DNA of 64,000 bases from Bradyrhizobium nanningense (GTDB lineage Bacteria > Pseudomonadota > Alphaproteobacteria > Rhizobiales > Xanthobacteraceae): positions 124,001 through 188,000 of the forward strand of contig NZ_LBJC01000030.1 of assembly GCF_004114535.1 (NCBI RefSeq), in the 5' to 3' direction. The notes under the pieces were generated by a model. The model saw only the letters and a program-made list of their open reading frames with translations. It did no database searches and was not told the DNA's origin. The position numbers were made by a program, and so were the translations under genes. Each line of letters starts with the position of its first letter. Within the stretch, counting starts at the first letter, position 1. Positions 1 to 64,000 of the stretch are shown here, one piece after another.

Positions 1-593
1 GCCCGATCGAGCGCGAGATTCAGTGCCAATACGTTAACCCTGGGTTCGCCGAGCAAGCCGAGCAGCCGACCCTCGGTGTTCGCAGCAACGAGCTGCTTGA
101 CCGCTTCCTCCGGCAGATTCCGCGCCTTCGCCACCCGCGGCACCTGGAATTGCGCGGCTTCGGGCGAAATATTCGGATCGAGGCCGCTGGCCGAGGTCGT
201 CACGAGGTCGACCGGAACGTCGGCGTTCGGGTTTTCGGCCTTGAGCTTGTCGACGTCCTCCTTCAGCCGGTCGGCCAGAGCCTTGCTGGTCGGGCCGAGA
301 TTGGAGCCGCCCGAATTGGCGGCGTTGTAGGGCGCCGGCACCGTCTTGGTCGACTCGCTCGGGTCCGGCGCTGATGTCGCCGACGGGCGGCCGTGGAAGT
401 ACTTGTCATCCTTGAATTCCTGCCCGATCAGGGCGGAGCCGACGACCTTGCCGTCCTTCCCGATCAGGCTGCCCTGCGCCTGCACGGGAAAGAGCGCTTC
501 GGCGATGGCCGTCATCGCCAGCGGATAGGCGAGCCCGGTGATGGCTGTGAGCACCAGCAGGAGGACGATGGCGGGGCGAATTTCTCTGAACAT
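1..593 (-). CDS. kdpC: KdpC, K+-transporting ATPase subunit C (3' end cut by window edge)
   Basis: KdpC is the single-span periplasmic-side subunit of the KdpFABC high-affinity K+ pump and stabilises the KdpA-KdpB complex. The visible 197 residues begin [20 protein letters not shown], a typical N-terminal membrane anchor, followed by the conserved start of the soluble domain (LAYPL, then GSALIGQEF and FHGRPSA). The visible end, [14 protein letters not shown], is close to the usual C-terminus, so only a few codons are missing. It is the last visible gene of the operon, separated from kdpB by a palindromic repeat. The sensor genes kdpD and kdpE, often downstream, would lie outside the window. 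Confidence 0.95.
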
Positions 594-614
594 GTTGGGT
601 CTCCTATGTCTTCC

Positions 615-772
615 GTCATTGCGAGCGAGGAAGCCAGACCATCACCCTGAGGAGCCGCGCCTGCACGGCGTCTCGAAGGGCGAGGCCACCAGCCGGGCCT
701 TCATCCTTCGAGACGCGCGTTCCACGCTCCTCAGGATGAGGGTCTGGCAGGATCGCCTCGTCGCTCGCGTTG
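615..772. repeat. Intergenic palindromic repeat between kdpB and kdpC
   Basis: The block contains two arms that pair, roughly CCAGACCATCACCCTGAGGA near 635-654 and TCCTCAGGATGAGGGTCTGG near 728-747, with inner segments CGTCTCGAAGG and CCTTCGAGACGCG that also pair. Outer flanks (GCGAGCGAGGAAG and CTCGTCGCTCGC) extend the symmetry. The same CATCCTGAGGA / TCTCGAAGG vocabulary recurs near 14401-14540 and 56286-56390. It can form a large hairpin in the kdpB-kdpC mRNA and may lower kdpC relative to kdpB. Confidence 0.8.
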
Positions 773-777
773 ACATG

Positions 778-2892
<2,115 letters not shown>

Positions 2893-2910
2893 GGAGGCCA
2901 CTCCAGACAA

Positions 2911-4614
2911 TCAGAACAGGTTGCCGGCGTTCATCGCCAGATGCTCGACGATCGGGCCGAGGGCGAGTGCCGGGAAGAAGGTCAGGCCGCCTATGATCAG
3001 GATGACGCCGACGACTAGGCCGATGAACAGGCCTCCGGTGGTCGGGAACGTACCCAGGGACGGCGGGATCGACTTCTTGGCGGCGAGCGATCCCGCGATC
3101 GCCATGGCCGGGACGATCATGAAGAAACGGCCGACGAACATCGCGCTGGCGAGGGTCAGGTTGTAGAAGAAGGTGTTGCCGGTGAGGCCCGCGAAGGCGG
3201 AGCCGTTGTTGCCGGCCGCCGAAGTGTAGGCGTAGAGCACTTCGGTGAAGCCGTGCGGTCCGGCATTGGCCATGGAGGCGACCGCCGCCGGGTAGACCAC
3301 AGCGACGGCGGTCCAGCCGAGGATCATCAGCGGCAGAACCAGGATGGCCAGCATCGCCATCTTGACTTCGCGCGCCTCGATCTTCTTGCCGACATATTCC
3401 GGGGTGCGCCCGACCATCAGGCCTGCGACGAAGATCGCGAGGATGACGAACAGCAGCATGCCGTACATGCCGGCGCCGACGCCGCCGACGATGATCTCGC
3501 CGAGCTCGATGTTGATCAGCGGGATCATGCCGCCGAGCGCGGTGAAGCTGTCATGCATGGCGTTGACGGCGCCGCACGAGGCAGCGGTGGTGATCACTGC
3601 GAACAGCGAGGACGCGACGATGCCGAAGCGGACCTCCTTGCCCTCCATGTTGCCGCCGGTCAGGCCCAGCGCCTGCAGCGTCGAGGTTCCGTTCGCCTCC
3701 GCCCAATAGGTGACGGCGACGCCGGCCAGAAACAGCACGCCCATCACGGACAGGATCGCCCAGCCCTGGCGCTGATTTCCGACCATGCGGCCGAACACGT
3801 TGGTGAGCGCGGCGCCGAGCGTGAAGATCGACAGCATCTGCACGAAATTCGACAGCGCAGTGGGATTTTCGAAGGGATGCGCGGCGTTGGCGTTGAAGAA
3901 TCCGCCGCCATTGGTGCCCAGCATCTTGATCGCGACCTGGGAGGCGACCGGGCCGACCGCGATGGTCTGCTTGGCGCCTTCGAGCGTGGTCGCCTCGACA
4001 TAGTCCCCGAGCGTCTGCGGCATGCCTTGCCAGACCAGGAACAGCGTATAGACGACGCAAATCGGCAGCAGCACGTAGAGCGTGCAGCGCGTGACGTCGA
4101 CCCAGAAATTGCCGACGGTGCGCACCGAGGCGCGCGAGAAACCTCGGATCAGTGCCATCGCCAGAGCGATGCCGGTTGCGGCTGACAGGAAGTTCTGGTG
4201 CGTCAGGCCGACCATCTGGGTCAGATAGGACAGCGTGCTTTCGCCGCCGTAGTTCTGCCAATTGGTGTTGGTGATGAACGACATTGCCGTGTTGAAGGAG
4301 AGATCTTCCGCAACCGCGCCCTGCCCGACCGGATTGAACGGCAGCGCGGCCTGGAGCCGCATCACGCCGTAGATGACGAGGAAGCCGCCGACGTGGAACA
4401 GCAGCACGGCGATTGTGTAGGTCAGCCAGTGCTGCTCGCGCCTCTCGTCGACGCCGGAGATCCGATAGATGCCGGCCTCGATGGGGCGCAGCAGCGGCGA
4501 CAGGAAGGTCCGTTCGCCGCCAAACACCCGCGTCATGTACCAGCCGAGCGGCTTGGTCAGCGCAACGATGACGACGCAGAACAGAATGATCTGGAACCAA
4601 CCGATCATAGTCAT
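2911..4614 (-). CDS. kdpA: KdpA, K+-binding and translocating subunit
   Basis: KdpA is the channel-like subunit of the Kdp pump, related to four-fold pseudo-symmetric K+ transporters. At 567 residues it has the usual length and about ten hydrophobic segments. Selectivity-filter-like loops are visible: [32 protein letters not shown], and the [14 protein letters not shown] loop. The start MTMIGW is preceded by a long hydrophobic first helix, as in homologues. It follows kdpF in the usual order F-A-B-C, which makes the assignment secure. Expression is expected to be induced by K+ limitation through KdpDE, inferred from the family. Confidence 0.97.
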
Positions 4615-4726
4615 GGAATTAACCCTTCAGGCTTGGTGCCCGGCGCAAGAGCGGCAGAAGCACCGTCAGCAAGCAGGCGACGAGCACGGCGTCGGCCAGC
4701 AGCAATTCGACAAGCAGCAGCACCGG

Positions 4727-4816
4727 TCAGAACCGCTCGGGCCGCAGCAGCGCGTAGGTGAGATACATCAGCAGGCCGAACGAGACGGCACCGGCGAGCG
4801 CATAATCGAAGATCAT
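4727..4816 (-). CDS. kdpF: KdpF, small stabilising subunit of the Kdp pump
   Basis: This 29-residue ORF reads MIFDYALAGAVSFGLLMYLT followed by YALLRPERF, one hydrophobic helix ending in the LLRPERF signature typical of KdpF. KdpF is a lipid-like peptide that stabilises the KdpABC complex. It lies between the 27-aa ORF and kdpA, exactly where kdpF belongs. The 112 bases between its stop and the kdpA start show no further gene. Confidence 0.93.
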   Translation of the reverse strand: MIFDYALAGAVSFGLLMYLTYALLRPERF

Positions 4817-4827
4817 GGTCCGCTCCG

Positions 4828-4911
4828 TCACAGCCGTTCGCAGGCGTAAGTGTAGCCGATCGCAAGCGCGAAGAAGCCGAAGCCCAGCGCCAGCATCAGA
4901 ATGTCCATCAT
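4828..4911 (-). CDS. 27-aa membrane peptide at the head of the kdp operon
   Basis: The peptide starts MMDILMLALGFGFFALAIGY and ends TYACERL: one hydrophobic helix with an acidic start and a short polar tail. AGGAG lies 8 bases before the first ATG, a strong ribosome-binding site. Its stop is 11 bases from the kdpF start, so both are likely translated from the same mRNA. I do not recognise a named family, but position and size suggest a second KdpF-like accessory peptide or a translational leader. It could also simply be a leader ORF without a stable product. Confidence 0.75.
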   Translation of the reverse strand: MMDILMLALGFGFFALAIGYTYACERL

Positions 4912-5073
4912 GGGATAGCTCCTCGTTGCGTCCCTTAAGTCCGACGCAACTTTCTCTCGATGACCCGCCCGTGAGGAAGTGGAACGCATTTCCACGGATA
5001 ACAGCCGGGACTATTGACCGTGCTGAAGTGCCAGCGCCGGCATAGGTTTTCGAGACGATGGCCGCGGCGATGT

Positions 5074-5089
5074 TATAGGAATCTCATAA
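5074..5089 (-). promoter_or_regulatory. 16-bp motif facing the kdp operon
   Basis: On the minus strand this reads TTATGAGATTCCTATA, 162 bases upstream of the 27-aa ORF. A 14/16 match (TTATGAAATCCCTATA) lies at 5212-5227 in the opposite orientation, facing the divergent gene at 5322. AT-rich motifs in a GC-rich setting that point into both transcription units suggest a shared promoter or regulator site. KdpE is the obvious candidate regulator but this is inference. Confidence 0.5.
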
Positions 5090-5122
5090 AGGCTCGCGGC
5101 GATGCTCGCGAGGCAACCACGT

Positions 5123-5170
5123 TGTCGTCCCTGATCGGCGCGCGCCGAGGCGCGCTTGTCCGGGACGACA
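5123..5170. repeat. REP-like palindrome in the divergent kdp region
   Basis: TGTCGTCCC at 5123-5131 pairs with GGGACGACA at 5162-5170, and the inner part GGCGCGCGCC is itself palindromic. It lies between the two copies of the 16-bp motif, so it separates the two divergent promoter regions. The rest of the 410-base gap 4912-5321 holds no ORF with a plausible start. Confidence 0.65.
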
Positions 5171-5211
5171 GCGGCTGATGACGCACCCCTCACTTTCCTC
5201 CACCCCAACAC

Positions 5212-5227
5212 TTATGAAATCCCTATA
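5212..5227 (+). promoter_or_regulatory. 16-bp motif facing the 5322 gene cluster
   Basis: TTATGAAATCCCTATA lies 94 bases before the ATG at 5322 and matches the kdp-facing motif at 14 of 16 positions. The pair suggests that the kdp operon and the divergent small-gene cluster respond to the same signal. Confidence 0.5.
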
Positions 5228-5321
5228 TCTCTCGTCCGATCCTCCTCTCGTTTTCAAATGCCTTTGAGGCCATCCTGGCGATGCCGGCCGACTGACCGAC
5301 GCCGTCTCCAGGAGGCCTGAC

Positions 5322-5789
5322 ATGACCGCCATTCTTCGACGCCTCGACCCGCCTTCCCTCAGACAGCAGCTTCGCGCAGCCCCGGGGATGACACGCCCGT
5401 TGATGTTCGACGTCATCGACAAGGCTTGCCGACGCGTCCACTCGCTCGGCCAGAGCGAACGCACCTCACGCCTCATGCGCCTGATCGATGCCGAAGGCTG
5501 GGCCGACGCGGCGCTGGCCCTGCTGGAGCTCGAACTGCCGATGTGGCAGGTCCGGCGCATCGCCTATGACGAGGGCGAGTGGCATTGTGCGCTGTCGCGC
5601 CAGCGCGAACTGCCGGAGTGGCTGGATGCCGCGGTCGAAGCGCACCACGCCGACCTCGCGCTGGCTCTGCTGTCGGCCCTCGTCGAGGTCCGAGCATTGG
5701 CAGTAGACGCGACGCGGCCGAGCGTGCCTTCCGTTCGCCCCCTGCCGGATCCGCTTTACGAGCCGCTCGCCTGCGACAATTTCGGCTAG
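5322..5789 (+). CDS. Hypothetical 155-aa protein divergent from kdp
   Basis: Function not recognised. The protein begins MTAILRRLDPPSLRQQLRAA, has no signal peptide or membrane helix, and is rich in Leu, Ala, Arg and acidic residues, suggesting a mostly helical cytosolic fold (for example LLELELPMWQVRRIAYDEGE near residues 67-86). AGGAGG lies 6 bases before the ATG, supporting translation. It heads a tight group with two small membrane-protein genes (gaps of 23 and 15 bases) and shares an upstream motif with the kdp operon, so a role linked to K+ limitation is possible but unproven. Confidence 0.75.
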   Translation: MTAILRRLDPPSLRQQLRAAPGMTRPLMFDVIDKACRRVHSLGQSERTSRLMRLIDAEGWADAALALLELELPMWQVRRIAYDEGEWHCALSRQRELPEWLDAAVEAHHADLALALLSALVEVRALAVDATRPSVPSVRPLPDPLYEPLACDNFG

Positions 5790-5812
5790 GGCCACCTGAA
5801 AGGATTCCAGAA

Positions 5813-6004
5813 ATGCCGACGTTGACACATGGCTTTGAACAATTGCTGCGCTGGACCGAACGCGAGCCACGCCTATCGAAGCCGCGCAGGGCCCAGCTCA
5901 AGCGCCTCGCGCTGCATGGGCTGACCGTGCTCTCGATGGGCAGCGTGCTCACGGCCCTGATCGCGCTGAGAGCCGCCATCTATCTCTGGCATCTCCACGC
6001 CTAA
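5813..6004 (+). CDS. 63-aa single-helix membrane protein
   Basis: The ORF starts MPTLTHGFEQLLRWTEREPR, continues with a basic stretch (SKPRRAQLKRLALHG) and then one hydrophobic helix (LTVLSMGSVLTALIAL) before the tail YLWHLHA. The positive-inside pattern predicts a cytosolic N-terminus. AAGGA lies upstream of the ATG at suitable distance. An in-frame longer reading from 5579 overlaps the preceding gene and lacks its own support, so this start is preferred. No family recognised. Confidence 0.7.
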   Translation: MPTLTHGFEQLLRWTEREPRLSKPRRAQLKRLALHGLTVLSMGSVLTALIALRAAIYLWHLHA

Positions 6005-6019
6005 AGGGGACTGGCCCGC

Positions 6020-6148
6020 ATGCCGCTCTTCAAGGGAAATCTCGAGCAGGTGGTCACCGTGACCATCCTGACCATGACGCTGGGCCTGATCTGGGGCGCG
6101 ATCCTGACGCTCGTGATCACGCTGGTGGCGCGCGGGCTGGGCGCCTAG
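6020..6148 (+). CDS. 42-aa single-helix membrane peptide
   Basis: The peptide starts MPLFKGNLEQVVTVTILTMT and consists mostly of one long hydrophobic helix ending ARGLGA. AGGGGA lies upstream of the ATG. It starts 15 bases after the 63-aa gene and is probably co-transcribed with it. Its size and composition resemble stabilising peptides of transporters, but no named family is recognised. Confidence 0.65.
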   Translation: MPLFKGNLEQVVTVTILTMTLGLIWGAILTLVITLVARGLGA

Positions 6149-6300
6149 CTCCTCGCTTCCCTCTCGATCAGCCGCGCCAATTCCGCCGCCGCGACCTCGA
6201 TCGGCCGGCCGCTGCGCTCGACGCGGGCCTGGATCAGGGCGCCCTGGAGCGCCGACCTGCAGAGCACGGCAAGCGATGCGCGCAGCGATCGACCGTGAAT
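6145..6300 (-). pseudogene. Possible remnant of a TetR-family regulator C-terminus
   Basis: On the minus strand an open frame ends in LQGALIQARVERSGRPIEVA followed by AAELARLIEREARS and a stop. This resembles the C-terminal ligand-domain tail of some TetR regulators (ALQGALIQAR...AAELARLL). No helix-turn-helix half is present upstream before upp, so if real it is a decayed fragment. The stop overlaps the end of the 42-aa gene. The remaining gap to upp at 6432 shows no other gene. Confidence 0.35.
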
Positions 6301-6431
6301 TGACCAGGGCTGCCTACGCCGCAAGCAACCGCGCCCGCAGCGCAGTGGCGATGCCCGGTTGAGGCCACCTGCCCCCTCCGAAAAGCCCCGCCGATCTGGC
6401 GCAATTCTGGGGAAACGTGTAGAGCGGTTTC

Positions 6432-7067
6432 ATGAGCACAGGCAAAGTCAACGTCGTCGTCCACCCCCTGGTCCAGCACAAGCTCTCCCTGATGCGGGAG
6501 AAGGACCGCTCGACCAAGAGCTTTCGCGAGATCCTGAACGAGATCGGGATGCTGCTCGCTTACGAGGTGACGCGCGATTTGCCGCTGGAGCTGGTCGAGA
6601 TCGAGACGCCGATCGCGCCGATGCAGGCGCCCAAGATCGCCGGCAAGAAGCTCACGCTGGCGCCGATCCTGCGCGCCGGCGTCGGCTTCCTCGACGGCAT
6701 GCTGGCGCTGATGCCCTCGGCGCGCATCGCCCATATCGGGCTCTACCGCGACCCCGACACATTGCAAGCCGTGGAATATTACTTCAAGGCGCCGCAGGAC
6801 CTGTCCGACCGCACCGTGATCCTGATGGACCCGATGCTGGCGACCGGCAACTCGGCCTGTGCCGGCGCCTCCCTGCTCAAGGCCCGCGGCGCCCGCGACA
6901 TCCGCTTCGTCTGCCTTCTGGCGGCGCCTGAGGGCATCGCGCAATTCCAGACCGAGCATCCCGACGTGCCGATCTGGACCGCCGCGATCGACGAGCGGCT
7001 CAACGACCACGGCTACATCGTGCCGGGCCTGGGCGATGCCGGCGACCGGATGTTCGGCACCAAGTAG
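6432..7067 (+). CDS. upp: Uracil phosphoribosyltransferase
   Basis: Upp salvages uracil: uracil + PRPP gives UMP + PPi. The 211-residue length fits the family (E. coli 208). Visible signatures are an N-terminal [20 protein letters not shown], the [14 protein letters not shown] segment, the PRPP-binding loop [14 protein letters not shown] near residues 128-141, and the uracil-binding C-terminal [18 protein letters not shown]. It is followed closely by an acyl-CoA synthetase on the same strand, with no obvious pathway link. The ATG has only a weak upstream GAGCGG. Confidence 0.96.
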
Positions 7068-7100
7068 ACAGGTCTGCACGATCGGGTTACTCCGCTAGCC

Positions 7101-8681
7101 ATGAGTGCCAACGCGTTTTCCCTGCAATCGCTGCTCCGGACAGAGGCCGCCGCCGATCCCGCCTTCGTATTCGACGGCACGCCGGTCTCGCGCGCGGAAT
7201 TCGAGAGAAAGATCGAGCAGACCGCCGCCTGGCTCGCGGCGCAAGGCATCGGCCAGGGCGACGTGGTCGCGGTCTGGCTGGTCAACCGGATCGAATGGAT
7301 CGCCCTGCTGTTCGCCGCCGCCCGATGTGGTGCGATCGTCGCCGCCGTCAATACGCGCTACCGCAGTGCCGAAGTCGCGCATCTGCTTCGTTTGTCCGGC
7401 GCCAGGCTGATGGTGGCCGAGGCCGCATTCCGCTCGATCGATTTTGCCGCGATCCTCGACGGCATCGCCAAGCACGAAGTCCCCGCACTGCAACGGCTCG
7501 CGGTGGTCGGCGCGGATGCGATCCCGGCGCACTGGCCCTGCGTGCGCTTCGACGCCTTCGACAGGTTCTATCCTCCCGCCCCGCCGGCCCAGGACGACAT
7601 CGACCTGCCGGTGCTGCTCTACACGACCTCGGGCACCACCAAGGGGCCGAAGCTCGTGGCGCATTCGCAGCGGACGCTGACCACGCACGCCACCTCCGTC
7701 GCCCGAGCGCTGCAACTTGATCCGGATCGTCATTCGCTGCTGGCCATGCTGCCGTTCTGCGGCACCTTTGGCATGACGAGCCTGCTTGGCTTCGTCGCGG
7801 CGGGTGCGACCGTTCATGTGCTCGACGCCTTCGAGGCGGCACCGGCGCTGAATATCCTCAGCGAGCACAGGATCACGCACGCCTTCGGCTCCGACGAGAT
7901 GTTCCGACGCATTCTCGCCCTCACCGATGCGCCGCGCCCGTTCCCGCATCTGGAAGTCTGCGGCTTCGCCGCGTTCCAGCCCGGCTGGCGCGAGCTGGCC
8001 GCGGAAGCCGAGGCGCGCGGCCTGCCGCTGTTCGGCCTCTATGGGTCGAGCGAGGTCCAAGCCCTGTTCGCGATCGCGCAGCCTGCCGATGCCTTCGCCG
8101 ATCGTATCGAGGGCGGCGGCTGGCCGATGTCACCTGACGCAAGAGTGCGCGTCCGCGACACCGAGACCGGCGAGCTTGCAGCCAGTGCCGTCTCCGGCGA
8201 GATCGAGATCAGCGCGCCGTCACGCTTCCTCGGGTATTTCCACAACCCGGATGCAACGCGCGATGCGATCACTGCGGACGGGTTCTTCCGCACCGGCGAT
8301 ATCGGCCGGCTGCGCGGCGACGGTTCCTTCGTCTACGAGACCCGCGCGGGCGATGCCATGCGGCTCGGCGGTTTCCTCGTCGCGCCCGGCGAGATCGAGG
8401 ACGAGCTCAAATCCTATGCCGGCGTAGCCGACGCCCAGGTGGTTGCGGTCGACCTGAACGGCCAGACGCGCTGCGTGGCGTTCGTGATTCCGGCAAGGGA
8501 GCCGCCGATGCAGGAGACGCTGATCGCGCATCTGCGCGAGCGGCTCGCCGGCTACAAGGTCCCGGCACGAATCTATCTCGTGGACGCCTTTCCCGTCACC
8601 GACAGCGCCAACGGCGTGAAGATCCAGCGCGCAAGGCTGCGCGCGATGGCGACGGAGCGGATCGCCGCCGAAATAGCCTGA
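7101..8681 (+). CDS. AMP-forming acyl-CoA synthetase (class I adenylate-forming enzyme)
   Basis: Activates a carboxylic acid to acyl-AMP and then acyl-CoA. At 526 residues it has the full two-domain length. The P-loop-like motif YTTSGTTKGPKL is near residue 172, followed by FGLYGSSEVQ (adenine-binding), FFRTGDIGRL with the hinge Asp, and a C-terminal NGVKIQR containing the adenylation Lys. The middle domain includes the MLPFCGTFGM helix. The substrate cannot be told from sequence; fatty, aryl or dicarboxylic acids are all possible. It ends 1 base before the convergent flgL stop. Confidence 0.9.
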   Translation: MSANAFSLQSLLRTEAAADPAFVFDGTPVSRAEFERKIEQTAAWLAAQGIGQGDVVAVWLVNRIEWIALLFAAARCGAIVAAVNTRYRSAEVAHLLRLSGARLMVAEAAFRSIDFAAILDGIAKHEVPALQRLAVVGADAIPAHWPCVRFDAFDRFYPPAPPAQDDIDLPVLLYTTSGTTKGPKLVAHSQRTLTTHATSVARALQLDPDRHSLLAMLPFCGTFGMTSLLGFVAAGATVHVLDAFEAAPALNILSEHRITHAFGSDEMFRRILALTDAPRPFPHLEVCGFAAFQPGWRELAAEAEARGLPLFGLYGSSEVQALFAIAQPADAFADRIEGGGWPMSPDARVRVRDTETGELAASAVSGEIEISAPSRFLGYFHNPDATRDAITADGFFRTGDIGRLRGDGSFVYETRAGDAMRLGGFLVAPGEIEDELKSYAGVADAQVVAVDLNGQTRCVAFVIPAREPPMQETLIAHLRERLAGYKVPARIYLVDAFPVTDSANGVKIQRARLRAMATERIAAEIA

Positions 8682-8682
8682 T

Positions 8683-9594
8683 CTATTTCAGGTAGCTCGC
8701 GAGATTGATGCTCAGGATCTTGGCGAGGGCCGAGTAGGACGCGGTGAGCTGCGCCTGGTAAGTCGAGAGCTGTGCCGTGATGGCGGCGACGTCGACGCCG
8801 GTGAGGTCATTCGACAGCGTTTCGGCATAGCTCTTGTAGTCGGTCTGGCGGGCGCTCGCCGTCTCGATCGAGGATGCCGCGTTCGAGAGCCTCGCCTGCA
8901 CCGCCGCGGTGTCGTCGAGTGCCGTGCCGGCAAGATCGAGCGCGCTGGAAATGTCCGAGGACGACAGCGTGGTGCTGTTCGCGACGAACTTCAATACGCG
9001 CATCACCTCCTCGAACGCCGAATTGTCGGCGGTGACGCCGTACGATACCGTCTCGTCCGAGGCAACGCGGACGGAGGCGATCTCGTCGTCTCCCTTGTAG
9101 TAGCTGGTGTCGGCCGCGGTGGTGGATCCCACGCCGGACGAGAAGCTGGTCAGATCGACCGGCGCCGTATCGGTCTTGCCGCCGGCAAAGACGTACCGGC
9201 CGTCATATTGCGTGTTCATCAGCGAGCCCATCTCCTGCAGCATCTGCTGGGCGGTGGTGATCACCGAATTGGTCTCGGTCGAGCCGCCGGTCGAGGCCGC
9301 GCTGAGCTGGGACCGGAGCTGCGTGAGAATGTCGGTCATCGAGCCGATGGCCGAATACATCACCTGGATCTTGCTGTCGGCGAGCGTCGCGGCATCGACA
9401 TAGGACTGCGCGCGCGTGACCGAGACCTGCAAGTTGACGACATGCTGCGCGTCCGAGCCGTAACCGCCGAAATCGGTCGCGATCACGCCCGTCGATTCCT
9501 GGATCTGCTTGTTGGCCATGACCGACTCCACGCGCATCGCGTCGGCGATCATCCTGTTCGACTGCGCGAAGGTGGCGACCCGCATCGCGACCAT
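8683..9594 (-). CDS. flgL: FlgL, hook-filament junction protein
   Basis: FlgL (HAP3) joins the hook to the flagellin filament. The 303-residue protein has a flagellin-like N-terminus (MVAMRVATFAQSNRMIADAM and later QIQESTGVIATDFGGYGSDA) and a C-terminal coiled region ending YSALAKILSINLASYLK, as in FlgL. The middle is Ser/Thr-rich. GGAGG lies 7 bases before the ATG. It is the last gene of the minus-strand module, 17 bases after flgK, the usual FlgK-FlgL order. Confidence 0.92.
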   Translation of the reverse strand: MVAMRVATFAQSNRMIADAMRVESVMANKQIQESTGVIATDFGGYGSDAQHVVNLQVSVTRAQSYVDAATLADSKIQVMYSAIGSMTDILTQLRSQLSAASTGGSTETNSVITTAQQMLQEMGSLMNTQYDGRYVFAGGKTDTAPVDLTSFSSGVGSTTAADTSYYKGDDEIASVRVASDETVSYGVTADNSAFEEVMRVLKFVANSTTLSSSDISSALDLAGTALDDTAAVQARLSNAASSIETASARQTDYKSYAETLSNDLTGVDVAAITAQLSTYQAQLTASYSALAKILSINLASYLK

Positions 9595-9611
9595 GAGCGT
9601 GCCTCCGGCCG

Positions 9612-11387
9612 TTACGACTGAACGGCGGACAACAGCGCCGAATACATGGTGTTGATGGCCTGGATCAGCGCGGACGCCGCCGTGTACTTGTTCTGAAGCG
9701 TGCTGAGCTTGGCGGATTCCTCGTCGAGGTTGACGCCGGATTGCGAGGACAACGAACTGGCATAGGTCGACTGCGCGGTTTCCTTCGCCGTGTAGGTGGC
9801 AGACGCATGCGACGCCTTGCTGGCCACGTCCGACACGATGGTCGAGGCATAGTCGGCCAGGGAGCCGGTGGTGGCCGCAAGGCCGCCGGTGGATGCGAAG
9901 GTCCGAGACCCCGTCAGCGCATCGTAGAAAGCGTTGACCACTGCGGCCGAGCCGGACGACAGCACGCTGCTGCCAACGGCCAGGGTCGACGAGGAATCCA
10001 GCGTCGCGAGCTGGATCTCGTTCGTCCCGGACAGGATCTTGGCGTTGACCGCGATATCCGCCGCGCTCGTTCCGGTCACGAGATCATTGAGACCGAAATA
10101 GTCCGAAAACCCTTCGCCCAAAGCTCCGACCGAGCTCGTCATCTCGTTGATGGCGACACCATTGCCCGAGCCGGTCGCCGCGATCGAGAGATGGCCATCT
10201 GCGTCGACCGATGCCGACAATCCGGAAATGCCGTTGATGGCGGTGACGAGATCGCCGACCGTGGAATAGGACGACAGGTCGAGATCGCCGTATGAGACCA
10301 GATTGCCGCTCTGGTCAGTGACGGCGATGCGCACCGTTCCGGTGGCGGACAGCGCCGTGCCGCTGCTGACGCTGGTCGTCCCGGTGAGGCTCGTCGGCGC
10401 CGGCACCGCGGACGCGCTGTTCGAGACGCTGTTCATCACTGATGCGAGCTGCTGGGCCAGCTGGTCGAGCTGGGACTGCGCGTCCGGCAGCGTCTCGTCG
10501 CGGAGCGTAATGAGCGCACCGATGTCTCCGCCCGATATCTGCGAGGTGATGTCGACGCCGTTCACTGTGATCGCGCTGAAGCCGCCGCTCGACGAGGAAC
10601 CGGCAGTGTACGTCGTCGACGCCGTCACATTGGAAGCGGCCGTATAGCTGATCGTATGCGCGGAGCTGTCGACCAGCGCCTGGCCGGACTTGGTGTAGAT
10701 CTGGATATCGCCGTTCGATGCGGTGAAGTAGTTGATGTTCATCTTCGAGGCGAGGTCCTGCAGCGCGGTGTTGCGCTGGTCCTCGAGGTCCGCGGTCGAC
10801 TGGCCCGCCGCCGCCGTCTGCTTGATCTGGGCGTTCAGATCCGAGATCTGCTGCAGGTCGGTATTGACGTCGTCGACCGCGGACGAGATGTCTTGGTCGG
10901 CGTCGGCGCGCAGCTTCTGGATGCCGCTCGACGTCTCCCGCAATTGGCTTGCGACATCGTCGAGTGCGCTGACGACGTTGGACTGCAGCGAGGCGCTGCT
11001 CGGCGAGCTCGCCAGCGACGACACCGCCGATTCGAGCGAGGCGATATTGTTGGCGAGCGAGGTGCCGGTTGACGAACTGTCACTGCTGCTGGTCGAGCCA
11101 TAGAGGTTTCCGAGCGAAGTCAGGTAGGTATTCGTGGTATCGGCCGATCCGAGCTCTGAGGTCGCGGCGATCAGCGATTTCAGCAGCAGCTTGTCGACGG
11201 TCGAGGTGATGCCCGTCACCGTGACGCCGGTGCCGACGCCGTTGGTCACGCTGCTCGACTGGTTCGCGGTCTTCGCGGTATAGCCCCTCGTGTCGGCATT
11301 CGAGATGTTCGACGACGTCACGCTGATCTGCACGGACGTGGCCGATAGCCCGCTGAAGGCGATGGATCGCGCGATATCGAGTGACAC
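9612..11387 (-). CDS. flgK: FlgK, hook-associated protein 1
   Basis: FlgK (HAP1) sits between hook and FlgL. The N-terminus SLDIARSIAFSGLSATSVQI then SNISNADTRGYTA is the rod/hook/HAP family D0 signature. The C-terminus AALIQAINTMYSALLSAVQS is the matching D0 helix. Length 591 is within the FlgK range. The body is rich in Ser, Thr and Ala with few Lys and no Cys, as usual for exported axial proteins. Translation starts at GTG with AGGAG close upstream. The preceding gene encodes a probable FlgN-type chaperone. Confidence 0.93.
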   Translation of the reverse strand: MSLDIARSIAFSGLSATSVQISVTSSNISNADTRGYTAKTANQSSSVTNGVGTGVTVTGITSTVDKLLLKSLIAATSELGSADTTNTYLTSLGNLYGSTSSSDSSSTGTSLANNIASLESAVSSLASSPSSASLQSNVVSALDDVASQLRETSSGIQKLRADADQDISSAVDDVNTDLQQISDLNAQIKQTAAAGQSTADLEDQRNTALQDLASKMNINYFTASNGDIQIYTKSGQALVDSSAHTISYTAASNVTASTTYTAGSSSSGGFSAITVNGVDITSQISGGDIGALITLRDETLPDAQSQLDQLAQQLASVMNSVSNSASAVPAPTSLTGTTSVSSGTALSATGTVRIAVTDQSGNLVSYGDLDLSSYSTVGDLVTAINGISGLSASVDADGHLSIAATGSGNGVAINEMTSSVGALGEGFSDYFGLNDLVTGTSAADIAVNAKILSGTNEIQLATLDSSSTLAVGSSVLSSGSAAVVNAFYDALTGSRTFASTGGLAATTGSLADYASTIVSDVASKASHASATYTAKETAQSTYASSLSSQSGVNLDEESAKLSTLQNKYTAASALIQAINTMYSALLSAVQS

Positions 11388-11405
11388 GGCTGGCTCCTCG
11401 GCTCG

Positions 11406-11903
11406 TCAGGCGCTGCGGCTGGTGCCGCTGGAAACCGCGCGAGCGGCAAGCCGGCCGGAGGCGCCATAGGGCGACACCGCCGCGATCTGCTCGCGGATCG
11501 CCTGCATGACGGCCTCGATCCGGCGGTTGCTGGCCTCGATCGCTGCCCGCAGGCGCAGCAGGTTCTCGTCCATCGCGGCGCGCAGATTCAGAATCCGCTC
11601 CAGCAGCTGTTCGCGCAGGATCCGGTCCCTGACGTTCAGGCTCGTGTTGCCCGCCGCGCATTCGGCCACCGTGCGCTCGAACATCTCCGCCAGGCGGTTC
11701 TTTTCGTCGACCTGTTTCAGGCGCGAGGCGGGCAGGCCCTTGGCGAGCTCTGCATTCTCCGCCGCGACCAGCGCGGTCAGCGTATCGATCAGCGTGATCA
11801 GCGACTCGATCCGCGCATCGCTCGTCCCGGTGACTTGGCTCTTGGCCGGATTCTTGGCCTGATTCTTGGCTTTGCTCTTGGTCTGGGCTGCGGTCATCGT
11901 CAT
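11406..11903 (-). CDS. Probable FlgN-type flagellar export chaperone
   Basis: The 165-residue protein is almost entirely predicted helical: RIESLITLIDTLTALVAAEN, LPASRLKQVDEKNRLAEMFE, then two further helices. This pattern (ValAlaAlaGluAsn, then a Lys/Arg-rich linker helix) resembles alphaproteobacterial FlgN, the chaperone of FlgK and FlgL. It lies immediately upstream of flgK (18 bases), the expected place. Unusual is a Lys-rich N-terminal tail, roughly residues 9-23, with repeated KxxAKN/AKS units. If not FlgN it is another cytosolic flagellar accessory protein. Confidence 0.6.
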   Translation of the reverse strand: MTMTAAQTKSKAKNQAKNPAKSQVTGTSDARIESLITLIDTLTALVAAENAELAKGLPASRLKQVDEKNRLAEMFERTVAECAAGNTSLNVRDRILREQLLERILNLRAAMDENLLRLRAAIEASNRRIEAVMQAIREQIAAVSPYGASGRLAARAVSSGTSRSA

Positions 11904-11909
11904 CGCCTT

Positions 11910-12170
11910 CTAATTATGCGGTTTGCCGCGGCCGGCCTGTGAGCTGCGCAAATAGGCGCCGATCGCGGTCGTCCTGGCGGTTGCCTGCTTCATCTGCCCT
12001 TCGATCTCCGCGCATTCGCGCAGGAGGCCGCGGCGGACCATCTCGAAATCGTCGATTAGCGCGAGCAGCTGCTTGCGGTCGCTACTCCCAACCGTTGCGG
12101 CTCGCGCCACCAACCGCCGCAACCGGCGCAGCAACGCTTCTCCGGCAGCGCTCGCGCTTTCACCGTGCAT
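11910..12170 (-). CDS. Hypothetical 86-aa helical protein within the flagellar module
   Basis: Not recognised. It begins MHGESASAAGEALLRRLRRL and continues with charged helices (SSDRKQLLALIDDFEMVRRG, then ECAEIEGQMKQATART). The start lies 3 bases after the flgE stop and the gene ends 6 bases before the FlgN-like gene, so it is translationally linked to both. Size and helicity fit a small export chaperone or FliT-like regulator, but no diagnostic motif was seen. Confidence 0.7.
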   Translation of the reverse strand: MHGESASAAGEALLRRLRRLVARAATVGSSDRKQLLALIDDFEMVRRGLLRECAEIEGQMKQATARTTAIGAYLRSSQAGRGKPHN

Positions 12171-12173
12171 CGA

Positions 12174-13439
12174 TCACCTCATGGCCGAGATCAGGGTGTC
12201 GTACATCTTGTTGACGGTGGAGATGACCTGGGACGCTGCGGAATAGGCCTGCTGCGCCGAGATCATGCTCGAGAACTGGCTGGAGGTGTCGGTGGTCGAG
12301 GACTCCAGCTCGCTGCCGTAGATCGTGCCCGCGCCATTCTCGCCGGAGGCCTGTAACGCAGCGTTGCCTGACGTCACTGTCGCCGAATAAATGCCGTTGC
12401 TGGACGGGGCCAGCCCGTTGGGATCGGCGAAGGTCGCGACCGCGATCTTGTAGATCGCGATCGTCTGGCCGTTGGAATAGGTGGCGTCGACGACGCCGTT
12501 CTTGCCGATCGAGATGCTGGACAGCTTGCCATAGGATAGACCGTCCGAATCGATGCTGGTGACGTTGACCGACGGTGTGGTCTCACCAGAGGCGTATTGG
12601 GTCAGGCCGTCGGTCCCTCCGACGGTGCCGAGATCGAGTGTGATCGCGCTGTCGGCGGCGCCGTCGGTCCAGCCGGTCACGGCAACGGTCGCGGGATCCG
12701 GGCTCGTGCTGGCGAGCGATCCGTCGCTGTTGAAGGTGATGTCGATCGTGCCCGAAGCCGTGCCGGTCGCAGTCGTCGTGTCCGAGGCCGACGTCGGATT
12801 GGCGAAACTGGCACTCCAGGTGTTGGTGCCGGTCTTGCTCCAGGTGATCTGCATCGTGTTCGCGGCACCGAGCGAATCGTAGACCGTCATCGAGCTGGTA
12901 TAGGTATCGCCGGTCGCGGCATCCGACGGCAGGTTCGCCGCGATCGTGGTCTTGGTGGTGGCGCTGCCGCTGGTCGAGGCGACCTGAGTGTTGATCGCTT
13001 CGAGATTGCTCGCCGATTCACTGCCGACGACGTTGCCGTCCGCGTCGGTACGCCAGCCCTCGAGGTAGTAACCGTTGTTCTCGATATAGCCGGCATTGTT
13101 GATCGTGAAGGCGCCGTTGCGGCTATAGGCGACGGTGCCGCCCGACGTGGCGTCGGTCACCACGAAGAAGCCCGAGCCCTGGATCGCGACATCGGTGGCG
13201 TTGGAGGTTGCCGCGAGCAGACCCTGCTGGGTGATGTTGGCGCGGCCCGAAACTGTGACGCCGCCCGAGGCGTAAGATGTCGTGTTGCTGGAGGCCGTCA
13301 CCAGCGCGTCGAACATCCCCGAGGTCGTCTTGTAGCCGGTCGTATCGGAGTTGGCGATGTTGTCGCTAATCATCGACAAGGACTGGCTCTGGGCGCTCAG
13401 CGCCGAGATCGCCGAGGACAATGCACCGGTGAGACTCAT
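12174..13439 (-). CDS. flgE: FlgE, flagellar hook protein
   Basis: FlgE polymerises into the hook. The 421-residue protein has the family N-terminus MSLTGALSSAISALSAQSQS followed by MISDNIANSDTTGYKTT, the FlgE/F/G mid-region GSGFFVVTD and YSRNGAFTINNAGYI, and the C-terminal QQAYSAASQVISTVNKMYDT helix. The middle is Ser/Thr/Ala-rich. A GGAG lies upstream of the ATG. It follows flgD, whose product caps the growing hook, and precedes two small helical genes and flgK. Confidence 0.93.
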   Translation of the reverse strand: MSLTGALSSAISALSAQSQSLSMISDNIANSDTTGYKTTSGMFDALVTASSNTTSYASGGVTVSGRANITQQGLLAATSNATDVAIQGSGFFVVTDATSGGTVAYSRNGAFTINNAGYIENNGYYLEGWRTDADGNVVGSESASNLEAINTQVASTSGSATTKTTIAANLPSDAATGDTYTSSMTVYDSLGAANTMQITWSKTGTNTWSASFANPTSASDTTTATGTASGTIDITFNSDGSLASTSPDPATVAVTGWTDGAADSAITLDLGTVGGTDGLTQYASGETTPSVNVTSIDSDGLSYGKLSSISIGKNGVVDATYSNGQTIAIYKIAVATFADPNGLAPSSNGIYSATVTSGNAALQASGENGAGTIYGSELESSTTDTSSQFSSMISAQQAYSAASQVISTVNKMYDTLISAMR

Positions 13440-13470
13440 GATGAAACTCCAAGGAAATCGGGACGAGAGA

Positions 13471-14133
13471 TCAGGACGTGACGCCGAGGATGTTGGCGGC
13501 GCTGACGGAGACGCCGTTCACCGTCAGCGAGGGCGTGGAGGTCGAGGTGTCGATGCCGGTCACCGTGCCGGTGACGGTCGTGTAATTGAGGACCGAGTTG
13601 CCAGCGGAATCGGTCGCGGTCACCGAGATGGTGTACTGGCCGCCATCCGAGAGCTGGTTGCCGCTGGAGTCCTTGCCGTCCCAGGTGAAGCTGTTGGAGC
13701 CGGAATTTCCGGTGCCGGTGCCGGTGTAGACAACGTTGCCGGAGGAATCCGAGATGCTGACCGAGACGTTCGAGGCGGCCGATGACAGCGAGTAGCCGAA
13801 GGTCGCCGAGCCGTTGCTCAAGGTTGACGTATCGGTCTTCGCCTCGACAGTGTGGCCGATATAGTTCACCGAGTTGAGCGTCACGAGGCTCGAGAACGAA
13901 CCCGCGAGCGAAGTGAGACTGGAGTTGATTGACTGCTGGGAGGTGAAATTGGCGTAGGAGGTGAGCTGATTGACGAGGTCGGTCGTCGAAGTCGCATTCA
14001 GCGGATCCTGGTTCTGAAGCTCGTTGACCAGCAGGTTCAGGAAGTCGCTGGACGTCAGTGTCGACGAGGACGACGTGCTCGACGATGACGTCATCGTCGC
14101 AGTCGTCGCGGAACTCGTGGCGGAAACGGTCAT
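13471..14133 (-). CDS. flgD: FlgD, hook-assembly scaffold protein
   Basis: FlgD caps the growing hook and is needed for FlgE assembly. The conserved N-terminal part FLNLLVNELQNQDPLNATST is clear (near residues 30-50), followed by a C-terminal FlgD Ig-like/FlgD_ig part with NSFTWDGKDSSGNQLSDGGQ and YTISVTATD. The start MTVSATSSATTATM is chosen at 14133 because GGAG lies 6 bases upstream; the reading frame is open further but lacks support. An extended run of Ser/Thr precedes the conserved core. Confidence 0.93.
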   Translation of the reverse strand: MTVSATSSATTATMTSSSSTSSSSTLTSSDFLNLLVNELQNQDPLNATSTTDLVNQLTSYANFTSQQSINSSLTSLAGSFSSLVTLNSVNYIGHTVEAKTDTSTLSNGSATFGYSLSSAASNVSVSISDSSGNVVYTGTGTGNSGSNSFTWDGKDSSGNQLSDGGQYTISVTATDSAGNSVLNYTTVTGTVTGIDTSTSTPSLTVNGVSVSAANILGVTS

Positions 14134-14340
14134 CAGAAACTCCGGCTTCCCTGCGCTGCCGGCGACTTGATGTTGGTCGGCGCGCTTGAAATCTGTGTGC
14201 TGATGAAACGGCTGGACGCGCGGATTCAGGCGGCGATTCGCGCGCGCGAGAACGGCTTTCGACACGGCAAAATCTGCCGCGTGCACCTACGACAAGAGCA
14301 ATGATGTGAAGCTGGTTTGAAGCCGCGGCGGCAGTGCACT

Positions 14341-14590
14341 CCCCTCGCCCCGCAAGCGCAGGGCAATCGCACATGGCGCTCAGCGCGACATGAGCGCGCG
14401 CCTCGTCCTCCGAGACGACCGCTTCGCGGTCTCATCAGGATGAGGCTCAGCAGCATTAGTCCTCGCTGATACTGGCGCCGCGCACCCGGTCCCCATCCTG
14501 AGGGCCCGCCAACGGCGGGCGTCTCGAAGGAAGGCCACAGGCGAGATCGCTCCCATGTGCGATTGCCCCGCCGCAAGCGGGGCGAGGCGA
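14341..14590. repeat. Nested palindromic repeat block upstream of flgD
   Basis: An outer pair (CGCCCCGCAAGCGCAGGGCA near 14347 and its near-complement TGCCCCGCCGCAAGCGGGGC near 14563) encloses two smaller hairpins, one at 14401-14450 (CGAGACGACCGCTTCGCGGTC) and one around 14494-14540 (CATCCTGAGGGCCCGCC and GGCGGGCGTCTCGAAGG). It fills most of the 480-base gap between flgD and the 90-aa gene; the remainder shows no gene. It shares words with the repeats at 615-772 and 56286-56390. Confidence 0.75.
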
Positions 14591-14613
14591 AGGAACGATC
14601 TCGGTAGGAGCCG

Positions 14614-14886
14614 TCAGCTCTCGGCCGTCTCGCCTTCCGTGCGGGGCTCGGCGGCCTCGCCCTTCATTTTGGCGGCAGCGGCGACGATGCGGTCGGCAAG
14701 GCCCGCGGGTGCGCGGACCGGCGGCGATGCGAGCGCACGGCGCAAGGTGCGCGCCTCGTCCAGCACAGCCTGCGCGGCGGGCGAGCATGCCAGCAGCTCT
14801 TCGGCGGGCGCACGCCGATCGTCGGGCCAGAGCGAGAGATCCTCGCCCAGCCGGTCGATCAGTTCCTCAAACTCGGTGACGTCCAT
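14614..14886 (-). CDS. 90-aa acidic protein, candidate sigma-factor regulator
   Basis: Sequence begins MDVTEFEELIDRLGEDLSLW, then PDDRRAPAEELLACSPAAQA, and ends in an Ala/Glu-rich tail. This layout (short helical protein with ...LWP...R..AE.LLA.S..A...L.EA) resembles small cytosolic proteins found beside ECF sigma genes in alphaproteobacteria, where they can act as anti-sigma or accessory factors. Here the ECF sigma factor heads the same gene module. This role is inference from resemblance and context. The gene stands between fliS and flgD with its own upstream gap, so it may have a separate promoter. Confidence 0.65.
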   Translation of the reverse strand: MDVTEFEELIDRLGEDLSLWPDDRRAPAEELLACSPAAQAVLDEARTLRRALASPPVRAPAGLADRIVAAAAKMKGEAAEPRTEGETAES

Positions 14887-14940
14887 CGTCTGCCGGTCCC
14901 GCCTTGGTCCGGCCCGTCATAAAGCATTGCGCGTGCGTCG

Positions 14941-14952
14941 GAAACCGGTTTC
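14941..14952. promoter_or_regulatory. 12-bp palindrome upstream of the 90-aa gene
   Basis: GAAACCGGTTTC is a perfect palindrome 55 bases before the 90-aa ATG. It could be an operator or part of a small hairpin (the neighbouring GGACCGG adds pairing). The surrounding 170-base gap between fliS and the 90-aa gene shows nothing else. Confidence 0.3.
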
Positions 14953-15056
14953 GGACCGGCTTTGGCGCCAAAAGGGCCCGGACCACTACGGAAACCAACG
15001 AAACGGACGGAAGACGTCGTCGGCCGCCCTCCCCGCATCGGAGAGAAACCACCGCC

Positions 15057-15485
15057 TCAGCCCCTGCGCGCCGAATCGGCCCGCGCAGCCATCCCGCCAC
15101 GCGCCGTCGTGTCGACGAATTCCCAGGCCTCCCGAAGCTCGGCGAGCCCTGCGATGATACGCCCGAAACTCGCACGCGCATGCGGGCGGCCGAACGCCTT
15201 GAGGCTTGCCAGGATCATCGCGTTGTAGGTCTGGAACACCTGTTCCGCCACCGCGCCGCCCTTGGCGAAGTCGAGATTGTGGCTCAGCCCGCGCAGGATT
15301 GCGGTCGCCCTCATCAGGTGTTCGTGCCCTTCCTCGAAGCGGCGCGCTTCCTGCGCGGCCAGCGACTTATGGAGAAAGGTGATCGCTCCGCCGAGCAGCA
15401 TCGAAATCGCCTTGAGTGGCGGCACGCTCGTTGCCGCGCCCCGATAGGCCTGGTTGGCCATGTACGCCATCTGTTTATGCATCAT
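15057..15485 (-). CDS. fliS: FliS, flagellin export chaperone
   Basis: FliS binds the flagellin C-terminus and prevents early polymerisation in the cytosol. The 142-residue protein has the family pattern: AYRGAATSVPPLKAISMLLG (Tyr and the hydrophobic helix 1), AITFLHKSLAAQEARRFEEG, RATAILRGLSHNLDFAKGGA with the conserved GG, then YNAMILASL and a final LAELREAWEFV. It follows fliD, matching the common fliC-fliD-fliS order. Several Met codons occur at the N-terminus (15485, 15482 and later), so the exact start is uncertain; the upstream site is weak. Confidence 0.88.
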   Translation of the reverse strand: MMHKQMAYMANQAYRGAATSVPPLKAISMLLGGAITFLHKSLAAQEARRFEEGHEHLMRATAILRGLSHNLDFAKGGAVAEQVFQTYNAMILASLKAFGRPHARASFGRIIAGLAELREAWEFVDTTARGGMAARADSARRG

Positions 15486-15506
15486 CGATCACTCTGTCTC
15501 ACACGA

Positions 15507-17189
15507 TCAATTGCTCGAGGAGCTGTTCAGCAGTGCCTTGAGGTAGGTCAGCGTGCTGTTGGCGCTCTCGATCGCCGCTTGGTACTTTGCATATTGGGTC
15601 TGGAGCTGCGACTGCAGCGTCGCGGCCGCACTGTTGATGTCGTCGACCTTCTGCTGAAGATCGTCATCGCGCGTCGTCAGATTGGTGATCAGCGTCTGCA
15701 GCACGCCGGTCGAGGACGAGTAATCCTTCGCGATCTGGTAGAGCTGCGTCGCAATGCCCGAGGTCGATGTCACGGTGATCGATTGGGAGGTCGACCCGCT
15801 GTAGGTGAAGGCCATGCCGGCGTAGATCGAACCGGCGGCGCCGATGATCGTGGTACCGCTGACCGTAAACAGCGTCGAATCGCCGCCGACCGATGCCGAG
15901 GCGAGGTTGCCGTCGGAATCGACCGTCAGATCCAGGGTGAAGGATTGCGGCGACGTCCCCGTGTTGACGACGCTGAGCTGACTCGACGAGGTCGTCGTCT
16001 GTGCCGACAACAGCTTGGTCACGCCGCTCAGATTCGTGCTCAGGATGTCCGACAGTGTCGAGGTGTCGAGCTCCAGCTCGTTGCTCTCGTTGAACGACAG
16101 ACCGAGATCGGCCATGGTCATGCCGCCGACCGTGCTGTTCAGGGCATTCTGGAGCGCATCCATGATGTTGCGCATCGTTCCGTCGCCAAACAAGACCGCG
16201 CTCGAATCCGCCGTGCCGTCGGTTGCGGTCGCCTGCTGGGCGACGACCTCGTCGCGAAAGGCGTTGTAATTGGTGACGAACGTCTCCAGAGCCGATTGGA
16301 TCTGGCTGGTATCGGTCTCGATGCTGATGTTCAGCGACGTTCCGTCCGGCGTCGCCTGGAGCAGGCTGAAGGTGACCCCGGTCAGCACGTCGGTGACGTC
16401 GTTGGTATCGCGGGTCATCGAGATGCCGTCGAGCGTAAATTCGGCCGACTGCGCCTCCTGGATGACGTCGGAGAAGCTTCCCGAGCTGTCGGTCACACCC
16501 AGTTGGTTCATGATGTCGTCGCCGGACGTGCTGGAATAGCTGATATCGGCCGCATCCTCGGTGCTGGTCAACACCATCTGGTACGAGGTGCTGGACACCT
16601 GCACGATGGAGGCCTGGACATTGGTCGTCGAGGTCTGGGCGTTGATGGCATCGACGACGTCCTGGAGCGACATCGTGCTGGTGACGGTGATGTCGGACGT
16701 AGTACCGCCCTCCAGACCAATGGAAAACGAGCCGGAATAGCCGAGCTCGTCGGTCTGACTCGATTGCGAAGTGCCGGCAACCTTCTGCGCGGCGGCGAGC
16801 TGGCTGATCGTCAGCGTGTGGTCGCCGGTCGCAGCGCCGCTCTTGATCGTCATGGAGAGCGCCGAGGAGGCGCTGACATGCCCGGTCGAGCTGATGCTCG
16901 CGGCACGCGTGGCAAACGCGCTGGTGGACAACGAGTTGACCACTGCGGTCGACAGCGACGCCAACCCCGAATACAGCGTCTTCAGATCGCTCTGGAGCGT
17001 CTGATAGGCCGAGATCTTGGCCTCGTTGTTCGTGATCGTGGTCGAGATCGTATCCGCCTGCGCGGTCTTCGCGTCGACGGCTGACTGGATCAGCGCCGAC
17101 CAGTCGATGCTGCTCGAATTGGTGGTCCCGCTCGTGGTGACGGACACACCCGAACTTGTGCTGCTGGTGCTCGAACTGACGGAAGCCAC
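15507..17189 (-). CDS. fliD: FliD, filament cap protein
   Basis: FliD forms the filament-tip cap that folds flagellin into place. The 560-residue protein has the N-terminal SSIDWSALIQSAVDAKTAQA coiled segment, the FliD_N core (SALSMTIKSGAATGDHTLTI then SQLAAAQKVAG), LQDVVDAINAQ, the AEFTLDGISMTRDTNDVTDV and LTGVTFSL motif, and the C-terminal coiled coil LTTRDDDLQQKVDDINSAAA. These are strong FliD marks. Translation likely begins at GTG 17189. The protein is extremely rich in Ser and Thr. A hairpin separates it from fliC. Confidence 0.92.
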   Translation of the reverse strand: MASVSSSTSSTSSGVSVTTSGTTNSSSIDWSALIQSAVDAKTAQADTISTTITNNEAKISAYQTLQSDLKTLYSGLASLSTAVVNSLSTSAFATRAASISSTGHVSASSALSMTIKSGAATGDHTLTISQLAAAQKVAGTSQSSQTDELGYSGSFSIGLEGGTTSDITVTSTMSLQDVVDAINAQTSTTNVQASIVQVSSTSYQMVLTSTEDAADISYSSTSGDDIMNQLGVTDSSGSFSDVIQEAQSAEFTLDGISMTRDTNDVTDVLTGVTFSLLQATPDGTSLNISIETDTSQIQSALETFVTNYNAFRDEVVAQQATATDGTADSSAVLFGDGTMRNIMDALQNALNSTVGGMTMADLGLSFNESNELELDTSTLSDILSTNLSGVTKLLSAQTTTSSSQLSVVNTGTSPQSFTLDLTVDSDGNLASASVGGDSTLFTVSGTTIIGAAGSIYAGMAFTYSGSTSQSITVTSTSGIATQLYQIAKDYSSSTGVLQTLITNLTTRDDDLQQKVDDINSAAATLQSQLQTQYAKYQAAIESANSTLTYLKALLNSSSSN

Positions 17190-17214
17190 TTTGCGTATCG
17201 GTCCCTGGTAAGAA

Positions 17215-17239
17215 GCGGGCCGGCATCACGCCGGCCCGC
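17215..17239 (-). terminator. Strong hairpin between fliC and fliD
   Basis: GCGGGCCGGC and GCCGGCCCGC form a perfect 10-bp stem with a 5-base loop, 12 bases after the fliC stop. On the minus strand it is followed by TTCTT. It probably acts as a partial terminator or mRNA stabiliser, giving more flagellin than cap protein. Confidence 0.75.
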
Positions 17240-17250
17240 CCGTCTCGTCA

Positions 17251-18075
17251 TCAGCCCAGCAGCTTGAGCAGGTACTGGGGCATCTGGTTCGCCGCGGCCA
17301 GCGCCGACACGGCAGCCTGGGTCTTCACTTCCGCGGAGGAGAGCTTGGACTGCTCGGCCGCGATGTCGACGTCCTTGATCGCCGAGTTGGCCGATTGCAG
17401 GTTCTCGGTCTGGGTCGAGATCGAGTCCGCGCTGAAGTTGAAGCGGGATTCCTGGGCACCGATGCTGGCGCGGGCGGCGGAGACGGTGTCGATCGCCGTA
17501 TCAAGCGTAGTCAGCGCCGAGGTCGCGTCCGACAGCGAGCTGACGTCGAGCGAGGACACGCCGAGCGAGGAGGCCGTCAGGCTCGTGAGCGTGATGGTGA
17601 TGGTATCCGAGCCCGAGGAGCCGACCAGCACCGAGACGCCGGAGGCGAACACGCTGGAGCCGTCGAGCAGGCTCTGGCTGGAGTAACGGGTGCCGGACGC
17701 GATCGAATCGATTTCGCTCGTGAGCTGCGTGAATTCCGAGTTGATATAGGCGCGGCTGGAGTCGGTCGTGGTGCCCGACGCCGATTCCGAGGCCAGCGAC
17801 TTCATGCGGGCGAGAATGTCGGAGATGTTCGAGGCGCCGCCGTCGGCGGTCTGCAGGATCGCGGTGGCCTGCGAGGCGTTGGTCGCGGCCTGCTGCAGCG
17901 TGGTGACGTCCGAGGAGATGCGGGTGGAAATCGCAAGACCGGCGGCGTCGTCGGAAGCCGACGTGATGCGCGAACCGCTCGACAGCTTCGAGAGCGAAGA
18001 GGTCTCCTGCGATGAGTTGATGTTGAGGTAACGAACCGCGGCATTGGCGGCGGTATTGGTGTTGATTGCGGGCAT
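17251..18075 (-). CDS. fliC: Flagellin
   Basis: Filament subunit. The 274-residue protein is short for a flagellin, with conserved D0/D1 ends and a small variable middle. The N-terminus MPAINTNTAANAAVRYLNIN followed by SLSKLSSGSRITSASDDAAG and LAISTRI is diagnostic. The C-terminus SAIKDVDIAAEQSKLSSAEV then MPQYLLKLLG is the usual D0 helix. The middle (SGVSVLVGSSGSDTITITLT) is Ser/Thr-rich. AGGAG lies close before the ATG. It is the first structural gene after the sigma factor and probably has its own promoter in the 144-base gap. Confidence 0.95.
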   Translation of the reverse strand: MPAINTNTAANAAVRYLNINSSQETSSLSKLSSGSRITSASDDAAGLAISTRISSDVTTLQQAATNASQATAILQTADGGASNISDILARMKSLASESASGTTTDSSRAYINSEFTQLTSEIDSIASGTRYSSQSLLDGSSVFASGVSVLVGSSGSDTITITLTSLTASSLGVSSLDVSSLSDATSALTTLDTAIDTVSAARASIGAQESRFNFSADSISTQTENLQSANSAIKDVDIAAEQSKLSSAEVKTQAAVSALAAANQMPQYLLKLLG

Positions 18076-18219
18076 TGAAAGCTCCTGTGCTGATGGGCAT
18101 GGCGTGCCGCATCGTTGAAATCGACTTACGACGACGCGGACCGCAGCCCCGTCCGTTCGCTCAAACGACGGAGTGCACGGAGATCAGGCGCGAAAGCTTT
18201 CGCTGGCGCGATTTTATGG

Positions 18220-18918
18220 TTAGCAGTCGGTAAACGCGGTGCGGATGTCGCGCTCGTGCTTGCGCAGGAGCTGGCGAAGCTGCTGGCGTCCGCGCTTGAG
18301 CAGCGACTCGACGGCGGCCACCGTCGTGTCCATCACCTGAGCGATCTCGCCGTTGCTCATGTTCTCATGGTACGAGAAGATCACCGCGATGCGCTGCTGC
18401 TCGGGCAGGCGCTGCATCGCCAGTTCCAGCATGTCGTTCAGCTCGTTACGCTCGATGATCTCGACCGCGCCGGGCTGGCCGTCGGCGACCTCCGGCACGG
18501 TGTCGACGTTCTCGTTGCGCGGCTTGCGGCGCAGATCGATGCAGCGATTGGAAATGACACGGTACAGCCAGGTCGAGAACTTGGCGCGGCCATGCTGCCA
18601 GCGTCCACGATGGCTCCAGATCTTGAGCATGGTGTCCTGCACCACGTCCTCGGCGTCCGCCGCGTTGCCGGCGATGCGCAGCGCAATTGCATAGGCGCGA
18701 TCGATGTGGCGCTCGACAAGCATACGGAAGGCAACCTCGTCGCCGGTCGCGAGCTTGTCGAGCAGCTCGCTGTCTTCATCATAGACGACGTCGTCGGCGA
18801 CAGGCGCGCCGTCCGGCGCGAGCGGCACTGAGGGCATCATCGGCACCGCCGCTTCGGCCGACACCGCTGTCGCACTCCCGGCCTCGGCGGGCGCCATGAC
18901 ATCAGCAGCGTAACTCAT
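18220..18918 (-). CDS. ECF-type RNA polymerase sigma factor
   Basis: A 232-residue sigma-70 family factor with regions 2 and 4 only. Region 2 is visible as GDEVAFRMLVERHIDRAYAI, NAADAEDVVQDTMLKIWSHR and KFSTWLYRVISNRCIDLRRK; region 4 as MQRLPEQQRIAVIFSYHENM, SNGEIAQVMDTTVAAVESLL and KRGRQQLRQLL. The N-terminal 50 residues are Ala/Pro-rich and unusual. I chose ATG 18918 because GGAGG lies 7 bases upstream; an earlier start at 18987 would add 23 residues. It is not a FliA-type factor (no region 3). Position at the head of the fliC-to-flgL module suggests it controls that module, which is inference. Confidence 0.88.
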   Translation of the reverse strand: MSYAADVMAPAEAGSATAVSAEAAVPMMPSVPLAPDGAPVADDVVYDEDSELLDKLATGDEVAFRMLVERHIDRAYAIALRIAGNAADAEDVVQDTMLKIWSHRGRWQHGRAKFSTWLYRVISNRCIDLRRKPRNENVDTVPEVADGQPGAVEIIERNELNDMLELAMQRLPEQQRIAVIFSYHENMSNGEIAQVMDTTVAAVESLLKRGRQQLRQLLRKHERDIRTAFTDC

Positions 18919-19431
18919 CCCGCAACCTCCAACCCGCAATGCCGGGGGCGCACATGCCACACGGCTTCCAGGCGTTGAACGGGCCAATGAAGCGATCCAG
19001 GCGAAGATTTTTTGTTGTTTTTCAAGATGTTAGCCGGTCAATTTTGCCGAGTGGCGGGCAACAACTGCCGACCGCGCGCGAACTTCGCGCATCGATCCTG
19101 CAATCATCACATCGTCTCGCGCCATGGCGGATCATCCATCCTGAACAGATGCATGTGGGAGAAAACGCAGACATTACTCGGCACTAGGTGATCGAACGCG
19201 ACGCGCGCGTGGCGCATCAAGAAGCGATTGTTTCCGAGCGTGACTGAACGAGAGACGACTTCCGCACTCGGCAATTTTTTCCGAATCACCTTTTTCGAAC
19301 CTAGCGATTTTTTTGAATCTGTCAGTCGCGACGAACGCGATTTTGAATCGCGCGTGAAGTTTTTTTGCATTTGTGGCGCCTGACCCGACGCATGCGCACG
19401 TTAATCATCCCAGTGGGCGGGGAATTGCAGC
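18919..19431. promoter_or_regulatory. AT-rich divergent regulatory region with T-tracts and a palindrome
   Basis: This 513-base gap separates the sigma gene (minus) from the HAD gene (plus). It has T-tracts at 19275-19280, 19291-19295, 19308-19314 and 19360-19366, rare in this GC-rich window. CGCGATT-TTG-AATCGCG at 19336-19352 is a 17-bp palindrome, and GCGATTTTTTTGAATC at 19305-19320 is a related half. Nearer the sigma gene the minus strand carries TTGACC and TTGAAAAACAAC in an A-rich stretch around 19010-19050. It probably holds promoters for both directions; no convincing gene lies inside. Confidence 0.55.
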
Positions 19432-21924
19432 ATGAAGTTAGCTACGGTCGGCGCGGAGCGCCGCGCGCAAATTGTTTCTGCTTGGTCGTTCGATGTTTTC
19501 GATACATTTCTGTTGCGCGCATGCACGACGCCGGACGGCGTATTTGAAAGGACTTACGAGCTATCCGGCATTTCACGACCTTGTCCGAATGTTTCCGCGA
19601 GTTTCGTTCAACATCGCATCCAGGCCGAATCGCGTGCGCGCCGGACTGCGAAGGAGAAACGCGGCGCGAGCGAAGTGCGCATCGACGAGATCTATTCCTG
19701 TTTTCCATTCAAGCTGTTCGGTCTGTCACGAACCGACCTGAATGATCTGGTCGAAGCCGAGTTCACCGCCGAGGTCGAGCTTTGCCGCGTCAACCCGGAC
19801 ATGCTCAAGCAATATCTGGACATGAAACGCGCCGGCCATCGCGTCGGATTCATCTCGGACACCTATTGGGACTCCGGCCGGCTGGCCCGGCTGCTGCGGG
19901 CTTGCCGTCCCGGGCTGACCTGGGACTTCCTCTATGCGTCCTGCGACCATGGCAGCGGCAAGAGCGAAGCGTTGTTCGCCACCTACGTCTCCGAGCAGGG
20001 CATTGACGCCGGTGCTTCCTTTCACGTCGGCGACAATGAGAAGGCCGACATCAAGGGGGCGAGGCGCCACGGCATTCATCCCCGCTATTATCCGCAGGCG
20101 ACTGCGCAGCTCGCCTCGAAGTTTCAGCGCGAGACGGCGCTGTTCGAGCTGCTGTGCGGTGGCGCGCCGTCAAGGCTCGATCATGGCGCACGAACGCTGC
20201 GGCGCATGGTCGCCGCGCGCAGCGCCAAGAGGTCGCAAGCCTTCCACCTCGGGCTGACCGTGCTCGGCCCGGCGATGGCCGCGTTCGACGCCTTCGTGAC
20301 GCGGCGCTGCGAGGAGATTGCGGGTCCCGGCCGGAAGGTCGCGCTCGGCTTTCTCGGCCGCGACGGTTTCCTGTCGCACCGGATCCGGCAGGAGCTACGT
20401 GACGCCACATCGGCCTATTTCGAGATCAACCGCCGCGTCAGCCTGATCGCCTCGGCCGATACGATGCAGCCACTCGTCGATCTGCTCGGCAAGGTACTCA
20501 AGATCGACGCGCCGACCTTCCACGACATGGTGAAGATCATGCCGGCGAAAGTCGCCGCATTCTTTGCCGGCTTTCCGGACGGGATTGCCTCCGGCGCAGA
20601 GCTAGCCGAGGCGCTTCCCGGATTGATCGATCCGGCTGAGATCGTCGCGCTCGCCGCGGGCTTGCGCGCCAGGCTGCTCGCCTATCTCCGCCAGACCATC
20701 CCCGGCTTCGACGACTGCACCGACCTCGTCATCGCCGATCTCGGCTATTCCGGCAGCGTGCAGAAGGCGCTGCGCCGCATCTTCGACCTCGAAGGCATCG
20801 AGATCCGCCTCCACGGCGCTTATCTGATGTCGCTCGACGACGCCTTCGACGACCTCGCCGAGCAGGACAGCGCGGCGGGCTTCATTTCCGACCTCGTCGT
20901 CACGCCTCACGTCAAGCGCATGCTGATCCGCAATGTCGCGTTGCTGGAGCAGGCCTGCTGCTCAGCGGACGGCTCGGTGTGCGATTACGACGGCGGCGCG
21001 GTGCTGCGCGAAATCAATCCGCGTCCTCCGGAGCAGGTGGCGATTGCCGCGGAGCTCCAGGCCGGCGCACTGGCTTTCGCAGGCAGCGCGGACGGTGTCG
21101 CCCGCGACTACGACCTCGATCCCTATGCCGCACCCGATGTCGCGGCGAGCTGGTGCGCGGCGACGCTGGGCCGGCTTCTGCTGCTGCCTGACGATGACGA
21201 GCTCGCGCTGCTCGGCACGTTGAAACACGACGTCAATCTCGGCACTCACGCGCTCGCGCCGCTGCTCGATGGGCCGTTCGTGCGCAACCAGATCACCGCC
21301 CGCGGCCTCTCGGCAGCCTGCACGGCCGCCGCGCCGCCAATGTGGCTCGCGGGCAGTTTCGCCGGCCTGTCGCCATCCTATAATTATCTCTACGTGCTGT
21401 TCGGCGCCAACCGCCTGCCTGCTGACGTCTTTGAGGAACGGCCCGCCGGCCCAGTCCAGGTCGGACTGTTCCGCGCCGACGGCGGCGCAGCGCTGGAGGG
21501 GGTGACCGTTCACCGCACCGGGCTTGGCGAGCTGCGTCTGCGCATTCCCCTGTCGCGTCGCATGGCGGTCACCATGATCGCACTGCCGCTGGCGAAATTT
21601 GCGCCCGAGGGCCTGCTTCACGGCGTGACCCTGCAGCGGGGCGACGACGTTCGTGACGCCGCCGAGAGCCAGGAGGTTGTCGCCATCGCGACTGACGGGC
21701 TGATCTACGCCGGCGTGCAGCGGAATGGCGGCCACTATCGCGCCGAGACTGAAGACGGTTGCCTGCTGATCCCGGTCAGCCCGATGACGCAGGAGATCGC
21801 GGTCTACTCCGTCGCGATCACCCCGGCTCCAAATAGTGCGCCTGATCGCGCCGCCCCGGCCGTTGAAATCCCAGGGCTTACGAGGGGGCATGGAATTGCG
21901 GGACGCGACGCAGGCGAATCTTGA
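19432..21924 (+). CDS. HAD-superfamily protein of COG5610 type, large two-domain
   Basis: The first about 220 residues form a HAD phosphatase-like domain: FDVFDTFLLR with Asp 21 and Asp 24, motif II ISDTYWD near 141, Lys near 177 in GSGKSEAL, and HVGDNEKADIKGA near 198. The second half carries LGFLGRDGFLSHRI and VIADLGYSGSVQKALRRIF, the pattern of proteins of the COG5610 group found near glycosyltransferases in surface-polysaccharide and protein-modification clusters. The last about 300 residues are not recognised. It overlaps the next gene by 35 bases. Substrate is unknown; a role in modifying filament or surface glycans is inferred from the neighbours. Confidence 0.75.
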   Translation: MKLATVGAERRAQIVSAWSFDVFDTFLLRACTTPDGVFERTYELSGISRPCPNVSASFVQHRIQAESRARRTAKEKRGASEVRIDEIYSCFPFKLFGLSRTDLNDLVEAEFTAEVELCRVNPDMLKQYLDMKRAGHRVGFISDTYWDSGRLARLLRACRPGLTWDFLYASCDHGSGKSEALFATYVSEQGIDAGASFHVGDNEKADIKGARRHGIHPRYYPQATAQLASKFQRETALFELLCGGAPSRLDHGARTLRRMVAARSAKRSQAFHLGLTVLGPAMAAFDAFVTRRCEEIAGPGRKVALGFLGRDGFLSHRIRQELRDATSAYFEINRRVSLIASADTMQPLVDLLGKVLKIDAPTFHDMVKIMPAKVAAFFAGFPDGIASGAELAEALPGLIDPAEIVALAAGLRARLLAYLRQTIPGFDDCTDLVIADLGYSGSVQKALRRIFDLEGIEIRLHGAYLMSLDDAFDDLAEQDSAAGFISDLVVTPHVKRMLIRNVALLEQACCSADGSVCDYDGGAVLREINPRPPEQVAIAAELQAGALAFAGSADGVARDYDLDPYAAPDVAASWCAATLGRLLLLPDDDELALLGTLKHDVNLGTHALAPLLDGPFVRNQITARGLSAACTAAAPPMWLAGSFAGLSPSYNYLYVLFGANRLPADVFEERPAGPVQVGLFRADGGAALEGVTVHRTGLGELRLRIPLSRRMAVTMIALPLAKFAPEGLLHGVTLQRGDDVRDAAESQEVVAIATDGLIYAGVQRNGGHYRAETEDGCLLIPVSPMTQEIAVYSVAITPAPNSAPDRAAPAVEIPGLTRGHGIAGRDAGES

Positions 21925-23215
21925 CCAGTTGCTGCAAGCCGGCGGCATCAAGCTCGGCCGGGCCCAGCACGACCGCCTGGGCTGGCTGGTCGGCCAGTAC
22001 GGCGCGCCGACGCTCGATGGCGTCCCGGACGGGCGGCACGACGGCGTCATCATTCTCAAGGAGCCACTGAGCGGCGCGGCGGCCGAGCTGTTCTACCGTT
22101 CGCTCAATCCAGCCTGCGCCGTCGTCATTCCCAGAAGCGAGAACCCCGGCTTCGATTTCCTCAAGTCCAAGCTGACCGAGTTCGGCACCGTTGGCCCCTG
22201 CGGAGCCGACGGCCCGCACGAGATGTGGTGGGGCGGCATCGGCTGGTCGAGATTCTTCGCCGCCGCCGATACCTCCCCCCTCCGGCCGCGGATCGTCTCC
22301 TGCCATCCGCGCGGCGGCGACGAGGCCGCGCCGCGCCGCCTCCGCCATTCGCTCGAACGCCTGCAGCTCGACTGTCATATCGAACCGATCGACACCCAGC
22401 TAGACGACCGCCTGCTCTGCTTCGAGAAAGCGGAGTTCATGGTGCGGATGTGGAACAAGTATCGCGAGCCGCTGCTGTTCGTCGATGCCGGTGCGACCTT
22501 GCGCGGCGCGCCGCTGCTTCCCGCCTTCCTCGGCTGCGACGTCGCCCTGCACAAGTGGAATCGCTGGGAGATGTCGGCGCGCACGCTCTATCTCGGCCGC
22601 TCCGCCCATGCGGAACGGCTGCTTCACGCTTGGCAGCAACTTGCGGCCGCCTATCCCGCGGTCTGGGAGGGCTATTTGCTGGATCAGGCCTGGAGCCTGA
22701 CCTCGTCGCAGGTGCCGCTCGATACCGTATGGCTGCCGCGCACCTATCACGCACTGCAAGGCGACCTCGGAGCCTCGCGCGCCACGATCCTGCATGACCA
22801 GCAGACGACGACGCTGGAGCTCGGTCCCGATCCCGGCTTTGCCGGCATCGTGCGCGCGGCCCGCCGCGCCGGCCGCACCGGCGCCCGCGACGCCTTCATG
22901 GTGATGACCTCGAAGGCCGAGACCAGAGGCGGCATCGCCGTGATCCTGCGCGACGTCTCGGCCAGCGACGCGGGTGCGGTCGCCGCGACCGTCGAGGCCG
23001 TGACCGGCGCCTATGCCGCCGATTGCGGCGGATACGGCCGGCTCGAGCTGTCGCTCTGCGCCTGGCAGGACGACGTCGGCGTCGCGCGTGAAGCCGCCGG
23101 TCTGGCGCGATACCGCATCCTGGAGATCGCTCCGGGGCAGCGCATCGCCAACGACTTCTTCGCCGCACACGCGTCCGAGGATGCGGTCATGACCGCACGC
23201 CAACTTTTCCCCTGA
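21890..23215 (+). CDS. Possible nucleotide-sugar glycosyltransferase
   Basis: A 441-residue protein starting MELRDATQANLDQLLQAGGI; the ATG at 21890 follows AGGGGG and overlaps the upstream gene, indicating translational coupling. Residues around 190-215 read KYREPLLFVDAGATLRGAPL, similar to the (D/V)-Asp-x-Asp-type region of GT-A nucleotide-diphospho-sugar transferases, followed by CDVALHKWNRWEM and EGYLLDQAWSL, which match the later part of that fold. The N-terminal 90 residues and the C-terminal 130 residues are not recognised. Donor and acceptor are unknown. Alternative: another surface-associated enzyme of similar fold. Confidence 0.5.
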   Translation: MELRDATQANLDQLLQAGGIKLGRAQHDRLGWLVGQYGAPTLDGVPDGRHDGVIILKEPLSGAAAELFYRSLNPACAVVIPRSENPGFDFLKSKLTEFGTVGPCGADGPHEMWWGGIGWSRFFAAADTSPLRPRIVSCHPRGGDEAAPRRLRHSLERLQLDCHIEPIDTQLDDRLLCFEKAEFMVRMWNKYREPLLFVDAGATLRGAPLLPAFLGCDVALHKWNRWEMSARTLYLGRSAHAERLLHAWQQLAAAYPAVWEGYLLDQAWSLTSSQVPLDTVWLPRTYHALQGDLGASRATILHDQQTTTLELGPDPGFAGIVRAARRAGRTGARDAFMVMTSKAETRGGIAVILRDVSASDAGAVAATVEAVTGAYAADCGGYGRLELSLCAWQDDVGVAREAAGLARYRILEIAPGQRIANDFFAAHASEDAVMTARQLFP

Positions 23216-23227
23216 GGGATATCAGAG

Positions 23228-23764
23228 ATGCTCAAGACCATCATCCTGCTCACCGACACCGTGCAACAGCAGCAGCCGCTGGCCAATCTGCTCCGCGAGC
23301 ATAATCGCGACCTCGCCTTCTGCTCGGCGCTCCGCGCATCGGACCTCGGCGCCATCGACCTGAACGTGCTGAGCGAGGCGCGGCTGGTATCTTTCGCCGC
23401 CGACGTCGCCGTGCCCGAGAAATTCCTGCTCAAGCTCGGCTATGGTGCCTACAAATTCTACGCCGCGCCGACGCAATATCCGGGCCTGCCGTCCGCGCCC
23501 GACGAGAGCGATGACGATCCGCGCTGCTACTCCGTGATCGCGCAGTCGATGACGATCTGGCCGGATTTCAAGAAGGTCGTTGGCCTCGAGACCGTCACGA
23601 TCCCTGTTGGCACCGTTCCTGCCGAGCGCGAGCGGCTGGTGTTCTCACGCCTCGCTCACCTGTTCTGGGGCATGTCGCACATGATCGCCGGCGAGGCGAC
23701 GGATCTTCCGGGGATCATCGGATCCAGCGAGAGCCAGCGTCCGACGCTCGCGATGATGAATTGA
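23228..23764 (+). CDS. Formyltransferase-like protein with altered active-site motif
   Basis: The 178-residue protein starts MLKTIILLTDTVQQQQPLAN and has LSEARLVSFAADVAVPEKFL and then YGAYKFYAAPTQYPGLPS. This resembles the formyltransferase fold where the last segment usually reads like YNFHPGPPEYPG, with catalytic Asn and His. Here Lys and Tyr replace them, so it may bind rather than catalyse, or use other residues. It starts 12 bases after the glycosyltransferase-like gene and ends the operon. Family assignment rests on one stretch and is moderate to weak. Confidence 0.5.
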   Translation: MLKTIILLTDTVQQQQPLANLLREHNRDLAFCSALRASDLGAIDLNVLSEARLVSFAADVAVPEKFLLKLGYGAYKFYAAPTQYPGLPSAPDESDDDPRCYSVIAQSMTIWPDFKKVVGLETVTIPVGTVPAERERLVFSRLAHLFWGMSHMIAGEATDLPGIIGSSESQRPTLAMMN

Positions 23765-23813
23765 GCTAGCGGCGGTGAGCGAGATTCATCGCGATCTTTC
23801 CCGGGCGCCGAGC

Positions 23814-24980
23814 CTAATATGATTTGGCGAGCCCCAGCACCTTTTCGGCGATGAAGCTGAGCGCGAGCTGCGGGCTGACCGGCGCGATGCGTGGGATCAG
23901 CACTTCGCGCAAATAACGCTCGACGTGAAACTCCTTGGCATAGCCGAAGCCGCCATGGGTCATCACGGCCTGCTCGCAAGCCGAGAAACCGGCCTCGCCC
24001 GCAAGGTACTTTGCGGCGTTGGCCGCGGCGCCGCAGGGCATGCCCTTGTCGTATTGCCAGGCCGCCGACATCACCATCAGCCAGGCCGCCTCGAGCTCGA
24101 CCCAGTTCACCGCGAGCGGATGCTGGATGCCCTGGTTCTTGCCGATCGGGCGATTGAACACGATTCGCGTCTTGGCGTATTCGGTCGCGCGCGCCAACGC
24201 CAGCTTGCCGAGGCCGACCGCCTCGGCCGCGATCAGGATACGTTCGGGGTTCATGCCTTCGAGGATGTACTGAAAACCCTTGCCTTCCTCGCCGATCCGA
24301 TCCTCCATCGGGATCTCGAAATCTTCGAAGAACAGCTCGTTGGAATCGACGATCTTGCGGCCCATCTTCTCGATCTCGTGGACCTTGATCCTGTTGCGGT
24401 CGAAATCGGTGTAGAACAGGCTGAGGCCGTGGGTCGGCGAGCGCACTTCCTCCAGCGGCGTGGTGCGTGCGAGCAGCAGGATCTTGTGCGCGACCTGCGC
24501 GGTCGAGATCCACACCTTCTGGCCGTTGACGACGTAACGGTCGTTCTTGGCGACCGCGCGGGTCTTGAGCTGCGTGGTGTTGAGGCCGGTATTGGGCTCG
24601 GTGACAGCAAAGCAGGCCTTCTCGCGGCCCTCGACCATCGGCGGCAGCATGCGCTTGCGCTGCTCCTCGGTGCCGAACACGACGACGGGGTTGAGGCCGA
24701 ACACGTTGATGTGCACCGCGGAAGCGCCGGACATGCCGGCGCCGGATTCCGCGATCGTGCGCATCATGATCGCAGCTTCGGTAATGCCGAGCCCCGAGCC
24801 GCCATATTCCTCTGGCACGCAGATACCGAGCCAGCCGGCATCCGCCAGCGCCTTGTGGAAGTCGTGCGGGAAGCCGCCGTCGTGGTCCTTCTTCAGCCAA
24901 TAGGCATCGGGAAAGCCTTCGCAGATCTTGGCGATGGCATCGCGAATGGCTTCCTGCTGATCGGTGAGCGCGAAATCCAT
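23814..24980 (-). CDS. Acyl-CoA dehydrogenase
   Basis: FAD-dependent alpha,beta-desaturation of an acyl-CoA. The 388-residue protein has the family layout: N-terminal helical domain MDFALTDQQEAIRDAIAKIC, GICVPEEYGGSGLGITEAAI, the beta-domain signature CFAVTEPNTGLNTT, VVNGQKVWISTAQVA, and C-terminal RIVFNRPIGKNQGIQHPLA then VMTHGGFGYAKEFHVERYLR. AAGGGG precedes the ATG. It is divergent from the MaoC and CitE-like genes, which together suggest degradation of a short or branched acyl-CoA. The 232-base divergent gap contains no further gene. Confidence 0.93.
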   Translation of the reverse strand: MDFALTDQQEAIRDAIAKICEGFPDAYWLKKDHDGGFPHDFHKALADAGWLGICVPEEYGGSGLGITEAAIMMRTIAESGAGMSGASAVHINVFGLNPVVVFGTEEQRKRMLPPMVEGREKACFAVTEPNTGLNTTQLKTRAVAKNDRYVVNGQKVWISTAQVAHKILLLARTTPLEEVRSPTHGLSLFYTDFDRNRIKVHEIEKMGRKIVDSNELFFEDFEIPMEDRIGEEGKGFQYILEGMNPERILIAAEAVGLGKLALARATEYAKTRIVFNRPIGKNQGIQHPLAVNWVELEAAWLMVMSAAWQYDKGMPCGAAANAAKYLAGEAGFSACEQAVMTHGGFGYAKEFHVERYLREVLIPRIAPVSPQLALSFIAEKVLGLAKSY

Positions 24981-25212
24981 GATCTTGATCCCCTTCTTGG
25001 GAGCCGCGACCGCGCCATCTCCCGTCTCTCGCGTTCCCCCCGCAAGGGCCGTGGCCGCTTGTTGCGCCGCGACGTGCCCTCGCCTGCGTTCTTTAGCTCG
25101 AAAACCCCGGGTACAGATACGTGAATTTGTCCATCAACTGTGTCTACGATGCATAGGCTCATGCGGCATGACGCCAGGAGCGCGCCCGTTATTTCGCAGG
25201 GAGGAAACCGCG

Positions 25213-25665
25213 ATGGCCGGACTTTATTTCGAAGACTTTTCCGTAGGCCAGGAGTTCAGGCATCCGCTGACCCGGACCGTCACGGAGATGGACAACACCA
25301 TGTTCAGCCTGCTGACGCTCAACCCGCAGCCGCTGCATATCGACGCCCATTTCGCCGAAAAGACCGAGTTCGGCCAGCGCATTTTCAACAGCCTTTACAC
25401 CCTCGGCATCATGATCGGCATGACGGTCTATGATACGACCTTGGGCACCACCGTCGCCAATCTCGGCATGACCGACGTCACGTTTCCAAAACCGGTCTTC
25501 CATGGCGATACCTTGCGGGCGACGACGAAGGTGCTTTCGTTGAGGGAATCCAAATCGCGCCCGAGAGCGGGCATCGTCGAGTTCGAGCACCATGCCTTGA
25601 ACCAGAATGACGAGATCGTCGGCAAATGCCGCCGCATGGCGATGATGCACAAGAGGCCGGTCTGA
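25213..25665 (+). CDS. MaoC-family enoyl-CoA hydratase
   Basis: A 150-residue single hot-dog domain, the size of (R)-specific enoyl-CoA hydratases. The motif LLTLNPQPLHIDAHFAEKTE near residues 32-51 matches the MaoC hydratase motif (Asn-Pro-x-x-x-His-x-Asp), although the usual catalytic Asp just before Asn-Pro is not obvious. The remainder (FGQRIFNSLYTLGIMIGMTV, GDTLRATTKVLSLRESKSRP) fits the fold. GGAGG precedes the chosen ATG. The stop overlaps the start of the CitE-like gene in TGATG, so they are translationally coupled and likely act in the same acyl-CoA pathway. Confidence 0.85.
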   Translation: MAGLYFEDFSVGQEFRHPLTRTVTEMDNTMFSLLTLNPQPLHIDAHFAEKTEFGQRIFNSLYTLGIMIGMTVYDTTLGTTVANLGMTDVTFPKPVFHGDTLRATTKVLSLRESKSRPRAGIVEFEHHALNQNDEIVGKCRRMAMMHKRPV

Positions 25666-26516
25666 TGCGTTCGATGTTGTTCGTGCCGGGCGATTCCCCG
25701 CGCAAATTCGAGAAGGCGAGCGAAGGCAAGGCCGACGCTCTGATCATCGACCTCGAAGACTCCGTCGTCGCCGAGAAGAAGCCGGAAGCCCGCACCCTGA
25801 CGCTGGCGATGCTGAGGAAGCGTCCCGGCCCGCACCAGCTCTATGTTCGCGTCAACGCGCTCGATACCGGCATGACGCTGGCCGATCTCGCCGCGGTGCT
25901 GCCCGGCAGGCCCGACGGCATCGTGCTGCCGAAATCGCAGGGTGGCGACGACGTGCGCCTGGTCGCGACCTGGCTCGAAGCTCTGGAAGCTGCATCCGGT
26001 ATCGCGGTCGGCACGACCCGCATCGTCTGCGTCGCGACGGAGACGGCAAGCTCGATCTTCGGCCTCGGCAGCTACAAGGGCTGCTCCCCTCGCCTCGCCG
26101 GGTTGATGTGGGGCGCGGAAGACCTCTCGGCTTCGCTCGGCGCCACCGCAAAAGCCTCAGGTGGCGTGTTCCACAGCCCCTATCGTCTCGCACGCGATCT
26201 CTGCCTGATGGCAGCGGCCGCGGCCGAGGTCGCGCCGATCGACACCGTCTATACCGACATCGACAACCTCGCCGGCCTCGAGCAGGAGACACGCGCCGCG
26301 CGGCGCGACGGTTTTTCGGCAAAGGCGCTGATCCATCCCAAGCATGTCGATATCGTCAATGCGGCGTTCGAGCCGACGGACGCCGAACGGGCCTGGGCGG
26401 AGAAGGTGATTGCGGCGTTCGCCAGCAATCCGAATTCCGGCACGCTGCGGCTCGACGGCCAGATGATCGACAGGCCGCATCTCCGCGCCGCGAAGAAGAT
26501 CCTCGGCCAGCCCTAG
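25665..26516 (+). CDS. CitE-like / HpcH-family CoA-ester lyase
   Basis: A 283-residue member of the HpcH/HpaI-CitE family, which cleaves or forms beta-hydroxyacyl-CoA (malyl-CoA, citramalyl-CoA and similar). It begins MRSMLFVPGDSPRKFEKASE, with LIIDLEDSVVAEKK carrying metal-binding acidic residues, VRVNALDTGM with the Arg, VATETASSIFGLG, LMWGAEDLSASLGA with the second metal Glu/Asp pair, and the late FSAKALIHPKHVDIVNAAF. These are standard for the family. Start ATG 25665 overlaps the MaoC stop. The pairing with a hydratase suggests hydration then cleavage of a dicarboxyl-CoA; the exact substrate is unknown. Confidence 0.88.
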   Translation: MRSMLFVPGDSPRKFEKASEGKADALIIDLEDSVVAEKKPEARTLTLAMLRKRPGPHQLYVRVNALDTGMTLADLAAVLPGRPDGIVLPKSQGGDDVRLVATWLEALEAASGIAVGTTRIVCVATETASSIFGLGSYKGCSPRLAGLMWGAEDLSASLGATAKASGGVFHSPYRLARDLCLMAAAAAEVAPIDTVYTDIDNLAGLEQETRAARRDGFSAKALIHPKHVDIVNAAFEPTDAERAWAEKVIAAFASNPNSGTLRLDGQMIDRPHLRAAKKILGQP

Positions 26517-26580
26517 TTCGGGGCGCAAGCCCGCCACGTCGACCGGCTGCGGCCGAAGGCGACCGCTCGAAGCCGCGGTC

Positions 26581-26967
26581 TCAGTCGAAGCCCTGAACGG
26601 GCGGCGTCGAGCTCTGCGCCGGCACGGCGGGCGCAGCTTGAACCGGCGGCGGAGCCGGATTGGCGGCTGCTCTCACTTGACCGTTGGCTGCCATCGCCTC
26701 GCGCGTGCCTGGCGGGCTCCTGGTCGCGGCCGCGCGGCGCGGCGGCCGCCGGTGTCCGGCCGACTGCGACCCTCTCATGCCCCAGGATCGGGCGATCGAA
26801 GGTCCGGCGGTGTAGCCGATCAAGGCTCCGGCGACCGCCCCAACCGGTCCCAGCACGACCGCGCCGGATACCGCGCCGAGCGCTGCATCACCGGCGCGCT
26901 CCTGCGCAACCGCGCTCACGGGCACACAGGCCAGCATTGCGACAGCAGTAATCAGAGCTTTGGTCAT
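26581..26967 (-). CDS. Exported glycine-zipper protein
   Basis: The 128-residue protein starts MTKALITAVAMLACVPVSAV with cleavage likely after AVA, so it is exported. Residues around 27-57 are a glycine-zipper stretch (GDAALGAVSGAVVLGPVGAV then AGALIGYTAG), typical of small outer-membrane or periplasmic proteins. The rest is a Pro/Ala/Arg-rich low-complexity tail. GGAGG lies 7 bases before the ATG. The frame is open further upstream but has no better site. Function unknown. Confidence 0.75.
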   Translation of the reverse strand: MTKALITAVAMLACVPVSAVAQERAGDAALGAVSGAVVLGPVGAVAGALIGYTAGPSIARSWGMRGSQSAGHRRPPRRAAATRSPPGTREAMAANGQVRAAANPAPPPVQAAPAVPAQSSTPPVQGFD

Positions 26968-27114
26968 CGGAGCGCCTCCCTCGCGGGAATTCACTCGTTC
27001 TCAATTATGGCCGCACGAGGTTCGCTTGCCGGCCAACAAAAGGCAATCGGCGGGTGGAACTCCGCCGTCGCAGAGCTTCCGCCGCCAACCGGCGGTTGCA
27101 GCGGCAGCTTGCAG

Positions 27115-27912
27115 CTACACGATCTTGATCGACATGTCCGGCAGGCCCTCGAGCTTGCATAGCAGCACGTCGCCCTTGACGACGGGACCGACATTTTCCG
27201 GCGTACCGGAATAGATGATGTCGCCGGCTTTCAGTTCGAACGCTTCCGACAGCTTTGCGATCTGCTCGGCCACGCTCCAGATCATCTTGCTGAGATCCGA
27301 GTTCTGCTTGACCGTTCCGTTGACGGCCAGCGAGATCGCGCCCTTCTCGAAATGGCCGGTCTTGCTGGCCGGATGGATTGGGCCGAGCACCGCGGCGTGG
27401 TCAAAACTCTTGCCGATCTCCCAGGGCTTCTTCTCCGCCGCCATGCCGTTCTGCAGATCGCGCCGGGTCATGTCGAGGCCGAGCGCGTAGCCATAGACGT
27501 GGTCGAGCGCCTTATCGACCGTGATATTGGTACCGCCGGATTTCAGCGCGGCAACCAGCTCGACCTCGTGATGATAGTTCTTGGTCAACGACGGATAGGG
27601 ATGATCGGCGACCTCGCCGATCGCGACGTTCTGAATCGCGTCGGTCGGCTTCTGGAAGAAGAACGGCGGCTCGCGGTTCGGATCCGAGCCGCGCTCGATC
27701 GCATGTGCCGCATAGTTGCGCCCGATGCAGTAGATACGCCGGACCTGGAACACCTCTTTCTCGCCGACGATGGGGATGGTCACCATCGGCACCGGAAAGA
27801 TCGGCTTGGGCCCGGCCTGCGCTGGGGCCGGAACGACGTCCGCCATGGTTGCCGCGGTCGCGACCGCTGCGGTTGCAAGCAGATCGCGTCGCGTCGGTGA
27901 GGTCCGTTTCAT
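27115..27912 (-). CDS. FAH-family hydrolase with Tat-type signal peptide
   Basis: The 265-residue protein combines a twin-arginine-like leader (TSPTRRDLLATAAVATAATM) with a fumarylacetoacetate hydrolase-family body: YCIGRNYAAHAIERG, FFFQKPTDAIQ, YHHEVELVAALKSGG with the metal-binding Glu pair, YGYALGLDMTRRDLQNGMAA with the metal Asp, and AGDIIYSGTPENVGPVVKGD. FAH-fold enzymes hydrolyse or decarboxylate beta-dicarbonyl and 2-keto acids, normally in the cytosol. A Tat signal implies a folded, metal-loaded enzyme in the periplasm, which is unusual. It stands alone with no obvious pathway partners. Confidence 0.85.
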   Translation of the reverse strand: MKRTSPTRRDLLATAAVATAATMADVVPAPAQAGPKPIFPVPMVTIPIVGEKEVFQVRRIYCIGRNYAAHAIERGSDPNREPPFFFQKPTDAIQNVAIGEVADHPYPSLTKNYHHEVELVAALKSGGTNITVDKALDHVYGYALGLDMTRRDLQNGMAAEKKPWEIGKSFDHAAVLGPIHPASKTGHFEKGAISLAVNGTVKQNSDLSKMIWSVAEQIAKLSEAFELKAGDIIYSGTPENVGPVVKGDVLLCKLEGLPDMSIKIV

Positions 27913-28024
27913 TGCAGGGGCTCCCCTCCTTGTCGTTGGGCCGCGTCAAGCGCGCCGCTCCGGCTGATAGTCGATCTTCAGCGTGCCCGCAACAGGGATG
28001 GCCGGGTGCGAGCTTCGAACATCT

Positions 28025-28055
28025 TGACAGCGGTTTCGCGTTGAATATTTCTTTC
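28025..28055 (+). promoter_or_regulatory. Possible promoter for the 72-aa/58-aa gene pair
   Basis: TTGACA at 28025-28030 is followed by an AT-rich stretch (GAATATTTCTTTC) at roughly -10 distance, about 70 bases before the ATG at 28123. The match of the -10 part is loose. Confidence 0.3.
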
Positions 28056-28122
28056 ACCGAGAAAGCACTTTCTCACCCTCGAAAGATCAAAGGACCCAAC
28101 GCGACCGTCTGGAGAGACGACG

Positions 28123-28341
28123 ATGCTCGATGAGAATTTGGCCCGCATACGTGCGCACCGCAACAACATTCACCGCTATCGACGGCTGCTGAAGACAAGG
28201 CTGTCGCAGCTGGAGCGCAATTTCATCGAGAGACGCCTGGCAGAAGAGAAGTCGGCGCTCGATGCGCTGACCGCAGCGACTTTCCCTGTCGGCTTCCGCG
28301 CCTCAGGACTGCCGGCCGATGCGATCGGGTTGGCGCGATGA
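28123..28341 (+). CDS. Hypothetical 72-aa basic helical protein
   Basis: Begins MLDENLARIRAHRNNIHRYR and continues RRLLKTRLSQLERNFIERRL: strongly basic, helical and without membrane segments. GGAGAG lies upstream of the ATG. Its stop overlaps the start of the next ORF in ATGA. Not recognised; small Arg-rich proteins of this type are common in Bradyrhizobium-like genomes. It may bind RNA or a partner, but nothing here proves it. Confidence 0.65.
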   Translation: MLDENLARIRAHRNNIHRYRRLLKTRLSQLERNFIERRLAEEKSALDALTAATFPVGFRASGLPADAIGLAR

Positions 28342-28514
28342 ACAGTCAGCGGGACCTGCTCATTCGCGGCAGCGAAAAGGTGATCGGCCACTACGAGCTG
28401 CTGCTTGCAAGCGCGAAGACCGAGCATGAGCGCGAGCTCTATCGGCAGCGCATCGAGCGCGAGCGTCGGCTGATCCGCGACCTGCAAGGCGGGCCGGATG
28501 ACCGCGCCGCCTGA
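28338..28514 (+). CDS. Hypothetical 58-aa charged helical protein
   Basis: Begins MNSQRDLLIRGSEKVIGHYE and runs as one long charged helix (KTEHERELYRQRIERERRLI). The start overlaps the upstream stop by ATGA, so it is translationally coupled to the 72-aa gene. Similar helical charge patterns in both suggest they may form a small complex; function unknown. Confidence 0.6.
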   Translation: MNSQRDLLIRGSEKVIGHYELLLASAKTEHERELYRQRIERERRLIRDLQGGPDDRAA

Positions 28515-28630
28515 GCAGGGGAGAGCATGCGGTCTATGACCGCTGCAGGGGCGAGCCACTTTCCTTTTGGCGGACTGCGATCTAGAGCGGAGTAGCTTTA
28601 GGTTGAATCGATTGCCGCGGGCTCGTTCAC

Positions 28631-28776
28631 CTGTCCCGCTTGCGGGAGAGGTCGGCGCGTCCCGGGCGATGCGAAGCATCGTCCCGCGCGCCGGGAGAAG
28701 GCTTTCTCCTCTTGGAGATTGTCCCATTGAGGAGACACCCTCTCCCCAGCCCTCTCCCGCAAGCGGGAGAGGGAGT
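28631..28776. repeat. Palindromic repeat with CCCGCTTGCGGGAGAG ends
   Basis: The ends TCCCGCTTGCGGGAGAGG and CTCTCCCGCAAGCGGGAGAG are inverted copies, each also a small hairpin. The inner text includes CTTTCTCCTCTTGGAGATTG and ACACCCTCTCCCCAGCC. A second member of the same family is at 46270-46395. It fills most of the 305-base gap between the 58-aa gene and the degP stop. Confidence 0.8.
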
Positions 28777-28819
28777 GCACCTCCGTCATCGCGGCAATCA
28801 AGCCTCATCCCATCATGCT

Positions 28820-29926
28820 TTAACGAACGAGGCGATTGGGGCCTGCAAGCGCGCTGCTCGGTTCAGTCGCCGGCGCCACGCGCACGGTGGCGGTGAGTGG
28901 CGCACCGTTGCGCAGCAGAGTGAGCCTCACCTCCTCGCCGACGCGTGCAAGGCCGATCGTGTTGCGGAGCTGGGCGGCGGTGCGGATCGGGCGCTCGTCG
29001 GCTGCGGTCACGATATCGCCCTTGCGCAGGCCGGCCTTCTCGGCGGGCGAGTCCGCCACGATCTCGGCGATGACGGCGCCTTGGTTCAGTCCCTTGTTGA
29101 TCGACGGATGCAGGTCCTTCAGCGAGACGCCGATGCGACCGCGCTCGACGCGGCCGCTCACGACGATCTGCTCCATCACCTTGCGCGCCATGTTGACCGG
29201 AATGGCAAAGCCGATGCCGACATTGCCGCCCGCAGGCGAGATGATCGCCGAGTTGATACCGACCAGCTCGCCGCGCAGGCTCACCAGCGCTCCGCCGGAA
29301 TTGCCTGGATTGATCGCGGCATCGGTCTGGATGAAATCCTCGTAGCCCTGCTTGCCGAGACCGGTGCGGCCCAGCGCGCTGACGAGGCCGGAGGTCACGG
29401 TCTGGCCGAGGCCGAAGGGATTGCCGATCGCAAGCACGAAATCGCCGACGTCGAGCGCATCGCTGTCGCCGAAGGGAAGCGCCTTGAGGCCCGCCGGGTT
29501 CTGGATCTGAAGCACTGCAACGTCGGTCGGCGGATCGCGCCCGACCACCTTGGCGGAAAACTGCCGGCCGTCCTTGGTCGTGATCTGGACCGCGGAAGTG
29601 CCTTCGACCACGTGATTGTTGGTCAGCACATAACCGCGCTCGGCATCGACGATCACGCCGGAGCCGGTCGCGCTGACCTCCTTTTCGATCTGCCGGGGAA
29701 CGTCGAAGAACTCGCGGAACAGCGGGTCGCGATAGAGCGGATTGTCCTCGCGCACGCGGCCGTGCACGGAAATGTTGACCACGGCGGGTGTCACCCGGCG
29801 CACCAGCGGCGCCAGTGTCGGCACCGAGCCGCCGGTCTTCATGTCGGGGATTTGGCCGGCAGCAGGCTGTAACGCCGTGAGCGTCATCACCAGCATCGCC
29901 AGCAAGAGCGGACGCACAGCATTCAT
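28820..29926 (-). CDS. degP: DegP/DegQ-type periplasmic serine protease
   Basis: Trypsin-like HtrA protease that removes misfolded envelope proteins. The 368-residue protein has an N-terminal signal (MNAVRPLLLAMLVMTLTALQ), the catalytic His in LTNNHVVEG, Asp in DPPTDVAVLQI, and Ser in INPGNSGGALV, then a single PDZ domain (GRIGVSLKDLHP, SPAEKAGLRKGDIVTAADER). One PDZ makes it shorter than E. coli DegP (two PDZ), closer to DegS/DegQ size. It ends the hspB-hspC operon, an arrangement I recall from Bradyrhizobium japonicum, where degP was described in a small-heat-shock operon. Confidence 0.9.
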   Translation of the reverse strand: MNAVRPLLLAMLVMTLTALQPAAGQIPDMKTGGSVPTLAPLVRRVTPAVVNISVHGRVREDNPLYRDPLFREFFDVPRQIEKEVSATGSGVIVDAERGYVLTNNHVVEGTSAVQITTKDGRQFSAKVVGRDPPTDVAVLQIQNPAGLKALPFGDSDALDVGDFVLAIGNPFGLGQTVTSGLVSALGRTGLGKQGYEDFIQTDAAINPGNSGGALVSLRGELVGINSAIISPAGGNVGIGFAIPVNMARKVMEQIVVSGRVERGRIGVSLKDLHPSINKGLNQGAVIAEIVADSPAEKAGLRKGDIVTAADERPIRTAAQLRNTIGLARVGEEVRLTLLRNGAPLTATVRVAPATEPSSALAGPNRLVR

Positions 29927-29971
29927 CTTTCTTCCTGCCGCGTTGTATGGATATCGGAGAACGGGGTGGCT

Positions 29972-30085
29972 TCACTCGTCGTGGGACGCGAGGAGCCAGC
30001 CTTGCATGGCGAGAAACGGAGCGGCGAAGGCCGCCGAGGCCTGGCCGAGCAGCACGAGTCCCAGAACGGTCTGCGTGAGCATCAT
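29972..30085 (-). CDS. 37-aa small exported or membrane peptide upstream of degP
   Basis: Reads MMLTQTVLGLVLLGQASAAF then AAPFLAMQGWLLASHDE. The first 20 residues form a hydrophobic segment. The start overlaps the stop of the 111-aa gene in ATGA, and it ends 46 bases before degP. No family recognised; the coupling makes translation likely. It might be a membrane peptide or a short secreted product. Confidence 0.55.
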   Translation of the reverse strand: MMLTQTVLGLVLLGQASAAFAAPFLAMQGWLLASHDE

Positions 30086-30417
30086 GGGCTTCGCCCCTCG
30101 GCGGCGGCCCAGGGCCGCCGCAGCCGCATCGGCACGCCGCCGCCGCGCGGCGGATCGTCGTTGTCATTGTCGCCGTCGAGCTTGCGCAGGGCGGCCAGGA
30201 TGTCGGCGAGCCGGACCGTGTGGCTCATTCCGGGGATCTCACGCAGAGCGGGACAGGACTCGACCGCGTACATGTCGGATGCCCAGGACGACAGGATGAT
30301 CCGCTTCTCCGGCGGAGAGAGCTCGGCCGCATTCAGAACGTCGGCGGGCGAGTCGTAATGGGCCGCGGGATGAAACAGCGGATTGAGAGTGCCGGTGTTG
30401 GTATTGACATTGGTCAT
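30082..30417 (-). CDS. Hypothetical 111-aa protein in the heat-shock operon
   Basis: Begins MTNVNTNTGTLNPLFHPAAH and includes PADVLNAAELSPPEKRIILS and SWASDMYAVESCPALREIPG. The C-terminus is Arg/Pro/Asp-rich. No signal or membrane segment. ATG 30417 has GGAGG upstream; the frame is open 10 codons further but without a site. The middle resembles short proteins seen beside small heat-shock genes in related bacteria, but I cannot name a family. It is coupled to the 37-aa peptide and lies between hspC and degP. Confidence 0.7.
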   Translation of the reverse strand: MTNVNTNTGTLNPLFHPAAHYDSPADVLNAAELSPPEKRIILSSWASDMYAVESCPALREIPGMSHTVRLADILAALRKLDGDNDNDDPPRGGGVPMRLRRPWAAAEGRSP

Positions 30418-30468
30418 TGGTGAACCTCCCCTCATGCTCCTTTCCAAGGGACGGGCTTGTTGACGTTT

Positions 30469-30495
30469 GGACGGCGGCGGTCATCGCCGCCGTCC
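30469..30495 (-). terminator. Strong hairpin after hspC
   Basis: GGACGGCGGCG and CGCCGCCGTCC form a perfect 11-bp stem with a 5-base loop just past the hspC stop. There is no T-run, so it is more likely an mRNA stabiliser or partial attenuator that separates hspBC from the downstream small genes and degP. Confidence 0.65.
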
Positions 30496-30504
30496 CGCTT
30501 TCAC

Positions 30505-30996
30505 TCATTGCGTGTTGATCGCGATGCGCTTGACGCCTTCGCGCGCCTTCTCGGATTTCGGCAGCGACACGGTCAGGACGCCGTTCTTGAACGATGCCTC
30601 GGCCTTGTCCTCCTCGACGCCCTCTAGCGGGATCTGACGTTCGAAAGCGCCGTAATAACGCTCGGTGAAGTATCTGCCTTCGCCGTTGCGCTCCGCCTTC
30701 TTCTCGCCGCGGAGAGTCAGCACGCCATTGGCAATCTCGACCTGGACCTCCTTCTCGGTGAGGCCGGGAAGCTCGGCCGAGACGGTCAGCGTCTTGTCGG
30801 TCTCGCTGAGCTCGACCCTCGGCCAGCCGAAGCGGCCTTCCATCAGCGGCGACAGGCTGGTCCCGCCGAAGCCGCGGAAGACGTCGTCGAACAGACGGTT
30901 CATCTCGCGGTGAAGGGTCAGGAAGGGATCGAAATTGTCGCGCGCAGGGCTAAGCTCCTGTTTCCCTGACCAGGGAATGAGATCACGAAAAGCCAT
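30505..30996 (-). CDS. hspC: Small heat-shock protein, class B (HspC-like)
   Basis: ATP-independent holdase chaperone with an alpha-crystallin domain. The 163-residue protein begins MAFRDLIPWSGKQELSPARD, has FDPFLTLHREMNRLFDDVFR, and the alpha-crystallin core WPRVELSETDKTLTVSAELP, LTEKEVQVEIANGVLTLRGE and FERQIPLEGVEEDKAEASFK ending in NGVLTVSLPKSEKAREGVKR. GVLTL and the LTVSLPK motif are the family signature. GGAGAG precedes the chosen ATG at 30996. It is the second gene after the ROSE element; I use hspC by analogy to the B. japonicum operon. Confidence 0.88.
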   Translation of the reverse strand: MAFRDLIPWSGKQELSPARDNFDPFLTLHREMNRLFDDVFRGFGGTSLSPLMEGRFGWPRVELSETDKTLTVSAELPGLTEKEVQVEIANGVLTLRGEKKAERNGEGRYFTERYYGAFERQIPLEGVEEDKAEASFKNGVLTVSLPKSEKAREGVKRIAINTQ

Positions 30997-31074
30997 GGTT
31001 CTCTCCTTCATGCATCGGGGAAGCGCGGCCCACGTGTGGCGCGCCGCGCTCCGCCACCTCGCTTGCTCGGAAGC

Positions 31075-31536
31075 TTAAGCAGCTTTCTTCTGCTCGATCT
31101 GCGAGGCCGCAGGCGCGGCACCCGCGATCGGGATCCGACGCGGCTTAATCGCTTCCGGAACCTCGCGGACCAGGTCGATGATCAACAGTCCGTCCTGGAA
31201 CGAAGCCTGCTTCACCTGGACATAGTCGGCAAGGTTGAACACACGCCGGAACGGCCGTGCGGCGATGCCCTGGTACAGATATTCTCGCGCGGCGGTCTCG
31301 GGTTTCCTGCCCTCGATCGTGAGCGCATTCTGTTCGGCCGTCACCGTGATGTCGCTGGCGCCGAAGCCTGCCACCGCAAGGCTGATCCGGTAATGGTCCT
31401 CGCCGGAGCGTTCGATGTTATAGGGGGGATAATTGTCCTCGGTCGCCTGGCGCAGCGTGCTGTCGACGAGGTCGGCCAGGTGATCGAAGCCGATGGTGGA
31501 ACGCCACAGGGGCGCGAAGTCGAAACTGGTCCTCAT
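31075..31536 (-). CDS. hspB: Small heat-shock protein, class A (IbpA-like, HspB)
   Basis: The 153-residue protein begins MRTSFDFAPLWRSTIGFDHL and continues LADLVDSTLRQ, NYPPYNIERSGEDHYRISLA and VAGFGASDITVTAEQNALTI, then YLYQGIAARPFRRVFNLADY and LIIDLVREVPEAIKPRRIPI. This is the E. coli IbpA/B-type layout (class A). The start ATG 31536 has AGGAGG 8 bases upstream. That Shine-Dalgarno is part of a ROSE-type thermometer. It is the first gene of the heat-shock operon, followed by hspC, the two small genes and degP. Confidence 0.9.
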   Translation of the reverse strand: MRTSFDFAPLWRSTIGFDHLADLVDSTLRQATEDNYPPYNIERSGEDHYRISLAVAGFGASDITVTAEQNALTIEGRKPETAAREYLYQGIAARPFRRVFNLADYVQVKQASFQDGLLIIDLVREVPEAIKPRRIPIAGAAPAASQIEQKKAA

Positions 31537-31665
31537 AACCAAGTCCTCCTGAGAGCAAGATGGATACGAAGGAGCGCAGGACGGGGTCTCAGACGGGGTC
31601 CGAAGACCGGCCCGGCGCCCGCACCGGACCCGATCTGGCGTCCGGCACACCGCTCTCGCGGCGAA
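31537..31665 (-). promoter_or_regulatory. ROSE-type RNA thermometer in the hspB leader
   Basis: Directly before hspB the leader reads ATCTTGCTCTCAGGAGGACT. UUGCU can pair with the Shine-Dalgarno AGGAG, leaving the G-G mismatch typical of ROSE elements (repression of heat-shock gene expression). Heat opens the hairpin and allows translation. The preceding about 100 bases contain further GC-rich pairing (GGGTCCGGTGCGGGCGCCGG). The ROSE mechanism is known for rhizobial small heat-shock genes; this instance is recognised by eye. Confidence 0.75.
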
Positions 31666-31671
31666 AAACGA

Positions 31672-31698
31672 CTTAGAAAATGGAAAGTTGGTTTCAAG
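31672..31698 (-). promoter_or_regulatory. Possible hspB promoter
   Basis: On the minus strand CTTGAAA at 31698-31692 is followed 15 bases later by TCTAAG (31677-31672). This fits a sigma-32- or sigma-70-like promoter and would give a leader of about 130 bases containing the ROSE element. The -10 part is weak. Confidence 0.4.
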
Positions 31699-31877
31699 AG
31701 GCCAGCCAGAAAAAATTTTGCGGCCGCCGGACCTCTCCCAGGGGTAGCCTGCCGAACCAAGAGTTTCGACGATCCCCGGCCATTTAGCTGTGTCGCACCA
31801 GGCGTAGAAATAGCCTTGCCCCGTCGAACAGGATGGGAACTCGTTCGGCAGGGCCTTCATTGGCAGGCACCCGTGCC

Positions 31878-33365
31878 ATGCAGACATTCCGGAGAATTGG
31901 CTTCGCGCTGCTCTTCGGCGCGACGTCGCTGGGGGCCGGCGATGGCGCGGACATGATCACGCCTGCACGCATGAAGGTATCAGGCACGATCGACGCCCGC
32001 TTCCAGTCCTACAATGTCGAGATGGTCGAGGTGACCGGCGGCCGGTTCTGGAAGCCCTACGCGCAGAAGGACATGCGTCGTGATCGCTACGCTTATCGGC
32101 CACCGGTTGATCTCTCCAACCAGCGGCTGCGCCGGCTCGCCGCGGCGCTGGGGCCCGCCTACATGCGCGTCAGCGGCACCTGGGCGAATGCGACGTTTTT
32201 CGCCGACAATGACGCTGCGGAATCCGCGCCACCCGCCGGCTTCAACGGCGTGCTCACCCGCGCGCAATGGCGTGGCGTCGTCGATTTTGCCCGTGCGGTC
32301 GATGCGGAGATCGTGACGTCCTTTGCCGTCAGTCCCGGCAGCCGTGGCCCGGACGGCGCGTGGAGGCCGGCCCAGGCGCAGCGTCTCATTGACGAGACCC
32401 GCCAACTGGGTGGCCGCATCGCCGCCGTCGAATTCATGAACGAGCCGACCCTCGCGGCCATCAACGGCCCCCCGCCGGGATATGACGCCATGGCCTATGG
32501 CCGCGACTTCAATATCTTTCGCGACTGGATACGGCGCTCGGCACCGGAGACCCTCATCGCCGGTCCGGGCTCCGCAAGCGAGTCCGCGTCCTCATCCAGC
32601 GGCATTCGCACGCGCGACCTGCTCGCCGCGACGGGGCCTGGGCTCGATCGCGTCTCCTATCATCACTACAACACGCTCTCGGCTCGCTGCGGCACGCACG
32701 ACGATCCGGTGCAGGCGCTGTCCGAAGACTGGCTGTCGCGGACCGACGCCACGCTGAACATCTATCGCAGATTGCGCGACGCATTCGAGCCGGGCAAGCC
32801 GATCTGGCTGACGGAGACGGCGAATGCCGCCTGCGGCGGCAACATGTGGGATGCGACCTTCCTCGACACGTTCCGCTATCTCGATCAACTCGGCCGTCTT
32901 GCCAAGGCCGGCGTGCAGGTCGTCATGCACAACACGCTCGCGGCGAGCGACTACGGCTTGCTTGACGAAAGGACCTTTCGCCCGCGGCCAAATTACTGGG
33001 GCGCCCTGCTCTGGCGCCGATTGATGGGATCGACCGTGCTCGATCCGGACGTGGCCTCGACAGCCGGCCTCCACGTCTATGCACATTGCCATGCCGCGAC
33101 AAAGGGTGCGGCATCCGTGCTTCTCATCAACACGTCGCGACACAAGTCACGTTCCGTGACGCTGGCCGTTTCGGCCGCGCGCTACACGCTTCGGGCGGAT
33201 CATCTGCAAGACATCAGCGTGCAGTTGAACGGCAAGAGCCTCTCGCTGTCGGACGACGACGACCTGCCCCGCTTCGAAGCGCGCGCGACGGCGGCAGGTC
33301 GGGTCCGCCTGCCGCCAGCGAGCATCACCTTCCTGGTGATGCCCGGCGCTGCCGCTTGCCGTTGA
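31878..33365 (+). CDS. Exported GH79-like glycoside hydrolase (beta-glucuronidase/heparanase family)
   Basis: The 495-residue protein starts MQTFRRIGFALLFGATSLGA with a signal peptide. The body has a (beta/alpha)8 glycosidase pattern: LGPAYMRVSGTWANATFF, a catalytic acid/base Glu in AAVEFMNEPTLAA, VSYHHYNTLSARCG, a nucleophile Glu in PIWLTETANAACGGNMW, and GVQVVMHNTLAASDYGLLDE, followed by a C-terminal beta-domain. These features match heparanase-like GH79 enzymes, which cleave glucuronides. It stands alone between the heat-shock operon and an ABC-type binding-protein gene. ATG 31878 is preferred for the signal peptide; a start at 31833 is possible. Confidence 0.75.
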   Translation: MQTFRRIGFALLFGATSLGAGDGADMITPARMKVSGTIDARFQSYNVEMVEVTGGRFWKPYAQKDMRRDRYAYRPPVDLSNQRLRRLAAALGPAYMRVSGTWANATFFADNDAAESAPPAGFNGVLTRAQWRGVVDFARAVDAEIVTSFAVSPGSRGPDGAWRPAQAQRLIDETRQLGGRIAAVEFMNEPTLAAINGPPPGYDAMAYGRDFNIFRDWIRRSAPETLIAGPGSASESASSSSGIRTRDLLAATGPGLDRVSYHHYNTLSARCGTHDDPVQALSEDWLSRTDATLNIYRRLRDAFEPGKPIWLTETANAACGGNMWDATFLDTFRYLDQLGRLAKAGVQVVMHNTLAASDYGLLDERTFRPRPNYWGALLWRRLMGSTVLDPDVASTAGLHVYAHCHAATKGAASVLLINTSRHKSRSVTLAVSAARYTLRADHLQDISVQLNGKSLSLSDDDDLPRFEARATAAGRVRLPPASITFLVMPGAAACR

Positions 33366-33482
33366 GGTGGGCAGGACTCGAGGCCGTCGCGCGCCGCTTT
33401 TCCGGCGCCTCGGCGTCACGGCGATCCTGATGATCGGCGGGGTTGAAGAAGTTCCGCCTCTCCTCGCCCAACCAGTTCGTCA

Positions 33483-33511
33483 TTGACAAACTTATTTGTA
33501 TATATCTAATT
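33483..33511 (+). promoter_or_regulatory. Probable promoter for the 33566 gene
   Basis: TTGACA at 33483-33488 and CTAATT at 33506-33511 are 17 bases apart in an AT-rich stretch (TTTGTATATATCTAATTT), unusual here. The start of the substrate-binding protein gene is 55 bases further. No other gene occupies the gap 33366-33565. Confidence 0.5.
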
Positions 33512-33565
33512 TACCTCCAGAGCGATCGGCCGCGCCGTGCGGCCCATAAAAGAGAGGAAACAACG

Positions 33566-34780
33566 ATGAGAGGGCTTCTGGCCTGCGCCATGCTCGCGGC
33601 CATGACGTCGGCGGCCATGACGACAGCGGCGACCGCGCAAGTCTCCGACGACGCGGTGCGGATCGGCGTGCTGACGGACCTGTCGAGCTGGGGCCGGGAC
33701 AACTCAGGACCGGGCTCGGTCGAGGCCGCGAAGATGGCGGTTGAGGAGTTCGGGCCGACCGTGCTCGGCAAGCCGATCGAGATCATCAGCGCCGATCACC
33801 AGATGAAGACCGATGTCGGCGTGCAGATCGTGCGCGGCTGGTTCGACAACGGCAAGGTCGACGCCGTCGTCGACATCCCCAATTCCGGCATCGCGATCGC
33901 CGTGCACAACATGGTGCGCGAACGCAATAAGATTGCCCTGCTCTCCGGCCCCGGCGCGAGCTCGCTGACCGACGAGCTGTGCAGTCCGAACACCGTGCAC
34001 TTCACCTACGACACCTACGCGCTGTCCAAGGTGACGGCCTCCGCCGTGATCAAGGAAGGCGGCAAGTCCTGGTACTTCATCACGGCCGATTATGCTTTCG
34101 GCCAGCAGCTCGAGAAGGACGCAACCCGCTTCATCAACGAGATGGGCGGCAGGGTGCTCGGCGGCGTCAAGCATCCGACCAATACCGCGGACTTCTCCTC
34201 CTTCGCGTTGCAGGCGCAGAGCTCGAAATCCGACGTCGTCGCCTTCGCCAATGCCGGCCAGGACACCGACAACGCGATCAAGCAGTCCGGCGAGTTCGGC
34301 CTGGTGCAGGGCGGCCAGAAGCTGGTCGGCCTGCTGATGTTCGACACCGACGTGCACGCGGTCGGCCTCAAAGCCGCGCAGGGCACCTATATGACGACGG
34401 CGTCGTACTGGAATATGGACGAGGCGACGCGCGCTTGGTCCAAGAAGTTCTATGAGCGCACCAAGGTGATGCCGACCATGATCCATACCGGCGTCTACGG
34501 CTCGGTTCTGCATTACCTGAAAGGCATCAAGGCCGCCGGCAGCGACGATCCCGCCAAGGTAATGGCCAAGATGCGCGAGCTGCCGATCGAGGATATCTTC
34601 GTCCATGGCGGCAAGTTGCGCGAGGACGGCCGCGTCATCCGCGACATGTACCTCGCCAAGGTCAAATCGCCCGAGCAATCGAAGGAACCATGGGACTATC
34701 TGGACATCGTCAAGACCGTGAAGGGCGAAGACGCCTTCCGCCCGGTCTCCGAGTCCAAATGTCCGCTGCTCAAAAAGTGA
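33566..34780 (+). CDS. ABC transporter substrate-binding protein, LivK/Peripla_BP_6 type
   Basis: A 404-residue exported binding protein with signal MRGLLACAMLAAMTSAAMTT ending ATAQ. The mature part has VRIGVLTDLSSWGRDNSGPG, VEAAKMAVEEFGPTVLGKPI, and the two-lobe pattern with WYFITADYAFGQQLEKDATR in the hinge region. This is the family of branched-chain amino acid and aromatic-acid binders. No permease or ATPase gene is nearby, so it is an orphan or serves a distant transporter. A flavoprotein and an IclR regulator follow in the same direction, suggesting uptake of a compound the flavoprotein oxidises. Confidence 0.88.
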   Translation: MRGLLACAMLAAMTSAAMTTAATAQVSDDAVRIGVLTDLSSWGRDNSGPGSVEAAKMAVEEFGPTVLGKPIEIISADHQMKTDVGVQIVRGWFDNGKVDAVVDIPNSGIAIAVHNMVRERNKIALLSGPGASSLTDELCSPNTVHFTYDTYALSKVTASAVIKEGGKSWYFITADYAFGQQLEKDATRFINEMGGRVLGGVKHPTNTADFSSFALQAQSSKSDVVAFANAGQDTDNAIKQSGEFGLVQGGQKLVGLLMFDTDVHAVGLKAAQGTYMTTASYWNMDEATRAWSKKFYERTKVMPTMIHTGVYGSVLHYLKGIKAAGSDDPAKVMAKMRELPIEDIFVHGGKLREDGRVIRDMYLAKVKSPEQSKEPWDYLDIVKTVKGEDAFRPVSESKCPLLKK

Positions 34781-34787
34781 GGTTCAG

Positions 34788-36521
34788 ATGACCGGCAACG
34801 AGCATAGCGCAAGCGAAACCTACGAGTGCGATGTGCTCGTGGCCGGATCGGGCTGCTCCGGCATGTCGGCCGCGATCACCGCCCGCTCCCGCGGCCTCGA
34901 CGTGCTGATCGTCGAGAAGGAGCCGCGCTTCGGCGGCACCACCGCCCGCTCCGGCGGCTGGCTCTGGATTCCCGGCACCTCGCTGGCGAAGGCCTATGGC
35001 ATTGCGGAAACGCCGGAGCAAGCCCGCACTTACCTGCGGCACGAGGCCGGCAACAATTACGATGCGGCACGCGTTGATGCATTTCTGTCGGCCGGCCCCG
35101 AGGCGGTCGACTTCTTCACCACCAAGACGGCGCTGCGCTTCGACATGCCGCTGGTGTTTCCGGACTATCACGCGGAGGCGCCGGGCGGCGCACAGGGCGG
35201 CCGTTCCATGGTGACGCGTCCGTTCGACGGCCGCGAGCTCGGCGACCTCATCAAGACGCTGGGCATGCCGCTGCCCGAGCTCACCGTGTTCGGCATGATG
35301 CTGGGAAGCGGCAAGGAGATCATCCATTTCATGCGCGTGACGAAGTCGCTGACCTCGGCGGTCTACGTCGCCAAGCGGCTGTCGCGGCACCTGATGGACG
35401 TGCTGCGCTATGGCCGCGGCATGACACTGACCAACGGCAATGCGCTCGCCGGGCGCCTCGCCAAATCCGCGCTCGATCTCAAAATTCCGATGTGGCTGTC
35501 CTCGCCAATGCGCGAGCTAACGGTCGAGAACGGCACCGTGACCGGCGCGATCGTTTCGCGCGAGGGACGCGACGTGCGTGTTCGCGCGCGCCAGGGCATC
35601 GTGCTCGCCTGCGGCGGCTTTCCCCATGACGCGGAACGGCGCAAGAAGATGTTCCCGCACGCGCCGACCGGCAACGAGCATTATTCGCCGGGGCCCACCG
35701 GCAACACCGGCGACGGGCTGCGTCTCGCAGAATCCGCCGGCGGGCGAGTCGAGGATCGCCTGCCCAACGCGGCGGCCTGGGTGCCGGTGTCGCTCACCAC
35801 GCGCAAGGACGGATCGAAGGGCGTGATGCCGCATTTCATCGACCGCGCCAAGCCGGGCGTGATCGCGGTAATGCGCGACGGCAAGCGCTTTGCCAATGAA
35901 GGCAATTCCTATCACGACTTCGTCCAGGCCATGGTCAAGGCGGCCAGGCCTGGCGACGAGATCGCCGCGTTCCTGGTCTGCGATCACACGACGCTGCGCA
36001 AATACGGCCTCGGCTGCGTGCCGCCCTTCCCGATGCCGCTGGGTCATCACCTCCAGACCGGCTATCTCATGCGCGGCGATACGCTGGAGGCGTTGGCGGC
36101 GAAGGCCGGCATCGATGCCAAGGCCTTCGTCGAGACCGTCAAACAGTTCAATGCGACGGCGCCGCAGGGCCACGACGCCGCCTTCGGCAAGGGCTCGAAG
36201 GCCTATAACCGCTACCAGGGCGACGCGATGCACGGGCCCAATCCCTGCATCGCGCCGATCGAGAACGGCCCGTTCTATGCCATCAAGATGGTGATCGGCG
36301 ATCTCGGCACCTATGCCGGCATCGTCACCGACGCGAACGCGCGGGCGCTCGACGCCGAGGGCCGGGTGATTCCTGGGCTCTATGCCGCCGGCAACGACAT
36401 GGCGAGCATCATGGGCGGAAATTATCCCGGTGCCGGCATCACGCTTGGGCCGGCACTGACCTTCGGCTACATTGCCGGCCGTCATCTCGCCGACAGCGCC
36501 GCCAAGCGCGACGCGGCGTAA
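34788..36521 (+). CDS. FAD-dependent oxidoreductase, fumarate reductase/3-ketosteroid dehydrogenase-like
   Basis: The 577-residue flavoprotein has the N-terminal dinucleotide motif VLVAGSGCSGMSAAITARSR near residues 16-35, FGGTTARSGGWLWIPGTSLA, and the C-terminal GLYAAGNDMASIMGGNYPGA then GITLGPALTFGYIAGRHLA, typical of the FRD/SDH and 3-oxosteroid 1-dehydrogenase family. The start lies 7 bases after the binding-protein stop with GAGG upstream, so the two are co-expressed. The substrate cannot be told; such enzymes dehydrogenate steroids, cyclic ketones or alkenoates. The next gene is an IclR regulator. Confidence 0.85.
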   Translation: MTGNEHSASETYECDVLVAGSGCSGMSAAITARSRGLDVLIVEKEPRFGGTTARSGGWLWIPGTSLAKAYGIAETPEQARTYLRHEAGNNYDAARVDAFLSAGPEAVDFFTTKTALRFDMPLVFPDYHAEAPGGAQGGRSMVTRPFDGRELGDLIKTLGMPLPELTVFGMMLGSGKEIIHFMRVTKSLTSAVYVAKRLSRHLMDVLRYGRGMTLTNGNALAGRLAKSALDLKIPMWLSSPMRELTVENGTVTGAIVSREGRDVRVRARQGIVLACGGFPHDAERRKKMFPHAPTGNEHYSPGPTGNTGDGLRLAESAGGRVEDRLPNAAAWVPVSLTTRKDGSKGVMPHFIDRAKPGVIAVMRDGKRFANEGNSYHDFVQAMVKAARPGDEIAAFLVCDHTTLRKYGLGCVPPFPMPLGHHLQTGYLMRGDTLEALAAKAGIDAKAFVETVKQFNATAPQGHDAAFGKGSKAYNRYQGDAMHGPNPCIAPIENGPFYAIKMVIGDLGTYAGIVTDANARALDAEGRVIPGLYAAGNDMASIMGGNYPGAGITLGPALTFGYIAGRHLADSAAKRDAA

Positions 36522-36540
36522 GCCAGACGCCAGGAGGCGC

Positions 36541-37335
36541 ATGAAGAGGGAAAGCCGCGGCATCCAGTCGATCGAGGTCGGCGGAGAACTGCTCCGGGCC
36601 CTCGCCCGGTGCGGCGAGCCGATGATGCTGCGCGACCTCGCGCGCGAGGCCGGCATGGCGCCGGCCAAGGCGCATCCCTACCTCGCCAGCTTCTCGCGCA
36701 TCGGCCTGATCGAGCAGGACGAGACCACCGGCCGCTACGAGATCGGCGCACTGGCCTTGGAGCTCGGCCTGATCAGCCTCCGCCGCCTCTCCGGCGTGCG
36801 CATCGCAAGGCCGAAGATCGCCGCGCTGGCGAGCCAGATCGGACATGCAGTCTCACTCGCAGTGTGGGGCACGCAAGGGCCGACCGTGGTCCAGCTCGAA
36901 GAGCCGGCCCAGCCGGTTCACATCGTCATGCGCGTCGGCTCCGTGATGGCGCTGCTGGAGACGGCGACCGGCCGGGCGTTCGCAGCGTTCCTGCCGGAGA
37001 AGACGATTGCCGCCGCGCTCGAGAGCGGCCTCGACCGTCATGGCGTCGGTTACAATCCCAAGCGCGCGGTGAAGGGCGCCAAGGTCGCGGAGATGCTGAC
37101 CGAGGTGCGCAAGCAGGGCCTTGCCCGCGCCCTCGGCGATCCCCTGCCCGGCGTCAATGCCTTCTCCGCCCCGGTGTTCGACCATTCCGGCCATGTCGCG
37201 CTGGTCATCACCGCGATGGGGCCTGAGGGCACGTTCGACGCGCGCTGGGACAGCCCGATCGCGCATGCGCTGCGGGATTGTGCCGGCGGCATCTCGAAGC
37301 GGCTCGGTCACGGGATCAATGTTGCGGCGGAGTGA
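36541..37335 (+). CDS. IclR-family transcriptional regulator
   Basis: A 264-residue regulator with an N-terminal winged helix-turn-helix (GIQSIEVGGELLRALARCGE, MMLRDLAREAGMAPAKAHPY, then LASFSRIGLIEQDETTGRYE) and a C-terminal effector domain (RPKIAALASQIGHAVSLAVW, NAFSAPVFDHSGHVALVITA). AGGAGG is close upstream of the ATG. It lies 19 bases after the flavoprotein gene, in the same direction, and probably controls the binding-protein and flavoprotein genes. The effector is unknown, possibly an aromatic or keto acid. Confidence 0.9.
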   Translation: MKRESRGIQSIEVGGELLRALARCGEPMMLRDLAREAGMAPAKAHPYLASFSRIGLIEQDETTGRYEIGALALELGLISLRRLSGVRIARPKIAALASQIGHAVSLAVWGTQGPTVVQLEEPAQPVHIVMRVGSVMALLETATGRAFAAFLPEKTIAAALESGLDRHGVGYNPKRAVKGAKVAEMLTEVRKQGLARALGDPLPGVNAFSAPVFDHSGHVALVITAMGPEGTFDARWDSPIAHALRDCAGGISKRLGHGINVAAE

Positions 37336-37361
37336 GAGGAATACTGCTCGCCTCACAACGA

Positions 37362-37467
37362 CTGTCATTCCCCGCGAAAGCGGGGAATCCAGTACGCCGC
37401 AGCCCATCGGTTCTATCACTGCTGTCTCGGAGTACTGGATCGCCCGGTCAAGCCGGGCGACGACAGC
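37362..37467. repeat. Palindromic repeat between convergent iclR-type and SDR genes
   Basis: CTGTCATTCCCCGCGAAAGC on the left and CGCCCGGTCAAGCCGGGCGA with CGACAG on the right are linked by TCCAGTA / TACTGGA inverted words. The same family recurs at 42191-42307. It lies in the gap between two convergent genes and may serve as a bidirectional terminator. Confidence 0.8.
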
Positions 37468-37487
37468 GAGTGTGGGGCGACCTCCTC

Positions 37488-38267
37488 CTACTTCTCCTTC
37501 ACCGGCACCGTGTAGTTCAGGACGAGCCTTCCGCCATCCGGATAGATCGTCTGCCCGGTGATGTAGGAGGCATCGTCGCTGGCGAGGAACGCGACAACGG
37601 AGGCCACCTCGCTCGGCTCGCCGCCCCTGCCCGCCGGCGTGCGTGACATCACTGTCTTGCGGGCGTCCTCCGAGGTGTAGATCGACGACGCCACCATGTC
37701 GGTCAAAATCGTGCCCGGCCCGACCGCGACGACGCGAATGTTGTGCGGGGCGAGCGCGACTGCGGCGACCGAGGTGAGCTGCTTCATGCCGCCCTTGGAC
37801 ATCGCGTAGGTCGCAAGCGCCGGGATCGCGAGCAGCGCATTCACCGACGACATGTTGATGATGACGCCGCCGCCACCTTGCGCGATCATCTGCCTGGCGG
37901 CCGCCTGCACGCCGAAGAACGCGCCCTTCAGGTTGATGCCGATGATCTCGTCGAATTCCTCTTCGGTGATGTCGAGGATGTCGCGGTTGCGGGCGACGCC
38001 GGCATTGTTGACCATGATGTCGAGCCGGCCGAACTCCTTCACGGCGGTGGCGACGAGCAGGTCAACATCAGTGCGCTTGGCGACATTGCCGACGACGGCG
38101 CGCAAGGTATCCGGCCGGCCCAGCTCGGCGGCCGTCGCGGCAAGGCCCTCGGCATCGATGTCGGAGATCACGACCTTGACGCCGTCGTCCAAAAGTCTCT
38201 TCGCACAGGCTTTTCCGATGCCGCGTGCGGCGCCGGTGATGGCGGCGACCTTACCAGATAATTTCAT
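37488..38267 (-). CDS. Short-chain dehydrogenase/reductase
   Basis: A 259-residue classical SDR. The coenzyme motif ITGAARGIGKACAKRL is near residues 10-25, NNAGVARNRDI carries the NNAG signature, the catalytic Ser is in INMSSVNALLAIPAL, and the YxxxK pair in TYAMSKGGM. The end (YITGQTIYPDGGRLVLNYTV) is the family C-terminus. NAD(P)-dependent oxidation or reduction of an alcohol or keto substrate is expected; the exact one is unknown. It is the last gene of a four-gene cluster with a racemase-family gene, a D-amino-acid dehydrogenase-like gene and a ThDP enzyme. Confidence 0.92.
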   Translation of the reverse strand: MKLSGKVAAITGAARGIGKACAKRLLDDGVKVVISDIDAEGLAATAAELGRPDTLRAVVGNVAKRTDVDLLVATAVKEFGRLDIMVNNAGVARNRDILDITEEEFDEIIGINLKGAFFGVQAAARQMIAQGGGGVIINMSSVNALLAIPALATYAMSKGGMKQLTSVAAVALAPHNIRVVAVGPGTILTDMVASSIYTSEDARKTVMSRTPAGRGGEPSEVASVVAFLASDDASYITGQTIYPDGGRLVLNYTVPVKEK

Positions 38268-38306
38268 GGGTTCGCTCCAGGACTTGTGACGGTCTCGCGG
38301 ACGCGC

Positions 38307-39050
38307 TCACGCAAAGACGCGCGGGCGCAGTCCGGCGTGAAACCAGGTGATCATGGAATAGATGTCATAAACCGGCAACCCGACCTCGGCTTGAAGCGCC
38401 GCCGCATAAGGCGGCATGTTGGTGCATTCGAGCACGATGGCGCCGACATCGGGATTTTTGGCGACGAGCTGCTTGCCGGCCTCGACCACGTCACGCTCGG
38501 CCTGTGCGACGTCCATGTCGTCCTTCTCGGCCTTGATCAGGACGCGAAAGAACTCCTTGCCGTTCTCGGTGCCGACCAGCGGCGTGTCGAGCGGCACCCC
38601 GGCGCCTTCGAGATGGGCCGGCGTCAGGGTCGAGCCCGACACCGTGACGAGACCGACGCGCTTGCCCGGCGGCAGGGTCGCCTGCACCCACGGCACCTGC
38701 ATCAGCGACGAGGTCGCGACGGGAACGCCGACCGCGGCCGCGATCTCCTTCTGGAACAGCGAGAGAAAGCCGCAATTGGTGGTGATCGCCTCGGCCCCTA
38801 ACCGCACCAGATCTTTGGCCGCATCGATGAAGTCGGGCAGCAGGCCGGCCGCGCCCTTCAGCACCACCTTCTCCGGCGAGGCCCCGCTCACCACGCGATA
38901 GAGCACGGGAAAGGGCCAGGTCGTGCCGTTGCCCATGTCGCCGGGAATGCGGGGGAAGCGCGCCTCCAGCATCAAGATGCCGAGCGGCGCGCCATAGATG
39001 GCCTTGCCGCCACGGGCGATTCGGGATGACGCGTTGGCTGAAATGGTCAT
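38307..39050 (-). CDS. Aspartate/glutamate racemase-family protein
   Basis: The 247-residue protein has the two-cysteine racemase pattern: AEAITTNCGFLSLFQKEI with the first Cys and VGAIVLECTNMPPYAAAL with the second. It includes ASSRIARGGKAIYGAPLGIL near the N-terminus and the late AALQAEVGLPVYDIYSMITW. Members racemise Asp/Glu or related acids, or act as hydantoin racemases or maleate isomerases. The neighbouring D-amino-acid dehydrogenase-like gene suggests interconversion of amino-acid enantiomers. GAGG precedes the ATG; the upstream stop is 9 bases away. Confidence 0.85.
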   Translation of the reverse strand: MTISANASSRIARGGKAIYGAPLGILMLEARFPRIPGDMGNGTTWPFPVLYRVVSGASPEKVVLKGAAGLLPDFIDAAKDLVRLGAEAITTNCGFLSLFQKEIAAAVGVPVATSSLMQVPWVQATLPPGKRVGLVTVSGSTLTPAHLEGAGVPLDTPLVGTENGKEFFRVLIKAEKDDMDVAQAERDVVEAGKQLVAKNPDVGAIVLECTNMPPYAAALQAEVGLPVYDIYSMITWFHAGLRPRVFA

Positions 39051-39059
39051 GTTGCGACC

Positions 39060-40325
39060 TCAGAGAAAACGATCGGGCGCGAAGGGAAGAAGCGGAATTT
39101 CCGGTTGCTTGCCGCTGAGGAGCTGCGCGACAAGGCGGCCGGTCCGGGCCGAACCGACCAGGCCGACATGGCCATGGCCGAAAGCATAGACGATATCGCG
39201 CGAGGCGCGCGCATAGCCGATGCAGGGTCGTCCATCCGGCATGCTTGGCCGATGGCCGAACCAGGTTTTTATGCGCGAGGCCGGAATGTCTTTCGGCAGC
39301 TTGGGAAACATGCTGATGAGATGGTCGCGCAGGATCTCCGCGCGTTTCCAGTTCGGCGCGGCCTGAAGGCCCGCGATTTCGACCGTGCCGGCCGCGCGCA
39401 GGCCCCTGTTGGTCCAGTTCACCACCATCTTGGCATCGGACGCCATCATCGAGCTGCGCGGGCCCGATTCCGGATTCTCGATCATGACGTGATAGCCGCG
39501 CTCGGTCTCCAGCGGCAGGGGATCGCCGAGCGATGCGGTGAGCTGCTTCGAGCGGGCGCCAGCCGCGACGACGGCCGCATCGCAAGCGATCTCGCCGGTC
39601 TCGGTGACGACGGCCACGAGCTTGTTGCCGGACAGCTTCAGACCGGTCGCCTTGGCCCGCACATGCTTGGCGCCGCTCGCGATCGCATGATTGGCGAGCG
39701 CTGCGACATAAGCGCCGGGATCGCGGCAGCGGCCAGCCTCCTCCACCACTACACCAAAGGTGTAGCGCGGGTGCAGATCAGGCTCGCGCTGACGCATCTC
39801 GTCGGCGGAAAGCTCCAGCCATTCGACACCGACCTTCTTGCGCAGGCGCCACCCAAGGTCGTTGTCGAAATTGCCGCGCGACGGAAACACGTGCATGACG
39901 CCGTTGCGCTCGATCAATTCCGGAACGCCGGCTTCTTCGGCAAGCTTCCGGTGCAGCAGCGGCGCGTCCTTCAACAGATCACGCAGCGCAAAGGCCGTCG
40001 TCTCGACCCGCGCCGCGGTCCAGCCGGAGAGCAGATATCTGATCAGCCAGGGCAGCGCCTTCGGCAAATACGACCAGCGGATCGCAAGTGGGCCGAACGG
40101 GTCCATCAGATAGCCCGGCACCTTCTTCCAGATGCCAGGCTCGGCCGGTGGGATCACCGAGTGCGACGACAGCCAACCGGCATTGCCGTAGCTCGCTGCC
40201 TGTTCGCCGCCGGGCTCGCCCGGATCGATCAGCGTGACGCGATGGCCCTCGCGCAGCGCCTCGATGGCGCTGATCACCCCGACCGCGCCGGCGCCGATGA
40301 TCGCAACGTGGCGACCGCCCGCCAT
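39060..40325 (-). CDS. D-amino-acid dehydrogenase-like FAD oxidoreductase (DadA family)
   Basis: The 421-residue protein has an N-terminal GAGAVGVISAIEALREGHRV Rossmann motif, SYGNAGWLSSHSVIPPAEPG, and the DAO-domain C-terminus GHRPSMPDGRPCIGYARASR then AFGHGHVGLVGSARTGRLVA. This matches DadA-type enzymes that oxidise D-amino acids to 2-keto acids with electrons passed to quinone. It stands 4 bases after the ThDP-enzyme stop and just before the racemase gene. A coordinated role in D-amino-acid or hydroxy-acid catabolism is likely. Specificity unknown. Confidence 0.88.
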   Translation of the reverse strand: MAGGRHVAIIGAGAVGVISAIEALREGHRVTLIDPGEPGGEQAASYGNAGWLSSHSVIPPAEPGIWKKVPGYLMDPFGPLAIRWSYLPKALPWLIRYLLSGWTAARVETTAFALRDLLKDAPLLHRKLAEEAGVPELIERNGVMHVFPSRGNFDNDLGWRLRKKVGVEWLELSADEMRQREPDLHPRYTFGVVVEEAGRCRDPGAYVAALANHAIASGAKHVRAKATGLKLSGNKLVAVVTETGEIACDAAVVAAGARSKQLTASLGDPLPLETERGYHVMIENPESGPRSSMMASDAKMVVNWTNRGLRAAGTVEIAGLQAAPNWKRAEILRDHLISMFPKLPKDIPASRIKTWFGHRPSMPDGRPCIGYARASRDIVYAFGHGHVGLVGSARTGRLVAQLLSGKQPEIPLLPFAPDRFL

Positions 40326-40329
40326 CGCC

Positions 40330-41991
40330 TTATGCCTTCACCGCGGGCGTAAAATCCTTGCCGACCGAGATCGCTCTGGGATCGATGATGCAGTGGAGGA
40401 TCGACGGCTTGCCCGAGGCCAGCGCCCGCTCGAACGCCGGCGCGAATTCTTCGGTGCGCTCGACCCGCTCGCCATGACCGCCGAACGCCTTCGCATACAT
40501 CGCAAAGTCAGGGTTCTTGAGCTGAGTGCCGACGACGCGGCCGGGATAGTCGCGCTCCTGGTGCATACGGATGGTGCCGTATTGCGAATTGTCGACGACA
40601 ATCACGACCAACGGCGCGTCATACTGTACGGCCGTCGCGAACTCCTGGCCGTTCATCAGGAAACAGCCGTCGCCGGCAAAGGCGACGACGATTCGATCCG
40701 GATATTGCCGTTTCGCAAGCACCGCCGCCGGCACGCCGTAGCCCATCGAGCCCGAGGTCGGCGCCAGCTGCGCCGCAAAACTGTGGAAGCGGTGATGGCG
40801 GTGAATCCAGCCGGCATAATTGCCGGCGCCGTTGCAGACGATGGCGTCCTTCGGCAGCCGGTCGCGCAGCCAGGTCATGACTTGCCCGTATTGGAACGTG
40901 CCCGGCAGCTCGCGCGCCTTGTCGGTCCAGGCAAGGTAATCGGCATGCGCCTTGGCGGCCTCGCCCTTCCAGGCCACTGCGCCCGCGGGCTTCAGCGTCT
41001 CGACGGCGGCAGCGAAGGCGGCAGGCGACGCCTGGATCGCCAGCTCCGGCTGATAGACGCGGCCGAGCTCTTCCGAGCCTGGATGCACATGAATCAGCTT
41101 CTGCTTCGGCGAGGGAATGTCGAACAGCGTGTAGGACGAGGACGGCATTTCCGACATGCGGCCGCCGATCAGGAGAATGACGTCGGCGTTATCGATGCGC
41201 GCCTTCAGGCCCGGGCTCGGCCCGATGCCGAGATCGCCGGCATAATGCGAGTGATCGGCATCGATCAGCGAGGCCCGGCGGAACGAGGTCGCGACCGGCA
41301 GGTCGAACCGCTCGGCAAAGCGCGCGATGCCCTTGGTCGCCTCGTCGGTCCAGCGCGAGCCGCCGAGGATGACCAGCGGCGCCCTGGCGCCCGCGAGCAT
41401 GGCACCGAGCTTTTCGAGATCGGCCGGCCCAGGCCAGCTCACCGCAGGCTCGATGCGCATGGCATCGGCAACGGCCGCGGTCTCGGTCAGCATGTTCTCC
41501 GGCAGCGCGATCACCACAGGACCGGGGCGGCCCTGCATGGCGACGCGGAAGGCACGCGCCACCAGCTCCGGAATGCGGTCGGGGCGGTCGATCTCGACCG
41601 CCCATTTCGCCATGGCGCCGAACACGGCCTTGTAATCGAGCTCCTGGAACGCCTCGCGCTCGCGCATGCCGGTATCGACCTGACCGACGAACAGGATCAT
41701 CGGCGTCGAATCCTGCATGGCGATATGGACGCCGTGGCTGGCATTGGTGGCGCCAGGACCGCGGGTGACGAAGCAGATTCCGGGCCGCCCGGTGAGCTTG
41801 CCATAGGCCTCCGCCATCATCGCCGCGCCGCCCTCGGCGCGGCAGATCATGACGTCGATCGGACTGTCATGCAGCGCATCGAGCGCGGCCAGATAGCTCT
41901 CGCCCGGCACGCAGGTGACGCGCTCGACGCCTTGCGCGACGAGCTGATCGATCAGGATCTGGCCGCCGGTGCGGGTGTTGCGGATGGTCAT
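40330..41991 (-). CDS. ThDP-dependent enzyme, acetolactate synthase-like
   Basis: The 553-residue protein belongs to the ThDP family of large subunits. The catalytic Glu is near residue 53 in CRAEGGAAMMAEAYGKLTGR, followed by GICFVTRGPGATNASHGVHI and DSTPMILFVGQVDTGMRER; the diphosphate motif is VAFAGDGCFLMNGQEFATAV with NSQYGTIRMHQE. No regulatory IlvN-type subunit is nearby, so it is likely a decarboxylase or carboligase of a 2-keto acid rather than valine biosynthesis. ATG 41991 with GGGAG upstream is chosen; a longer open frame to 42171 lacks support. It heads the four-gene cluster. Confidence 0.85.
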   Translation of the reverse strand: MTIRNTRTGGQILIDQLVAQGVERVTCVPGESYLAALDALHDSPIDVMICRAEGGAAMMAEAYGKLTGRPGICFVTRGPGATNASHGVHIAMQDSTPMILFVGQVDTGMREREAFQELDYKAVFGAMAKWAVEIDRPDRIPELVARAFRVAMQGRPGPVVIALPENMLTETAAVADAMRIEPAVSWPGPADLEKLGAMLAGARAPLVILGGSRWTDEATKGIARFAERFDLPVATSFRRASLIDADHSHYAGDLGIGPSPGLKARIDNADVILLIGGRMSEMPSSSYTLFDIPSPKQKLIHVHPGSEELGRVYQPELAIQASPAAFAAAVETLKPAGAVAWKGEAAKAHADYLAWTDKARELPGTFQYGQVMTWLRDRLPKDAIVCNGAGNYAGWIHRHHRFHSFAAQLAPTSGSMGYGVPAAVLAKRQYPDRIVVAFAGDGCFLMNGQEFATAVQYDAPLVVIVVDNSQYGTIRMHQERDYPGRVVGTQLKNPDFAMYAKAFGGHGERVERTEEFAPAFERALASGKPSILHCIIDPRAISVGKDFTPAVKA

Positions 41992-42190
41992 GTCGGCTCC
42001 CTCAAGGCTTTGGCGATGCGCTACTATTCGGGAACTGCGTAAGACAGGCCGGGAGAGCGCGCAAGCTCGAAAGCCGATCATAGCCTGCGCAGGCGGCATG
42101 CCGATCCCTGCTCCTTGCACGACCACCCGTTCGCGATGACGTGACAGCAATGACGGTGTATGAGCTGACAAGATGGTCCTTCAAATGACG

Positions 42191-42307
42191 CTGTCATTCC
42201 CCGCCTAGTGCGCAATTGCGCACGGGGGCGAGGAATCCAGTACGCCGCAGCCTTGATTCAAATGGCCTCAGATTACTGGATCGCCCGGTCGAGCCGGGCG
42301 ATGACAG
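42191..42307. repeat. Palindromic repeat upstream of the ThDP cluster
   Basis: CTGTCATTCCCCGCC at the left and CGCCCGGTCGAGCCGGGCGA with TGACAG at the right, linked by TCCAGTACGCC and ATTACTGGA, match the repeat at 37362-37467 closely. An extra small palindrome TGCGCAATTGCGCA sits in the left arm. Confidence 0.8.
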
Positions 42308-42396
42308 CGCGTGTGTGGCTGCAGACACGCCTTCGCATCCTCGCGGCGCTTTCCGCCCGAGTTTTGCGCTTCGCGTCACGCCCTCAGAATGAAAGG

Positions 42397-42880
42397 GCGC
42401 AGGGAAGGCCGGGCGCCGGCTGGCACCCTCGGTCCGCCGTGCAATCAGATGCACACGCATAGGCACAACGGATCAACAGGTGAAGCCGAAACGTCCGGCC
42501 TTCCCTGCGCGATGTTTGACAGCGTATGGCGCGCTCTCTCCGGAGACGAGTTCCTGCTTGCCTCCGTCACCTCGCGGATTGGCGGCGCGCTTTGCCCGGT
42601 CGGGCTCGGCGCACCTCCGCAAGGCTTGGCTGTAGCGACGACAGCCAGGACCACGCGATTTGGCCGTACGCACCAGCGCCGCTCGTCCGCACGAAGCAGG
42701 ACCTCACGGGGTTGATCCCGCCCTGCTCCCGCCTCTCGTGCACGACGCCGCCTGCGTCCACCGCTCCCCGATCCGCGGCTCGTGACGACGTACGACCGCC
42801 CCTTTCGCCGGATCAGGATGAGCGACACATACGCCGAAACCGAATTTCGGCAAAGCGGAATATTTTGGCGCTTGCGGATT
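42397..42880. repeat. Candidate long dispersed repeat bounded by a 16-bp inverted repeat
   Basis: GCGCAGGGAAGGCCGG at 42397-42412 is a perfect inverted copy of CCGGCCTTCCCTGCGC at 42495-42510. The stretch after it (to about 42880) has no convincing gene on either strand and ends in AT-rich text (CGGAATATTTTGGCGCTTGC). The block resembles, from memory, a long intergenic repeat found in several copies in Bradyrhizobium genomes with this same inverted pair and a following GCACCTCCGCAAGG... segment. Together with the repeat at 42191-42307 it explains most of the 1-kb gap 41992-42992. Confidence 0.55.
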
Positions 42881-42992
42881 GACAAAGGCCGACACAGGCG
42901 CGTTGCCCGCTAGGCAAGCCTTTGCGACGGCTACCGAGCTTGGACGTTTTCGTCTATGGTCCGGCCGAACCCCAACGTCGAGGACATCGGAA

Positions 42993-43688
42993 ATGCAGAC
43001 CATCGGCCTGATCGGCGGCATGAGCTGGGAGAGCACGGCGCTCTATTACAAGCTGATCAACGAGCGCGTCCGCGAACGGCTGGGCAAGCTGCACTCCGCC
43101 CCGCTGCTGCTGTATTCCTACGACTTCGAAGAAATCAAGCAGATGCAGTACGCGGGCCGCTGGAGCGAGGCGGCGGCCAGCCTGGCCGAGGTCGCGCGGC
43201 GCCTCGAAAGTGCCGGCGCACGGGCGATCGTGCTGTGCACGAACACGATGCACAAGCTGGCGCCCGACATCGTCTCCAGCGTGACCGTTCCGTTCATCCA
43301 CCTCGGTGACGCGACGGCGCAGCGGATTCGGGCGAAAGGTTACCGGCGCGTGGGGCTGCTCGGCACCAGGTTCACGATGGAGGAGGACTTTTACGTCGAT
43401 CGGCTGCGCGCGCATGATCTCGACGTGCTGATTCCTCCCACCAAGGCGCGCGCCGACGTCAACCGCATCATTTACGACGAGCTGTGCCTCGGAATCGTCG
43501 CCGATCCTTCGCGTCGCCGCTATCAGGACGTGATGGCCGCGCTCGTCGCCGCCGGCGCGGAATGCATCATCCTCGGCTGCACCGAGATCACGATGCTGGT
43601 CGGCCCCGATGACACGTCGGTCGAGACGTTCGACACCACGGCCATTCACGCGGAAACGGCTGCGGATTTCGCGATCGGACGATCCTGA
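42993..43688 (+). CDS. Aspartate/glutamate racemase-family protein (second copy of the family)
   Basis: A 231-residue protein beginning MQTIGLIGGMSWESTALYYK, a typical aspartate racemase start, with catalytic Cys residues in AIVLCTNTMHKLAPDIV and CIILGCTEITMLVG. Length and layout match YgeA/aspartate racemase enzymes. The frame is open 38 codons further upstream, but homology begins at this Met. It is a different branch from the racemase-family gene at 38307. It is alone, following the repeat block. Confidence 0.9.
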   Translation: MQTIGLIGGMSWESTALYYKLINERVRERLGKLHSAPLLLYSYDFEEIKQMQYAGRWSEAAASLAEVARRLESAGARAIVLCTNTMHKLAPDIVSSVTVPFIHLGDATAQRIRAKGYRRVGLLGTRFTMEEDFYVDRLRAHDLDVLIPPTKARADVNRIIYDELCLGIVADPSRRRYQDVMAALVAAGAECIILGCTEITMLVGPDDTSVETFDTTAIHAETAADFAIGRS

Positions 43689-43787
43689 TCAAGGGCCATA
43701 CGCGCCCCTCCGGACCGCGACAGGCGGGCCCCGCCTCGCGCGCGATTATGGTTCTGATTGCCGTAAGCTTGGTTTGGGATTGTGGTA

Positions 43788-43799
43788 TACGAACTCGTA
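43788..43799. promoter_or_regulatory. Near-palindromic operator candidate upstream of tetR-type gene
   Basis: TACGA-AC-TCGTA is a 12-bp dyad within GGTATACGAACTCGTACG, 94 bases before the regulator start. It is followed by an AT-rich stretch (GTAAAATACA). TetR regulators commonly bind such dyads near their own gene, so autoregulation is plausible. Confidence 0.4.
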
Positions 43800-43892
43800 C
43801 GCCTGTAAAATACACGTTGGGTCATCGCCGGAAGCGGCCCAATTTGCCTTCACCTCCAGGATGATCCGTGGAAATTGGCGGGAGAAACAATA

Positions 43893-44543
43893 GTGCTCGA
43901 GCGCATGCCGCCCCCATCCAAGCGCATCAACGACCCTGAGCGCACCAAGCGCGACATCCTCGAAGTGGCGATGGCCGAATTCGCCTCGGAAGGCTATTCC
44001 GGCGCGCGCGTCGATGCGATCGCGGCGCGGACGCGCACTTCGAAGCGCATGATCTACTACTATTTCGGCGGCAAGGAGCAGCTCTACCTCGCGGTGCTCG
44101 AGGAGGCCTATCGCAGCATCCGCGCGCTGGAAGACCAGCTCGACATCGCGAGCTGCGACGCGCGCGAAGGGTTGCGTCGGCTGATCGAAGCGACCTTCGA
44201 CCACGACGAGCGCAACCCGAACTTCATCCGCCTGGTCTCAATCGAGAACATCCATCACGGCAAGCACCTGAAGCAGAATCTGCTGCTGCGCCAGCTCAAC
44301 GCCAGCGTGATCGCAACCCTCGACGCCATCCTCAGGCGCGGCCGCGAGGAAGGCGTCTTCCGCGACGACGTCGATGCCATCGACCTGCACCTCGCCATCT
44401 CCTCCTACTGCTTCTTCCGCGTCGCCAACCGCCACACCTTTGGCGCGCTGTTCGATCGCGACCTGAGCGAGCCCAGGATGCTGGCGAAGAGCCGGACGCA
44501 GATCGTGGAGATGATCCTGGCGTGGCTGGCGCCGAAGGTTTAG
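43893..44543 (+). CDS. TetR-family transcriptional regulator
   Basis: A 216-residue regulator. The N-terminal helix-turn-helix is clear: RTKRDILEVAMAEFASEGYS, GARVDAIAARTRTSKRMIYY then YFGGKEQLYLAVLEEAYRSI. The C-terminal ligand domain (GLRRLIEATFDHDERNPNFI, LRQLNASVIATLDAIL, AISSYCFFRVANRHTFGALF) resembles TetR_C regulators of the YcdC/RutR-like type. I chose GTG 43893 because GGGAG lies 8 bases upstream; ATG 43905 is an alternative. It faces the convergent ABC permease gene, so its targets are not evident; the binding-site candidate upstream suggests autoregulation. Confidence 0.88.
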   Translation: MLERMPPPSKRINDPERTKRDILEVAMAEFASEGYSGARVDAIAARTRTSKRMIYYYFGGKEQLYLAVLEEAYRSIRALEDQLDIASCDAREGLRRLIEATFDHDERNPNFIRLVSIENIHHGKHLKQNLLLRQLNASVIATLDAILRRGREEGVFRDDVDAIDLHLAISSYCFFRVANRHTFGALFDRDLSEPRMLAKSRTQIVEMILAWLAPKV

Positions 44544-44591
44544 CTGGCGCTCAAGTCGGGCGACGACGCCGAAAGCGGAGCGGCGCTCCCC

Positions 44592-45377
44592 TCACCCGCC
44601 CTTCTTCTGCCGCGCGCTCGCCAGCAGCACCAGCATGAACGAGGCCGCCGTCATCAGCGTCGAGATCGCGGCGATGGTCGGGTCGATCTCGTCGCGCAGC
44701 GCGGTGAACATGCGCTTGGTCAGCGGCTGGTACTGGCCGCCCGAGATGAACAGCGCGACAATGGTCTCGTCCACCGCCGAGATGAAGGCGAAGATGCCGC
44801 CGGCGACTACGCTGGACTTGATCTGCGGCAGCGTCACCGCAAAGAAGCTGCGAAGGCGGTTCATGCCGAGGCTGCGCGCCACCATCTCCTGCGCCGGATC
44901 GAAGCTCTGTAAGCCCGCCAGCACCGAGATGACGACGTAAGGCAATCCCAGCATCACATTCGCCAGCACGAGGCCGGGCATGGTGGCGACCAGGCCGACC
45001 TTGGCATAGACGAAGAAGATGCCGACCGCGGTGATGATGATCGGCACCACCAGCGGCAGCAGCAGCGCCATATGGATCACGCGCATGATCCGCAGCTTCG
45101 ACTGGCTGATGGCGTAGGCAGCAGCCACCCCACACGGCGTTGCGATCAGGACGGTCAGGACTGCGACGGTCAGCGTCACCCGCGTCGCCTGCATCCAGGC
45201 CGGGTTGGCGAAATATTGCTGATACCAGCGCAGCGAGAAGGACGGCGGCGGGAAGGTGAGGAAGCGCGCGCTGGAGAACGAGATCGGCACGATGATCAGA
45301 ATGGGGAGGATTAGATAGACCAGCACCAGCGCGCTGATCGCATAGAGGACGATGCTTGCGGCCGCGGAGCGCGTCAT
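44592..45377 (-). CDS. ABC transporter permease, PotC-like
   Basis: A 261-residue inner-membrane permease with about six helices. It starts MTRSAAASIVLYAISALVLV; the region QEMVARSLGMNRLRSFFAVT LPQ carries the EAA-like loop that contacts the ATPase. It pairs with the PotB-like permease upstream, overlapping its stop by ATGA. Together they form the channel of a spermidine/putrescine-type (or related) importer. It is the last gene of the transporter operon, convergent with the TetR gene. Confidence 0.9.
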   Translation of the reverse strand: MTRSAAASIVLYAISALVLVYLILPILIIVPISFSSARFLTFPPPSFSLRWYQQYFANPAWMQATRVTLTVAVLTVLIATPCGVAAAYAISQSKLRIMRVIHMALLLPLVVPIIITAVGIFFVYAKVGLVATMPGLVLANVMLGLPYVVISVLAGLQSFDPAQEMVARSLGMNRLRSFFAVTLPQIKSSVVAGGIFAFISAVDETIVALFISGGQYQPLTKRMFTALRDEIDPTIAAISTLMTAASFMLVLLASARQKKGG

Positions 45378-46258
45378 TTCTGCCCCAACGCGCGATCGAG
45401 CGAGATGAAACGGCTGACGACGACGAAGATCGCGAGGACGCTGAGGAGCAGCACCACTGCGACGGCGCTCGCGGCCCCGAACTGGTTGTAAAGCTCGACA
45501 TTGCGGCTCACCAGCATTGACACCATCACGGTGCGGCCGCCGCCCAGCAATTCCGGCGTGATGTAGAAGCCGAGGCAGAGCACGAACACCATGGTACAGC
45601 CCGCCAGCACGCCCGGCAGCGACAGCGGCAGGAACACGCGGACAAAGGTTAGCGACGGGCTTGCGCCCAGGCTGGCGCCGGCCTGCATCAGCTCGTTCGG
45701 GATCTTCTGCATGGTCGCATAAAGCGGCAGCACCATGAAGGGCAGCAGGATGTGCACCGTCGCGACGACCGTGCCGAAGGTGTTGTGGACCAGCGCGAGC
45801 GGCTCGGAGATCCATTCGAGATTGCGCAGGAGCTGATTGATCACGCCGCTGCGCTGAAGCAGCACCAGCCAGGCATAGGCGCGCACCAGCACGCTGGTCC
45901 AGAACGGCAGCACGACGAGCGACAGGATGAGGATGCTCCATCCTTTCGGCACCGAGTTGGCAAGATAAGCCACGGGATAACCGAGCAGCAGCGCGATCCC
46001 CGTGACCGCGAGGCTGATCTCGAAGGTCAGCGCGAAGCTGCGCCAGTAGACGTCTTCCGTGAACACGCGGCGATAATTCTCCAGCGTGAAGCCGTCATGG
46101 TAGATCGACTGCCAGGCGAGCCAGCCGACCGGCAGCACGATCAGCGCCAGAATCACCAGCAGCGCCGGCGACACCAATGCCAGCATCAGGCCGTGCTCGC
46201 GGCGCCGATGCTTTTGGGAGGGATCTGGCACTGATGTCGTCAGCATAAGCTCGCTCAT
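45374..46258 (-). CDS. ABC transporter permease, PotB-like
   Basis: A 294-residue permease with a polar N-terminal tail (MSELMLTTSVPDPSQKHRRR) and six hydrophobic segments. ELMQAGASLGASPSLTFVRV is the EAA-type coupling loop. The family is that of PotB/PotH polyamine permeases. ATG 46258 is chosen because homology begins there; the open frame continues upstream into the repeat. The next gene upstream encodes the binding protein. Confidence 0.9.
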   Translation of the reverse strand: MSELMLTTSVPDPSQKHRRREHGLMLALVSPALLVILALIVLPVGWLAWQSIYHDGFTLENYRRVFTEDVYWRSFALTFEISLAVTGIALLLGYPVAYLANSVPKGWSILILSLVVLPFWTSVLVRAYAWLVLLQRSGVINQLLRNLEWISEPLALVHNTFGTVVATVHILLPFMVLPLYATMQKIPNELMQAGASLGASPSLTFVRVFLPLSLPGVLAGCTMVFVLCLGFYITPELLGGGRTVMVSMLVSRNVELYNQFGAASAVAVVLLLSVLAIFVVVSRFISLDRALGQK

Positions 46259-46269
46259 CTCGGGTGCTG

Positions 46270-46395
46270 CACCTCTCCCGCTTGCGGGAGAGGTCGGATC
46301 GCGAAAGCGGTCCGGGTGAGGGTTCTGTCCTCTTGGGGATTCTTTCTCGCGGAGACACCCTCTCCCCAACCCTCCCCCGCAAGCGGGGGAGGGAG
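46270..46395. repeat. Palindromic repeat between the binding-protein and permease genes
   Basis: ACCTCTCCCGCTTGCGGGAG and CCTCCCCCGCAAGCGGGGGA mark the ends, with CACCCTCTCCCCAACCC inside, the same family as 28631-28776. As an intercistronic hairpin it may keep binding-protein mRNA more abundant than permease mRNA. Confidence 0.8.
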
Positions 46396-46439
46396 CGCAG
46401 CGTCGGCAGTGGTGCGACTCGCGCTCATCACGACTATAC

Positions 46440-47489
46440 TTACTTCTGCATGAAGGACGCCCAGCGCTTCTCGGCGGCTTCTCCGGCAGGCGAGGACCAC
46501 CAGGCGTAGGACATCAGCGCCTGCTTGGCCGCGTTCGCCGGCTCGCTCGGCAATTGCGCCGCACGCTCAGGCTTGATCACGTTCGTCTCGAACGCCTTGG
46601 GATTGCCCGGACCGTAATCGATGTGCAGCGGCAGATTGGCCTGGTGCACGGGATCGACGGCCTCGTTGAGGAATTTGACCGCGGTGGCGAGATTGGGCGC
46701 GCCCTTGAGGATGCAGAGCGAAGTGCTCTGCAGGATGCCCTGGTTGTAGGTGAAGGCGACCTTGGCACCTTCCTTGGCGACGGCGCTGACGCGGCCGTTC
46801 CAGGCCATCTCCATGTCGACCTCGCCGTCATTGAGCAGCTGCGCCGACTGGGCGCCCGAGGTCCACCACACCGTGATGTGCGGCTTGATCTCCTCGAGCT
46901 TCCTGAAGGCGCGGTCGACGTCGAGCGGGTAGAGCTTGTCCGGCGCGACGCCGTCGGCCATCAACGCCGCCTCGAGCGTGGCGATCGGATGGTTGCGCAA
47001 CGCGCGGCGGCCCGGGAATTTCTTCACGTCCCAGAAATCCGCCCAGCTGTTCGGTGCATCCTTCGGGAACGTCTTCTGGCTGAAGGCGAGCACGCTGGAA
47101 TAGAATTCGTAGGAGACGGAGTAAAGACTGCGATACGCCTCCGGCATCGCCGCAGCGTTGGGGATCTTCGAGAAGTCGAGCTTCTCGATCAGCCCCTGCT
47201 CCCCGCCGCGCAGGCAATAGCCGGTCGGGGTGTCGACCACGTCCCAGATCGGCTTGCCGCTGCCGACTTGCGTCTTGATCGCCGGCCAGGCGTCGGGAAT
47301 CGAATCCTGGTTGATAGTGATGCCGAGCTTCTTGGCGGAGGGATCGAGGATCGCCACCGTCTGCGCCTGCTGATAGGCCCCGCCTTGCGAGACGAAGGTG
47401 ATCTGCTCGGCGGCATCAGCCGCGGTGCCGCTGAGCGCGATTGCACCCACCAGAGCGCAACCGAATCCGAAATTTCGTATCGCCGTCAT
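46440..47489 (-). CDS. ABC transporter substrate-binding protein, PotD-like
   Basis: A 349-residue exported protein with signal MTAIRNFGFGCALVGAIALS ending ADAA. The mature part TFVSQGGAYQQAQTVAILDP matches periplasmic spermidine/putrescine-type binding proteins (extracellular solute-binding family 1/8). Middle segments IWDVVDTPTGYCLRGGEQGL and NSWADFWDVKKFPGRRALRN are typical. GGAGGAGG precedes the ATG. It probably captures a polyamine or other amine, in keeping with the amine-oxidase-like gene next to it. The ligand is unproven. Confidence 0.88.
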   Translation of the reverse strand: MTAIRNFGFGCALVGAIALSGTAADAAEQITFVSQGGAYQQAQTVAILDPSAKKLGITINQDSIPDAWPAIKTQVGSGKPIWDVVDTPTGYCLRGGEQGLIEKLDFSKIPNAAAMPEAYRSLYSVSYEFYSSVLAFSQKTFPKDAPNSWADFWDVKKFPGRRALRNHPIATLEAALMADGVAPDKLYPLDVDRAFRKLEEIKPHITVWWTSGAQSAQLLNDGEVDMEMAWNGRVSAVAKEGAKVAFTYNQGILQSTSLCILKGAPNLATAVKFLNEAVDPVHQANLPLHIDYGPGNPKAFETNVIKPERAAQLPSEPANAAKQALMSYAWWSSPAGEAAEKRWASFMQK

Positions 47490-47512
47490 TCTCGCCTCCT
47501 CCAATAGAGATC

Positions 47513-48832
47513 TCACCGACCGATCGCATCGAGAAACTGGTACCAGCCGGCGACCATGCGCACGGCGGGCTCACGCAGCGGATAGAACGGAATCGTCTTC
47601 ATGCGCCTGATATCGAGCAGGCCCACATCGGGACTTTCGCCGCGCGCGAAAGCGGCGAGATAGCGGCCCATCAGGCTCGACATCGCAACACCCGCGCCGT
47701 TGTAGCCCAGCGAGACCAGGGTGCGGTCGTCGAGCCGGCCGATATGCGGCACCGAATCCAGTGTCATCGCGACCAGGCCCGACCATTTGTATTCGAGCGG
47801 GACGTCCGCCAAATCAGGGAAGATGCCGACCATCGCCTTGCGCAAAGCGTCGAACGCGACTTGCGAATCCTGCTTGCCGAAGGCGCCGCGTCCGCCGAAG
47901 ATCACGCGGTTATCGACCATGCGGAACCAGCGCATCATGCGCTTGGTTTCGGTATAAGTGCGCCCCGTCGGCATCAGCCGACCTGCGAGATTGCGCGGCA
48001 GCTGCCTAGTCGCGACCATGGCGCTGCGGAACGGGATCAGCGTGCGTTGCATGTGCGCGGTGGCGCCGGTGAGGTCGGAATAGCTGTTGGTGGCGATGAT
48101 CGCCTGTTTTGCTCGCACGGCTCCCCGTGGCGTCTCGGCGACGATTCCGTCCTTCTCACGCCGCAGCCTGATGACGGGCGACTGCTGGAAGATGGAGACG
48201 CCGCGACGCGCGACGCCGTCGGTGAGGCCGCGCAGATAGTTCAGCGGATGAATGCCGCCGGAACCGGGATTGAGCACGCCGCCGACGAAGATGTCCGAAC
48301 CGGTCTCGTCACGCACCCCGTTCTTGTCGAGGATGCGAACCTCGGCAGACCCCATCTCGCGCGTCATCCAGTTGGCTTCGTCGATCGCGGACCGGAGCGT
48401 CGTCTCGTTATGCGCGGCCTTGACCTGGCCGGTGCGGGTCAATGCCGCGCTGGCGATGTCGAATTCGGAGACGAGCTCCTCGACCATATCAGTCGATTCA
48501 TGCGCGATCTCGTACATGCGCCGTGCCATGGCGCGGCCATGTGCGGCATCGACCTCGCGAAACGACAGGCGGAACTTTGCGGTGATCACGCCGCCGTTGC
48601 GGCCGCTCGCACCCCAGCCGGGACGGTTGGCCTCGAGCACGATTGGCGACAGGCCGCTCTTGGCGATGTGGTGCGCCGCGGACAAGCCGGTATATCCCGC
48701 ACCGACGATCACCACATCCGCCTGGTGCTCGCCCGACAGCACGGGAAAATCGCGCGCCGGCGCCGCCGTGGCTTCCCACAGCGAGTTGGCCGAGGGCAGC
48801 GCGCTCCAGTCCCGTGTCATGCCCGTGCTCAT
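47513..48832 (-). CDS. FAD-dependent amine/amino-acid oxidoreductase (PuuB-like DAO family)
   Basis: The 439-residue flavoprotein has DFPVLSGEHQADVVIVGAGY then TGLSAAHHIAKSGLSPIVLE (FAD dinucleotide motif), ASGRNGGVITAKFRLSFREV, and the C-terminal TLVSLGYNGAGVAMSSLMGR. These are marks of the DAO family, near gamma-glutamylputrescine oxidase and related enzymes. The start ATG 48832 overlaps the HAD gene stop (ATGA). Embedded in a polyamine-type ABC operon, it probably oxidises the imported amine or its conjugate. Confidence 0.85.
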   Translation of the reverse strand: MSTGMTRDWSALPSANSLWEATAAPARDFPVLSGEHQADVVIVGAGYTGLSAAHHIAKSGLSPIVLEANRPGWGASGRNGGVITAKFRLSFREVDAAHGRAMARRMYEIAHESTDMVEELVSEFDIASAALTRTGQVKAAHNETTLRSAIDEANWMTREMGSAEVRILDKNGVRDETGSDIFVGGVLNPGSGGIHPLNYLRGLTDGVARRGVSIFQQSPVIRLRREKDGIVAETPRGAVRAKQAIIATNSYSDLTGATAHMQRTLIPFRSAMVATRQLPRNLAGRLMPTGRTYTETKRMMRWFRMVDNRVIFGGRGAFGKQDSQVAFDALRKAMVGIFPDLADVPLEYKWSGLVAMTLDSVPHIGRLDDRTLVSLGYNGAGVAMSSLMGRYLAAFARGESPDVGLLDIRRMKTIPFYPLREPAVRMVAGWYQFLDAIGR

Positions 48833-49554
48833 GGATCTAGGCTTCCGGCCCCGATGGCCGCGTCCGCGAGCGCCTTCAACGTCGGAAAATGGAAATCCGG
48901 CTTGGTCAGCGTCTCCACCGCCGGCGTGCCGCCGAAGCCGGCGATGCCCTGGCGACGTTCGATCCAGCACACCTTGTAGCCGAGCTTCCGCGCGACCCCG
49001 ACGTCGTGGTACTGGCTCTGCGCGACATGCAAAATGTCGGACTGCTTGTAGCCGAAAGCGGACTGGCGCCCCCTGTTGTAGGCGAAGAATTCAGGATTGG
49101 GTTTCGCAACGCCGGTGTCGTCGGCACACACCGTGTCGTCGAAGGGATCGCCGAGCGCGTGGGCATAGCAGGACAGCGCGACGCGGTCTGCATTGGTCAT
49201 CGCCACCAAGCGGAATTTCGTGCGCAGGCGCTTGAGCGCCTCGACCGAATCCGAGAACGGTCCCCAGCGCAGCACGGCAAGCTGGAACATTTCGCAGGAC
49301 GCATCATCCGATGGCAGCCCGAGCTCCTTGGCAAGGTGGCGATAGACGTGGAACATCGCCTCGCTGGAGCGCCCGTAATGCTTGTCCCGGCCGCGCTTGT
49401 AGGGCTCGAAGATCTGATCGTCGCTGAGCTCGGCCGCCGTCTTGCCCGCGATCCTGCGCACCGCGGAGAGCACGCCGGTCTCGAAATCGATCAATGTGCC
49501 GACGACGTCGAAGGTGAGAACCTTGAAATTGCTGAACGAGGCTGGGGACGACAT
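48829..49554 (-). CDS. HAD hydrolase, 2-haloacid dehalogenase-like
   Basis: A 241-residue HAD protein. The nucleophile motif is LTFDVVGTLIDFETG near the N-terminus, FRLVAMTNADRVALSCYAHA is motif II, and GVAKPNPEFFAYNRGR with ILHVAQSQYHDVGVARKLGY carries motifs III and IV. The layout is that of type II haloacid dehalogenases and similar phosphatases. Its place between the ATPase and the amine-oxidase-like gene suggests processing of an imported or intermediate compound; the reaction is unknown. The chosen ATG matches where homology begins. Confidence 0.85.
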   Translation of the reverse strand: MSSPASFSNFKVLTFDVVGTLIDFETGVLSAVRRIAGKTAAELSDDQIFEPYKRGRDKHYGRSSEAMFHVYRHLAKELGLPSDDASCEMFQLAVLRWGPFSDSVEALKRLRTKFRLVAMTNADRVALSCYAHALGDPFDDTVCADDTGVAKPNPEFFAYNRGRQSAFGYKQSDILHVAQSQYHDVGVARKLGYKVCWIERRQGIAGFGGTPAVETLTKPDFHFPTLKALADAAIGAGSLDP

Positions 49555-49588
49555 TTCGCTTCTTCTCTCGGTTGGACAAGACTTGAGT

Positions 49589-50716
49589 TCAGTCCACCCT
49601 GGGCACGACGATGGTGTCCTCGGGGTGAAGGGTGACGGTGAGGCTGCCGCCGAGCGGCGGAATGCGGCCGTAGGCCTGGTGATAGGCCGGCTGGCGCAGG
49701 CTGAGCGCAATGCCGCTTTCGAGCGCCAGGAAGATGCGCAGGCTCTCGCCCTGGTAGACGATGTCGGTGACCGTGCCGGTCAGCCGGTTGCAGGCGGCGT
49801 CCTGCGCGCCGTCGTCGATCAGGAGTTTTTCGCTGTGCACGGCGAGCATCAGGGCAGCGCCTGTGGGAATGGCGCGGCCGCTGCGCAGCAGCGCATTGCC
49901 GAGCGCGACGCTAGAGGCATCGACGCGGCGAACGGGGAGCATCGTCGCTTCGCCAATGAAGCTCGCGACGAAGGAATCGGCGGGATGATCGTGCAGGCGC
50001 TCGGGTTCATCGATCTGAATCAGCCGGCCGTCCTTCATCACCGCGACGCGGTCGCTCATGGTCAAAGCTTCGCGCTGGTCATGGGTGACATAGATGATGG
50101 TGGCGCCGATGCGCCGGTGCAGCGCGCGCAGCTCGATCTGCATGGATTCGCGCAGCTGCTTGTCGAGCGCGGACAGCGGCTCGTCCATCAGGATCAGCCG
50201 CGGCTCGAAGATCATGGCGCGCGCGAGCGCCACGCGCTGGCGCTGGCCGCCGGAGAGCTGCGCAATGCCGCGCTCCTCGTAGCCGGCGAGCCCGACCATG
50301 CCGAGCGCTGCGCGCACCTTGTCGGCCCAGCTCGCCTTCGGCAGGCGGCGGGCGCGCAAGGGGAAGGCGACGTTCTCACCGACGCTCATATGCGGGAACA
50401 GCGCGTAGTTCTGGAACACGACGCCGATGTCGCGCTTGTGCGGCGGCATGTAGGTGACGTCGCGGCCGCCGAACAGGATCGTGCCTGACGACGGCAGGGT
50501 GAAGCCGCCCAAAATTCCGAGCAGCGTGGTCTTGCCCGAGCCGGAGGGACCGAGCAGCGAGACGAACTCGCCGGCGCCGACATTGAGGGAGACGTCGTCG
50601 AGGGCGCGGACGGGGCCATAGGCCTTGCTCGCGGATCTGATCTCGACGCTTTCCGCTCGTTTGTCCAACGATCGACCTCGCCCATCCCTGTAACGGCGTG
50701 CCTCACTGCGCGCCAT
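49589..50716 (-). CDS. ABC transporter ATP-binding protein, PotA-like
   Basis: The ATPase of the importer, 375 residues. Walker A LLGPSGSGKTTLLGIL, Q-loop GVVFQNYALFPHMSVGENVA, signature LSGGQRQRVALARAM, Walker B LILMDEPLSALDKQL and switch His in YVTHDQREAL are all present, followed by a C-terminal TOBE-like regulatory part. Start: ATG 50716 gives the listed coordinates; TTG 50668 with GGCGAGG upstream is an equally good alternative that would remove 16 residues. It heads the operon, divergent from a LysR regulator. Confidence 0.93.
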   Translation of the reverse strand: MARSEARRYRDGRGRSLDKRAESVEIRSASKAYGPVRALDDVSLNVGAGEFVSLLGPSGSGKTTLLGILGGFTLPSSGTILFGGRDVTYMPPHKRDIGVVFQNYALFPHMSVGENVAFPLRARRLPKASWADKVRAALGMVGLAGYEERGIAQLSGGQRQRVALARAMIFEPRLILMDEPLSALDKQLRESMQIELRALHRRIGATIIYVTHDQREALTMSDRVAVMKDGRLIQIDEPERLHDHPADSFVASFIGEATMLPVRRVDASSVALGNALLRSGRAIPTGAALMLAVHSEKLLIDDGAQDAACNRLTGTVTDIVYQGESLRIFLALESGIALSLRQPAYHQAYGRIPPLGGSLTVTLHPEDTIVVPRVD

Positions 50717-50838
50717 AAGCCTGCTTTATAGAGAGGGAATGTGAGCACTCTTGATCGAAGCGTGCGCCGCACCAAATCTTCTCTCGTGAGCCCTGTCTTC
50801 AGGCAGTGATGGCAATGACAACAGACTTGGCAAAACTC

Positions 50839-50848
50839 GGCAATTGCC
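50839..50848. promoter_or_regulatory. Palindrome in the lysR-potA divergent region
   Basis: GGCAATTGCC is a perfect 10-bp palindrome, 30 bases before the LysR start and about 120 bases before the potA-type start. LysR regulators bind such dyads (T-N11-A type) in the region between themselves and a divergent target. Confidence 0.45.
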
Positions 50849-50878
50849 AAATTCTCACGCGGCCCATAACATGGGGTT

Positions 50879-51817
50879 ATGCCCGAGCTGCGCCGGATGC
50901 TGCCTTCCAGTAACGCCCTGTTCGTCTTTGACGCGGCGGCGCGCAATGGCAGCTTCACGGCCGCGGCCGCCGAATTGAACGTCACGCAGCCGGCGGTGAG
51001 CCGGATGCTCGGACAATTCGAGGAGCATCTCGGCGTTCGCCTGTTCGACCGGACCGCGGGGCGCGCGGTGCTCACCGAGGAAGGCGAGCTCTTGTATCGC
51101 CGCGTGCTCGACGGCTTTCGCAGTATCGAGAGCGGTCTCGTCGAGATCGAGCGGCGCCGCAAGGGTACCGAGACGGTGACGCTGTCGGTCTCGTCAGCCT
51201 TCACCACGCATTGGCTGATGCCGCGCATCGACAAGCTTCAGAAGCAATTTCCGCAGGTCGATCTGCGCTTCCAGCTCATCTCCGGCGCGTTGCGCGGGCC
51301 GGTGGAGAATGTCGACCTCGGCATGCGCTTTCGCGATCGCGAGGAGCCGTCGTCGGGCGGCACACTCGTGATGAGGGAAGTCATGCTGCCGATGTGCAGC
51401 CCCAGCTATCTCGGCGAAACCGATCCCACCGAGGGCAACACCATCATCCGCCTTGCCGAGACGCCGGGCGACTGGGCCGCGGATTACGCATCGCTCCTCA
51501 CAGGGCGCCGCGGCGCGGCCAAGGCGCTGAGCTTCACCGACTACGCCGTCGTGGTGCAGGCCGCCCTGCTCGGCCAGGGCATCGCGCTCGGCTGGTTGAC
51601 GGTCACCTCGCACTGGTTATTGACCGGCGCTCTGGTGCCGGCCTCCGACCGGTTGACCACCACGCGCCGGGTCTGCGAATTCCTGCCGCCGCGCAATCGC
51701 TTGATGCGCCCCATCGCCGCCGAGATCCGCGACTGGATCATCGCGCAGATGACAAGCGAGATCGCCGCGATCGACCGGCTCTATCCGAAGCTCGGCGCGA
51801 TGGAAGCGTGCTACTAG
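50879..51817 (+). CDS. LysR-family transcriptional regulator
   Basis: A 312-residue regulator. The N-terminal helix-turn-helix LFVFDAAARNGSFTAAAAEL then NVTQPAVSRMLGQFEEHLGV and RLFDRTAGRAVLTEEGELL is diagnostic. The effector domain includes LSVSSAFTTHWLMPRIDKLQ and VVVQAALLGQGIALGWLTVT. It is divergent from the polyamine-type ABC operon and very probably controls it, with an inducer from the imported amine or its product. It converges with uxuA on the other side. Confidence 0.92.
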   Translation: MPELRRMLPSSNALFVFDAAARNGSFTAAAAELNVTQPAVSRMLGQFEEHLGVRLFDRTAGRAVLTEEGELLYRRVLDGFRSIESGLVEIERRRKGTETVTLSVSSAFTTHWLMPRIDKLQKQFPQVDLRFQLISGALRGPVENVDLGMRFRDREEPSSGGTLVMREVMLPMCSPSYLGETDPTEGNTIIRLAETPGDWAADYASLLTGRRGAAKALSFTDYAVVVQAALLGQGIALGWLTVTSHWLLTGALVPASDRLTTTRRVCEFLPPRNRLMRPIAAEIRDWIIAQMTSEIAAIDRLYPKLGAMEACY

Positions 51818-51853
51818 GCAGGCGGTGTTGGGTGAGGCACCCTCCCTCCCCGT

Positions 51854-51927
51854 CATTGCGAGCGCAGCGAAGCAATCCAGAGTCTATCTGCGGAGGGATT
51901 CTGGATTGCTTCGCTGCGCTCGCAATG
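51854..51927. terminator. Perfect 28-bp inverted repeat between convergent lysR and uxuA
   Basis: CATTGCGAGCGCAGCGAAGC (28-base arm, 51854-51881) is fully complementary to the arm at 51900-51927, with an 18-base loop. It is a member of a common Bradyrhizobium repeat type and likely acts as a bidirectional terminator. Confidence 0.8.
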
Positions 51928-51950
51928 CCGATGTGGAGAGAGCTTTGGCC

Positions 51951-53147
51951 CTACCGATGCTCGATCGCCCGGATCGCGCCACGCAGCTCGGCGAGACCGC
52001 GCAGACGGCCGATGGCGGTGTAGCCGGGGTTGGTGCGCTTGGTGGCGGCGAGGTCGTCGAGCATGCGGTGGCCGTGATCGGGACGGAAGACGATCCTCTT
52101 GTCCGACGACCGCCGGGCGTTCTCCTTCAAGAGCGCCTTCAGCACCGCGACCATGTCGACGTCGCCGTCGAGATGATCGGACTCGTAGAACGACAGCCCG
52201 TCCGCCTCGCGCTTGGTGGCGCGCAGGTGGGCAAAGGCAATGCGCGGGCCGAAGCGCTCGGCCATTTCAGGCAAATTGTTCTCGGGTCGCACGCCGAGCG
52301 AGCCCGTGCACAGGCAGATGCCGTTGGCCTTCGACGGCACCGCATCGAACAGCGCCTGATAATCGTCGGCTGAGGAGGCGATGCGCGGCAGACCGAACAG
52401 CGGCCGCGGCGGATCGTCCGGATGCAGGGTCAGCGACACCCCGAGCTGCTCGGCCACCGGCGTCACGCGCGCCAGAAACTCGGCGAGATGCTGCCGCAGG
52501 ATCTTTGGCGTGATGTCGCGATAAGTCTCCAGCCGATCGCGGAATTGCGGGATGGTCATCGGCTCGGTGGTCGAGCCCGGCAGCGCGGTGGCGATCACCA
52601 TGACCAGATAGTCGATATCGGCCTGGCTCATCTGGTCGAACAGCTTCTTGGCGCGCGCCTGCTGCTCGGGCGAGTATTCCTGCACGGCCGCAGGACGCTT
52701 GAGGATGTGCAGCTCAAAGGCGGCAAAGCGCTCCTGGTCGAAGCGCATGGCGCGGGCGCCGTTCGGCAGCTCCCATTCGAGATCGGTGCGGCACCAATCG
52801 ACCACCGGCATGAAGTTATAGCAGATGATCTTGATGCCGGCGCTCGCGACCGCCTCCAGGCTCGCGATCCACGCCTCGGTGGACTTCGTCGCCTTAGCCC
52901 CCAGGCGCTTGACGTCGTCGGGGATTGGAATCGATTCCACCACCGACCAGGTCAATCGCGAGCGGCCGGGTCGACCGCGCTCGATGAAGTTCTTGCGCTC
53001 CTCGACCGCCTTGCGCGTCCAGGCCTCCCCAATCGGCACCTGATGCAGCGCCGAGACGATGTCACTCGCCCCGGCCTGCCTGACGTCGTCCAGCGACACG
53101 GGATCGTCGGGCCCGTACCAGCGCCATCCCTCCAGCATCATAGGCAT
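51951..53147 (-). CDS. uxuA: Mannonate dehydratase
   Basis: UxuA converts D-mannonate to 2-keto-3-deoxygluconate in hexuronate catabolism. The 398-residue protein has MLEGWRWYGPDDPVSLDDVR at the start, IKIICYNFMPVVDWCRTDLE, TLHPDDPPRPLFGLPRIAS, GICLCTGSLGVRPENNLPEM, ESDHLDGDVDMV and FRPDHGHRMLDDLAATKRTN PGY, all conserved in UxuA, including the metal ligands in HPDDPP, CTGSLG and DHGH. It is co-oriented with an idonate/gulonate-type dehydrogenase and the TRAP transporter, and its partner uxuB lies in the same locus. Confidence 0.95.
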   Translation of the reverse strand: MPMMLEGWRWYGPDDPVSLDDVRQAGASDIVSALHQVPIGEAWTRKAVEERKNFIERGRPGRSRLTWSVVESIPIPDDVKRLGAKATKSTEAWIASLEAVASAGIKIICYNFMPVVDWCRTDLEWELPNGARAMRFDQERFAAFELHILKRPAAVQEYSPEQQARAKKLFDQMSQADIDYLVMVIATALPGSTTEPMTIPQFRDRLETYRDITPKILRQHLAEFLARVTPVAEQLGVSLTLHPDDPPRPLFGLPRIASSADDYQALFDAVPSKANGICLCTGSLGVRPENNLPEMAERFGPRIAFAHLRATKREADGLSFYESDHLDGDVDMVAVLKALLKENARRSSDKRIVFRPDHGHRMLDDLAATKRTNPGYTAIGRLRGLAELRGAIRAIEHR

Positions 53148-53156
53148 TGTCTCCGA

Positions 53157-54206
53157 TCAGTCCGCGGTCAGCACGACCTTGACGCTCTGCGAGCGGTCGA
53201 GCGCCAGCCGCAGCGCATCGGGCGCGGTCGACAACGGCCGCTCGGTGGTGACCAGCGACAGCACGTCGACGCTGCCATTGGAGATCAGTTCCACGGCGGT
53301 TGCGAATTCGAAGCCGAAGCGGAACGAGCCGCGCAGGTCGATCTCCTTCGCCATCACCGCATTCGACGGCGTCGGGATCTGGCCACCCGGCAAATTGCCG
53401 ATCTGCACCACGATGCCACCGCGCCTGACGATGCCGATCGCGCTGGCAAGGCCTGCGGCGGTTCCGGAGACCTCGAATGCAACGTCGTATGGGCGCGAGG
53501 CCGCCTGCGCCTTGAGCCCTTCCTCGCCGCCGGAGATATTCTCGACGTGCGAAGCGCCAAGCCGGGTTGCAAAGGCGAGCGGCGCCGGCGCGATGTCGGC
53601 GACCGTGATGTCGGTCATGCCGGCGCGGCGCGCGGCGAGCATGGTCAGAAGCCCGATCGGGCCGGCACCGAAGATGATGCCGCGCTTGCCCTCGATATTG
53701 CCGGCGCGCGCGACCGCGTGCAGGCAGACGGCGAGCGGCTCGGCCAGCGCCGCGGCCTGGTAGGAGACGTGATCGGGAATCTTCACGCACTGCGCCGGGA
53801 TCGCGTCGAAATAATTGGCAAAACCGCCCTGCATGTGCGGCGTCTTCGACGCAGAGCCCATGAAGTAGATGTTCTCGCAGAGGTTCGGCCGGCCCTCGCG
53901 GCAGGCGACGCAATGGCCGCACCAGCGCGACGGGTTGATCGCGACGCGGTCACCGACCTTCAGATTGGCTGCGGCGCCTGCGATTTCCACGACCTCGCCC
54001 GAGATCTCGTGGCCGAGCACCAGCGGCGACTTCACCACGAAATCGCCGGTGCGGGCATGGCGGAAATAGTGCATGTCCGATCCGCAGATGCCGCCGGCGC
54101 CGAAGCGGATGCGCACCATGCCGTCTGCGAGCTTGTCGAGCGGATGCTCGATCATGCGCAGATCTTCGGGACCGAACAGGGTTGCGGCAAGAGCGATCGA
54201 GGTCAT
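53157..54206 (-). CDS. Zinc-dependent L-idonate/L-gulonate 5-dehydrogenase-like enzyme
   Basis: A 349-residue medium-chain dehydrogenase. Catalytic zinc ligands lie in GGICGSDMHYFRHAR and LGHEISGEVVEI; the structural zinc loop SRWCGHCVACREGRPNLC has four Cys; the NAD motif is IIFGAGPIGLLTMLAARRAG. The best family match by pattern is L-idonate 5-dehydrogenase. In this setting, with uxuB and uxuA, oxidation of L-gulonate or L-idonate to fructuronate or 5-ketogluconate would feed directly into the locus. The start overlaps the TRAP gene stop in ATGA, which explains its weak ribosome site. Confidence 0.88.
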   Translation of the reverse strand: MTSIALAATLFGPEDLRMIEHPLDKLADGMVRIRFGAGGICGSDMHYFRHARTGDFVVKSPLVLGHEISGEVVEIAGAAANLKVGDRVAINPSRWCGHCVACREGRPNLCENIYFMGSASKTPHMQGGFANYFDAIPAQCVKIPDHVSYQAAALAEPLAVCLHAVARAGNIEGKRGIIFGAGPIGLLTMLAARRAGMTDITVADIAPAPLAFATRLGASHVENISGGEEGLKAQAASRPYDVAFEVSGTAAGLASAIGIVRRGGIVVQIGNLPGGQIPTPSNAVMAKEIDLRGSFRFGFEFATAVELISNGSVDVLSLVTTERPLSTAPDALRLALDRSQSVKVVLTAD

Positions 54207-55609
54207 TTGGAGAGTCCCATGTATTTTGGCAGCCAGAGGGTCAGTTCGGGAATGTAGGTGATCGCGATCAGCGCCAGCATTAGCGGCACCAGCCAGGGCA
54301 GGATCGCCACCGTCGTGCGCTCGACCGAGAGTCTTGCCACGCGGGCGAGCACGAACAGCACCATGCCGAGCGGCGGATGCAACAGGCCGATCATCAGGTT
54401 CAGCGTCATGATCAGGCCGAAGTGAATGGGATCGATGCCGAGCTTGAGCACGATCGGCAGCAGGATCGGCACCAGAATGGTGATCGCTGCTGTGGTGTCG
54501 ATGAAGCAGCCGACGAACAGGATCAGGACGTTGGCGAGTGCCAGGAACACCCATTTGTTGTGGGTGACGCTGAGCATCCAGTCCGAGAGCGTCTGCGCGG
54601 CCTGCGACACCGTGAGCAGCCAGGCGAAGATCGAGGCGGCGGTGACGATGAACAGCACCGAGGCCGTGGTCTCGATCGTGTCGAACGTCGCTTTCGCCAC
54701 CGTTTGCAGCGTCATGGTGCGGTAGCGGACGAGGCCGAGGAACAGCGACCAGATCACGGCGGCAACCGCAGCTTCCGTCGGCGTGAACCAGCCGAGCGTC
54801 ATGCCGCCGATCAGGATCACCGGCGCCATCAGCGCCATCACCGCCGAGAAGTCGAAGTACCAGTCGATCACCAGCAGCGTGCCGAGACCGATGACCACAG
54901 ACACGTTGACCGAGAGGCCGGCCATCACCATCAGCCAGATCGCGAGCGGGAACGAGAGCACGACGACGATCTCGAGGCCGGCCGAGCTGAGCTGCGGCCA
55001 GGAGAACGGCGTGTCGCTGCCCCATTTGTTCTTGTGCGCGAAATAGGTCACGGTGGCCATCATGAACAGCGTCAGGACAACGCCAGGAATGACGCCGCCG
55101 AGAAACAGCGCGCCGATCGAGACGTTCGCCATCATGCCGTAGATCACGAAAGGCAGCGACGGCGGGATGATGGGGCCGAGCGTCGCCGAAGCCGCGGTGA
55201 CGCCGACCGAGAACTCGGTCGAGTAGCCGTGGTCCTTCATTGCCTTGATTTCGATGGTGCCGAGGCCGGCGGCGTCCGCGATCGCGGTGCCGGACATGCC
55301 CGAGAAGATCACCGAGCCGATGATGTTGACGTGGCCGAGGCCGCCGCGCATCCACCCCACCAGTGCGACGGCGAATTTATAGATGCGCCCGGTGACGCCG
55401 GCGATGTTCATGAGGTTGCCGGCGAGAATGAAGAACGGCACGGCGAGCAGCGGAAAGCTCTCGACGCCGGCGATCATGCGCTGCGCCAGCGTCACGTCGG
55501 GCGTCACGCCGCTGACCAGGATGTAGAGCAGCGACGAGGCGGCCATGGCGACCGCCACGGGAACGCCGAGCAGCATCAGGACGAGGAAACCTCCGAGCAA
55601 CAGCAGCAT
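54203..55609 (-). CDS. TRAP transporter large permease (DctM family)
   Basis: A 468-residue membrane protein with about 12 hydrophobic segments, beginning MLLLLGGFLVLMLLGVPVAV. TRAP signatures include PLLAVPFFILAGNLMNIAGV, GPIIPPSLPFVIYGMMANVS and IDTTAAITILVPILLPIVLK. It couples Na+ or H+ flow to solute import together with the DctQ and DctP proteins. The start at 55609, 5 bases after the dctQ-type stop, is preferred over 55639. Context points to a hexonate or hexuronate as substrate. Confidence 0.93.
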   Translation of the reverse strand: MLLLLGGFLVLMLLGVPVAVAMAASSLLYILVSGVTPDVTLAQRMIAGVESFPLLAVPFFILAGNLMNIAGVTGRIYKFAVALVGWMRGGLGHVNIIGSVIFSGMSGTAIADAAGLGTIEIKAMKDHGYSTEFSVGVTAASATLGPIIPPSLPFVIYGMMANVSIGALFLGGVIPGVVLTLFMMATVTYFAHKNKWGSDTPFSWPQLSSAGLEIVVVLSFPLAIWLMVMAGLSVNVSVVIGLGTLLVIDWYFDFSAVMALMAPVILIGGMTLGWFTPTEAAVAAVIWSLFLGLVRYRTMTLQTVAKATFDTIETTASVLFIVTAASIFAWLLTVSQAAQTLSDWMLSVTHNKWVFLALANVLILFVGCFIDTTAAITILVPILLPIVLKLGIDPIHFGLIMTLNLMIGLLHPPLGMVLFVLARVARLSVERTTVAILPWLVPLMLALIAITYIPELTLWLPKYMGLSK

Positions 55610-55613
55610 GATG

Positions 55614-56192
55614 TCAAATCTCCGATCCGTCGTAGGCACCGGGACGTTCGAGGACCGAGTAACCCTGCCGCCAGTGCTGCAGTGCCGCCTGCAACGAGCG
55701 CACGAACATCAGCACGAAACCGAGCAGCACGGCGTAATAGACGTAGTTCTTGGGGAAGTTGATCGTGGTCATCTGCTCGTCGCCGATGATCTGGATGTAG
55801 ACCCAGACCAGCTTGGTGGCGTACCCGAAGAAGGCGATGCGGATCAGGTCGATCATTGTCGACAGCGCGCGCCCCGCGGGCCGCGGCAGATAGCGGTAGA
55901 CGAGGTCGACCTGGATGTGCCGCGACAGCCGCACGCACATCGAGGCGCCGATGAAGACCACCCCGATCAGGCAATAGGTCGCGATCTCCTCGGTCCAGGC
56001 ATAGCTGTCGTTGAGCACGTAGCGGGTGAAGAACTGGAGGAAGACGGCGAGCGCCATCACCCAGAAGATCGCAAGCGCCACCCAGTCCTCGAACGCGTAG
56101 ATGCCGAGATCGACCTTCGGCGTCGCCTCCTCCTCGAAGGTATGGGCGATCTCGTCCGCGGTGATCTGCCGGTGTATTTCGGCGGTGGACAT
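55614..56192 (-). CDS. TRAP transporter small permease (DctQ family)
   Basis: A 192-residue four-helix membrane protein: ALAIFWVMALAVFLQFFTRY, the signature AWTEEIATYCLIGVVFIGAS, RHIQVDLVYRYLPRPAGRAL and YYAVLLGFVLMFVRSLQAAL. This is the DctQ layout. GGAGAGAGG lies before the ATG at 56192. It precedes the large permease gene by 4 bases and is separated from the binding-protein gene by a repeat. Confidence 0.9.
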   Translation of the reverse strand: MSTAEIHRQITADEIAHTFEEEATPKVDLGIYAFEDWVALAIFWVMALAVFLQFFTRYVLNDSYAWTEEIATYCLIGVVFIGASMCVRLSRHIQVDLVYRYLPRPAGRALSTMIDLIRIAFFGYATKLVWVYIQIIGDEQMTTINFPKNYVYYAVLLGFVLMFVRSLQAALQHWRQGYSVLERPGAYDGSEI

Positions 56193-56285
56193 GGGGTTAC
56201 CTCTCTCCAATCGTCGTTCCGGGGCGACGCATCAACGTCGAACCCGGAATGACGTCTTTGTTCTGCTATCTACGCTTGCTCCGCT

Positions 56286-56390
56286 CCTCATCCTGAGGAG
56301 CTTGCGAAGCAAGCGTCTCGAAGGATGGCCCCGGGCGAGATCGGGGCCTTCATGGTTCGAGACGCGCTTCGCGCTCCTCACCATGAGGGT
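56286..56390. repeat. Palindromic repeat between TRAP binding-protein and permease genes
   Basis: CCTCATCCTGAGGAGC with CGTCTCGAAGGATG on the left pair with CATGGTTCGAGACGCG and GCTCCTCACCATGAGG on the right. Inner hairpins GCTTGCGAAGCAAGC and GCGCTTCGCGC are present. Same family as 615-772. It may stabilise the 5' binding-protein mRNA relative to the permease genes. Confidence 0.8.
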
Positions 56391-56395
56391 CTTAC

Positions 56396-57373
56396 TTACT
56401 TGACGGCCTGGATCTTTTCCCAGTCGGCCTTGCGATAACCGAAGGTCTCGAACGCGACGTTCTTCAGCACGGTGTCGCGGAACTCGTTCTTGTCGACCTC
56501 GGTCACGGTCAGGCCCTTCTCCTTGAAGAAGGCGACGAGCTTGGCTTCGTTCTGCTTGATCTCGCCGGTGGCCTTGGCGGCGGCTTCCTGCGCCACGTCG
56601 GTGAAGATCTTCTTGTCCTCGTCAGAGAGCTTCTTCCACAGCGCGCCGGCGATCACGGTATTGAGGTGATCGACGATATGGCCGGTCAGCACGATGTGCT
56701 TCTGCACCTCGTAGAACTTCTTGGCCTCGATCGTGGTCAGCGGGTTTTCCTGCGCCTCGACGGTGCCGTTCTGGAGCGCGAGATAGACTTCGGCGAATGC
56801 GATCGGCGCGGTGTTGGCGCCGCAGGCGCGCGGCATCGCCAGGTACGCCGGCACGTCGGGCACGCGCATCTTCAGGCCCTTCATGTCGGCGCAGGTCTTG
56901 ATCGGCTTGTTCGACGAAGTCTGGCGCACGCCGTAATAGGTCACCGCGACGATGTGGTGGCCGCTCTTGTCCTCATAGCCCTTGGCGAGCTCCTTGAAGA
57001 TGTCGCTCTTGGTGTAGGCGAGCAGATGATCGGCATCGCGGAACGTATAGGGATAATAGGTCACCCCGATCGGCGGGAAGCTCTTGGCCGCGAAGCTCGA
57101 GCCGGAGATGATGATGTCGACCGAGCCGAGCGACAGGCCCTGGTTGATGTCGGCCTCCTTGCCGAGCTGGGAGGCCGGATAGACGTCGATCTGGTAGCGC
57201 CCGTTGGTGCGCTTGCCGATCTCCTGCGCGGCCCAGACCGAAGCGGTGTGGAACGGCTCCGAGGTCTCGTAGACATGGGCCCATTTCAGCTTGGTCTGCG
57301 CCATGCCGGCGCTGGTCGCAGCCAGCAGCGTAGCGGCGGAGATCACTGCTGCAATCGTCATCTTCTTCAACAT
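56396..57373 (-). CDS. TRAP transporter substrate-binding protein (DctP family)
   Basis: A 325-residue exported binding protein; signal MLKKMTIAAVISAATLLAAT. The mature part has KWAHVYETSEPFHTASVWAA, INQGLSLGSVDIIISGSSFA, the carboxylate-binding Arg in MKGLKMRVPDVPAYLAMPRA, and the family motif ALQNGTVEAQENPLTTIEAK. TRAP proteins of this type bind organic acids and sugar acids. AGGA precedes the ATG. It lies between the GntR regulator and the permease genes in a hexuronate locus, so a hexonate or uronate ligand is likely. Confidence 0.93.
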   Translation of the reverse strand: MLKKMTIAAVISAATLLAATSAGMAQTKLKWAHVYETSEPFHTASVWAAQEIGKRTNGRYQIDVYPASQLGKEADINQGLSLGSVDIIISGSSFAAKSFPPIGVTYYPYTFRDADHLLAYTKSDIFKELAKGYEDKSGHHIVAVTYYGVRQTSSNKPIKTCADMKGLKMRVPDVPAYLAMPRACGANTAPIAFAEVYLALQNGTVEAQENPLTTIEAKKFYEVQKHIVLTGHIVDHLNTVIAGALWKKLSDEDKKIFTDVAQEAAAKATGEIKQNEAKLVAFFKEKGLTVTEVDKNEFRDTVLKNVAFETFGYRKADWEKIQAVK

Positions 57374-57446
57374 CGACTTTTCCTCCATCATTCAAGTCTG
57401 CTTCTTGTTCGCCCGCCCCGGCACGGATGCGGACCACACAATCTCA

Positions 57447-58256
57447 TCACCGCCGCGCGCGACCGCTCCCGGCCTGCTTCTTCGGTGGCCGCTTTGATGC
57501 CGCCGGCTTCGCCGGGGCTCGCGAAGTCCGGCTCCGCCCGGAAGAGGATCCTGCCGCTTTCTCGGCGCCGAAATTCTGCGCGAAGCGCTCCTGGGAGCGC
57601 GCCAGATGCTTTCGCATCGCCTCGCGCGCGGCGTCCGGATCATGCGCCGCGATCGCCTCGCGCACGGCGCGATGCTCGTCGAGCGCAGTGCGCCAGGTGC
57701 CAGGGCTCTCGAAATAATGCGCAAGCTGCGCGAAATAGGGGTTGAGGCGCTGGTCGAACAGCTCGCCGACCACGCGCACCAGAACGGCATTGCCGAGGCT
57801 TCCGGCGATCGCGACGTGGAAGGCGCGGTCGTGAACCATGGAGGCTTCGCCGGGATGCTCGACCTGCTCCATCGCGAGGAGGGAGGCGTCGATGCGGGCG
57901 ATGTCGTCCCTCGTCGCCACGCGTGCGGCCTGTTCGGCGATCGCGCTTTCCAGGAATTCACGAGCGCGCAGCAGCTCGAACGGCCCCTCGATGACGGACG
58001 CGGCTGCGGGCGCGGCGATTGCGGCGGGCTCGATCACATAGATGCCGGACCCGACCCGGATGCGCAGGCGGCCCTCGACCTCGAGCGCGATCAGGGCTTC
58101 GCGCACGGTCGGCCTGGACACCTTGAGCTGCTCGGCGAGCTCGCGCTCGGTCGGCAAGCGACTGCCGACCGCGTACTCGCCGCTGTCGATCAGGCTTCGC
58201 AATTGATCGGCGACCTGGCGATAGAGCCGTCTCGCCTCCACAGCTTCCAGCGGCAC
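57447..58256 (-). CDS. GntR-family (FadR subfamily) transcriptional regulator
   Basis: A 269-residue regulator. The winged helix AVEARRLYRQVADQLRSLID, SGEYAVGSRLPTERELAEQL then KVSRPTVREALIALEVEGRL and the FadR C-terminal helical domain (DRAFHVAIAGSLGNAVLVRV, EHRAVREAIAAHDPDAAREA) are clear. UxuR and ExuR belong here. GTG 58256 with GGGAGG 6 bases upstream is chosen over the TTG at 58289. The tail is Lys/Arg/Pro-rich. A perfect palindrome lies in the gap to uxuB. It probably represses uxuB and the TRAP-uxuA genes, relieved by a hexuronate intermediate. Confidence 0.92.
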   Translation of the reverse strand: MPLEAVEARRLYRQVADQLRSLIDSGEYAVGSRLPTERELAEQLKVSRPTVREALIALEVEGRLRIRVGSGIYVIEPAAIAAPAAASVIEGPFELLRAREFLESAIAEQAARVATRDDIARIDASLLAMEQVEHPGEASMVHDRAFHVAIAGSLGNAVLVRVVGELFDQRLNPYFAQLAHYFESPGTWRTALDEHRAVREAIAAHDPDAAREAMRKHLARSQERFAQNFGAEKAAGSSSGRSRTSRAPAKPAASKRPPKKQAGSGRARR

Positions 58257-58317
58257 GCTGGTCCTCCCGAAAGGGTCGCGCGGGAGCAATTCAGTCCGCG
58301 GCCCGCCAATTTTGGAA

Positions 58318-58334
58318 AATTGGTCTTACCAATT
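58318..58334. promoter_or_regulatory. Palindromic operator for the GntR regulator
   Basis: AATTGGT-CTT-ACCAATT is a perfect 17-bp dyad (7-bp arms), almost midway between the divergent GntR and uxuB genes. FadR-subfamily regulators bind TNGT-type dyads of this spacing (for example TTGGTNNNACCAA). It is very likely the control site for one or both genes. Confidence 0.75.
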
Positions 58335-58399
58335 GACCGAAGCATTGACCTGATACGGGCGCCATGTCAAGCAGCGGCAAAGCAAAGGGGGAGACGTCC

Positions 58400-59884
<1,485 letters not shown>

Positions 59885-59982
59885 CCACAGAGCGGGCAAT
59901 GCTGCACTGCGGTCCAAATCGAACACGAAGTCGAACGGAAGTCGCGCTTGATTTTTGCCTGTCCTTGCCCCACCCGAGAGCG

Positions 59983-60390
59983 ATGGCAAAGGACAGTAAG
60001 ATCATCGCCGCAAACGCGGCCTTCTACGCCGCTTTTTCAGCAGGCGACTTCGCCGGCATGGAACAGATATGGGCCGATGACGACGGCATTTCCTGCATCC
60101 ATCCGGGCTGGCCGGCGATCGTCGGGCGCGCCACGGTGATCGGAAGCTGGCGCGACATCCTGCAGAATCCGGAGCGGCCGCAGATCGTCTGCGCCGAGCC
60201 GCAGGCGATCGTGGACGGCGACAGCGCCCGCGTGCTCTGCATCGAGATCGTCGACGGCACCGCTCTGGCCGCGGCGAACCATTTCCGCCGCGTCGGCAAC
60301 GACTGGCGCCTGGTGCATCACCAGTCGAGCCCGATCGCGCAGATTGTCGAGCAGGTTGAGGACGATAGGACGAGCCACCGCGTCCACTGA
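59983..60390 (+). CDS. SnoaL/NTF2-like protein
   Basis: A 135-residue single domain: IIAANAAFYAAFSAGDFAGM, EQIWADDDGISCIHPGWPAI then VGRATVIGSWRDILQNPERP, and ALAAANHFRRVGNDWRLVHH. The pattern (helix, acidic tryptophan motif, His-Pro-Gly, beta-strands ending WRLVHHQSS) is that of SnoaL-like/DUF4440 proteins. Such proteins bind or isomerise small ligands. ATG 59983 has a weak site; an in-frame start at 59881 overlaps uxuB. No clear functional link to the locus. Confidence 0.8.
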   Translation: MAKDSKIIAANAAFYAAFSAGDFAGMEQIWADDDGISCIHPGWPAIVGRATVIGSWRDILQNPERPQIVCAEPQAIVDGDSARVLCIEIVDGTALAAANHFRRVGNDWRLVHHQSSPIAQIVEQVEDDRTSHRVH

Positions 60391-60414
60391 CCGCGGCGAA
60401 CGGGCGGGCGTGTT

Positions 60415-61170
60415 CTACTGTGCATGGGGTTGTTTTTCGGTTTCTTGTTTGGCGAGCCCGAGTTCCGACAGATCATCCAGCACGAACCGTGCCGCGCTGA
60501 AATCCTCGTCGCGGAAAAACATGCTCCGGGTGATCAGAACCGGAATGCCGGCGCGTGAGGCGGCGATCAACCCGTTGGCGGAATCCTCGATGGCAACGCA
60601 GTCGGCCGCGTCCAGCTTCAGCCGCGCCAGCGTTTCCTGATAGACGTCCGGCGCGGGTTTCTTGTGCCTGACGTCGTCACCGGCGACGATGGCGTCGAAC
60701 CCGAAAGCCCAGCGCGCTCCCAGCGTCTGCGACAGCAGCGCAGCAATGTTGCCGTGCGAGGTCGTGGTCGCGATCGCAAGCCGCTGGCCTCGCGCCTTCG
60801 CCGCGGCGAGCAACTCGATCACGCCCGGCCGCAACTCGCAGCAGCCAGTTTCGACCAGCTCGGCATAATGCGCGGTCTTGATGCGGTGAAGCGCGGCGAT
60901 GTCCTCGTCCGGCAGCGGCGGGGTGATCCCGAGCCCGGCGTGGTAGGCGCGCATGCGCTCCTTGCCGCCGGTCACCCGTAGCAGGTCCTTGTAGACGGCG
61001 CGGTCCCACTGCCAGTCGAGGCCGTGGCGGGCGAAGGCGTGGTTGAAGGCCTGCCGGTGCAGCTCCTCGGTCTCGGCGAGGGTGCCGTCGACGTCGAAGA
61101 TCAGCGCGGCCGCGCGCCGGATCAGCTCGCTGGCATCCGCCGGTGCGAAAGCGAGCGCCTTTGCCTGCAT
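60415..61170 (-). CDS. HAD phosphatase, CbbY/beta-phosphoglucomutase-like
   Basis: A 251-residue HAD protein. The motif LIFDVDGTLAETEELHRQAF carries the nucleophile Asp and acid/base Asp; LAIATTTSHGNIAALLSQTL is motif II; DDVRHKKPAPDVYQETLARL holds motif III Lys; DCVAIEDSANGLIAASRAGI is motif IV. CbbY-type proteins dephosphorylate sugar phosphates such as xylulose-1,5-bisphosphate. GGAGG precedes ATG 61170. It is convergent with the SnoaL-like gene and divergent from the epimerase gene. Substrate not determined. Confidence 0.9.
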   Translation of the reverse strand: MQAKALAFAPADASELIRRAAALIFDVDGTLAETEELHRQAFNHAFARHGLDWQWDRAVYKDLLRVTGGKERMRAYHAGLGITPPLPDEDIAALHRIKTAHYAELVETGCCELRPGVIELLAAAKARGQRLAIATTTSHGNIAALLSQTLGARWAFGFDAIVAGDDVRHKKPAPDVYQETLARLKLDAADCVAIEDSANGLIAASRAGIPVLITRSMFFRDEDFSAARFVLDDLSELGLAKQETEKQPHAQ

Positions 61171-61314
61171 GATCGGTGCCTCCCTGTGACAAGCGAACAT
61201 CGCCCGCGGCAGGAGACGAGACAAATCGCAATATCTTTTGCCGGACCCAAAAATCTCTTATGAGCGAAAGGCGCGCGACGGCGCGGACGGAACTTCGAGC
61301 TTTCAGGGAGACGC

Positions 61315-62163
61315 ATGCGCCTCTTCATTCTTGGCCTCGGCTACAGCGCCCGGCATTTCGTCCGCAAACACGGCGGCAGCTTCTCGCATCTCGCCGGCAC
61401 CGTGCGCGATCCCGCGCAACGGGGCGACCTTGCCGGCATCGACGTGGACGCCTTTTCGGGCGGCCCTCCGTCGCGCGAGACGGTCGAACAAACCCGCGAT
61501 GCCGATGTGCTTCTGGTGTCGATCCCGCCCGGCAGCTCCGGCGATCCCGCCATCGCGGCGTTCGGCGACGTGCTGGCGGCGCGCCGCCGCAAGGTTGTCT
61601 ATCTCTCCACCATCGGCGTCTATGGCGATCACGACGGCGGCTGGGTGGACGAGAGCACCCCGCCGCAGGCAACGCTCGACCGCGCGCGCATGCGGATTGC
61701 GGCAGAGCAAGCCTGGATGGACATTGCGCGCGGCGATGCCGCGATCCTGCGGCTTGCCGGCATCTACGGCCCCGGCCGGAATGCGCTGGCGACGCTGCGC
61801 GCGGGAAAGGCGCGGCGCATCATCAAGCCCGGCCAGGTCTTCAACCGCATCCATGTCGACGACATTGCGAGTGCGATCATGGCCGCCATTCGCCACGAAA
61901 GCGGCGGCACCTGGAATGTCTGCGATGACGAGCCCGCGCCGCCGCAGGACGTGATCGTCTATGCGGCGAAGCTGATGGGCGCGCCGCCGCCGCCCGAGGA
62001 GGATTTCGCCACCGCCGAGATGTCGGCGATGGCGCGCAGCTTCTATGCCAGCAGCGCCCGTGTCTCCAACGCGAAATTGAAGCGCGAGCTCGGCGTCACG
62101 CTTGTCCACCCGACCTATCGGCACGGCCTCGATGCGCTGTGGCGCGCGGGCGAAGGACGCTAG
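61315..62163 (+). CDS. NAD-dependent epimerase/dehydratase-family protein (YeeZ-like)
   Basis: A 282-residue extended SDR-type protein. The start MRLFILGLGYSARHFVRKHG contains the GLGYS coenzyme motif; VVYLSTIGVYGDHDGGWVDE is the family Ser/Tyr region; AILRLAGIYGPGRNALATLR and FNRIHVDDIASAIMAAIRHE follow. The pattern is that of YeeZ and similar NAD(P)-binding proteins without a known reaction. GGGAG lies 5 bases before the ATG. It probably modifies a nucleotide-sugar or acts on an unknown small molecule. Confidence 0.85.
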   Translation: MRLFILGLGYSARHFVRKHGGSFSHLAGTVRDPAQRGDLAGIDVDAFSGGPPSRETVEQTRDADVLLVSIPPGSSGDPAIAAFGDVLAARRRKVVYLSTIGVYGDHDGGWVDESTPPQATLDRARMRIAAEQAWMDIARGDAAILRLAGIYGPGRNALATLRAGKARRIIKPGQVFNRIHVDDIASAIMAAIRHESGGTWNVCDDEPAPPQDVIVYAAKLMGAPPPPEEDFATAEMSAMARSFYASSARVSNAKLKRELGVTLVHPTYRHGLDALWRAGEGR

Positions 62164-62282
62164 GGTTCCGGCATCCCGGCGCGTTCCAGACATGCCCCGC
62201 CCGCGCTTGACTTCGCGTCGGTGCGGACATGATCTAGGCATCGAGCGAGCCACCGCATAACGAGCTCGCCTGGGAGGACGCA

Positions 62283-63551
62283 ATGAACAAGATGATCGCC
62301 ATGATCGCGACGGCGGCTGCCGTCGTCGCATTCGGCACGGCCAGCGCCGCGCCACTGCCCGAAGCCAATCCCGACGACGTCGGCTTTTCCAAACAGGGCC
62401 TGGCGCGCCTCGACAATTTCTTCGCGCGCGAGATCGCCGCCAAGCGTGTGCCCGGCGCGGTGGTCGCCATCGCGCGGGACGGCAAGCTGGTGCACTACAA
62501 GGCCTACGGCCTGCTCGATCCGGAGAAGGGCACGCCGATGCCGGTCGACGCGATCTTCGCGCTGGCCTCGATGACCAAGCCGATGGCGGCGGTCGCGGGA
62601 CTGACCTTGATGGAGCAGGGACGGCTGCCGCTCCAGGCCAAGCTGTCCAATTACTATCCCGGCTTTGCCGACATGAAGGTCGGCGTGACCGAGGCCGACG
62701 GTTCGCTCAAACTGGAGCCGCAGGCCTCGCCGATCTTCATCCACGATCTCTACCGGCACACGTCGGGATTGATGTATGGCGGCCGTCCCGACAGTTCGAG
62801 CCCGGTGGCGCGGCAATACCCCGATGGCGTCGCGCCGGCGATCGAGGGCGACACCCAGGCCTTCATCGACCGCATCACCAAACTGCCGCTGGCGCACCAG
62901 CCCTCGACCGAGTTCGAATACGGCTTCTCGATCGACGTGCTCGGCGCGGTCATCGAGAAGGTGAGCGAGCAGAAGCTCGGCGACTACCTCGCCGCCAACG
63001 TCTGGCAGCCGCTCGGCATGAAGGACGCGACCTTCCACCCGACCGACGCGCAGCGCCCTCGCCTCGCCCGCCCGTTCGCCAACGATCCGCTAACGGGCAA
63101 ACCGCAAGCCATCAAGCTTTTGGACAATCCGACCAAGTTCGACTGCGGCGGCGCCTGCTCGTTCGCGACGATCGGCGACTACCTCCGCTTCGGGCAGATG
63201 CTGCTCAACGGCGGCGAGCTCGACGGCCAGCGCATCCTCTCGCCGAGCACCGTGCATCACATGACGACCAACCATCTCGGTCCCGAGATCAAGAACAATG
63301 TGGCCAATGTCGAGCCGCATCGCGCCGGCTTCGGCTTTGGCCTTGCAGTCGCGGTTCGCACCAGCGAGGGGCTGTCTTCGGTCCCCGGCAATCCCGGCGA
63401 GTTTACCTGGAACGGTGCCTACGGAACGCAGTTCTTCTGCGATCCGAAGGAACGTCTCGTGGTCGTGGTCGGAACGGCGGCACCCGGCGAGCTCAGGAAA
63501 TATTATCGCGAGCAGGTACAAGACATCGTCTACGGCGCGATGACGAAGTGA
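62283..63551 (+). CDS. Exported serine hydrolase, beta-lactamase class C family
   Basis: A 422-residue protein with signal MNKMIAMIATAAAVVAFGTA ending SAA. The SxxK motif is FALASMTKPMAAVAGLTLME; the second motif is around EYGFSIDVLGAVIEKVSEQK; the late RAGFGFGLAVAVRTSEG supports the fold. It belongs to the EstB/class C beta-lactamase-like esterases, not a proven beta-lactamase. GGGAGG precedes the ATG. It might hydrolyse an ester or a cell-wall peptide in the periplasm. Neighbours give no pathway. Confidence 0.88.
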   Translation: MNKMIAMIATAAAVVAFGTASAAPLPEANPDDVGFSKQGLARLDNFFAREIAAKRVPGAVVAIARDGKLVHYKAYGLLDPEKGTPMPVDAIFALASMTKPMAAVAGLTLMEQGRLPLQAKLSNYYPGFADMKVGVTEADGSLKLEPQASPIFIHDLYRHTSGLMYGGRPDSSSPVARQYPDGVAPAIEGDTQAFIDRITKLPLAHQPSTEFEYGFSIDVLGAVIEKVSEQKLGDYLAANVWQPLGMKDATFHPTDAQRPRLARPFANDPLTGKPQAIKLLDNPTKFDCGGACSFATIGDYLRFGQMLLNGGELDGQRILSPSTVHHMTTNHLGPEIKNNVANVEPHRAGFGFGLAVAVRTSEGLSSVPGNPGEFTWNGAYGTQFFCDPKERLVVVVGTAAPGELRKYYREQVQDIVYGAMTK

Positions 63552-63608
63552 GACCTGCGGTATTTTACAGAGAAAGGGCGGCGCCAAGGCCGCCCTTGAA
63601 CTTCAGCA

Positions 63609-64000
63609 TCAGCTCAACACGCCGTATTTCTTGAACCAGGCCTGCGCCTGCTTCCAGGCATCTTCCGCGGCGTCCTTGCGGTAGCTGCCGCGATAATCGG
63701 CATGGAAGCCGTGCGGCGCTTCCGGATAAATCTTGAACTCGGCCGTCTTCTTGTTCTGCTCGAGCGCCGCCTTCATCTGCTCGACCTGTGCGACGGGAAT
63801 GCCGGTATCGGCGGCGCCGTAGAGGCCGAGCACCGGCGCCTTCATCTCGGGCGCGAGCTGCATCGGGCTCTTCGGCCACAGCGGATTGGCGGGATCGACC
63901 ACGGGTCCGTAGAAGGCAACGCCGGCCTTGAGGGTGCCGCTATGGGCGGCATATTCCCAAACCGTGCGGCCGCCCCGGCAGAAGCCGATGATGCCGAGCT
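63609..64000 (-). CDS. Dienelactone hydrolase-family protein (N-terminus beyond the window)
   Basis: About 130 C-terminal residues are visible. The fragment reads IIGFCRGGRTVWEYAAHSGT with the nucleophile Cys in GFCRGGR, then FYGPVVDPANPLWPKSPMQL, PVLGLYGAADTGIPVAQVEQ with the catalytic Asp, and KIYPEAPHGFHADYRGSYRK with the catalytic His. This is the Cys-Asp-His triad of dienelactone hydrolases (carboxymethylenebutenolidase), which open lactone rings in aromatic degradation. The 5' part lies outside the window, so length and start are unknown. Confidence 0.88.
   Translation of the reverse strand, partial: LGIIGFCRGGRTVWEYAAHSGTLKAGVAFYGPVVDPANPLWPKSPMQLAPEMKAPVLGLYGAADTGIPVAQVEQMKAALEQNKKTAEFKIYPEAPHGFHADYRGSYRKDAAEDAWKQAQAWFKKYGVLS

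Follow-up and report, generated by a model that had tools for sequence, protein, structure and literature searches.

A distal flagellar gene module with an RpoE6-type sigma factor in Bradyrhizobium nanningense, a candidate alternative to the usual hook and filament of the subpolar flagellum

The analysed window, a stretch of 64,000 nt of Bradyrhizobium nanningense (NZ_LBJC01000030.1, positions 124,001-188,000), contains a module of eleven genes that probably encodes (probability about 0.6) a second hook and filament, alternative to the usual ones on the subpolar basal body and controlled by a sigma/anti-sigma pair. The genes, all of them open, lie on the minus strand (8683-18987) in the order flgL, flgK, flgN-like, 86-aa gene, flgE, flgD, 90-aa gene, fliS, fliD, fliC and ECF sigma (Table 1). 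Every gene named in the initial annotation, which had described outer-flagellum genes on one strand headed by an ECF sigma factor, was recovered, and none of the eleven encodes a rod, ring, export or motor protein. Our reading builds on this gene content, a shared promoter motif, a genome in which no third basal body was found, the co-occurrence of the module with a subpolar FlgI and the hook of the genus g257.

Table 1 Genes of the module and of the divergent operon with their candidate promoter motifs (positions in the window)
Feature	Position	Strand	Basis or remark
flgL, second junction protein	8683..9594	-	NF006489, 411 bits
flgK, first junction protein	9612..11387	-	TIGR02492, 345 bits
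FlgN-like gene, 165 aa	11406..11903	-	FlgN/HrpB7 profile matches, below cut-off for the window protein
86-aa gene	11910..12170	-	no reliable family; orthologues matched in 62/81 loci
flgE, 421 aa, third hook protein of the genome	12174..13439	-	NF004242, 644 bits
flgD, hook cap	13471..14133 (likely start); longest ORF from 14286	-	start probable
90-aa gene, Asf6 orthologue, predicted anti-sigma factor	14614..14886	-	identity to Azospirillum loci, alignment of 29
fliS, flagellin export chaperone	15057..15485	-	PF02561, 3e-19
fliD, filament cap	15507..17189	-	
fliC, small flagellin of 274 aa, FliC2 orthologue	17251..18075	-	56-58% to 5 Azospirillum loci
ECF sigma, two-domain, RpoE6 orthologue	18220..18918	-	NF009190, 427 bits (cut-off 303)
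830-aa protein, HAD-like in its N-terminal part, heading the divergent operon	19432..21924	+	
459-aa protein	21836..23215	+	no family found; glycosyltransferase-like by eye only
178-aa protein	23228..23764	+	no reliable family
RpoE6-type motif of the hook operon, CGCCTG-N16-CGTTTC	14205..14232	-	99 nt upstream of the likely flgD ATG
RpoE6-type motif of fliC, CGCCTG-N17-CGTTTG	18162..18190	-	
RpoE6-type motif of the sigma gene, CGCCTG-N16-CGTTCA	18976..19003	-	85 nt upstream of the likely ATG
RpoE6-type motif of the divergent operon, CGCCTG-N16-CGTTAA	19377..19404	+	

By its sequence, the module can be assigned to the RpoE6-Asf6-FliC2 cluster described in Azospirillum brasilense, for which synteny in Bradyrhizobium and Rhodopseudomonas has been named (PMC12826043, the only literature on this cluster that we found). 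The assignment draws on the sigma gene, the small fliC, fliD, fliS, the Asf6 orthologue and the fliC promoter, whose motif fits the CGCCAG-N16-CGTGAG type of that cluster. The sigma protein shares 49-51% identity with its counterpart in five Azospirillum loci, and only regions 2 and 4 were matched. FliA has sigma region 3; hence FliA (sigma-28, regions 2, 3 and 4) was rejected as an identity for the module sigma.

The 90-aa protein is 45-48% identical to the product of the gene that follows sigma in five Azospirillum loci and was part of an alignment of 29 sequences. Its predicted structure consists of four helices (mean pLDDT 84.5). When this fold was compared with that of ECF anti-sigma domains such as RsiW, RslA and RseA, ECF anti-sigma factors took the first four places among 161 chains (Z 5.4 to 3.8), followed by an unrelated phage protein (3.7); Foldseek gave E-values above 2 and Pfam no family. 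Two helical genes had at first been listed as unknown: the 86-aa gene is still without a reliable family, and the 90-aa gene is now identified as an Asf6 orthologue.

In Azospirillum, Asf6 binds RpoE6, and deletion of asf6 led to overproduction of FliC2, a thinner filament, loss of the 100-kDa polar flagellin band and impaired motility, while overexpression of RpoE6 raised FliC2, FliD, FliS, FlgL and FliE (PMC12826043). Similar to the enteric FliA-FlgM system as presented in that paper, a sigma/anti-sigma pair would govern filament genes; unlike FliA-FlgM, the pair found here combines a two-domain ECF sigma with an Asf6 whose model is weakly ECF-anti-sigma-like, and its motif also stands at a hook operon. 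The cluster in the window further differs from that of Azospirillum in that the sigma gene heads it with a motif of its own, the FlgN-like and 86-aa genes are placed between flgE and flgK, and the motif also precedes flgD and the divergent operon. For Azospirillum, the sections consulted describe a promoter before fliC2 but not before fliD or rpoE6, and report none before flgD (PMC12826043).

In its strict form the motif was present before the sigma gene in 61 of the 71 loci headed by sigma, before fliC in 77 of 81 and before flgD in 65 of 75 (about 0.3 expected in each case), counts that are not independent since most of the loci come from closely related Bradyrhizobium. The loose form occurred before fliC in all 81 loci and before flgD in 71 of 75. 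Among the 81 loci scanned, 62 carry the first gene of the divergent operon, and this gene is preceded by the motif in 61 of them, as detected with a slightly wider pattern that extended over 30 nt of coding sequence. No strict motif was found before the module's eight other genes (0 of 62 to 81 loci). The shared -35/-10 pattern that the initial annotation had proposed to look for was thus present at the sigma gene, fliC and flgD and absent before the 90-aa gene. Across the genome, one form of the motif, which misses the flgD and divergent-operon sites, was not clearly enriched (34 sites versus 28 for the reversed pattern), and hence the weight of the motif rests on its conserved positions. No wider regulon is claimed, since in 30 loci inspected 24 sites fall inside called genes and two of the six others are the module's own. 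A loss of the sigma and hook promoters in g257 was also considered and rejected, as looser forms were detected at flgD (L116) and at the sigma gene (L120).

The genome of B. nanningense, a draft of 82 contigs rated 100% complete, contains three FlgE and three FlgK versus two FlgI, two FlgF, two FlgG and two flagellar FlhA; a third FlhA-like protein is the type III secretion protein SctV (TIGR01399, 968 bits, cut-off 692). There are hence three hook sets for two flagellar basal bodies, one lateral and one subpolar, and searches by Flg_bb_rod, FHIPEP and FlgI found no third. Since FlgE_D2 (PF07559) undercounts hooks, finding two of the three and missing the 755-aa subpolar FlgE, they were recounted with the latter as query. 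The lateral and subpolar flagella described for Bradyrhizobium, each with its own FlgE, FlgK and FlgL, are both encoded in this genome and would supply the basal bodies; the module adds a third distal set, which the sections consulted of that study do not treat (PMC6406911). The nearest basal-body genes found are located on the same contig at a distance of about 52 kb, beyond the window (C73:195-226 kb), and not directly beyond the module. They are part of a lateral-type cluster that also encodes FlgE, FlgK, FlgL and flagellins of its own, in which, as for some other genes, the calls were made by a simple composition-based script rather than a trained gene finder.

Two options had been offered initially. 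The first, in which a basal body shared with another flagellum would carry an alternative filament under separate sigma control, is supported and can be extended to a hook and junction of its own. According to the second, the module would supply the filament of a complete third flagellum with dispersed basal-body genes; the subpolar flagellar genes of Bradyrhizobium are indeed dispersed (PMC6406911), the genome is a draft and one orphan, unassigned rod-like gene lies on C54. This reading is nevertheless very improbable, as neither a third FlgI nor a third FlgF/FlgG pair or flagellar FlhA was found in a genome rated complete and 15 other genomes combine one FlgI with both hook types.

The module was found in 25 of 149 genomes of the family and is patchy in the window's own genus as well (three of nine genomes). 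It occurs in 25 of the 126 genomes with FlgI versus none of the 23 without (one-sided P 0.01, relatedness not corrected). Exactly one FlgI is present in 18 of the 25 module genomes and is of the subpolar type in all 18, with 71-93% identity to the subpolar versus 50-55% to the lateral protein. The subpolar FlgE accompanies the module in 22 of the 25 genomes, including 15 of the 18 with a single FlgI, and was not seen in the three of genus g257. Further subpolar-like FlgE copies or fragments occur in G326, G406 and G433, so that the number of hooks does not always equal that of basal bodies plus one. That the lateral basal body carries the module's hook and filament, as the location of the lateral cluster on the same contig might suggest, is highly improbable in view of the 18 genomes whose single FlgI is subpolar and of G310, which has two FlgI and lacks the module.

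In the three g257 genomes, the only FlgE seen is that of the module, which falls within the module FlgE clade with modest support (83/80). Likewise, the FlgK seen there among the matches listed in a search of 24 genomes is that of the module; the listing covers all six matches of G327, all five of G353 and four of six of G374, and FlgB and FlgC on the G374 contig stretch probably account for its other two. The only Flagellin_N matches of G374 are the module's FliC and FlgL. As all three genomes show only the module's FlgE and FlgK beside one FlgI, and thus one basal body of the subpolar type, the module hook probably fits the subpolar basal body. None of the three showed Asf6 at the locus, and the sigma/anti-sigma switch is therefore not universal.

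Of the 65 non-Azospirillum loci within L016-L085, 61 share the order of all eleven genes, which makes the cluster more than a chance arrangement. The exceptions are L036 and L049, where the records end, L068, without a match for the 86-aa gene, and L060, whose flank showed no hook operon even though the record continues. The filament half also stands without an adjoining hook operon in L133. Such loci would agree with a role of FliC as a minor flagellin in the ordinary subpolar filament, the module's hook and junction genes being little used. In Azospirillum, FliC2 is likewise regarded as a minor flagellin within the ordinary polar filament, and a fliC2 mutant swam without any detectable defect while its filaments were slightly thinner (PMC12826043). 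We nonetheless consider this role unlikely for Bradyrhizobium, as the genes for hook, junction and cap have stayed together across Azospirillum and Bradyrhizobium, the motif before flgD is also present in four Azospirillum-type loci (L076, L080, L081 and L122), and in g257 the module hook is the only one seen. A reading of the module as a functionless relic in decay, which its patchy distribution may suggest, is very unlikely: its genes are open in the window, its proteins share 47-99% identity among the Bradyrhizobium loci, and the promoter motifs have hardly shifted in position.

As an alternative hook and filament, the module would provide a distal half composed of the hook (FlgD/FlgE), the junction (FlgK/FlgL with the FlgN-like chaperone), the flagellin FliC, its cap FliD and its chaperone FliS, made for a subpolar basal body already in the cell. 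Through the four motifs, the RpoE6-type sigma factor would transcribe its own gene, fliC-fliD-fliS (probably with asf6), flgD-flgL and the divergent HAD-like operon, with Asf6 holding it off. Upon a putative signal for the release of Asf6, the second hook and filament would be made and mounted on the subpolar rod, replacing or competing with the usual ones. In its full form, this idea of one basal body with two interchangeable hook-junction-filament sets switched by an ECF pair, a HAD-like operon that may modify the filament and the alternative hook as the sole one in g257 is tentative, and we place it somewhat below even odds.

Flagellin switching and dual flagella are already known. If correct, the exchange of a whole outer half including the hook on one motor would be unusual, and the RpoE6-Asf6 pair would gain a concrete role, its signal and purpose being left open in PMC12826043. 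The count of three hooks for two basal bodies, the family survey, the Asf6 identity of the 90-aa gene and the motif positions are new here. The idea is directly testable, for example in Bradyrhizobium diazoefficiens, by means of the shared motif and the genus with the module hook only.

The FlgN-like protein of the window matched HrpB7 (E 0.0064) better than FlgN (E 0.12; 13.3 bits, cut-off 30.5), both below cut-off. Of the 25 members of its family in the alignment, 16 matched the FlgN profile (best 2.4e-4) and 11 matched HrpB7 (best 2.5e-5). Its structural match to FlgN (2fup) reached Z 9.3, tied with unrelated helical bundles, and Foldseek returned no E-value below 0.3. Lastly, in the divergent operon, Pfam gave no family for the 459-aa protein and a chance-level match only for the 178-aa protein, and the 830-aa protein matched TIGR02252 (4e-8, below cut-off) and residues 384-590 of Bcs3 (1.3e-7).

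The window (G000:C73:124001-188000) lies in a draft genome of 8.29 Mb and 82 contigs. The module is transcribed in the order ECF sigma factor, fliC, fliD, fliS, a 90-aa gene, flgD, flgE, an 86-aa gene, a flgN-like gene, flgK and flgL. Its sigma factor matches NF009190 (427 bits), with sigma regions 2 and 4 only, and its FliC has 274 amino acid residues. None of the genes encodes a rod, ring, export or motor protein; gene identification confirmed the initial annotation of a minus-strand distal flagellar gene set with an ECF sigma factor and without basal-body or export genes.

Features and their coordinates
Feature	Location	Strand	Remarks
Module	window 8683-18987	-	11 genes
Divergent three-gene operon (HAD-like)	window 19432-23764	+	shares the promoter motif of the module; 19377-23764 with the upstream motif site
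Lateral flagellar set	C73:195-226 kb		single cluster
Orphan rod-like gene	G000:C54:132157-132606		Flg_bb_rod and Flg_bbr_C; apart from other flagellar genes
Type III secretion genes	G000:C43:1-20000		YscJ gene about 9 kb from SctV
Homologous locus L060	12201-21587		filament half, sigma and Asf6; no hook operon found alongside
Transposase-like ORF (by eye), L116 (genome G353)	~10127-11395		between flgD and fliS, the asf6 position in relatives

In Bradyrhizobium, the module represents the RpoE6-Asf6-FliC2 cluster that has already been published for Azospirillum brasilense (PMC12826043). In that report, synteny with Bradyrhizobium and Rhodopseudomonas is stated, fliC2 is driven by RpoE6, and RpoE6 is bound by Asf6. 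Loss of asf6 resulted in thinner filaments, elevated FliC2, reduced motility and the disappearance of the 100-kDa polar flagellin band, and overexpression of RpoE6 also raised FlgL and FliE. Its authors interpreted FliC2, reported as likely glycosylated, as a minor flagellin; a swimming defect was not detectable in the fliC2 mutant (PMC12826043). Sequence identities between the window and five Azospirillum loci were 49-51% for the sigma factor, 56-58% for FliC, 40-43% for FliD and 45-48% for the 90-aa protein, and on these values the 90-aa gene was taken as asf6. Relatives retrieved by a FliD search in named genomes were mostly Bradyrhizobium. The order of all 11 genes was identical in 61 of the 65 non-Azospirillum loci among L016-L085; the exceptions were L036 and L049, whose records end early, L068, with no match for the 86-aa gene, and L060, in whose flank the hook operon was not found. 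Locus L133 likewise holds the filament half with sigma and Asf6 and no hook operon found alongside, an FlhB-like piece and FliP standing in its place.

Four helices make up the predicted structure of the 90-aa protein (mean pLDDT 84.5). The best four of 161 chains compared with this model, at Z 5.4 to 3.8, were all ECF anti-sigma factors (RsiW, RslA, RseA and the SigK partner). An unrelated protein came next at 3.7, and the resemblance is suggestive only. Several Asf6 orthologues (e.g. L054-L057, L063, L064, L073, L123, L126 and L135) carry, by eye, a hydrophobic, membrane-anchor-like C-terminal stretch, before which the window protein and some others stop. Among 25 members of the family of the 165-aa FlgN-like protein, 16 matched the FlgN profile; HrpB7 is a competing match, and the matches of a structure search do not single out FlgN.

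An RpoE6-type promoter motif, CGCC[AT]G-N16/17-CGT[TG], was searched in the 200 nt upstream of genes in 81 loci. It preceded fliC in 77 of the 81 (a looser form in all 81), the sigma gene in 61 of the 71 loci with sigma at the cluster head and flgD in 65 of 75, where shuffles expect about 0.3 each. It was absent upstream of sigma in the 10 loci with sigma located after fliC, and the same scan found it upstream of the other eight module genes in 0 of 62 to 81 loci. The Azospirillum-type loci L076, L080, L081 and L122 carry it upstream of flgD as well. Genome-wide, the motif showed no clear enrichment (34 sites vs 28 for the reversed pattern). A slightly wider pattern preceded the divergent operon in 61 of the 62 loci carrying its first gene, homologues of which were also seen close to the module in two further loci, L133 and L135. 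The consulted sections of the Azospirillum report do not mention this operon (PMC12826043). The first protein of the operon has a HAD-like part that is related to a segment of Bcs3, a capsule polymerase, and the second and third gave no reliable family match. Since Azospirillum FliC2 is reported as likely glycosylated, our guess is that the operon might modify the filament.

The B. nanningense genome encodes three hooks vs two basal bodies. The 13 Flg_bb_rod matches were assigned to three FlgE, two FlgK, two FlgF, two FlgG, one FlgB, two FlgC and the orphan on contig C54. This short profile missed two proteins that NCBIfam models recognised: a third, lateral FlgK (TIGR02492, 357 bits) and, on C61, another FlgB (NF004654, 193 bits). 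FlgI is present in two copies. Of three FlhA-like proteins, that on C72 is FlhA (TIGR01398, 905 bits), the C73 gene sits within the lateral cluster, and the C43 protein is SctV of type III secretion (TIGR01399, 968 bits). The subpolar set is scattered over C61, C63, C72 and C80. A genus-wide survey reports the subpolar system from every one of the 128 Bradyrhizobium genomes that it covered, and the two systems together from no group other than that of B. japonicum (70 genomes) (PMC6406911).

In a family sample of 149 genomes, the module was scored by its FliD. Module FliD was found in 25 genomes and FlgI in 126; all 25 had FlgI, and none of the 23 genomes lacking FlgI had the module (one-sided P 0.01, uncorrected for relatedness). 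Seven module genomes had two FlgI copies and 18 a single one, of subpolar type in every case. In a class sample of 289 genomes, 57 had any FliD match; among the better matches, whose neighbourhoods were examined, G032, G041, G179, G220, G029 and G288 have sigma, fliC, fliD and hook genes near FliD.

Subpolar FlgE was present in 22 of the 25 module genomes. The remaining three (G327, G353 and G374, genus g257) have subpolar-type basal-body genes and, among the matches listed, FlgE and FlgK only of module type (in G374, four of six Flg_bb_rod matches were listed). Their FlgE falls inside the module clade (support 83/80, 26-row tree). Flagellin_N matches in G374 are module FliC and FlgL only; G327 and G353 have an additional short second flagellin. 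The strongest evidence that the module hook fits the subpolar basal body comes from this genus. The hook and basal-body counts, the promoter pattern and this one-hook genus are together best explained if the module supplies a complete alternative to the usual hook and filament, mounted on a subpolar basal body that is shared; the two sets would then be physically swapped. Asf6 was not found at the module locus in any of the three g257 genomes, and in G353 its position is occupied by the transposase-like ORF.
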